DNA of 35,338 bases, from contig CAIVNC010000022.1 of NCBI GenBank assembly GCA_903907165.1, positions 1-35,338 on the forward strand, in the 5' to 3' direction. The position numbers were made by a program, and so were the translations under genes. The notes below the pieces were generated by a model. It was not told where the DNA came from. It saw only the letters and a program-made list of their open reading frames with translations, and searched no databases. The DNA is from Candidatus Buchananbacteria bacterium. Lineage in GTDB: Bacteria > Patescibacteriota > Patescibacteriia > 2-01-FULL-39-33. Numbering within the stretch: position 1 is the first letter of the stretch; every line of letters begins with the position of its first letter. Below, piece after piece: positions 1-35,338 of this stretch.

Positions 1-1
1 A

Positions 2-190
2 GATTTTGATGTTAATAATAATTATGTAACTCTAGGTGAGGGAATAATTGATTATAAAAAAATAATTCCAGATATTGAAAAAGTTTTTCAGAACAAGGAA
101 ATTTTTTTATCCATAGAAACACATATCAACCGGGATGCTAAAAAAGCAATGAGGCAATCCATAGAATCATTAAGACTCCTTATGTCTTAG
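2..190 (+). CDS. C-terminal fragment of sugar phosphate isomerase/epimerase-like TIM-barrel protein (5' end outside window)
   Basis: Open frame from base 2: DFDVNNNYVTLGEGIIDYKKIIPDIEKVFQNKEIFLSIETHINRDAKKAMRQSIESLRLLMS*. The 'LGEG.IDYK.I...' and 'LSIETH' pattern is typical of the AP-endonuclease-2-like TIM barrel C-terminus. Confidence 0.6.
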   Translation, partial: DFDVNNNYVTLGEGIIDYKKIIPDIEKVFQNKEIFLSIETHINRDAKKAMRQSIESLRLLMS

Positions 191-236
191 AAATAATTAT
201 GGGACGAATCCATATTTTAACTCAGTTAATTTCAGC

Positions 237-265
237 TTGACAAAATATTATAATTGGGATATAAC
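237..265 (+). promoter_or_regulatory. Sigma70-type promoter of the cofE-MAT-hprK operon
   Basis: TTGACA (237-242), 17-nt spacer, TATAAC (260-265), about 50 nt upstream of the first ATG. Confidence 0.75.
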
Positions 266-316
266 AATGAGTTGGTGTGTTCATTGATAAAATAATTCAA
301 ATCAAAGGAGAAAACC

Positions 317-1048
317 ATGGAATCTATCAGTCTACATCCGGTAAATGACCTGCCCCTGATAAACCCAGGGGATGATCTTGGCCGATTAATTCTTGACGGC
401 CTTTTTAAAACGGTTGGCGTAAATGAGGGTGATGTCATAGTCATCGCTCAAAAAATTGTATCCAAGTCCGAGGGTGCAATCGTTGATGTGTCAAAAATCA
501 CTCCATCGAAACAAGCTCAGGAGATCGCCAATCAGACCGGACGTGATCCGCGTCTTTGCCAAATCTACTTAGACGAGGCAAAAGAAGTGATTGCTATTAA
601 GGGTCGAATGGTTATAACTCGACATCGTCTTGGCTTCGTTGGGTCAAGTTCTGGCGTTGATCGCTCGAACATTGCTCCACACGAAGCAGGTATGGTCGTC
701 TTATTGCCCAAAGACTCCGATCGGAGTGCTCGAAGCATCCGCGACTATATCCTTGAAAAAACCAACAAGAAAGTTGCAGTAATCATCAATGACTCTTGTG
801 GTCGGGATTATCGCGGAGGATCTGTTGGTATGGCAATCGGCATTGCTGGCATTGGGGCAATTGAAAAAAAAGTCAAAAAAGATCTTTTTGGAAATGAGTC
901 TTGCAACCAAATTGCTCTCATTGACGAACTCGCCGCCGCCGCCTCAATTTTAATGGGGCAAGCGGACGAAGGAATCCCGGTGGTTCTTATCCGGGGAGTT
1001 TCTTTTACCGTAACAGAAGAATCAAGTATCAAGGATTTCTTACTCTAA
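317..1048 (+). CDS. CofE-like protein (coenzyme F420-0:L-glutamate ligase family)
   Basis: 243 aa. Motifs GDVIVIAQKIVSKSEGAIVDVSKITPS, DPRLCQIYLDEAKEVI, GSSSGVDRSNI and NDSCGRDYRGGSVGMAIGIAGI are characteristic of the CofE family. SD AAAGGAG 304-310. Confidence 0.85.
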   Translation: MESISLHPVNDLPLINPGDDLGRLILDGLFKTVGVNEGDVIVIAQKIVSKSEGAIVDVSKITPSKQAQEIANQTGRDPRLCQIYLDEAKEVIAIKGRMVITRHRLGFVGSSSGVDRSNIAPHEAGMVVLLPKDSDRSARSIRDYILEKTNKKVAVIINDSCGRDYRGGSVGMAIGIAGIGAIEKKVKKDLFGNESCNQIALIDELAAAASILMGQADEGIPVVLIRGVSFTVTEESSIKDFLL

Positions 1049-1060
1049 AAGGAGGTTATC

Positions 1061-2254
1061 ATGGATTTCTTGAGTGTGACCAAAGATTACCAAGATCCGA
1101 TGCTTTCTCCCATTGAGGTGGTTGAAAGAAAAGGTGTTGGCCATCCAGACTCCCTTGCGGATGCTCTGGCCAACGAAGTATCAGTAAAATTCTCTCGTTA
1201 TTGCCTGGATCGTTTCGGATTTGTTCTGCACCACAACGTGGATAAACTTTTCATTGGTGCTGGACACTTTCAAAATGATTACGGCTCTTGCGAGCGAATC
1301 AGTCCGATCCAAGTACGGGTTAACGGCCGCATGTCGAATGTGCTCGGCAACGAACACATCGACATTGAGTCGATTCAAAGGGAGGCGGTTTCACAATATC
1401 TTTTTCAAGTGCTTCCTCGTTTGACGGTCGACGATGTCGTGATTACGCCCAATGCAACTCAGTGCACTAAGGTTCCTCATTGGTTCACTCCAAGGAATAG
1501 GGACGATGTGCCCGATGCTACAGCGCCAAAGGCCAATGATACGTCTTTCTGCGTATCTCATTGGCCGCCAACGCCAGCGGAGTCAATTGCTTATCGTCTT
1601 GAACGTTATTTCTGGGAAGAAAAAGACGGTTTTGCGATACCTCGTTTTCCTGAGATTGGCCAAGACATTAAGGTGCTTGTCCTTCGTCAGGAAAATCGTC
1701 TTGAGGTGACTCTATGCGTGCCGACCATCAGCGTTCATACGGCGTCGTATGAACAATACCGAGATATGATCATGGAGCACGAAAAGAAACTTCAAGAACT
1801 GGCTGAGAGTATTATCTCTTGCCATCGGCTCGATGTTTCGGTTCGGATCAATCCTTACCAACGTCTCTACATGCTCGGTGTTGGCAGTTGCATTGAATGC
1901 GGAGAGGAGGGGATGGTCGGAAGGGGCAATACCATATCCGGCATCATATCTTCTCATCGCGTTCACACTCAAGAATCGTGGGCGGGAAAAAACCCAGTTT
2001 ATCACACTGGACGCGTTCTTGGTTATCTTACTTCGAAACTCGCCCATGCGGTTAGCGCAAGACTCAACGTGAAATGTTCTGTTTCCGCGATGACCCGTTG
2101 TGGTGATTCACTGATTCCCCCAAGATTCCTTGGCGTTTCTGTGGATCAAGATGTAAATCCCAAAGACCTCGAGCCAATTATCGAATCGGAGCTTCTCTCT
2201 GTAAATTATCTTCAGGAGATTCTCTCGTTTCGTCCATGGATCGAAAGGCTTTGA
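1061..2254 (+). CDS. Archaeal-type S-adenosylmethionine synthetase (AdoMet_Synthase family)
   Basis: 397 aa. VERKGVGHPDSLADALANE, HHNVDKLFIGAG and EEGMVGRGNTISGIISSHRVHTQESWAGKNPVYHTGRV match the archaeal MAT signatures, not bacterial MetK. SD AAAGGAGG directly upstream. Confidence 0.88.
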   Translation: MDFLSVTKDYQDPMLSPIEVVERKGVGHPDSLADALANEVSVKFSRYCLDRFGFVLHHNVDKLFIGAGHFQNDYGSCERISPIQVRVNGRMSNVLGNEHIDIESIQREAVSQYLFQVLPRLTVDDVVITPNATQCTKVPHWFTPRNRDDVPDATAPKANDTSFCVSHWPPTPAESIAYRLERYFWEEKDGFAIPRFPEIGQDIKVLVLRQENRLEVTLCVPTISVHTASYEQYRDMIMEHEKKLQELAESIISCHRLDVSVRINPYQRLYMLGVGSCIECGEEGMVGRGNTISGIISSHRVHTQESWAGKNPVYHTGRVLGYLTSKLAHAVSARLNVKCSVSAMTRCGDSLIPPRFLGVSVDQDVNPKDLEPIIESELLSVNYLQEILSFRPWIERL

Positions 2255-2273
2255 GAAGGATCGAGGTGATAAC

Positions 2274-3215
2274 ATGTACGCTTGTACTATCGAAGTAGAT
2301 GGTTGGAAAATCGCCTTCGAATCATCCAGGGATCTTATTCCGGCGTTTCTGCGACTTGCAGAAGCGCCGGAATTTCTAGGTTTCCGCATATTTCCGCAAG
2401 TGTCTTCCAGCGAGTATGTGATTCGTTATGAAGAAAGTGAAGAAGAAATAACGGTCAAATATTCTGACAAAACTGTAGTTATTCGTGCTCCTTGGCGTTC
2501 AGTTCAGGAAGGGGAGACTTTGCTTTATGCAGCATTCCCTTTCATCGAACTTCAACGTCAACAACACGGATTTGTTACTGTTCATGCCGCTGCGGTGATG
2601 CTTGGGTCTAATGCAGTTCTTATTCTGGGTAAAGAAGGCTCGGGAAAAACAACAACCGCACTCGGCTTATGTAGATCACATGGGGGACGGCTGATTGGAA
2701 ATGATCTGGTTGTTATCGGTTCTGAGGATAAGAATGGTAAAATAGTAATCCATGGCGGAACGAAGTTTTTGTCTCTTCGCTATGAATCTATCCAAAGAAA
2801 CATGCCAGACTTGTTGCATCTTTTCCCCGAAAAGAAGGAGGATCCGTGGTTACGCAAGGTTCTCGTGCATCCACCAAGAGCCAATATAGAACTATGCACG
2901 GAAGAGATGTTCCTTGGGAGTGTATTTTTAGTGCATGTGGACGAAACAAAAAATGATCTCTTTGTTAAGTCTGCAGACACTCTAGTGAACCGTTTATATC
3001 TCAATGAGAATTTCTCAAGGTATATTCGAGGCACTTGCATGGCGCTTCTTGACGAAAAATTACACTACCTGGGCTATGTTCCCTCCTTTGATTCGGAAAT
3101 GCTATTCGTAAAACGCGCAAAAATCATGGAGAGTCTACTTGTAGAACACTCCATGTGGTTTGTTTCTGGCCCACTCGGAAAAGTTGTAGATTACATCGCT
3201 TCTGAAAGCCACTAG
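2274..3215 (+). CDS. HprK-like P-loop kinase (HPr kinase/phosphorylase C-terminal domain-like)
   Basis: 313 aa. HAAAVMLGSNAVLILGKEGSGKTTTALGLCRSHGGRLIGNDLVVI: Walker A in the HprK-like context HAAxVxxxxxxxLxxGxxGSGKTT. Confidence 0.7.
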   Translation: MYACTIEVDGWKIAFESSRDLIPAFLRLAEAPEFLGFRIFPQVSSSEYVIRYEESEEEITVKYSDKTVVIRAPWRSVQEGETLLYAAFPFIELQRQQHGFVTVHAAAVMLGSNAVLILGKEGSGKTTTALGLCRSHGGRLIGNDLVVIGSEDKNGKIVIHGGTKFLSLRYESIQRNMPDLLHLFPEKKEDPWLRKVLVHPPRANIELCTEEMFLGSVFLVHVDETKNDLFVKSADTLVNRLYLNENFSRYIRGTCMALLDEKLHYLGYVPSFDSEMLFVKRAKIMESLLVEHSMWFVSGPLGKVVDYIASESH

Positions 3216-3243
3216 GGTATGGTCTCGACCATACCCTTTTTTT
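3215..3243 (+). terminator. Rho-independent terminator of the cofE-MAT-hprK operon
   Basis: Perfect hairpin GGGTATGGT-CTCG-ACCATACCC followed by TTTTTTT; overlaps the last base of the hprK-like stop codon. Confidence 0.92.
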
Positions 3244-3272
3244 ATGCTATAATCATATTAAATTATAAAAAT

Positions 3273-3827
3273 ATGCATACATTTATCTCCCCTGAAGAAA
3301 GCTTTAAGGTTGAAAAAGCCATTTCTTATCTGGTGGAAAAATACAAAGAGTCAGGGAAAAATCCTAAGCCAGTAATACTCCATAGTCTTAGGTTGGGTGT
3401 TTATCTCCTTGAGCATGGCTATGAAACTGATATTATCATTGTCGGAATCCTTCATGATCTTGTTGAGGATTCAGATGTTTCTGTTGGTGATATTAAAAAT
3501 GATTTTTCTGAAAAGATAGGGAATTGGGTGGAGGCCGTGTCTTTTCAATCAGACATAATTGATCCGGTAGAAAGGTATAAAGAAATGTTTAAGCGCACTG
3601 TTTCTATGGGAAGGGAAACTATTGTGGTTAAGGCAGCCGATATACTCGTTAATAGTATTTATATTCATTTAGTGTCAGATTTAAAAAAGCAAAGGATGTT
3701 AATTGAAAAAATTCTATACTTTATTAATATGACAGAGCAGTTTTCTTCAGAACTAGTGATAGGGGAGCTCAAGGATCGTTATGATGAAGAAAATGAAAGG
3801 CTTATTAAACTTGAAAAAGGACAGTGA
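3273..3827 (+). CDS. HD-domain protein of the RelA/SpoT-hydrolase-like type
   Basis: PVILHSLRLGVYLLEHGYETDIIIVGILHDLVEDSDVSVGDIKNDFSEKIGNWVEAVS: HxxR...HD..ED pattern. The track start at 3219 lies inside the upstream terminator. A -10-like TATAAT at about 3248 supports the 3273 start. Confidence 0.8.
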   Translation: MHTFISPEESFKVEKAISYLVEKYKESGKNPKPVILHSLRLGVYLLEHGYETDIIIVGILHDLVEDSDVSVGDIKNDFSEKIGNWVEAVSFQSDIIDPVERYKEMFKRTVSMGRETIVVKAADILVNSIYIHLVSDLKKQRMLIEKILYFINMTEQFSSELVIGELKDRYDEENERLIKLEKGQ

Positions 3828-4951
3828 AAATCTATATCTGCATACCTAGCCTTAATGAGGCTAGGACAATCAGCTTAGTAACGAGGCTTGTTGATAAGGG
3901 GTTGCAAGACCTTTCTTTGTTTATGAGAAAGACGATTGATGCTAAAATCATAAATATTGATAGTGCGAGCAATGACGACACTGTTAATATCTTTAATAGT
4001 ACTGACACAGTCTTTCCTAAGCAGTCGATAATCCTGGAGGGGTCAAGAGGTAAGGGTAAAAATTTGTTGCATTTTATAAAAATAGCATATCAAGAAAAAG
4101 CTGATTTTTGTTTAACTATTGATGCCGACATAAATTCTGCTGATTCATCATGGATAAGTGAACTTTTAAACCCGCTTATAAGCAATCAGGCTGATTTTGT
4201 AACTCCTTTATATGCCAGAAGTCGATTTGAAGGAAGCTCCACAAATCATTTTGCGTACCCGATAGTATTAGCCTTAACTGGTATAAAAGCTCGTCAGCCA
4301 ATTGCTGGTGACTTTGCTTTTAACTACTCGATTTTGGATATTATTCAGAACTTAGAAATACCAGAATCAGCTAATGGCTATGGAATTGATATTTTTTTAA
4401 CATTGGCGGCCATTACAAGTGGCTTGAGGCATAGGCAGGTTAGTTTGGGTGAAAAAAAACACAATCCCAGTTTTGATAAACTTGAATATATGTTTCCTCA
4501 AATAGCCGCATCAGCTTTGTCCTTGCTCAGGGAAGTAAAAATTAAAAAAATAAAGGAGATAGATGATGAAGCTATGGTTAATAATATTGCTTCGGCGTCA
4601 TTATTTCAGCATAGAGTAGCGGCCGAGGTTATGAGGGAGCACTCTATTTCTCAATTAGTTTCCGGCAATTTAACCGAATGGGGTTGGGTTCCAAATGGTA
4701 TTACAAAGAAAGATTTTAATGATTCTGACATCCAAATCAATGATTGGGTTAGTATTCTTTCTGCGTGGATCAAATATGGCTTAGAAAATAAAAATATTAA
4801 GGCGGAAATACTAGCAGAACAACTCTTGCCATTTTTTGTACTTCGTGCCACAAATTTCTGGTTTTCTTCGGAAAATATGACGGCTGAAGAAGTTGAAAGC
4901 CAAATAAGAGAGCAAGCCATGTTATTGTGTTCTAGTATGAGGAAATTATAG
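3824..4951 (+). CDS. Family 2/81-like glycosyltransferase (glucosyl-3-phosphoglycerate synthase-like)
   Basis: 375 aa with GTG start overlapping the HD stop. N-terminal IPSLNEARTI, SRGKGKNLLHF, DADINS (DxD-like), ARQPIAGDFAF (RQP.(A/S)G..A as in GpgS-like enzymes). Confidence 0.65.
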   Translation: MKIYICIPSLNEARTISLVTRLVDKGLQDLSLFMRKTIDAKIINIDSASNDDTVNIFNSTDTVFPKQSIILEGSRGKGKNLLHFIKIAYQEKADFCLTIDADINSADSSWISELLNPLISNQADFVTPLYARSRFEGSSTNHFAYPIVLALTGIKARQPIAGDFAFNYSILDIIQNLEIPESANGYGIDIFLTLAAITSGLRHRQVSLGEKKHNPSFDKLEYMFPQIAASALSLLREVKIKKIKEIDDEAMVNNIASASLFQHRVAAEVMREHSISQLVSGNLTEWGWVPNGITKKDFNDSDIQINDWVSILSAWIKYGLENKNIKAEILAEQLLPFFVLRATNFWFSSENMTAEEVESQIREQAMLLCSSMRKL

Positions 4952-5067
4952 ATTTTTGATCTTCTCTTGAAGATAGCTGATTTTTCCCATTGACTCCACG
5001 GCCGATTTAATGGCTTTATAAATCTTAACTAATTCGGAATAACGGAATTGCGTCCCACAATTCAAAA

Positions 5068-5098
5068 TAAAAAAGACGGCTATTCAGCCGTCTTTTTT
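5068..5098. terminator. Bidirectional Rho-independent terminator
   Basis: AAAAAAGACGGCT-ATTC-AGCCGTCTTTTTT between convergent genes. Confidence 0.85.
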
Positions 5099-5109
5099 AA
5101 TTTCAGTTT

Positions 5110-7227
5110 TTAGTAGTTAGCTAGTTCTTCTTCGTTGACATTGTAGATTGGTTTTTTGCCATAGCTCTTGAGTTTGGCAATAGTTGGGATATATTGTTTT
5201 TGACCATTTACGATAACGTAAATTCTGCCAGTTTCAACGGAGCGAAGTAACGTGCCATCGGCGTAGACTTTTACTCCTAGTACCTGGCCTTTCAGTGCAA
5301 TACTGTAAGTCACTTTACCAGTGCTAATAACGGTTGTCTTGGCCAGTGATAAATTCATATCGTCAATTCGGCCACGAGTATCAGAATTAAGAATCGTTGA
5401 GTTATTGTTTAATTTTCTACTTTCGGTATTGCTAAGTATGCCGTCACAATTAGTATCGATGGTGGTAATGCAAAGACCATTGACTTTCTGCCATTCAATT
5501 ATGGCTTTGGTGGTTGCTAGATTAAGAACGCTTGTAGGTGTACTGGGCAAGGCTCTGGCATAAGTTCCAGTATTTTTATACTTCAGGAAGGTTTGTAGGC
5601 CGATGATATCGCTATCAGTTTGATTGTATTTAATATCATGGCCAAACCAGAGATCGGTAATCACTTGAGTAGTGGTAGCTACCGGCGCTGTGATTGTAGT
5701 GGTAAATGATTGGTCAATGCCGGTGGCCGTACCAGAAGCGTTAGTGGCAAAAGCTTGAAAATGATAAGTTGTGCCAGAAATTAAACTGCTAAGATTGGCA
5801 GTAAGGGCTATTGATGATGTTCCAGTGGTGCTAGCTGTAAATGTGTGACCGTAAGCAGTGCTGGTTCCGTAATAAAAACCAGTATTGGCGAAGTTGATCG
5901 GTAAGTTGCCAGTGTTAGTGATTAAACCGTTAAGCGTAGCCTTGGTTGTGGTTACGTTAGTTGCTACATTTGTGGTTACTGTTGGCTTGGAGGTGGTGGC
6001 TATTTGTTGGCCGCCAGAACCGCTACCGCCGCCACCACCGTTCGTAGTGGTTGATACAGCATTTTTATCCAAAGTGGCTGCCACTGCGCTAGACAAAGGA
6101 TATTTTTGAGCATCGGTCACACTGTTAGCGTTGTATTCCTGATCATTCATCCACATAATCCAGCCACCCAAACCATTAGATTTAATATAATTAATCTTGT
6201 CTGTTAATGATTGAGGATCATCGTAAGTTACAAATTTATCACCAGCCACAGTTGAAGAAGTGATACTTAAATAAGGTACGTCAGCAACAGAATCCCAATG
6301 CCAATTTGGATTGCTTGAATCTAGACTGCCATAAGTAGCTTTAATTTGAGCATAAGTTTGTTGATTTGAAGAACCGCTGCCAATAAGGAAACTTTGTCTT
6401 GGTCCAGTAACTCCGCTAGTGCAGGCAGATGTTTGGCAAACACCGGTCACGACATCGCCGTAGAAAGCCAAGCCTAAGTTTAATTTTGAAGCAGGAAGTC
6501 CACCGGCCAAATAATTCTGTCTGACTGATTCAAAGGATACGACGGCGCCAGTTCCTGTTAGTGTTCCGTTTAGAGCAGAGTTATGCCAAGTATAAGGATT
6601 CCAATTACCGAGTCCAGATTCATCGTAAGTCATAACATTAATCCTATCTAATTTGTTGTAGATAGCAATAGTTTTAGAGCTCCAGTAACGAGCATCGACT
6701 GGAGAAGTGGCTGCGTCAACAGTGAGAAGTTTTCCAGCGGCTAAGCTACCGCGTAGCTTAGTTATGAGATTAGTCATATCGGTTTGGACAGTGGCAGAAT
6801 TGTAATCGCATGATTCCCAGTCGATATCTACACCGTCATAACCGTAAGTGTTAACATTGCTAATAATACTATTCACAAACCCGGTTAAGTTGTTTTCGAT
6901 GGCTGTTTTAAAGTAGTTGGTAGAAGCGCCAGTTTGAACAGACAAAAGAACTTTAACGCCTTTGGCATGAGCCGCAGCAATTAAAGCTGGAGCTGAACCC
7001 GCCATATTATCTGTAGTAATGTCCAAATTACCAGCTGAAGTTGGTCGGGCAGCCACATGATTGATGTGAGTCATTGATGGCCAATAAATTTTACTTACTG
7101 GAATTGGATTGAATGGCGTGTAATTGCCAACACTCCATGTTTCGGCTAGCGAAGTTTTTGGCGCCAGTAAAAAGGCGCTGGCCATTAAAAAAGCGATCAT
7201 GGCCAAGATTGTAGATCTTTTAAGCAT
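5110..7227 (-). CDS. Secreted GH18 chitinase-like protein with Fn3-like repeat and peptidoglycan-binding-like domain
   Basis: Signal peptide MLKRSTILAMIAFLMASAFLLAPKTSLAE; GH18 catalytic motif YDGVDIDWE; Gly-rich linker NGGGGGSGSGG; one repeat PTVTTNVATNVTTTKATLNGLI...TYHFQAFATNASGTATGIDQSFTT; PG_binding_1-like segment; C-terminal GRIYVIVNGQKQYIPTIAKLKSYGKKPIYNVNEEELANY. Confidence 0.85.
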   Translation of the reverse strand: MLKRSTILAMIAFLMASAFLLAPKTSLAETWSVGNYTPFNPIPVSKIYWPSMTHINHVAARPTSAGNLDITTDNMAGSAPALIAAAHAKGVKVLLSVQTGASTNYFKTAIENNLTGFVNSIISNVNTYGYDGVDIDWESCDYNSATVQTDMTNLITKLRGSLAAGKLLTVDAATSPVDARYWSSKTIAIYNKLDRINVMTYDESGLGNWNPYTWHNSALNGTLTGTGAVVSFESVRQNYLAGGLPASKLNLGLAFYGDVVTGVCQTSACTSGVTGPRQSFLIGSGSSNQQTYAQIKATYGSLDSSNPNWHWDSVADVPYLSITSSTVAGDKFVTYDDPQSLTDKINYIKSNGLGGWIMWMNDQEYNANSVTDAQKYPLSSAVAATLDKNAVSTTTNGGGGGSGSGGQQIATTSKPTVTTNVATNVTTTKATLNGLITNTGNLPINFANTGFYYGTSTAYGHTFTASTTGTSSIALTANLSSLISGTTYHFQAFATNASGTATGIDQSFTTTITAPVATTTQVITDLWFGHDIKYNQTDSDIIGLQTFLKYKNTGTYARALPSTPTSVLNLATTKAIIEWQKVNGLCITTIDTNCDGILSNTESRKLNNNSTILNSDTRGRIDDMNLSLAKTTVISTGKVTYSIALKGQVLGVKVYADGTLLRSVETGRIYVIVNGQKQYIPTIAKLKSYGKKPIYNVNEEELANY

Positions 7228-7411
7228 GGGAGAAAATTAATTAATTTTAAATTATCTTAATGAAATATTACTATCTGTAGGTTAATATAATCTCATTATA
7301 GCATGTCATTAATTATTTATTAAGTTTATTTCTATTGATTTTTAGCTCTAATTTACTAGATGGATTTTTTTGTCTAAATTGAAAAAGGAGGATGACCTAT
7401 TTTAGCCACTA

Positions 7412-7440
7412 TTGACAAAATTAATTAAATATGCTATCAT
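7412..7440 (+). promoter_or_regulatory. Sigma70-type promoter upstream of the DUF5666-like gene
   Basis: TTGACA 7412-7417, 17-nt spacer, TATCAT 7435-7440. Confidence 0.6.
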
Positions 7441-7544
7441 AATATATTACTTAATAAAAAAGTAGTTGAAATCGAGCAAATTTATTAAATATTGGCTAAA
7501 ATAAGCCAAGATAACATATAAAACAAATTAAGTCAATTATTATT

Positions 7545-8450
7545 ATGAAAAAGATGAACAAAAACATCACAAAAGTCCTATTAGTAGCCATTGCTTTAAT
7601 CTCTTTGGTCTCCGCACCAACCGTTTCAGCTGCTACTTATAAAGATTTAAAGTGGGGAAATCAAATGTATAAGGTCGTTATCGCTGGTGGAGTTACTGCC
7701 GTAAATGGCAAAACTATTTCCGTCCTAGCAACTAACGGTTCTAATTACACTGTTGATATTACCAACGCTAAAATTACCGTTAAAAAGCAAAGCTTTATTT
7801 ATGGTAGTTTAATGGTTAATGATCAAGTTACGATCAATGGCCAATTGGGCAACAACAATAATATCACTGCTAAATATTTAGATATTACTGTTAAGGTTCC
7901 GACTTATTTAACTGTCGATGGCCAAATTGTTGGTTTGACTAACGATTCAATGACCGTCTTGGCTAACGATGGCACAAACTATAATGTGCTTAAGTCTAAC
8001 GCTTCTTTGACTATTAATGGTCAGGCTGCCGACCTTTCTAAACTGAATGGTGGCGATAAGCTTACAGTTAATGGCGTTTTGGTTGGCGTTAATAAGATTT
8101 CTGCTCAATCAATCAATATTAGTATTAGTTCAGCTTCAACTCAGATTTATGGTAGAGTAATCTCCACTGATCTTGATGGTAAAAACATCTCATTGAGATG
8201 GGACAACGGAGCTGTTTATACAGTTTATGTTGGCAACGCTCAAATTCTTCTTAGTGGCAAATTAGCTGGTTTATCAGATTTGAAATCTGGCAACCAAATT
8301 AATATTACCGGTCAGTGGCTTAATGGTAGTACCTTTTTAGCTAAGACTGTTACTGGTACTCTAAACACTTCATGTTCAAATAGCTATAACCAAGGATATA
8401 GAAACCATAGAACAAATAGCACTTCCACTAATTGTGGTTGTACTCGCTAA
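7545..8450 (+). CDS. Secreted DUF5666-like repeat protein
   Basis: Signal peptide MKKMNKNITKVLLVAIALISLVSAPTVSAA; repeated OB-like units (VNGKTISVLATNGSNYTVDI, VDGQIVGLTNDSMTVLANDGTNYNV, IYGRVISTDLDGKNISLRWDNGAVYTV). Confidence 0.65.
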   Translation: MKKMNKNITKVLLVAIALISLVSAPTVSAATYKDLKWGNQMYKVVIAGGVTAVNGKTISVLATNGSNYTVDITNAKITVKKQSFIYGSLMVNDQVTINGQLGNNNNITAKYLDITVKVPTYLTVDGQIVGLTNDSMTVLANDGTNYNVLKSNASLTINGQAADLSKLNGGDKLTVNGVLVGVNKISAQSINISISSASTQIYGRVISTDLDGKNISLRWDNGAVYTVYVGNAQILLSGKLAGLSDLKSGNQINITGQWLNGSTFLAKTVTGTLNTSCSNSYNQGYRNHRTNSTSTNCGCTR

Positions 8451-8477
8451 GTCGGATTAAACTGATTTAGTTTTTCA

Positions 8478-8508
8478 AAAGACAGGTCGTAAGGCCTGTT
8501 TTTTGTTT
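8478..8508 (+). terminator. Rho-independent terminator
   Basis: ACAGG-TCGTAAG-CCTGT followed by TTTTTTG after the DUF5666-like gene. Confidence 0.65.
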
Positions 8509-8561
8509 TGTCTTTTTCGTGCTAGAATTAAGGCTGAAATATTAGAAAATTAAAGTTTAAA

Positions 8562-10208
8562 ATGACACAAAAGGAAGCTTTGGAAATTTTGAAAATGGGC
8601 CACAATGTTTTTATAACTGGCGCGGCCGGAAGTGGTAAGACTTATTTGCTAAATGAATACGTTAAATATTTAAGATCTAACGGCGTCGGTCTGGGTATTA
8701 CGGCTTCAACGGGCATTGCTGCGACCCACATGGGAGGCGTAACTATTCACTCTTGGACCGGCATGGGAATTAAGGATAAAATCAGTGGTCACGATCTGAT
8801 GGAGCTGGCGGAAAAATCTTATCTGCGCAAAAGATTTGATGAGGCTAAGGTGTTGGTGATTGACGAAGTTTCGATGCTTCATCATTATCGTTTAGATTTA
8901 GTCGATCAAATCGCCAAGGCTATGAAGAGAAATCAAAAACCGTTTGGCGGGATGCAAGTCGTGCTTTGTGGTGATTTTTTTCAGTTACCACCAGTTAGCC
9001 GGTTCGGAGAGGATGCGGCTCTTTTTGCCTATCATTCGGAAATTTGGAAATCAATGGATTTGAAAATTTGTTATCTAGAAGAACAGCATCGTCAGAATGA
9101 TTCTGAATTTTCCAATGTTTTAAATGCTATTCGTGATAATAAAGTTGGTGATAAGGTTTTGAAAACTTTAAAGTCTAGATTTAATTCCAAGCCGACAAAA
9201 ATAGAGCCAACGAAATTATATTCTCATAATAATGATGTTGATTTTGAAAATGAAAAGGAATTGTTAAAGTTGAAAGGCGAGTTATTTGTTTATGATATGA
9301 CCGGAGCGGGCAAAAGAGGTCTGGTAGAAACTTTGGAGAAAAGTTGCTTGGCGCCAAAAATTTTGAGAATAAAAAAAGGCGCGCGAGTGATGTTTGTCAA
9401 AAATAATTTTGAAGAAGGTTATGTTAATGGCACGCTTGGCGTGGTTGAGCATTGCGATGAGAGAAACATCAAAGTAAAGATTGCCTCTGGCCGGATTATT
9501 GAGGTTAAGCCGGCGGTTTGGGTGATTGAAGAAAATGATTCTATTAAGGCGCAGATAACTCAATATCCGTTACGTCTAGCTTGGGCAATTACGGTTCACA
9601 AAAGTCAGGGCATGTCACTTGATGCGGCGGAAATAGATTTATCGCGTTCCTTTGAACGAGGCATGGGTTATGTTGCTTTGTCGCGCGTTAGAAGTTTGTC
9701 CGGTCTTTCGCTTTTGGGTTTTAATGAAATGGCCTTGCGAGTTAGTGATGAGGTTAGGGATTTTGATCAGTTGTTTAGGGAAGAATCTCATCATCACTGC
9801 GCGAATTTGAGAAAGCAAAATCACAAAGAAGTTGAACAGCTTAAGAATGATTTTTTAATTTCAGTCGGTGCTGGCAAAAAAGAGCCAAAAAAGAAAAAAG
9901 GTGATACCTATTTGGAAACAAAAAAATTACTCGATGAAGGTTTTTCCATTTTTGATATTGTGGAAACTCGTGATCTGACCATGGGAACAATTATTAGTCA
10001 CTTGGAAAAACTAAGAGAGAGAAAGCAAGAAGTTGATTGGTCATTTATTTTTAGAATTGTTGCCTCTGATCGTCTAGAAAAAATTAAAAAAGCCTTGCTT
10101 TCTGGTGGCAAAGAAGAAGGAAAATATCGCTTGGTTCCCGCGATGTCAATTTTGGGCAGCGAGTTTTCTTTTGAGGAAGTGAGGCTGGTGAGATTATTAT
10201 TGGATTAA
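8562..10208 (+). CDS. PIF1-like (RecD/PIF1 family) DNA helicase with C-terminal helix-turn-helix-like domain
   Basis: FITGAAGSGKTYLLNEY, ASTGIAATHMGGVTIHSWTGMG, VLVIDEVSML, VVLCGDFFQLPPV, LAWAITVHKSQGMSLDAAEID, VALSRVRSLSGL. C-terminal TYLETKKLLDEGFSIFDIVETRDLTMGTIISHLEKL. Confidence 0.92.
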   Translation: MTQKEALEILKMGHNVFITGAAGSGKTYLLNEYVKYLRSNGVGLGITASTGIAATHMGGVTIHSWTGMGIKDKISGHDLMELAEKSYLRKRFDEAKVLVIDEVSMLHHYRLDLVDQIAKAMKRNQKPFGGMQVVLCGDFFQLPPVSRFGEDAALFAYHSEIWKSMDLKICYLEEQHRQNDSEFSNVLNAIRDNKVGDKVLKTLKSRFNSKPTKIEPTKLYSHNNDVDFENEKELLKLKGELFVYDMTGAGKRGLVETLEKSCLAPKILRIKKGARVMFVKNNFEEGYVNGTLGVVEHCDERNIKVKIASGRIIEVKPAVWVIEENDSIKAQITQYPLRLAWAITVHKSQGMSLDAAEIDLSRSFERGMGYVALSRVRSLSGLSLLGFNEMALRVSDEVRDFDQLFREESHHHCANLRKQNHKEVEQLKNDFLISVGAGKKEPKKKKGDTYLETKKLLDEGFSIFDIVETRDLTMGTIISHLEKLRERKQEVDWSFIFRIVASDRLEKIKKALLSGGKEEGKYRLVPAMSILGSEFSFEEVRLVRLLLD

Positions 10209-10220
10209 AATATTTTCAAA

Positions 10221-10252
10221 CAAAAAACAGACTCAAGTGAGTCTGTTTTTTA
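10221..10252. terminator. Bidirectional terminator
   Basis: AAAAACAGACTC-AAGT-GAGTCTGTTTTTTATTTT between convergent genes. Confidence 0.85.
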
Positions 10253-10254
10253 TT

Positions 10255-12501
10255 TTATTGAGTGGTTAAGGTATAAGTTGTTTTGCCGTTACTTGTTGTC
10301 GGAATTAAAATTTTCTTTAAACCATTGATTTTTGTCCTAGTTGGAGTGTCGAGGTAGTAGGTGACCGTTAAACCATTTAGTTTTTGGTATTCAGTTATAG
10401 CTTTTCTAGTGGCGGCACCGAAATATGTTGTTGGCGTGTACTTGCTTAGGGCGGTTGCTGCTGAATTACCCTTGTCTTGATTAACTAAGAAAATCTGTAA
10501 AGTTTTGACATCGCTGCTTCTTTGCCCGTATTTTAGATTGCTACTAAATTGTACTGAGATATTATCGTCGTTATCGGTTGGTGGCTGATTCTGCTCGGTG
10601 GCCGTGGTAAAACTTTTATCACTTCCAATAGCTGTGCCTAAAGTATTACTAGCATAAGTTTGGTAGTGGTAAGTTGTTCCTGGAATTAAATTATGTACCA
10701 CGTAATTAAAAGCAATGGTCGTGGTAACGGCTGGTCTTTTTTGATCTATGATTCCATAGGCAGTGCTGGTGCCGAGGTAGAAACCGCTATCGGTAATGTC
10801 TAGATTGCCAGTATCAATAATTATACCATTGAGGGAAGCGCTGCTTGTACTAATATTGTCAGCATTAAATGTTTCCACTGTTGGTTCGGAAGTGTTGATA
10901 TCCAAGGGAGAAGTGGTAAAGGTCTGGTCGGTGCCATAGGCTGTTCCGGAATTATTGGAAGCATAAGCCTGATAATGGTAGGTGGTGTTAGGAAGTAAAC
11001 CAGATAGACTAGAACTAAATGTTCCAATGCCAGTAATGGTTGGGCTCTGGGGTAAATTATTGCCGTAAGAGATGGTAGTGCCATAATTAAAACCACTACG
11101 AGTAATTGTAAGATTACCATCGCTGGTTATTGCACCGTTCAAAACAACATTATTTTGGCTTATGTTGTTAGCTAGGTTAGTAATTACGGTTGGAGCAGAA
11201 GTTGGCATAGTACAAGACTGTGAAATTATTGGGTTTCCACCGGTACAGCCAGTAGGAAGCGACGTAACAACCGTTCTAGTTTGTAAACTATTTACACAGG
11301 TTGACCAGCTAGTAGAATAGGTAAACGATGTACAAGTAGTAGTTTTGCCTAGGGCTAAAGCTACGGCATTGCCGAGAGGATATTTTTGAGCATCGGTTAC
11401 GCCACTGGCATTATATTCCTGGTCGTTCATCCACATAATCCAGCCACCCAGATTATTAGACTTAATATAATTCATCTTGTCAGTCAAAGATTGAGCATCA
11501 TCATAAGTAATAAATTGGTCATTACTTGCTCCAGAATTATCAATGCTTAAATAAGGCACATCAGCCGTTGCATCCCAATGCCAATTGGGATTACTAGAAT
11601 CTAGATTGCCATAGGTAGCTTTAATCTGAGCGTAAGTTTTTTGAACTGCAGGGCCACTTCCAGCGTAGAAACTTTGTTTTGGCGCTGTTACACCGTTGGT
11701 ACAAGCTGATGTTTGACAGACGCCAGTCATAGCATCGCCGTAAAAAGCTAAACCAAAATTTAATTTACCGCTATTGCCAGTAAGGCCACCGGCTAAATAA
11801 TTAGCTTTAACTGAGTCAAATGAGACAACTCCATTATATCCATGTAGAGCAGAATTATGCCAAACATAAGGATTCCAACTTCCAAGTCCTGCCTCGTCGT
11901 AAGTCATGACACTAATCCTATCTAATTTGTTGTAGATACCAATTGTGCTAGAAGTCCAATAACGAGCATCGACAGGGGAGGTGGCCACATCAACCGTCAG
12001 CAACTTGCCAGAGCCAAGGCTATTGCGCAGACTAGTCAAAAGATTAGTCATGTCATTTTGAATAGTTGTAGAACTAAAGTCTTGAGCTTCCCAGTCAATA
12101 TCGACACCATCGTAGCCGTAAGTATTGACGTTGCTAATAATACTGCTAACGAATCCATTAAGGTTCTTCTCAATAGCTGTTTTAAAGTAATTGGTCGATG
12201 CCCCAGTCTCTACAGAGAGAAGTACTTTAACATTATTAGCATGAGCCGCAGTGATTAAAGCCGGAGCCGTACCAGCTAGATTATTGGTAGTAATGTTAAG
12301 AGTGCCATCTGAATTCGGTCTGGCAGCCACATGATTCATGTGGGTGACAGAATTCCAGTCTATATTAGAAACAGCAACTGGATTATATGGCGTATAATTG
12401 CCAACACTCCAGGTATCGGCTAGCGATATTTTTGGCGCTAGTAGAAACACACCGGCCATTAAAAAAACGATCATGGCCAAGATCGTGGATCTTTTGGGCA
12501 T
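10255..12501 (-). CDS. Secreted GH18 chitinase-like protein (paralog of 5110..7227) with Cys-rich TSP1-like module, two Fn3-like repeats and peptidoglycan-binding-like domain
   Basis: Near-identical signal peptide and GH18 core (YDGVDIDWEAQ); CTSFTYSTSWSTCVNSLQTRTVVTSLPTGCTGGNPIISQSC; two 'TYHYQ.YASN..GTA.G.D..FTT' repeats; PG_binding_1-like C-terminus. Confidence 0.85.
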   Translation of the reverse strand: MPKRSTILAMIVFLMAGVFLLAPKISLADTWSVGNYTPYNPVAVSNIDWNSVTHMNHVAARPNSDGTLNITTNNLAGTAPALITAAHANNVKVLLSVETGASTNYFKTAIEKNLNGFVSSIISNVNTYGYDGVDIDWEAQDFSSTTIQNDMTNLLTSLRNSLGSGKLLTVDVATSPVDARYWTSSTIGIYNKLDRISVMTYDEAGLGSWNPYVWHNSALHGYNGVVSFDSVKANYLAGGLTGNSGKLNFGLAFYGDAMTGVCQTSACTNGVTAPKQSFYAGSGPAVQKTYAQIKATYGNLDSSNPNWHWDATADVPYLSIDNSGASNDQFITYDDAQSLTDKMNYIKSNNLGGWIMWMNDQEYNASGVTDAQKYPLGNAVALALGKTTTCTSFTYSTSWSTCVNSLQTRTVVTSLPTGCTGGNPIISQSCTMPTSAPTVITNLANNISQNNVVLNGAITSDGNLTITRSGFNYGTTISYGNNLPQSPTITGIGTFSSSLSGLLPNTTYHYQAYASNNSGTAYGTDQTFTTSPLDINTSEPTVETFNADNISTSSASLNGIIIDTGNLDITDSGFYLGTSTAYGIIDQKRPAVTTTIAFNYVVHNLIPGTTYHYQTYASNTLGTAIGSDKSFTTATEQNQPPTDNDDNISVQFSSNLKYGQRSSDVKTLQIFLVNQDKGNSAATALSKYTPTTYFGAATRKAITEYQKLNGLTVTYYLDTPTRTKINGLKKILIPTTSNGKTTYTLTTQ

Positions 12502-12621
12502 AAATTTTAATTTTAAAACATGTTTAGTGAAGCAAAGGCGTTCACTTTAAATATATTATACCATAATTTTGAAAAAAGTATTATATTTGCTATTTTATTT
12601 TTTTAATAAAAAAATAACTTT

Positions 12622-12650
12622 TTGACCTTTTTCCTTATTTGCTCTATAAT
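12622..12650 (+). promoter_or_regulatory. Promoter of the atp operon
   Basis: TTGACC 12622-12627, 17-nt spacer, TATAAT 12645-12650, about 50 nt upstream of atpZ-like. Confidence 0.75.
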
Positions 12651-12702
12651 GGAGGTGTCACAAACCAGCTGTTTGTCTAAAAATAGCTGATTTTAAAAAT
12701 CA

Positions 12703-12957
12703 ATGGCAGAAATAGACCAACAAAAGATTGAAAAGTCCAAGGACTCGGCCTGGTGGCAACCGGCCGTGTTTATGTTTTTGCGGTTATCGGTCTGGATTGC
12801 TGGGCCCCTTATCGTCGCGCTGTTTCTAGGAAGTTGGCTAGAGAGCCGTTATGGCTTAAAACCCTGGCTATCTCTCGCTGCCATTGGTCTAGCCTTTGTT
12901 GTTTCGATGATTGGTATCGTTCGGGTGACAATCAAGGAAATCAAGAAAATACCTTAA
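12703..12957 (+). CDS. atpZ: AtpZ/AtpI-family F0F1 ATPase accessory membrane protein
   Basis: 84 aa, two hydrophobic segments (IAGPLIVALFLGSWLESRYGLKPWLSLAAIGLAFVVSMIGIVRV), first in the atp operon. Confidence 0.65.
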   Translation: MAEIDQQKIEKSKDSAWWQPAVFMFLRLSVWIAGPLIVALFLGSWLESRYGLKPWLSLAAIGLAFVVSMIGIVRVTIKEIKKIP

Positions 12958-12966
12958 TTTAATTAT

Positions 12967-14038
<1,072 letters not shown>

Positions 14039-14065
14039 TAGAATTTAGTCGTTAAATTATTTTTT

Positions 14066-14569
14066 ATGGAATCTATTGTTTCCGTTTTTCATCTTGATGT
14101 TAGGCTTTTTTTGGCTCAGGTAATTAATTTTGCCTTGGTTTTTGCCGTCTTGTATTTTTTTGCGCTCAAACCGCTGATGAAAGTCATGGCTGAGCGAACC
14201 GCCAAAATCGAAAAAGGTTTGACTGATGCTCAGGATTTTGAAAACAAGTTGGCTCAAGCAGGAGTTGATTATGATCAGAAAATCGTGGAGGCAGTTAAAG
14301 AAGCTAAAGAGATTATTAATAATGCTCAAGCTCAAGGAGAATTAAAACGTCAAGCGGAAGTTGAAAAAACCAAAGTGGAAATAAAAAATATTATCCAAGA
14401 GGAAAAAGAAAGACTAGCTCAGGAAAAAAGCGAAATGATGTTGGAAGTCAAAAAGTATGCTTCAGAATTGGTGGTTTTTTCTTTGGAAAAAGTTTTGGCG
14501 GATAACGCCACTTCATCGATTAAGGCAGAAATGATTGATGAGGCTATTAAAAAATATCAACAAAAATAA
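14066..14569 (+). CDS. atpF: F0F1 ATP synthase subunit b
   Basis: N-terminal TM followed by a long charged coiled coil; position between c and delta. Confidence 0.9.
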   Translation: MESIVSVFHLDVRLFLAQVINFALVFAVLYFFALKPLMKVMAERTAKIEKGLTDAQDFENKLAQAGVDYDQKIVEAVKEAKEIINNAQAQGELKRQAEVEKTKVEIKNIIQEEKERLAQEKSEMMLEVKKYASELVVFSLEKVLADNATSSIKAEMIDEAIKKYQQK

Positions 14570-14976
14570 TGAGTCTATCTGTCATACAATACGCCCAAAG
14601 TTTTTATGAAGCGACCAGAGAAGTAAAAAACGAAGACTTGGAAGAAGTGGTGGCTGAATTTGTTAAGCTTCTTGTTGCTGACAAGGCCACAACTCTAGTG
14701 CCGGAAATCATGGTTGATTTTTCTGAAATTTGGAATAAAGAAAACGGCATTGCTGAGCTTTTGATTACTTCGGCTAAGGAAATCAGTGAAACGCAAATGG
14801 CAGAACTGAAAAAGAAAGCTCTAGAATCGACTGGCGCTAAATCCGTGGTGGTTAAGAAAAATATCGATCCAGAAATATTAGGCGGACTAATCGTTAGAGT
14901 TGGCGACAGGATATTTGACGCTAGCCTGAAAGAACGCTTGGCTCAGCTTCAAAAAGCTTTGGTAAAAAAGAAATAG
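14569..14976 (+). CDS. atpH: F0F1 ATP synthase subunit delta
   Basis: 135 aa. C-terminal [39 protein letters not shown] is typical of OSCP/delta. Confidence 0.93.
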
Positions 14977-15032
14977 AATTGCGACCGGTGCTACCGGTGG
15001 GGAAGAATTTAGAATTTTTTAAATCAATTAGT

Positions 15033-16556
15033 ATGGCCGAAAAAAATCAAATCATCGAGCAGTTGAAAAAACAAATTGCCGACTTTAAATCCGTAACTAA
15101 AGAGCAGACAGTAGGAAAAGTGACTGAAGTCGGAGACGGCATTGTCAGAATTTCCGGTTTGGCGTCTGTCATGATGTCGGAAATGTTGGAATTCAAGGCT
15201 AAAGGTCAATCAGTTTTTGGCGTGGCTTTGAATCTTGAAGAAGACTCGGTTGGTGCCATTGTGCTTGGTGATCCAAATAGTATTAGAGAAGGCGATGAGG
15301 TGGTTTGCCTTGGTCGTATTCTCGAGGTTCCAGTAGGCGAGGCGATGGTTGGCCGCGTGGTCAACTCTCTGGGCCAGCCGGTCGATGGCAAAGATGAAGT
15401 CAAAACAGATAAATTTTATCCGATTGAAAAAGTGGCTGCTGGCGTTATTGCTCGTCAGGGTGTTGATCAGCCGGTGCAAACTGGTATCAAGGCTATCGAT
15501 GCTATGGTGCCAATCGGTCGCGGTCAACGCGAGCTAATTATCGGTGATCGTCAAATCGGTAAAACTGCTATCGCTATCGATACGATTATCAATCAGAAAG
15601 GCCAAAATTTGAAATGTGTTTATGTGGCTATCGGTCAAAAGGAATCCAAAATTGCCAGCATGATTCAAAAACTCAAAGCAGCTGGAGCGATGGAATACAC
15701 GACGATTGTTCTTGCTGGTGCTAGCGCGCCCGCTTCCATGATTTATATTGCGCCTTATGCTGGTTGTGCTATCGCGGAATATTTCATGGATAAGGGCGAA
15801 GATGTTTTGATTATCTATGATGATTTGTCCAAACATGCTGTCGCTTATCGTGAAATTTCTTTGCTTCTTCGCCGTCCACCGGGACGTGAGGCTTATCCTG
15901 GCGATGTTTTTTATCTCCATTCTCGTTTGCTGGAACGCGCTTGCCGAGTTAGCAAAGAATTTGGTGGTGGTTCGATTACTGCCTTACCAATTATTGAAAC
16001 TCAGGCCGGCGATGTCTCGGCTTACATTCCGACTAACGTCATTTCCATTACCGATGGCCAGATTTATCTCGAACCAGATTTATTTTATCAAGGTAATCGT
16101 CCAGCTGTTAACGCTGGTTTGTCCGTCTCTCGTGTCGGCAGTAGAGCCCAAATAAAAGCTATGAAAAAAGTAGCTGGCAAAATGCGTTTGGAAGCCGCTC
16201 AATATCGTGAGCTCGCTGCCTTTGCGCAATTTGGATCTGATCTTGATATTGAAACTAAATCCAAGCTTGAACGCGGTCGAAGATTGACTGAAATTTTAAA
16301 ACAAGATCAATATATGCCGCTGCCAGTGGCCAATCAAGTTTTAGTTTTCTTTGGTCTGATTGGTGGATTGTTTGACGATGTGCCGGTTGAAAAAATCAGA
16401 GAGTTTGAAGCTGGACTTCATGAATACGCCAATATGTCTGGCACTGAAACTCTAAAGAAAATTGCTGACACTGGCAATCTCGAAGCCGAAGTCGAGGAAG
16501 AACTCAAGAAAATTATCATTGATTATAAAAAGGGCGTTGATTATTTAATTAAGTAA
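15033..16556 (+). CDS. atpA: F0F1 ATP synthase subunit alpha
   Basis: [25 protein letters not shown]-like region [59 protein letters not shown] at 15033 (MAEKNQ...) preferred over the upstream TTG in the track. Confidence 0.96.
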
Positions 16557-16562
16557 TTTGTC

Positions 16563-17531
16563 ATGGCCAAGACTCAAGACATCAAAAGACGGATCCGCTC
16601 CATTGGCAATACCAAAAAAGTAACCAAGGCCATGGAGATGGTTTCGGCTGCCAAAATGCGCCGAGCCGTGGAAGCCGTTCTAAAAACCAGAGCCTATGCT
16701 GATTTAAGTTGGGGCACGGTTTTGAATTTGGCAGAGTCGTTCAAGGCCAAAGGAAATTTTCATCATCCGATGTTAGCCCCCAAAGACAAACCAGTTAATC
16801 GCATTGCTGTATTTTTGATCACTTCCAATCGCGGACTGTGTGGCAGCTTTAATTCGGCCGTGACCGCTCTCGCTCATCGTTTTGCTGACAAATGGAAAAG
16901 CCAAAATCAAGATGCTACTGTTGATTTTATTCTCTTGGGCAAAAAAGGCTCGGCCATCTATCGTCATTTTCATCACGTTGTCACTTCGGATTTTGTTAAA
17001 GCTGACTTAGCTGATGGCATCAAAGAAATTGTAGCGCCAGCTCAAGAAATAACTCAAGATTTTCTGATTGGTAAATATGATAAAGTATATGTCGCTTACA
17101 CGGATTTTGTCAGCATCGCGAGGCAAGTGCCAAAAATAAAACAATTGTTGCCAATGGATTTGGAACCGGCAGATGATCATCTAGGTATCATTAATAATGA
17201 TCCAAGACTGGGAGAAAGCAAATCGGATCTGGATAAAAAACAACAGGAAAGCTTGCCTCACGGCGATGTCACTCAAGAATATATTTTTGAACCAAGTCCC
17301 GAGGCGGTGCTCGATGAAATGTTGCCCAAATTAATTCAAGTTCAATTATATCAGGCACTCCTAGAATCCAATGCTTCGGAACACAGTGCTAGAATGTCAG
17401 CCATGAATCAAGCGACCGAGGCAGCGGGGGACATGGCAGCTGAGTTGACCTTGTTTTACAACAAAGCTCGGCAGGCGAGTATCACTGCAGAAATTGCAGA
17501 GATTAGCGCGGGAGTTAGCGCGATGAAATAA
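16563..17531 (+). CDS. atpG: F0F1 ATP synthase subunit gamma
   Basis: MAKTQDIKRRIRSIGNTKKVTKAMEMVSAAKMRRA...TSNRGLCGSFN...SARMSAMNQATEAAGDM...NKARQASITAEIAEISAGVSA. Confidence 0.96.
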   Translation: MAKTQDIKRRIRSIGNTKKVTKAMEMVSAAKMRRAVEAVLKTRAYADLSWGTVLNLAESFKAKGNFHHPMLAPKDKPVNRIAVFLITSNRGLCGSFNSAVTALAHRFADKWKSQNQDATVDFILLGKKGSAIYRHFHHVVTSDFVKADLADGIKEIVAPAQEITQDFLIGKYDKVYVAYTDFVSIARQVPKIKQLLPMDLEPADDHLGIINNDPRLGESKSDLDKKQQESLPHGDVTQEYIFEPSPEAVLDEMLPKLIQVQLYQALLESNASEHSARMSAMNQATEAAGDMAAELTLFYNKARQASITAEIAEISAGVSAMK

Positions 17532-17586
17532 GGATTAAGATTTTTACCACCGGCAGCGCCGGAGGCAGTACACTGCTCGCGATTGT

Positions 17587-17699
17587 TGTCATCCCGACCG
17601 GAGCACCAGCGGAGTGGAGGGATCCCTTGCATTTAATTGAATTAGAATTAAGGGATTCCTCCATTGCGTTCTGAGTACAGAACTTCAGTCGGAATGACA
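17587..17699. repeat. Long imperfect palindrome resembling the 'GTCATYCCGA...GGAATCCC' type of dispersed intergenic repeats
   Basis: Left arm tgtcatcccgaccggagcaccagcggagtggagggatccctt; reverse complement of right arm tgtcattccgactgaagttctgtactcagaacgcaatggaggaatccctt. Outer and inner stem segments are conserved. Confidence 0.75.
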
Positions 17700-17725
17700 G
17701 GTAGTTGTTCATTGAAATAAAATAA

Positions 17726-17762
17726 AAAACGCCCGCATCGATTTGACTCGATGTGAGCGTAG
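17726..17762 (-). terminator. Rho-independent terminator for the antisense orphan gene
   Basis: Minus strand ACGCTCaCATCGA-gtcaaa-TCGATGcgGGCGTTTTTTATTTT. Confidence 0.75.
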
Positions 17763-17776
17763 TATAGTGAACATGA

Positions 17777-18463
17777 TCATCTCCTTTTTGGCTTGGCGAC
17801 CAGTCTGGCGATTTTCTTCTGAAGCGGGAACAAATCGTCCTCAGTCTTGATCTTGGACAGTTCCATGAGAGCGAAAGCGTCACTGTAATCACCGTCAGCG
17901 ATAAGGGAATTAAAGAATTTTCTGACCCTGCCTTCGAAGTCGTCCGCTTTCAGATTCTTGAGAGATTTTTCCAGCCAAGCATGGATACTGTGTTCTGGAA
18001 ATTTTACCTCAGAGAAAAATATTAAGGCTCTGGCTTGATCATATTCCTTGTACATGATCATATCCTCAACGGAAGCAATGACATTTGTCTGAAAGTTAAT
18101 TTTATCGTCCGCTTCCTCTATTGCCGTCGCCAAAATGTTTCCCGCATCTTTGGCCGCCTCTTCTCTGATTAAAATCCAGTCCCTTATTGTTGGAACATAG
18201 CCTGGCTGAACAGTTTCGCCGCTAGGGACAACGATGCCTTTTTCCTCAATGGTCTCAGACAAGATTTTGAGATAATCAGGGTAACCGACTATCTCTTGGT
18301 CTTGGTTCTTGTCAAATTGAAAAAAATTCTTGCGTTTCCCTTCGGTTAAGAGACGCATAACTCTTTGCCAAAGGGTTCCGTCTCTGGCCATGGCGAAAGC
18401 CACGAAGAATAAAAGATTGTCAGCCCTCACCGTCTTTATAAAGGTAAGCTTTTTCTCTCTCAT
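17777..18463 (-). CDS. Hypothetical protein inserted between atpG and atpD
   Basis: 228-aa open frame; minus-strand AGGAG SD upstream of the ATG; own terminator; no family recognised. Confidence 0.7.
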   Translation of the reverse strand: MREKKLTFIKTVRADNLLFFVAFAMARDGTLWQRVMRLLTEGKRKNFFQFDKNQDQEIVGYPDYLKILSETIEEKGIVVPSGETVQPGYVPTIRDWILIREEAAKDAGNILATAIEEADDKINFQTNVIASVEDMIMYKEYDQARALIFFSEVKFPEHSIHAWLEKSLKNLKADDFEGRVRKFFNSLIADGDYSDAFALMELSKIKTEDDLFPLQKKIARLVAKPKRR

Positions 18464-18539
18464 TTTCTTTCTCCTATAGAAATCGTTGGTTTGTGAATCG
18501 GTTTGGGATTTAAGTCTGCTCTTGAACTTGATCGGTTGA

Positions 18540-20060
<1,521 letters not shown>

Positions 20061-20063
20061 TTT

Positions 20064-20525
20064 ATGTCAGAGAAAACTATCAAATTAGAAATAGCCACGC
20101 CGGAGCGAGTCGTACTCACCGAGGCGATAGCCCAAATAACTGTCCCGACTCGCGATGGCGAGATTACTATTTTACCGGGACATATTCCCTTGGTGGCTAG
20201 TCTTCGCGCCGGAGTGATTCACATCAAAAAAGAAAATGATGAGCCGGAAATTATCTCGACTTCCGGCGGGTTTATTGAAGTATTAATGGACAAGATTGTG
20301 ATTCTCGCCGATACTGCCGAGATGGCGGCCGAAATCGATTTGGCTCGAGCTGAAGAGGCTCATCGCCGAGCCGAGGAAATGAAAACTAATTTGCGTCATC
20401 AAGACGATGTGGACTTTGCCGAGGTCAATGCGGCCATCGAAAGAGAGCTTGCCAGAACTCATGCCGTCAAGCGTTGGCGTAACATAAAATCTATTTCTGG
20501 TAATCGAGAAGATAAAAGTGAATAA
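20064..20525 (+). CDS. atpC: F0F1 ATP synthase subunit epsilon
   Basis: KLEIATPERVVLTEAIAQITVPTRDGEITILPGHIPLVASLRAG. Confidence 0.94.
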   Translation: MSEKTIKLEIATPERVVLTEAIAQITVPTRDGEITILPGHIPLVASLRAGVIHIKKENDEPEIISTSGGFIEVLMDKIVILADTAEMAAEIDLARAEEAHRRAEEMKTNLRHQDDVDFAEVNAAIERELARTHAVKRWRNIKSISGNREDKSE

Positions 20526-20531
20526 CTTTTT

Positions 20532-20560
20532 TTGACAGGAATTTTTAATTGGAGTACAAT
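20532..20560 (+). promoter_or_regulatory. Near-consensus sigma70 promoter downstream of atpC
   Basis: TTGACA 20532-20537, 17-nt spacer, TACAAT 20555-20560. Confidence 0.75.
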
Positions 20561-20596
20561 TAAAAATGCCCGAAAAAATAATTCTTATTCAGTTTT

Positions 20597-20710
20597 ATGG
20601 CAAAAAGAAAACAGTCGTTCGGCAAAAAGTCGGGAGATGAAGCCACAAATAGTGGCGATAATCTGGACACGATTCCTGACTTGCATGGAGCTGAGATAGT
20701 AAGTGTCTAG
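20597..20710 (+). CDS. Possible 37-aa small protein (below ORF-track cutoff)
   Basis: ATG...TAG: MAKRKQSFGKKSGDEATNSGDNLDTIPDLHGAEIVSV. Sits between a strong promoter and a terminator; no SD. Confidence 0.4.
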   Translation: MAKRKQSFGKKSGDEATNSGDNLDTIPDLHGAEIVSV

Positions 20711-20745
20711 TGGCATTTACTCTCAGCTAATCGACGAATATTTAT

Positions 20746-20773
20746 CCACCCCGCGAGGTGGGTTTTATTTTTG
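20746..20773 (+). terminator. Rho-independent terminator of the short transcription unit
   Basis: CCACC-CCGCGA-GGTGG G TTTTATTTTTG. Confidence 0.75.
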
Positions 20774-20843
20774 TAAAAAATAATTAGTCATTAAGTTTTT
20801 TATTTTCCAGAAAAATGTTATAATAAAAACGTAATCACAACTC

Positions 20844-21221
20844 ATGGAAGGTAATATTTTTTTAAATACGATTAAATTAATCACAGTAGATTTGCTGGGA
20901 GATGTTTTGTATTTTCCTATCTGGTGGTTTACGTTGGGGTTAAAAAAATCAGCCCTGTTTTTTTGGTCACAATTTTTAGGTTTGGAGGCGGGTCTAGGTT
21001 TTCGTATTTGGTTTTTAAATCTTTTTCAGCCGATGTTCGGTCAACGCGATATTGCTGGTAAGCTGATAAGTTTTGTTATTCGCTTGGTTCAAATTTTTGT
21101 TCGCGGTCTACTTTTAATTCTTGGTTTCGTTGTTATTTTGGCAGCTTTTATTGTTTGGGTTTGGTCGCCGGTGATAATTTTGGCGATGCTCGCTTATAAT
21201 TTTAATCTTCTAAATGTCTGA
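20844..21221 (+). CDS. Small multi-pass membrane protein, translationally coupled to the Clp-like ATPase
   Basis: 125 aa, strongly hydrophobic C-terminal half (FVRGLLLILGFVVILAAFIVWVWSPVIILAMLAYNF); stop overlaps the next ORF's start by 8 nt. Confidence 0.7.
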   Translation: MEGNIFLNTIKLITVDLLGDVLYFPIWWFTLGLKKSALFFWSQFLGLEAGLGFRIWFLNLFQPMFGQRDIAGKLISFVIRLVQIFVRGLLLILGFVVILAAFIVWVWSPVIILAMLAYNFNLLNV

Positions 21222-23967
21222 AGTTAATAAAAAAAATCCATTGAAATTTTTGGCCTGCCCAAGATGTGAGGGCAAGGGCTGGTCTTCTGATTATCTTTGT
21301 CCGGATTGCCATGGCGATGGTTCAGGAATATCTTTGGGTGACAATTTGCTGATTTGGCGCTACGAATTAAATAACTCGGCCATTGCCAGACGACAACTCG
21401 ATCGAACATTTGAAACTATTTTTAATAGTTGCCTGTTTTTGCTTGGTGTGGCTGGATTTTTGGGTTTTGCTTGGTATTTTTATCAGCAGTTTAATGGCAA
21501 TGCGTTTAGCTGGCAGTTGATAGCTGACATTTTTCTGGCAAAAAATTCTTGGCTGGCATTTTTTTGGTTAAGCTTGTTTATTGATCTATATTTATTTTAT
21601 CGTTTCAATGTTCTTTCTGATAAGCGAGAAAAAGTTAAAATTAAAAAGTCTAAGGACAATGAGATTGTCGGCTTAACATCCTGGCCGGAAGCAAAAATTC
21701 TAAAACACATTTCCATAAATGCTTCGAGGGCTTATTCTCAGCCAGCGCTCAACGCTGTTGATGAGGCGTATCTTTTAGCTAAGAGATTTAAGCATACTCA
21801 GATTGAACCAATTCATTTTATAGCAGCTATTTTGTCTTCCGATAAAATAAAATCTTTACTGGTGAGGCTTGAAGTTAATTGGTCGGATTTAGAAGAAAGG
21901 ATCGGACGGGCTTTGACTAGTCGGCCAGCTGGCAAAAAATTAAAACTGTCTCTGCTTAGCCTCGAATCATTGCTAGCGGCATATTATCATGCATACGATA
22001 ATAAAAAATTAACCGTCGAGGTTACGGATTTATTTTGGGCTATCGCTTCGCTTGATGAATTAAGCGCCTCGATCCTTTATGATCTTGATGTGGATTTGGA
22101 TAAATTAACTAATGTAGTTTTTTGGTCAGATTTTCGACAGATTTTGTCAGCTCAATATTATCGTTTTCGCGCTTTGGCTCAGTATAAGCCACGAGGTGAT
22201 ATGGATAGAGCGATGACTGCTTTGGCTACGCCTTTGCTTAATAATTACAGTCAAAATTTAACCGCCATGGCGGCTTCGGGTTATTTTTCACCGTGCTTTG
22301 GTCGTGACAAGGAAATCGAATCAATTTTTAGAGACTTAGAAGGCAGTTCTAGCGGCAATGTGATCTTGGTTGGTGGACCAGGTGTCGGTAAGACATCCGT
22401 TATTAATGGTATTGCTCAGTTGATGGTAACTGAAGACGTGGCTGAAGTTTTGCAGGATAAGAGATTAGTGTCTCTTAATGTGCCGATGCTTATTGGTGGT
22501 GCTTCACCGGAAGAAGCTCAAGCTAGGTTTATTGAAGTGCTTAAAGAAATAATTGCCGCGGGAAATATTTGTTTGGTGATTGAAAATATTCGCGAACTTA
22601 TTGGTATTACGGTTGGCGGGCGAGAGAGTTTGGATTTGTCTGGAATTTTGGCAAAGTTATTGGCCGATAAATCTTTTGTTTGTTTGGCGACGGCTACAGA
22701 AGAGGATTATATCAAATACATAGAACGAAATAGTAGTTTGGGTTCGGTTTTCTCCAAGGTTCCTATTGTAGAAATGTCGCCAGAGGAAGCGATTAAAGTT
22801 TTGGAAGTTCATTCTGGGGCGATTGAGTATCATCATCACGTATTCTTCTCTTATGGGGCGATTGCTCGATCAGTTGAATTGTCTCATCGTTTGATTCACG
22901 AACAATTTTTGCCACTCAAGGCCATAAGAGTGGCCGAAGAGACGGCGGTTTTTGTGTCAAAAAGAAAAGGTTCAAAGCTGGTTAGGTCTGAAGATGTAGC
23001 CGAAATCATTACTCGCTTAACAAATGTTCCGGTGACCGAAGTGACAGGCAAGGAAAGTGAGAAATTATTAAATTTGGAATCAAAAATTCACGAGCGAATT
23101 ATTGGTCAGGACGAGGCAGTCAAAATGGCTTCCTCAGCTTTGCGTCGAGCTAGAGCTGAAATGAGCAGTAAAAAACGGCCAATTGCCAATTTGTTATTTT
23201 TGGGTCCAACTGGTGTTGGTAAGACTGAATTAACAAAGACGATTACTGAGGTTTATTTTGGTGACGAACAAAAAATGATTAGAGTCGATATGTCTGAGTA
23301 TCAGGATCAGTCCAGTATTTATCGTTTAATCGGCGAACCAAATGGTGATCAAGGAGGATTTTTTACGGAGGCTGTGAGAAAGAGTCCATTCTCTTTGATT
23401 CTCTTGGATGAAATTGAAAAAGCTCATCCCGATATTTTAAATCTCTTTTTGCAGGTGCTTGATGATGGCCGTTTGACTGATGGCTTGGGTCGCGTGATCG
23501 ATTTTACTAATACGATTATTATCGCCACTTCTAATGCAGGCACGGAGTATATTCAAAATGGCATTAAGGAGGGGAAGACTCTAGATAATATTAAGGAGGG
23601 TCTAATTAGTACTCAACTTCGCAATTATTTCCGTCCAGAATTTCTAAATCGTTTTGATGGTGTGATTGTTTTCCGACCGCTTAATATGAACGAGGTCAAA
23701 CAGATAGCTCGCTTGATGCTTAATAAAACCGCTAGCGCCATGGAAGAAAAAGGAGTGGCTTTGCAGATTGAGGATGGTTGCTTGGAGACTTTAGCTCAAG
23801 CTGGTTTTGATCCAACTCTGGGTGCTAGGCCTTTGCGTCGTGTTATTCAAGATCGAGTGGATGATAAATTAGCTAATTTGTTTTTGGGCGGTCAATTGGC
23901 TCGTCGTGACACGGTAATCTTTAAGTCTGACGGCCAGGTTGAGGTGGTAAAAGCCAAGGATTTTTAG
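21214..23967 (+). CDS. Membrane-anchored Clp-type (ClpB/ClpC-like) AAA+ ATPase with N-terminal DnaJ-type zinc-binding motifs
   Basis: CPRCEGKG...CPDCHGDG; two TM segments; Clp-N-like region; D1 GGPGVGKTSVINGIAQ; D2 LLFLGPTGVGKTELTKTI and LILLDEIEKAHPDILNLFLQVLDDGRLTD; NYFRPEFLNRFDGVIVF; GARPLRRVIQ. Confidence 0.9.
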   Translation: MSEVNKKNPLKFLACPRCEGKGWSSDYLCPDCHGDGSGISLGDNLLIWRYELNNSAIARRQLDRTFETIFNSCLFLLGVAGFLGFAWYFYQQFNGNAFSWQLIADIFLAKNSWLAFFWLSLFIDLYLFYRFNVLSDKREKVKIKKSKDNEIVGLTSWPEAKILKHISINASRAYSQPALNAVDEAYLLAKRFKHTQIEPIHFIAAILSSDKIKSLLVRLEVNWSDLEERIGRALTSRPAGKKLKLSLLSLESLLAAYYHAYDNKKLTVEVTDLFWAIASLDELSASILYDLDVDLDKLTNVVFWSDFRQILSAQYYRFRALAQYKPRGDMDRAMTALATPLLNNYSQNLTAMAASGYFSPCFGRDKEIESIFRDLEGSSSGNVILVGGPGVGKTSVINGIAQLMVTEDVAEVLQDKRLVSLNVPMLIGGASPEEAQARFIEVLKEIIAAGNICLVIENIRELIGITVGGRESLDLSGILAKLLADKSFVCLATATEEDYIKYIERNSSLGSVFSKVPIVEMSPEEAIKVLEVHSGAIEYHHHVFFSYGAIARSVELSHRLIHEQFLPLKAIRVAEETAVFVSKRKGSKLVRSEDVAEIITRLTNVPVTEVTGKESEKLLNLESKIHERIIGQDEAVKMASSALRRARAEMSSKKRPIANLLFLGPTGVGKTELTKTITEVYFGDEQKMIRVDMSEYQDQSSIYRLIGEPNGDQGGFFTEAVRKSPFSLILLDEIEKAHPDILNLFLQVLDDGRLTDGLGRVIDFTNTIIIATSNAGTEYIQNGIKEGKTLDNIKEGLISTQLRNYFRPEFLNRFDGVIVFRPLNMNEVKQIARLMLNKTASAMEEKGVALQIEDGCLETLAQAGFDPTLGARPLRRVIQDRVDDKLANLFLGGQLARRDTVIFKSDGQVEVVKAKDF

Positions 23968-24091
23968 GCCAATTTTTGTTTAAATTTGGGGGTTGCCAGA
24001 TCTGTATTTTTGTGTTAATATAAATTCGCTTGAAAATCCTGAAAATGCTTGCTCTATGGACTGGCTTTAAGGGAGAGGCAAAAAGGGTCTT

Positions 24092-24163
24092 GCCACCCTA
24101 GCTCAGTGGTAGAGCTACTGTCTTGTAAACAGTGGGTCGTCGGTTCGAGTCCGACGGGTGGCT
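24092..24163 (+). tRNA. tRNA-Thr (anticodon TGT)
   Basis: Acceptor GCCACCC/GGGTGGC; anticodon arm ACTGT-CTTGTAA-ACAGT; T arm GTCGG-TTCGAGT-CCGAC. CCA not encoded. Confidence 0.93.
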
Positions 24164-24193
24164 CAGGAAGAGATAATTCATAAAATAAGTTCT

Positions 24194-24349
24194 ATGTCGC
24201 AGGACAACATGATCAAATTTGAATGCACTGAATGCAAAAAGGTCAATTATTTTTCTAGAAAGAATAAGAAGATTTTAAAGACCAGATTGGAAATGAACAA
24301 ATATTGTAAGCATTGCCAGAAGCATACTTTGCATAAGGAAACAAAATAA
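24194..24349 (+). CDS. rpmG: 50S ribosomal protein L33
   Basis: [51 protein letters not shown]; CxxC...CxxC L33 pattern. Track start at 24158 lies inside the tRNA. Confidence 0.88.
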
Positions 24350-24357
24350 AAATTATT

Positions 24358-24388
24358 TTGCCGCCGGCATTTCGTCGGCGGATTTTTG
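24358..24388 (+). terminator. Terminator-like hairpin after rpmG
   Basis: CCGCCG-gcatttcgt-CGGCGG followed by ATTTTTG. Confidence 0.6.
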
Positions 24389-24389
24389 T

Positions 24390-24464
24390 GGGGGCGTGGT
24401 GTTAATGGTAGCATGCCGGTCTCCAAAACCGTTGGTTCGGGTTCAAATCCTGACGCCCCTGCCA
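24390..24464 (+). tRNA. tRNA-Trp (anticodon CCA)
   Basis: Acceptor GGGGGCG/CGCCCCT; anticodon loop CTCCAAA; T arm TTCGGGTTCAAATCCTGA; encoded 3' GCCA. Confidence 0.9.
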
Positions 24465-24524
24465 TTAAAACAAAAAGAGCCGATTAATATCGGTTCTTTT
24501 TGTTTTTTGTTATAATAATAGCAT

Positions 24525-25118
24525 ATGAAAAAGATTATATTATCATCTCATGGATTTCAGAAGAATTCCATGCTAAAAGAACAAATCTCCGAGTTATTAC
24601 CAAAAGAGCCAAAGAATCTTTCTGTTGCTATTATCACGACGGCCTCAGCTGAGTGGAAAGAAAAAAATAAGCACGCAGTTTTGGCAAAAGAAGTATTTGA
24701 AGAAATGGGATTTAAAGAAGTAGTTTTCTTGGATGTTGAATTTGAGGATCCAAATAAACTGAAGGACTTTGATTTAATTTATATTAATGGTGGAAATCCA
24801 TTTTATCTTTTGCATCAACTTAGAAGATCTGGCGCCGATAAAATCTTAAGGGAATGCGCCGAAAAATCTATCATAATTGGTATTAGTGCTGGGGCGGTTG
24901 TGCTAGGGCCAAATATTAGTATTGTCAATTATTTTGATAGTAAATTAAATTCTACTGAGTTAAAAGATTTTACTGCCTTGAATTTAACGGATCTTATTAT
25001 TTATCCGCACTATAATGAAGAGATGGAGAATAAGATAAAGGGGTTCGAATTAGAATTTAATTGTAAGGTTGAAAGGTTGCTCGATGACAAGTCTATTATG
25101 ATTAAAATTAAAAATTAA
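24525..25118 (+). CDS. Peptidase S51 family (dipeptidase E-like)
   Basis: DLIYINGGNPFYLLHQLRRSG and IIIGISAGAVVLGPNI (nucleophile-elbow GxSAG). Confidence 0.82.
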   Translation: MKKIILSSHGFQKNSMLKEQISELLPKEPKNLSVAIITTASAEWKEKNKHAVLAKEVFEEMGFKEVVFLDVEFEDPNKLKDFDLIYINGGNPFYLLHQLRRSGADKILRECAEKSIIIGISAGAVVLGPNISIVNYFDSKLNSTELKDFTALNLTDLIIYPHYNEEMENKIKGFELEFNCKVERLLDDKSIMIKIKN

Positions 25119-25120
25119 AT

Positions 25121-25618
25121 ATGACCTATTACATAATCATTCGTGGCCCGCTAGGAAGTGGCAAGTCAACAATATCTCAAAAACTCTCAGAAATTCTTGA
25201 CGCTAGGTATATCGGAATGGACGAGGTGTTAGAAAATAACGGACTAGATAAGATACCGCCTGACGCTCCTTGTATTCCAGTAGAAAACTTTATCAAGGCT
25301 AATGAGATTGTTTTACCTGAAGCTAAGGAGCTACTTGAAGCTGGTAAGATTGTTATTTTTGATGCTTGTTTTTATCACAAAGAGGTGATTGAACATCTAA
25401 TTGAAAATCTGCCATTTCCTCATTACGAGTTTACCTTGAAAGCGTCACTGGAACTTTGTATAAAAAGAGACGCCGAGCGAAGTAAGACTCATGGCGAGGG
25501 TGCGGCTTGGGCGGTTCACTCTCTTGTTTCTAAATTTGATTATGGCGTAAATATAGATGTTTCAGGAAGTCTCGAAGATACTATAAAAAACATTCTTTCT
25601 TATCTGCCACAAAAATAA
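25121..25618 (+). CDS. P-loop kinase-like AAA protein
   Basis: IIIRGPLGSGKSTISQKLSEIL Walker A; GKIVIFDACFYHKEVIEHL. Confidence 0.75.
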   Translation: MTYYIIIRGPLGSGKSTISQKLSEILDARYIGMDEVLENNGLDKIPPDAPCIPVENFIKANEIVLPEAKELLEAGKIVIFDACFYHKEVIEHLIENLPFPHYEFTLKASLELCIKRDAERSKTHGEGAAWAVHSLVSKFDYGVNIDVSGSLEDTIKNILSYLPQK

Positions 25619-25656
25619 AAAAGCCCTAGATCTTTTTGTTTTGATTTAGGGCTTTG
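25617..25656. terminator. Shared bidirectional terminator
   Basis: AAAAAAGCCCTA...TAGGGCTTT hairpin with long T-rich loop; overlaps the 3' end of the minus-strand gene. Confidence 0.55.
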
Positions 25657-25889
25657 AGACGTTTAGCTTCGTCGCGAAAGATTTTAAGGGGCGATTGAGA
25701 ATTTCCCTTGACCGGATCATGAGCATGTTTCTGAGCTACTTTAATCATCAGAGCATAATCAGCTGGGGTTTTATAGTAGGCTCTTTTTTCTTCTTTTGTG
25801 AGTGGCCTAAAAAACTCCAGCTCGGTTTGGCCTCTTTCTTCTAATGTGCAGTCGCAGAGTAGTCGGCCGCAAACTGGGCATAGGCTCAT
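25626..25889 (-). CDS. Small protein with N-terminal zinc-ribbon-like cysteines
   Basis: MSLCPVCGRLLCDCTLEERGQTELEF...; minus-strand SD AAAGGAG upstream. Confidence 0.65.
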   Translation of the reverse strand: MSLCPVCGRLLCDCTLEERGQTELEFFRPLTKEEKRAYYKTPADYALMIKVAQKHAHDPVKGNSQSPLKIFRDEAKRLKALNQNKKI

Positions 25890-26237
25890 TTTGGACTCCT
25901 TTCTTGAACGTTTAATTTTAACTAAAGAACTTATTAGAATTAGTCATGTTTGCATATTTTAGATAAAAAGTCAAGAATCGTGTTTGTTTGAATCATTGTC
26001 ACAATAACAATCTCAACGCGTTTATTATAGTAGAGGGAATGATATTCCCATGCAATTTTAAAAGGGGTTTCAAATATGGGGGAAATAAATATATTCTCTC
26101 AGGCCAAACTTTCGGGTTTGGCCACTTCTTTTCGGAAAATTAAATCAATGTATATTTACAGCTTGCCGGCTGTTTTTTGTTTATGCAAAAAAATATGGTA
26201 TAATAAACTAAACTTAATTACAAATTATTTTAAATCT

Positions 26238-27182
26238 ATGATTTGCTTCAATTGTAAAAAGCAAATTCCTGATGGAGTGAGCGTCTGCCCTTCGTGCGGT
26301 GCCACTATTAATCCTCAACATCAGGTGGTGCGCGAAATAAAACAGCGCCGTTCTCAGCGTTGGATTTTTTATGTCATCATTGCCGCCGTGTTTATCGGTA
26401 TGACATCTTATACTGTTAAGGTAGTTTTGGATAACGCCAACAGTATCGCTCAGATTACCGCGATTCAACAGCAAATGAATGATGCCAAAACTAAGTTGAG
26501 TCAAAAGGACAATCAGCTTCAACAAAGCGCAACTCAGTTACAGCAAACGCAATCTCAAATTGCCGATTTGCAAAAGAGTTTGTCTGCTGGCCAGCAAGCC
26601 CTAGATCAAAAAACATCTGATTTTCAACAAGCTTTGGCTGACAAAACTGATCTGATGACTAAATATGGTCAATTTAGCGCCAATCTTGGAGCTGATAATG
26701 CCAATGTGTATTCTTTCTTGGTTGCTCAAGGTATTGGGACGCCGAACAAAGATTTAGCTAAAATTCCTATTGCTGATTTTAATTTGAATAGTGGTAAAGA
26801 CAGCGATAGTGATGGTTTATCTGATGTAGTAGAGGCAGCTCTTGGTACCAATCCAAATAAAGCCGATACTAATGGCAATGGCTTCAATGACAAACAAGAA
26901 TTATTTAATGGCTACGATCCAGTAGGCAAGGGTAAGCTGCCAATTGATCTAAAATTTGTAGATGCTAACAAGGGTAAGATTTTGTTAGAAATTGATCACT
27001 CAGGCGAGGCTTGGTATGTCAATCCTAAGGATGGCAAGAAGTATTTCTTGGGTCGTCCAGCTGATGCCTTGAAGACCTTGCAGCAAATCAATTCTTCCGC
27101 TACGCCAAATAATAATAATCCGGTTAATGTCACTGCTTCGACTAGCATTAACACTTCAACTCAATTAGATTTTGTTAGATAA
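26238..27182 (+). CDS. Zinc-ribbon, single-TM, coiled-coil protein with Ca-binding/thrombospondin-type-3-like repeat
   Basis: MICFNCKKQIPDGVSVCPSCGA; TM WIFYVIIAAVFIGMTSYTVKVV; Q-rich coiled coil; DSDSDGLSDVVEAALGTNPNKADTNGNGFNDKQELFNGYDP. TATAAT at 26199-26204 supports start at 26238. Confidence 0.75.
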   Translation: MICFNCKKQIPDGVSVCPSCGATINPQHQVVREIKQRRSQRWIFYVIIAAVFIGMTSYTVKVVLDNANSIAQITAIQQQMNDAKTKLSQKDNQLQQSATQLQQTQSQIADLQKSLSAGQQALDQKTSDFQQALADKTDLMTKYGQFSANLGADNANVYSFLVAQGIGTPNKDLAKIPIADFNLNSGKDSDSDGLSDVVEAALGTNPNKADTNGNGFNDKQELFNGYDPVGKGKLPIDLKFVDANKGKILLEIDHSGEAWYVNPKDGKKYFLGRPADALKTLQQINSSATPNNNNPVNVTASTSINTSTQLDFVR

Positions 27183-27192
27183 ACAATAAAAT

Positions 27193-27224
27193 TAAATCCC
27201 AAACTTAAAGGTTTGGGATTTTTT
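27193..27224 (+). terminator. Rho-independent terminator
   Basis: AAATCCCAAAC-TTAAAG-GTTTGGGATTTTTTG. Confidence 0.85.
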
Positions 27225-27439
27225 GTATCTCAATAAAATAACTAAAATTAGCTGTTTTATTGATGTTTTGCTCTTATTTCAGTTGAGGTTATTGGAATGG
27301 TTATTTTTTTACTTGGAGGAAATATTAATAAATTCCCATAAAACTTGTGGATTTTTATTGCTATTTGCTATATAATGATTATAGAAAATTTGTTTGTGGA
27401 TAACTTCAAATTAAAATTAATTATTAATCATAGAGTTTT

Positions 27440-27721
27440 ATGGCCAAAATGACCAAATCTCAGATCATCAGCGCATTGGCTGAGACAACAGAATTAAGCA
27501 AGAAAGACGTCACCAACTTAATGGAAGTCTTTTCAACAATGGCTTACAAAGAAGTCAAAAAGAACGGTGAGTTTGTCGTGCCAGGTATCGGTAAATTAGT
27601 AAAAATTAACCGCAAGGCTCGCACAGGCCGCAACCCAGCTACTGGTGAATCAATCAACATTCCAGCTAAGGTTGTTGTAAAATTCCGTGTTGCTAAAGCT
27701 GCTAAAGAAGCTGTTCTGTAA
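27440..27721 (+). CDS. HU-family DNA-binding protein
   Basis: MTKSQIISALAETTELSKKDVTNLMEVFSTMAYKEVKKNGEFVVPGIGKLVKINRKARTGRNPATGESINIPAKVVVKFRVAKAAKEAV. Confidence 0.95.
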   Translation: MAKMTKSQIISALAETTELSKKDVTNLMEVFSTMAYKEVKKNGEFVVPGIGKLVKINRKARTGRNPATGESINIPAKVVVKFRVAKAAKEAVL

Positions 27722-27741
27722 TTTTTCTACAAAATATTCTC

Positions 27742-27776
27742 AAACTCCGCTTTCACAAAAGGCGGAGTTTTTGTTA
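27742..27776 (+). terminator. Terminator after the HU gene
   Basis: CTCCGC-tttcacaaaag-GCGGAG TTTTTG. Confidence 0.75.
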
Positions 27777-27805
27777 TAATATATTTATAGAAAATAAAAT
27801 TTGTT

Positions 27806-29158
27806 ATGGATAATTTATTAAAGTCGAAGCCAGCAAAAAAAGCTTGGGTGGTTACGGTGGATATGGGGTATGGCCATCAGCGAGCCTCTTATCCGCTCAG
27901 TGTCTTCTCTGAGGGCGAAATCATCTCAGCTAATAGTTACAAAGGCATTCCTGATGCAGATAGAGTTATTTGGGAAAATAGTCGCAGCTTCTATGAGTTT
28001 ATCTCTCGTTTTAAAAACGTGCCGTTCTTGGGCGAGAGAGCTTTTGATTTGTATGACAAATTTCAAGCCATTCCGCAATTTTATCCCAAACGCGATCTAT
28101 CTAAGGGCAATATTCAACTAAAAGAGATTTATTCTTTGTTTGAAAAGAAAAATTGGGGTAAACATTTGATAGACAAATTAGCCAAAAAGAAAATTCCTTT
28201 AGTGACGACTTTTTTTGTGACAGCGATGATGGCTGAATATTTTAAATATCCAGGACCAATCTTTTGCGTCATTTGTGACACCGATATTAGCCGCACTTGG
28301 GTGCCCCTAAAGCCTCGAGAAAGCCGAATCCATTACTTTGCACCAAATAAAAGAGTTGTCGACCGCTTGAAGCTTTATGGTGTCAGTGAGGAGCGAATTT
28401 TCTTGACTGGCTTTCCTTTGCCGCTTGAAAATCTTGGCGATAATTTGAAATTGTTAAAGCAAGATGTGGGTAAGCGCTTGATTAATCTTGATCCGGAGAA
28501 GGTTTACATTTCCCAGTATCGTAAAACTATCAATACTCAGCTTGGGATTAAAAATCTCAAGATGACGCCAACTCGGCCGCTGACGATTACTTTTGCTGTT
28601 GGTGGAGCTGGAGCTCAGAGAGAGCTTGGAGCGACGATTTTGGGCAGTTTGCGTCAGGATATTGAAGATGGCAAGATCAGGTTTAATCTGGTGGCCGGCG
28701 TTAATGGTGATGTTAATCATTATTTTAAGGATGTTATTCACGATCTGAAATTAAGCGGTCGGAGTAAGAAGAATGTTAGTATTATTTTCCATCCAGACAA
28801 AGATGGTTACTTTAAGGAATTTAATAAGGTTTTAAGAACGACCGATATTTTGTGGACCAAGCCGAGCGAGTTGTCTTTTTATTGTGCTCTAGGCCTTCCG
28901 ATTGTTATTGCTCCGCCGATTGGCTCGCAGGAAATATTCAACCAGAAATGGCTCCAGGCGATCGGTTCTGGTATGAATCAGGATAATCCCAAGTACACGG
29001 CGGAATGGCTCAATGACTGGCTTAATTCAGGCTGGCTAGCTGAGGCGGCTATGCAGGGGTTCCTTGAGGCGCCAAAATATGGCACGTTCAATATTGAAAA
29101 ATTAGTGTTTAATCATAGCGACGAGGCCAAGAAGGTAAAAATGTTTTTACAGTACTAA
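27806..29158 (+). CDS. MurG/MGDG-synthase-like glycosyltransferase
   Basis: VTVDMGYGHQRASYPL N-terminus; ITFAVGGAGAQRELGATIL; TTDILWTKPSELSFYCALGLPIVIAPPIGSQEIFNQKWLQAIGSG (GT28-like C-terminal pattern). Confidence 0.6.
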   Translation: MDNLLKSKPAKKAWVVTVDMGYGHQRASYPLSVFSEGEIISANSYKGIPDADRVIWENSRSFYEFISRFKNVPFLGERAFDLYDKFQAIPQFYPKRDLSKGNIQLKEIYSLFEKKNWGKHLIDKLAKKKIPLVTTFFVTAMMAEYFKYPGPIFCVICDTDISRTWVPLKPRESRIHYFAPNKRVVDRLKLYGVSEERIFLTGFPLPLENLGDNLKLLKQDVGKRLINLDPEKVYISQYRKTINTQLGIKNLKMTPTRPLTITFAVGGAGAQRELGATILGSLRQDIEDGKIRFNLVAGVNGDVNHYFKDVIHDLKLSGRSKKNVSIIFHPDKDGYFKEFNKVLRTTDILWTKPSELSFYCALGLPIVIAPPIGSQEIFNQKWLQAIGSGMNQDNPKYTAEWLNDWLNSGWLAEAAMQGFLEAPKYGTFNIEKLVFNHSDEAKKVKMFLQY

Positions 29159-29652
29159 TGTTAGGGCTCTTATCAAAAAAGAAGGCGCCAGAGTTTTATG
29201 TCATTTGCGACAATCTGCGCAGTTTGTATAACATCGGCTCGATTTTTCGCACAGCCGATGCCCTTGGTGTTAATAAAATTTATCTAACCGGCATTTGTGG
29301 TACACCCGAGCAAAAAGGACTCAAAAAAGTCGCTCTCGGAGCAGAGGAGTCGGTGCCGTGGGAGTATGCCAAAAACACTTGGCAGTTGGTGGACAAATTG
29401 AAGAAGCAAAAAGTTAAAATTATTGCTCTAGAATTAAATAAAAACAGTGTTGACATTGACCAGTTTGTGAGGCAAAATAAGGCCAAGATGTCTGGCAATT
29501 TTGCCTTAATTTTGGGCAATGAGGTGACAGGAGTATCAAGCACGATTCTCAAGAGATCTGATGTTGTCGTTCATATCCCCATGAAAGGTATGAAGGAGTC
29601 GCTTAATGTTTCAGTGGCCTTTGGAATTGCAGGATACATGCTAGCTAAATAA
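29158..29652 (+). CDS. SpoU/TrmH-family RNA 2'-O-methyltransferase
   Basis: NLRSLYNIGSIFRTADALGVNKIYLTGICGTP; FALILGNEVTGVSSTIL; VVHIPMKGMKESLNVSVAFGIAGYML. Confidence 0.93.
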   Translation: MLGLLSKKKAPEFYVICDNLRSLYNIGSIFRTADALGVNKIYLTGICGTPEQKGLKKVALGAEESVPWEYAKNTWQLVDKLKKQKVKIIALELNKNSVDIDQFVRQNKAKMSGNFALILGNEVTGVSSTILKRSDVVVHIPMKGMKESLNVSVAFGIAGYMLAK

Positions 29653-29656
29653 GTTA

Positions 29657-29727
29657 CGGGTTGTGGTATAACGGCATTATACGCGATTCGGGTTCGCGTG
29701 ACGGCGGTTCAATTCCGCCCAGCCCGA
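29657..29727 (+). tRNA. tRNA-Pro (anticodon CGG)
   Basis: Acceptor CGGGTTG/CAGCCCG with C1; anticodon arm CGCGA-TTCGGGT-TCGCG; T arm GGCGG-TTCAATT-CCGCC; no encoded CCA. Confidence 0.87.
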
Positions 29728-29763
29728 TAAGATAAAATTATTAAATGAAGTATAAAATATAGT

Positions 29764-31137
29764 ATGCCTAGTAACCAGAGAGATTATCAATTTATTGAAA
29801 GTACTATAAGTCTTTGTTCTGTTTGTCTAAAGAGAATAGACGCAAAAATTGTTTCGAAGGATAATAAAGTTTTTATTTTGAAATATTGTCCAGAGCATGG
29901 TGATCAAGAGTGTATCTTGGAGGATGATTCTGCGTATTATGCAAAAAGAATGTTGTACACAAAGCCTGGTTCAGTTTCAAAAATACAAACAACTAGAAAG
30001 GATAATTGCCCATTTGATTGTGGTCTTTGTCCTGAGCACGAACAACATTCCTGCATAGGACTTATTGAAGTAACAAATGATTGTGATTTAAAATGTCCAG
30101 TTTGTTATGCAAATAGTGGGTCTGGAGGTCATTTGCCATTGCCAAAAATAAATGAGATGCTGGATTTTTTTGTTGATTCTGAATTTGGAAGTGCTGAAAT
30201 TTTACAGATTAGTGGAGGCGAGCCAACCACACACCCAGAAATAATTGAAATTATAAAACTCGCAAGAGAAAAGAAGATAAAATATGTAATGCTAAACACC
30301 AATGGATTACGTATTGCTGAGGATGAAGAGTTTGTTGAGAAGCTTGCCCAATTTAAAGGTAATTTTGAGATTTATCTTCAATTTGATGGATTTGATGAAA
30401 AAGTTTATCGACACTTAAGAGGAAGGGATTTATTGGAAATAAAATTAAAGGCAATAGAAAATCTAACTAAATATAAAATACCTATAACTCTGGTTTCTAC
30501 AGTAGAGAAAGGTATTAATGATCAAGAAATTGGAAAAATAGTTGAATTCGGAATAAATAAAAAATATATCAGAGGTATAAATTTTCAACCAGTTTCTTTT
30601 TTTGGAAGACTGGTAGATGTTAATAGAAAAGACAGAACGACTATAACAGGTATTATTGATAGTATAGAAAAGCAAACAAATGGAATGATCAAAAAGAATG
30701 ATTTTATTCCTTTGCCTTGTAATGTCGATAGGGTTGCCATAACATATTTATATCGAGTGAATGATGAGTTTATTCCGTTAACTAGAGATCTTGATGCTAA
30801 GAATTATTTATCTTCAATTAGAAATACCTTTAAATTTGATCCGGAGGATTTTTTAAGTGATTTAACAAAAAATATTTTTTCTTCAGTTAGTGGTTGTTGT
30901 AATTATTTGTCTTTTTTTGGAAAGCTAAAAAAAATAGTTCCAGCTAGCTATTTGTTAAAATCAGAGGAGGATAAGATAGAATACGTGAGTGAAAATACTT
31001 TTAGAATAAGCATAACTTCGTTTGTTGATGCTTATAATTTTGATATGAAATCAATGAAAAAAGAGTGTGTTCATATAATTACCCCAGATTTAAAGAAAAT
31101 TCCTTTTTCCGCTTATAATATAATACACAGGAAATAA
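29764..31137 (+). CDS. Radical SAM protein of the MJ0619/tetraether-synthase (Tes)-like type
   Basis: N-terminal Cys-rich SLCSVCLKRIDAKI...KYCPEHG; CPFDCGLCPEHEQHSCIGLIEVTNDCDLKCPVCYANS (CX3CX2C); LQISGGEPTTHPEI. Confidence 0.75.
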   Translation: MPSNQRDYQFIESTISLCSVCLKRIDAKIVSKDNKVFILKYCPEHGDQECILEDDSAYYAKRMLYTKPGSVSKIQTTRKDNCPFDCGLCPEHEQHSCIGLIEVTNDCDLKCPVCYANSGSGGHLPLPKINEMLDFFVDSEFGSAEILQISGGEPTTHPEIIEIIKLAREKKIKYVMLNTNGLRIAEDEEFVEKLAQFKGNFEIYLQFDGFDEKVYRHLRGRDLLEIKLKAIENLTKYKIPITLVSTVEKGINDQEIGKIVEFGINKKYIRGINFQPVSFFGRLVDVNRKDRTTITGIIDSIEKQTNGMIKKNDFIPLPCNVDRVAITYLYRVNDEFIPLTRDLDAKNYLSSIRNTFKFDPEDFLSDLTKNIFSSVSGCCNYLSFFGKLKKIVPASYLLKSEEDKIEYVSENTFRISITSFVDAYNFDMKSMKKECVHIITPDLKKIPFSAYNIIHRK

Positions 31138-31140
31138 ATT

Positions 31141-31779
31141 ATGCTATTTAATTTTGATCTTAGTGCTCTATTTAGTGATCCAAATAAAATATTTTCCGTT
31201 GTTGTTAATTTTGTTGTTTTTTTGTCAGTATTCTCAGTTGTAGTTGCAGTGCTAATTGATTTTATTGAATTTCATCAGAGAAAACAAACAAAGAAAGAAA
31301 AAAATAGTATTGTAGAGACTGGAACAATGTTTTTTTTCTTTTTCTTTTTTTACTTTTTTATTAGGTTTAGTGTAGGCATTGTTAATGTGGATTTTTTACC
31401 AATGAGATTGTTTTTATTGTTTCTGGGTTTGTTTATGGTTGTTATCGGTTGTTTGGTTAATGTAGCAGGTAGATTTAATTTGGGTAAAAATTGGTCAAAT
31501 CAGATAAAAATTTATAACGATCATCATTTTATCTCATCTGGAATGTATGGACTAGTTAGACATCCTTTGTATGCTTCTATAATATGGATGTTTTTTGGAG
31601 CGAGTTTGGTTTACTCTAATTGGGTTGCTTTTTTGTCTAATATATTTATTTTTATTCCTTTTATGTATTACAGGGCTAGACAAGAAGAGGCATTACTTGA
31701 GACAGAATTCGCCGGGTATAAAGAGTATAAAAGAAAAGTGGGAATGTTTTTACCTAATTTATTTAATAAAAAACAATGA
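31141..31779 (+). CDS. Isoprenylcysteine carboxyl methyltransferase (ICMT/PEMT)-like membrane methyltransferase
   Basis: Multi-TM; HHFISSGMYGLVRHPLYASIIWMFFGASLVYSNW...YYRARQEEALLETEFAGYKEYKRKVGMFLP. Confidence 0.82.
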   Translation: MLFNFDLSALFSDPNKIFSVVVNFVVFLSVFSVVVAVLIDFIEFHQRKQTKKEKNSIVETGTMFFFFFFFYFFIRFSVGIVNVDFLPMRLFLLFLGLFMVVIGCLVNVAGRFNLGKNWSNQIKIYNDHHFISSGMYGLVRHPLYASIIWMFFGASLVYSNWVAFLSNIFIFIPFMYYRARQEEALLETEFAGYKEYKRKVGMFLPNLFNKKQ

Positions 31780-32219
31780 AAAAATATAAACCAGTAGTTA
31801 TTCCTAGTGCTGCCTTTGCTTTTTGCAGATATAGTATGGCTATTTTAATATGGCTGTCTTTATTTTTACATTCAAAGTATCTTCTTGTTTTCGTTTTGAT
31901 TATTTTCTTATTGTCGGCAATATTTAAGATAAAAAAGTCCCCAATGATTTTACTCTATAGCTATACTGTGAATAAGATTATTAAATCAAAAGATGAAATT
32001 TTAAATGAGCATGCTATGAGATTTGCTCATCTTGCTGGTAGTTTTTTTAGTTTGATATGCTTATTGCTTTTATTCTTTGTTAATGAAAAGGCGGGATGGA
32101 TTGCTGTTTTTATATTTGCTCTCCTTAAAACTGTTTCCGTTTTTGGTTTTTGCCCAGCTTCAAAATTGTACGAATGTGCTACAAATGATAGTTGCTGTGC
32201 TTTTATTAAAAAATCATGA
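31776..32219 (+). CDS. DUF4395-like membrane protein
   Basis: 147 aa multi-TM; terminal FGFCPASKLYECATNDSCC resembles the GFCPxC motif of DUF4395 proteins; overlaps neighbours at both ends. Confidence 0.6.
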   Translation: MKKYKPVVIPSAAFAFCRYSMAILIWLSLFLHSKYLLVFVLIIFLLSAIFKIKKSPMILLYSYTVNKIIKSKDEILNEHAMRFAHLAGSFFSLICLLLLFFVNEKAGWIAVFIFALLKTVSVFGFCPASKLYECATNDSCCAFIKKS

Positions 32220-32998
32220 TAGACGATCATTTTTATCCAGAAAATTGGGGCGTAAGGCCTATTTTGTTTAAAATAGGGAATTTTGATATTCAATCATATC
32301 CATTTTTTGTGTTGTTGGGTTTAATCGTCGGATTGTCAGTTTACTTTTATGAATCGAGACGAAAGAAGAATATAAATGAAAATGGCTTCATGATAGTTAT
32401 CGGTTCTTTGATCGGTGGAACAATTGGTTCAAAATTTTTACAGTGGGCGATTGACTATAGATATATAATTTCTCATTTTTACAATTGGAGATTTTTTATC
32501 TCCGGTCGGACAATCGTTGGTGGAATGATTGGAGGAGTTATTGGTGTCCTGGTGACAAAAAAAATTCTTGGCACAAAAGAAAAAAGAGGAAATTTATTTG
32601 CCCCGGCAGTGGCGATCGGCGTTGCCATTGGTAGGTTGGGTTGTTTTTTTAGAGGTTGTTGTTACGGAAAGGCCACCGCCTTGCCATGGGGAGTAGATTT
32701 TGGTGATCATGTTCTAAGACATCCAACTCAACTTTATGAATCATTATTCATGCTAGGAATGTTCGTTTATTTGGAAAAAATAAAGAATAATTCAGATATT
32801 AAGGATGGCCAACTATTTAAGATATTAATGCTTTCTTACTTTATTTTTAGATTTTTTATAGAGTTTATTAGAGAAGAAGGAGTAGTTTTTATTGGCTTAA
32901 CCGTATTTCAAATAATTTCAATTGGTGCTATAATTTATCTAATTAAAGATAATATAATAAATTTAATCTTAAAAATTAAATCATATGCTAAAAGATGA
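32216..32998 (+). CDS. Prolipoprotein diacylglyceryl transferase (Lgt)-like protein
   Basis: FISGRTIVGGMIGGVIGV; AVAIGVAIGRLGCFFRGCCYGKATALPWGVDFGDHVLRHPTQLYESLF; FIEFIREE. Confidence 0.82.
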   Translation: MIDDHFYPENWGVRPILFKIGNFDIQSYPFFVLLGLIVGLSVYFYESRRKKNINENGFMIVIGSLIGGTIGSKFLQWAIDYRYIISHFYNWRFFISGRTIVGGMIGGVIGVLVTKKILGTKEKRGNLFAPAVAIGVAIGRLGCFFRGCCYGKATALPWGVDFGDHVLRHPTQLYESLFMLGMFVYLEKIKNNSDIKDGQLFKILMLSYFIFRFFIEFIREEGVVFIGLTVFQIISIGAIIYLIKDNIINLILKIKSYAKR

Positions 32999-33335
32999 AA
33001 AACAGGGAAAAATAATAAGTATGAACTATGAGTCCAGGACTGATTATTACACAACACCTGGAAAGAAAGTAGGAGATTTTCTTATGGGATTTTTTGGTTT
33101 TTTGGCGTTATCTTTTGTTGGTTCAATTTTGGGTTCTATTATTTCTTCTTTTGGCTCAAATGGGTTTATTAGTTCTATTTTTGGTATTTTTCTCTTGTTT
33201 GTCGCACTGGGTCTATGTATTTTCTTCTTTAAGATAAAAAGAAGATTTATTGCCATTGGAATTATTTCTATTACTCTGATTCCAGTTCTACTTTTTGGTA
33301 GTTGTCTTTTATTGCTTTCTCCTTGGAATCGTTAA
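32985..33335 (+). CDS. Small membrane protein, last in the radical SAM operon
   Basis: 116 aa with about three TM segments; overlaps the 3' end of the Lgt-like gene. Confidence 0.6.
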   Translation: MLKDEKQGKIISMNYESRTDYYTTPGKKVGDFLMGFFGFLALSFVGSILGSIISSFGSNGFISSIFGIFLLFVALGLCIFFFKIKRRFIAIGIISITLIPVLLFGSCLLLLSPWNR

Positions 33336-33349
33336 TTTGCTAAAAACAA

Positions 33350-33379
33350 AAAATCCTCGGTTAATTCCGAGGATTTTTT
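33350..33379. terminator. Bidirectional Rho-independent terminator
   Basis: AAAAAATCCTCGG-TTAATT-CCGAGGATTTTTTT. Confidence 0.92.
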
Positions 33380-34104
33380 TATCCGACAATAACTTTATCA
33401 AAATATTTTTCTAAAATCTTTTTCGCTTCTTCAACTTGCTCAGTGGTTGGCGGTTCTAGGTGGGCTAACTTATAATCCATGCCCATATGTTCGTATTTGT
33501 GCTTGCCGAGCGTGTGGTAGGGCAGTAGTTCAAGTCGTTCAACATTTTTAAACTCTTTGAAATACTCGCCAATCGACTCCAGATGTGCTGCTGAGTCGGT
33601 CAGGCTCGGTACGAGAACATGTCTGATCCACATCGGCTTGTTTATTTCCTTGAGATAATTGGCTAACGCCAAAGTATTCTCATTGCCGGCGCCAGTCAAT
33701 TTTTTATGCTCCTCATTATTAATCTGTTTGATATCCAAAATTACCAAATCGGTATAATTGAGCAGTTCTTTGACCTGGTCATTAAAAATACAGCCGTTGG
33801 TGTCGAGAGCAGTATGGATGTCGTCATTTTTTAATAGTTTGAATAAATCGATCAAGGCCTCGGCTTGGACCAACGGTTCGCCGCCAGAAACGGTCACGCC
33901 GCCATTGTTTTTGAAATATGGCTTTTGATCGACAGCCATGCGAACTATTTTGAGCTTGCTGATTTCTTTGCCGTGATCCATGGCTTGGGTGTCAGGATTG
34001 TGGCAATACAAACAGCGCCAAGGACAGCCTTGCAAAAAGACCACCAGACGGATGCCGGGGCCTTCATGAGTGCCAAAAGTTTCAATCGAGTGGACATTAA
34101 GCAT
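33379..34104 (-). CDS. pflA: Pyruvate formate-lyase activating enzyme
   Basis: MLNVHSIETFGTHEGPGIRLVVFLQGCPWRCLYCHNPDTQ (CX3CX2C); GGVTVSGGEPLVQ. Confidence 0.94.
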   Translation of the reverse strand: MLNVHSIETFGTHEGPGIRLVVFLQGCPWRCLYCHNPDTQAMDHGKEISKLKIVRMAVDQKPYFKNNGGVTVSGGEPLVQAEALIDLFKLLKNDDIHTALDTNGCIFNDQVKELLNYTDLVILDIKQINNEEHKKLTGAGNENTLALANYLKEINKPMWIRHVLVPSLTDSAAHLESIGEYFKEFKNVERLELLPYHTLGKHKYEHMGMDYKLAHLEPPTTEQVEEAKKILEKYFDKVIVG

Positions 34105-34924
34105 CTTGAGTCGCGCTTTGTTTGTGGGAGTAAATAAACCAGTAGGCGAGCCAGATCAGCACGCCGCCGATGATGTTGCCGATCGTAACTGGCAAAAGAT
34201 TGTGGACGAAGAAATTGCCCCAAGTGAGCACGCCAGCGTCAATCGCTTTTGAGGCGACAAAGCCCGGGTCGAAGGTTTTGATAAGCAATGCTTCGGTGAC
34301 GAGATACATGTTGGCGACAGAGTGCTCAAAGCCCATGGCCACGAAAGCGGAGACTGGGAAAACGATAGCTAAGATTTTGTCAGTGGTGGACTTGCCGTTG
34401 AATGACAGCCAGATAGCCAGGCAGACCATGAGGTTACACAAGATGCCGAGGACGATAGCTTCGATAAAACCATGATGCATTTTGGGCAAGGCGATAGAGA
34501 AAACGGCTTGGCCAAAAGCGCCACCGGAAACAGCGTATTCTTTGGCGAGGAAAAGTAAAAAGGCGATGAACATGGCGCCGACAAAGTTGCCGACATAAAC
34601 CATGGCCCAGTTTTTGATTAGACCCCAGATTTTGATTTTGCGGTTGAGCCAAGCGACAGAAACAAGCGTTGAGCCGGTAAAAAGCTCTGCTCCGCCGATG
34701 ACGCAGAGAATGAGGCCAAGACTGAAAACGATGCCCATGATGAGGCGCATAATGCCAAATGGCACTATTCCGGTAGCACCGGTAGCAATCACCGTAGCGA
34801 AGATGCCACCCATGGCCACGTAAGCTCCGCCCAGGATGGACAGAGTGAATAAATTCTTTGGCGAGTGGCTAGCCTTTTTGATGGCGTAGACCTCAGCCTG
34901 AGCGTTCATTTCTGATGGTGTCAT
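34097..34924 (-). CDS. focA: Formate/nitrite transporter (FocA/NirC family)
   Basis: Six-TM; LFTLSILGGAYVAMGGIFA, GAELFTGSTLVSVAWLNRKI, NWAMVYVGNFVGAMFIAF, GFEHSVANMYLV, VTIGNIIGGVLI. Confidence 0.92.
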   Translation of the reverse strand: MTPSEMNAQAEVYAIKKASHSPKNLFTLSILGGAYVAMGGIFATVIATGATGIVPFGIMRLIMGIVFSLGLILCVIGGAELFTGSTLVSVAWLNRKIKIWGLIKNWAMVYVGNFVGAMFIAFLLFLAKEYAVSGGAFGQAVFSIALPKMHHGFIEAIVLGILCNLMVCLAIWLSFNGKSTTDKILAIVFPVSAFVAMGFEHSVANMYLVTEALLIKTFDPGFVASKAIDAGVLTWGNFFVHNLLPVTIGNIIGGVLIWLAYWFIYSHKQSATQDA

Positions 34925-34933
34925 AAATTTGGA

Positions 34934-35338
34934 TTATAAGCTTTGGTGGAAAGTTCTGGCCAAGACTTCTTGTTGCTGGTCTCTGGTCAGTTTGATGAAA
35001 TTAACGGCATAACCGGAAACACGAATAGTGAGTTGAGGGTAGTTTTCTGGATGTTCCATGGCGTCCATTAATGTTTCACGGTTCAGAACATTGACGTTGA
35101 GGTGATGAGCGCCTTTTTGGAAATAACCATCAAGAAGGGCAGTTAAATTCTGTCTTTTTTCTTCTTCGGTTTTGCCTAGAGTCTGTGGAACAATGGAAAA
35201 AGTATTGGAAATACCGTCGCGAGCAAATTCGTAATCTAGTTTAGCAACAGAATTCAAAGAGGCGATAGCGCCATGAGTATCGCGGCCGTGCATTGGGTTG
35301 GCGCCAGGAGCAAAAGGTTCGCCAGCTTTGCGGCCATC
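34934..35338 (-). CDS. pflB: Pyruvate formate-lyase C-terminal part (gene continues beyond window)
   Basis: [51 protein letters not shown]...[28 protein letters not shown]: glycyl-radical motif RVSGYAVNF. Frame is open to base 35338; the track start at 35293 is an internal Met. Confidence 0.96.

Follow-up and report, generated by a model that had tools for sequence, protein, structure and literature searches.

We identified in bacteria from many phyla, at scattered positions, an undescribed gene set that pairs a radical SAM enzyme related to the archaeal tetraether synthase (Tes) with a relative of the lipoprotein-lipidating enzyme Lgt and a tiny membrane protein ending in a conserved cysteine. 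Our best reading, which is inferred and tentative, is that this set builds an unknown lipid or lipid-protein link in the membrane. The set came to light in a stretch of 35,338 nucleotides from Candidatus Buchananbacteria bacterium (contig CAIVNC010000022.1, hereafter the window), for which an original prediction had proposed a five-gene operon for lipid or lipoprotein tailoring at positions 29764-33335. The operon exists as described, whereas the function assigned to it was only partly supported by our analysis.

A conserved operon with a three-gene core

All five open reading frames (ORFs) lie on the forward strand and encode a radical SAM protein of 457 amino acids (29764-31137), an ICMT/PEMT-type membrane methyltransferase of 212 amino acids with an RHPLY...EE...Y..Y motif (31141-31779), a DUF4395 membrane protein of 147 amino acids with a C-terminal Cys-rich tail, GFCPASKLYECATNDSCC (31776-32219), an Lgt-like membrane protein of 260 amino acids (32216-32998), and a membrane protein of 116 amino acids (32985-33335). 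The spacings are +3, -4, -4, and -14 nt. The sequence motifs on which the original prediction relied, among them CDLKCPVCY in the radical SAM protein and HPTQLYES in the Lgt-like protein, are present letter for letter. Pfam searches supported Radical_SAM plus the HMPTM N-terminal zinc ribbon (6.9e-17), ICMT (2.6e-13), DUF4395 (7e-16), and LGT (2.3e-38). The ICMT-like protein scored below the NCBIfam cutoff for protein-S-isoprenylcysteine methyltransferase (79.9 against 160 bits). The operon was also said to end at a strong terminator. A 13-bp stem with A/T tracts does lie at 33348-33379 between convergent genes, but although it was the only terminator-like hit, 1.9 hits were expected in shuffled sequences, so a strong terminator is plausible but not significant by that scan.

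Lack of conservation of the neighborhood had been named in advance as grounds to reject the prediction, and we surveyed related loci. The same five-gene order recurs in another family of the same class and in several phyla, so it is not chance. In 73 of 83 related loci from about ten phyla, the radical SAM gene sits beside an Lgt-like gene, and 5 of the other 10 loci are cut by contig ends. In a Bacteroidota-centered sample of 198 genomes, we found the radical SAM gene in 16 and the Lgt-like gene in 17, with 16 shared and 15 adjacent (Fisher test, 1.2e-22). In a Paenibacillus-order sample of 151 genomes, 27 had the radical SAM gene and 27 the Lgt-like gene, in the same genomes and adjacent in all. 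Over the 349 genomes, 43 had the radical SAM protein, 44 the Lgt-like protein, and 43 both, adjacent in 42. The neighborhood is thus much more conserved than could be seen from the window alone. The DPANN archaeal members were not relied on, since short contigs may be misbinned.

A third partner recurs, which the original prediction had counted but to which it had given no role. The small protein of the window has three helices and a conserved Cys near the end of the last one (VLLFGSCLLLLSPWNR); its start codon is likely internal (MNYESR..., 104 amino acids). A small membrane ORF with a Cys near the outer end of its last helix was present in 63 of 73 loci, against 23 of 123 control ORFs (Fisher test, 2.8e-21). 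It recurs in divergent actinobacterial cassettes (only 27% radical SAM identity), in two tandem copies in Mycobacterium branderi. In 20 representatives, the Cys lies a median of 21 residues after the last basic residue, like a signal-peptide h-region followed by a lipobox. We found no Pfam or NCBIfam family for this protein. In contrast, the ICMT and DUF4395 genes, named in the original prediction, were found only in the window's subclade and are accessory to the core formed by the Lgt-like, radical SAM, and small Cys-tailed proteins.

Divergence from Tes and from canonical Lgt

In order to evaluate whether the radical SAM protein belongs to the Tes/MJ0619 family or, as would have refuted the original prediction, to an unrelated subfamily, we compared folds, profiles, and phylogeny. 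An AlphaFold model (pLDDT, 87.5; pTM, 0.90), computed with sequences from the window and from genome loci, matched GDGT-MAS/Tes (MJ0619; PDB 7tom/7tol) over the full length in Foldseek with a TM score of 0.82, the next unrelated hit scoring 0.38, and phmmer gave 1.3e-81. The protein is thus of the Tes fold and not of an unrelated subfamily. It carries the Cys/His residues of the rubredoxin-like site (C18, C21, C42, and H45; CX2C...CX2H), the N-terminal cluster (C82, C86, C89, and H92; CX3CX2C plus His), and the radical SAM cluster (C107, C111, and C114; CX3CX2C), together with the extra invariant residues H95, C97, C319, and C435. A Cys-rich stretch lies near residues 378-391. However, sequence identity to Tes is only about a third. 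The NCBIfam Tes model matched (8.8e-101) with 338 bits, below its curated cutoff of 450, and the match ended near residue 321; relatives behaved likewise. The best full-length NCBIfam match was the radical SAM (seleno)protein TrsS (NF045646), with the same domain order, but its 374 bits, and the 317 to 342 bits of relatives, were below the cutoff of 490. In a quick tree, the TrsS clade was supported (SH-aLRT, 100) and the window's protein fell in a clade apart from both Tes and TrsS; Mss, the bacterial membrane-spanning lipid synthase, was not included. We detected no Lgt-like gene in the short (about 4 kb) TrsS loci.

Three C-terminal Cys positions, presumed cluster ligands, are shared by Tes, TrsS, and the other Tes-like enzymes. 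Two of these were absent from 42 of 42 sequences of the window's clade, and the third was kept in only 8 of 42. In this clade and its sister, the two positions are occupied by E/S and S/E/D. The alternative invariant C319 and C435 may substitute, which was not examined on structural coordinates. Chain coupling, as in Tes, thus cannot be read off by homology, and tetraether synthesis is not established.

A second, canonical Lgt had been proposed as a check on the operon copy. We found one in the genome, and a canonical Lgt coexists in most genomes with the system, so the operon copy is a specialized paralogue. LspA, to be sought alongside it, was not found, but the draft genome is only 86% complete. 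The Lgt-like protein has the Lgt fold (Foldseek to 5azb; E value, 1.9e-8), passes the cutoff of PF01790, and retains an RHPxQLYE-type segment, the Arg of the GRxG signature (R140), and R212, equivalent to the essential Arg143 and Arg239 of E. coli Lgt and kept in 72/73 and 73/73 aligned rows, respectively. In contrast, His103 and Asn146, both essential in E. coli Lgt (PMC4728403, PMC13251419), were absent from all 72 aligned Lgt-like proteins: His103 is replaced by V/M/I/L (V101 in the window) and Asn146 by Cys (C143). The protein also scored below the NCBIfam lgt cutoff. These changes make canonical lipoprotein lipidation unlikely; diacylglyceryl transfer to a lipobox Cys was not assayed. The Y26H and N146C changes described for the second mycobacterial homologue, MSMEG_5408 (PMC13251419), match those of the family described here. 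As its neighborhood was not examined, we take its membership as a lead only. An Lgt hit in Acetoanaerobium turned out to be a canonical Lgt, with HGG and GN motifs, beside rsmH and ftsI-type genes.

Candidate functions

We propose a horizontally spread, three-part membrane system, to which we assign a probability of about 0.4. In this view, an Lgt-like integral membrane enzyme that still binds a phosphatidylglycerol-type lipid would most likely transfer a phospholipid-derived group (diacylglyceryl or acyl) to the thiol of the small protein, whose last helix would end in a lipobox-like [small]-x-Cys at the outer face of the membrane and which would not be cleaved. The Tes-fold radical SAM enzyme, acting from the cytosol on alkyl chains, would form a new C-C or C-S bond on the lipid chain before or after transfer, and in the window's subclade the ICMT-type methyltransferase and DUF4395 would add a further step. 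Our data demonstrate the operon, its conservation, the linked presence and absence of its genes, the fold assignments, and the residue changes, whereas the substrates, the reaction, the order of steps, and the sidedness of the Cys are deduced. In favor of this view, Tes is a lipid enzyme with a hydrophobic pocket and a carbon-sulfur cluster intermediate (PMC9433317), and a pair of Tes-like radical SAM proteins in another genome sits with ACP, ketoreductases, a weak FabA-like hit, a cysteine desulfurase-rhodanese, and ICMT. Several points weigh against this view. There are no biochemical data, and the loss of His103 and Asn146 makes transferase activity itself uncertain. The motif of the small protein is only roughly a lipobox, a cytosolic radical SAM enzyme cannot act directly on an outer-face Cys, and topology rests on the positive-inside rule rather than on an experiment. 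A lipid or lipoprotein tailoring role, as originally predicted, nevertheless remains the best general guess; the accompanying suggestion that the organism may not make its own fatty acids was not examined. A more far-reaching version, which is compatible with the data but doubtful, is a hitherto undescribed class of bacterial modification in which a small integral membrane protein is permanently lipidated near its C terminus by a noncanonical Lgt, and a Tes-fold enzyme with a rebuilt auxiliary cluster joins the lipid chain to another chain or to sulfur, giving a protein-anchored or cross-linked membrane lipid.

Two alternatives appear unlikely, to a similar degree. In the first, that of the original prediction, the radical SAM protein is a bacterial Tes/Mss equivalent that couples the ends of two lipid chains, and the other genes prepare or finish head groups. 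The full-length fold, the conserved rubredoxin-like, N-terminal, and radical SAM cluster motifs, and the Tes profile match are in its favor, and bacterial Tes homologues were proposed to make membrane-spanning lipids (PMC8941075). Mss is reported to share the Tes catalytic architecture (PMC13274423), and the Tes profile gave no hit in T. maritima within the limits of our search. Lipids were not analyzed here. Against this reading stand the subthreshold score, the separate clade, and the missing Cys positions, since the C-terminal cluster is the site close to both lipid pockets in the enzyme whose intermediate is bonded to a cluster sulfur (PMC9433317). In addition, the obligate partner is an Lgt-like protein, which tetraether synthesis does not need.

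In the second, the small membrane protein is itself the radical SAM substrate, modified before insertion and then lipidated or anchored by the Lgt-like protein. The cassettes contain one or two small genes, often duplicated and variable except for the Cys, and the radical SAM core has distant similarity to peptide maturases such as SkfB. However, Pfam and NCBIfam searches found no recognized peptide-binding (RRE) or SPASM domain, the C-terminal half is Tes-like, built for lipid chains, and the small proteins are mostly three-helix membrane proteins rather than leader-core peptides.

Thiol or redox chemistry, in which the invariant Cys residues of the Lgt-like and small proteins form a disulfide or metal site serving the radical SAM product, is less likely still. 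Both Cys residues are on the predicted outer side, the DUF4395 tail is Cys rich, and N146C paired with a second Cys is thought to be able to form a disulfide in Leptospira Lgt (PMC13251419), but a pure redox partner would not need the phospholipid-binding arginines that the Lgt-like protein keeps. Finally, despite the Pfam LGT match and the description of the M. smegmatis homologue with Y26H and N146C as of presumed low activity (PMC13251419), we rejected as very unlikely a simple second prolipoprotein diacylglyceryl transferase for ordinary lipoproteins with an incidental radical SAM link, given the linked presence and absence in 349 genomes, the coexisting canonical Lgt in most genomes, the loss of essential residues, and the subthreshold lgt score.

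Significance and genomic setting

Tes, whose product underlies paleothermometry, has hundreds of bacterial relatives with unknown products. Our results separate off one large branch that travels with an Lgt-like protein and a Cys-tailed membrane protein in culturable genera (Flavobacterium, Mucilaginibacter, Paenibacillus, and Nostoc-type cyanobacteria), so its function can be tested in ordinary laboratory strains. We found no description of this system in the papers or family libraries searched. The results also warn against counting every bacterial Tes homologue as evidence for membrane-spanning lipids and every Lgt-family protein as a lipoprotein lipidase.

PADLOC gave only weak matches to viperin radical SAM cores, with nothing specific to defense, and searches of PHROGs and viral contigs gave nothing that points to a phage system. 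ARAGORN identified a tRNA-Pro(cgg) gene at 29657-29727 on the forward strand, immediately upstream of the operon, a possible integration boundary, although no att-like duplication of the tRNA end was identified among short AT-rich repeats. The GC content of the operon is 30%, against 40% upstream and 44-51% downstream.

A low-GC five-gene operon and its conserved neighborhood

We first examined whether the five genes of the original prediction form an operon. The five genes are located where they had been placed and overlap or nearly touch each other; the observation was confirmed. Pfam identified a radical SAM protein with an HMPTM-type N-terminal zinc ribbon, ICMT, DUF4395, and LGT, whereas the fifth protein showed no family above the cut-off. 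A terminator-like stem lies between the operon and a convergent gene, although one such hit is within chance for the region. At 33379-35338, a convergent module contains a formate-lyase activating-type radical SAM, a formate/nitrite transporter, and the end of a glycine-radical protein, with a GC content (44-51%) higher than that of the rest of the window. Directly upstream of the operon is a tRNA-Pro(cgg) gene (29657-29727), consistent with insertion next to a tRNA, but no att-like repeat was identified. The operon has a GC content of 30%, compared to 40% in the preceding 29.6 kb, where no stretch of equal length falls under 36%. The radical SAM was found in only 1 of 94 other genomes among relatives (all but nine from the same class) and in none of 379 other sampled genomes of the phylum. 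Therefore, the operon looks horizontally acquired. The genome comprises 755 kb in 57 contigs and is 86% complete.

The upstream region contained a DUF6938 protein (27806-29158) with a weak MGDG-synthase-like match (below the cut-off), a possible lipid glycosyltransferase. Farther away, an F420-0:gamma-glutamyl ligase-type protein is followed by a PF01941-type AdoMet synthetase (317-2254), a family known chiefly from archaea. Two paralogous secreted family-18 glycosyl hydrolases (5110-7227 and 10255-12501) flank a helicase-like gene, and one of them has a peptidoglycan-binding domain.

As conservation of the neighborhood had been proposed as a test of the prediction, we surveyed related loci. 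The one relative within the class, genome G070, has the same five genes in the same order, with 54-66% identity for the radical SAM and Lgt-like proteins. A scan of 84,980 genomes gave at least 562 relatives, of which the best 80 were kept. Fourteen of these (loci L014-L027), 48-67% identical, come from records labeled Chlorobiota, Paceibacterota, Bacillota, Elusimicrobiota, Woesearchaeota, Actinomycetota, Ignavibacteriota, Armatimonadota, and others, although MAG labels of short contigs may be wrong. Where the contig is long enough, these loci carry radical SAM, ICMT, DUF4395, Lgt-like, and small membrane protein genes, in this order. The remaining loci (41-45%), from Bacteroidota, Paenibacillus and kin, Cyanobacteria, and a Parabeggiatoa, lack ICMT and DUF4395 but have the Lgt-like gene mostly directly upstream of the radical SAM. 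In all, 73 of 83 loci have the Lgt-like gene nearby, and five of the ten exceptions are cut by contig ends.

Linked presence of the radical SAM and Lgt-like genes and a third partner

In order to avoid the bias of searching around the radical SAM, we searched the same genome samples separately with each profile. Among 198 genomes from the phylum of a Flavobacterium genome, the radical SAM was present in 16 and the Lgt-like protein in 17, with 16 in common and 15 adjacent; one genome has the two genes apart, and one has the Lgt-like gene alone (Fisher P = 1.2e-22). Among 151 genomes from the order of a Paenibacillus genome, each protein was found in 27, and these were identical genomes, each with the two genes side by side. 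The genomes are related, so the P value overstates independence, but the pattern is nearly perfect. An Lgt-like gene without the radical SAM is found at locus L150 (5653-6498) in a Bacteroidota genome (G891), a natural exception worth study. A second, canonical Lgt elsewhere in the genome had been named beforehand as a point to check: most of these genomes also hold a separate Lgt with a higher LGT score, as does the genome of the window, whose separate Lgt has the canonical HG and GN motifs.

Next to the pair lies a small membrane ORF (about 60-150 aa) with a cysteine near the end of its last predicted helix. It was detected in 63 of 73 loci by an automatic rule, plus at least three loci missed by the rule (L014, L018, and L063), against 23 of 123 other small membrane ORFs on the same strand (Fisher P = 2.8e-21). 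The rule also picks up DUF4395 tails in three loci and a few non-genes, so the exact count is approximate. In the window clade, the motif is [FIV]G[SAT]C, whereas GFSTC, GLGIC, NAAC, and NGGC occur elsewhere. In 20 representatives, the last basic residue lies 16-30 (median, 21) residues before the Cys, and 1-12 residues follow it. By the positive-inside rule, the Cys faces outward, the side of the Lgt active site. Several loci have two such genes in tandem. Furthermore, cassettes from Mycobacterium branderi and Nonomuraea, whose radical SAM is only 27% identical, have an Lgt-like gene and small proteins ending in SGGLCTGLNP, TVGVCTGLNP, and SAGICTGINP. We consider this third partner the strongest new finding.

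Predicted folds and altered residues of the two enzymes

The AlphaFold model of the radical SAM protein (pLDDT, 87.5; pTM, 0.90) matches GDGT-MAS over the full chain (TM, 0.82; E, 1.7e-38), while the next hits match only the barrel. A phylogeny had been suggested to evaluate the relationship with Tes. In a 65-row quick maximum-likelihood tree, the window lies in a 16-row clade (SH-aLRT, 100) sister to the Bacteroidota/Bacillota/Cyanobacteria clade (97), apart from TrsS (100) and Tes. This tree was built without ultrafast bootstrap and without any Mss sequence, and some of its branches are long. NCBIfam prefers TrsS (374 bits; cut-off, 490) to Tes (338 bits; cut-off, 450). The ligands of the rubredoxin-like site, the N-terminal cluster (C73, C77, C80, and His in MJ0619), and the RS cluster, as given in PMC9433317, are all kept. 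At the C terminus, Tes, TrsS, other Tes-like proteins, the locus L121, and the actinobacterial members share three Cys positions (one TrsS or divergent row aside). In contrast, in the window clade and its sister, two of these are lost in 42 of 42 sequences and the third in 34 of 42, and new invariant Cys 319 and 435 and a clade-specific Cys-rich stretch appear. We infer that the auxiliary cluster was rebuilt or weakened, although its Cys ligands were not taken from PMC9433317 and the geometry of the site was not examined in the model. Other Tes-like radical SAMs, at loci L012 and L013/L129 on Mycolicibacterium and haloarchaeal plasmids, are followed by a soluble methyltransferase instead of an Lgt-like gene.

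The model of the Lgt-like protein (pLDDT, 81.7) matches E. coli Lgt 5azb (E, 1.9e-8; TM, 0.64). Among 73 aligned members, the His103 position is V, M, I, or L and never His, and Asn146 is always Cys, whereas the Arg143 and Arg239 equivalents are kept. His103, Asn146, Arg143, and Arg239 are all essential in E. coli (PMC4728403, PMC13251419). However, PMC13251419 also notes that N146C occurs in distant homologues and that His103 varies in some species, so the loss of these residues is not proof of inactivity.

A possible lipid modification of the small membrane protein

Our results show a linked set composed of a lipid-type transferase fold, a lipid-type radical SAM fold, and a small membrane protein with a Cys predicted to face outward. 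Beyond this, the simplest inference is that a phospholipid-derived group is transferred to that Cys, with a radical C-C or C-S bond made on the lipid chain. No order of steps, donor, or role for ICMT and DUF4395 is assigned in this scheme. The interpretation of the original prediction is thus partly supported: the general lipid or lipoprotein direction stands, but specific tetraether chemistry does not follow. We found no description of the pair in the literature searched, which did not include subscription papers. The enzymes have known folds, but their conserved combination is undescribed, with a real chance that the system is of a new kind. Circumstantial support for the lipid scheme came from a Bacillota genome in which two tandem Tes-like radical SAMs (locus L154, 5008-7817) sit in a run with ketoreductases, acyl carrier protein, a FabA-like protein (below the cut-off), a cysteine desulfurase-rhodanese, and ICMT, suggesting a different, possibly lipid-thiol pathway.
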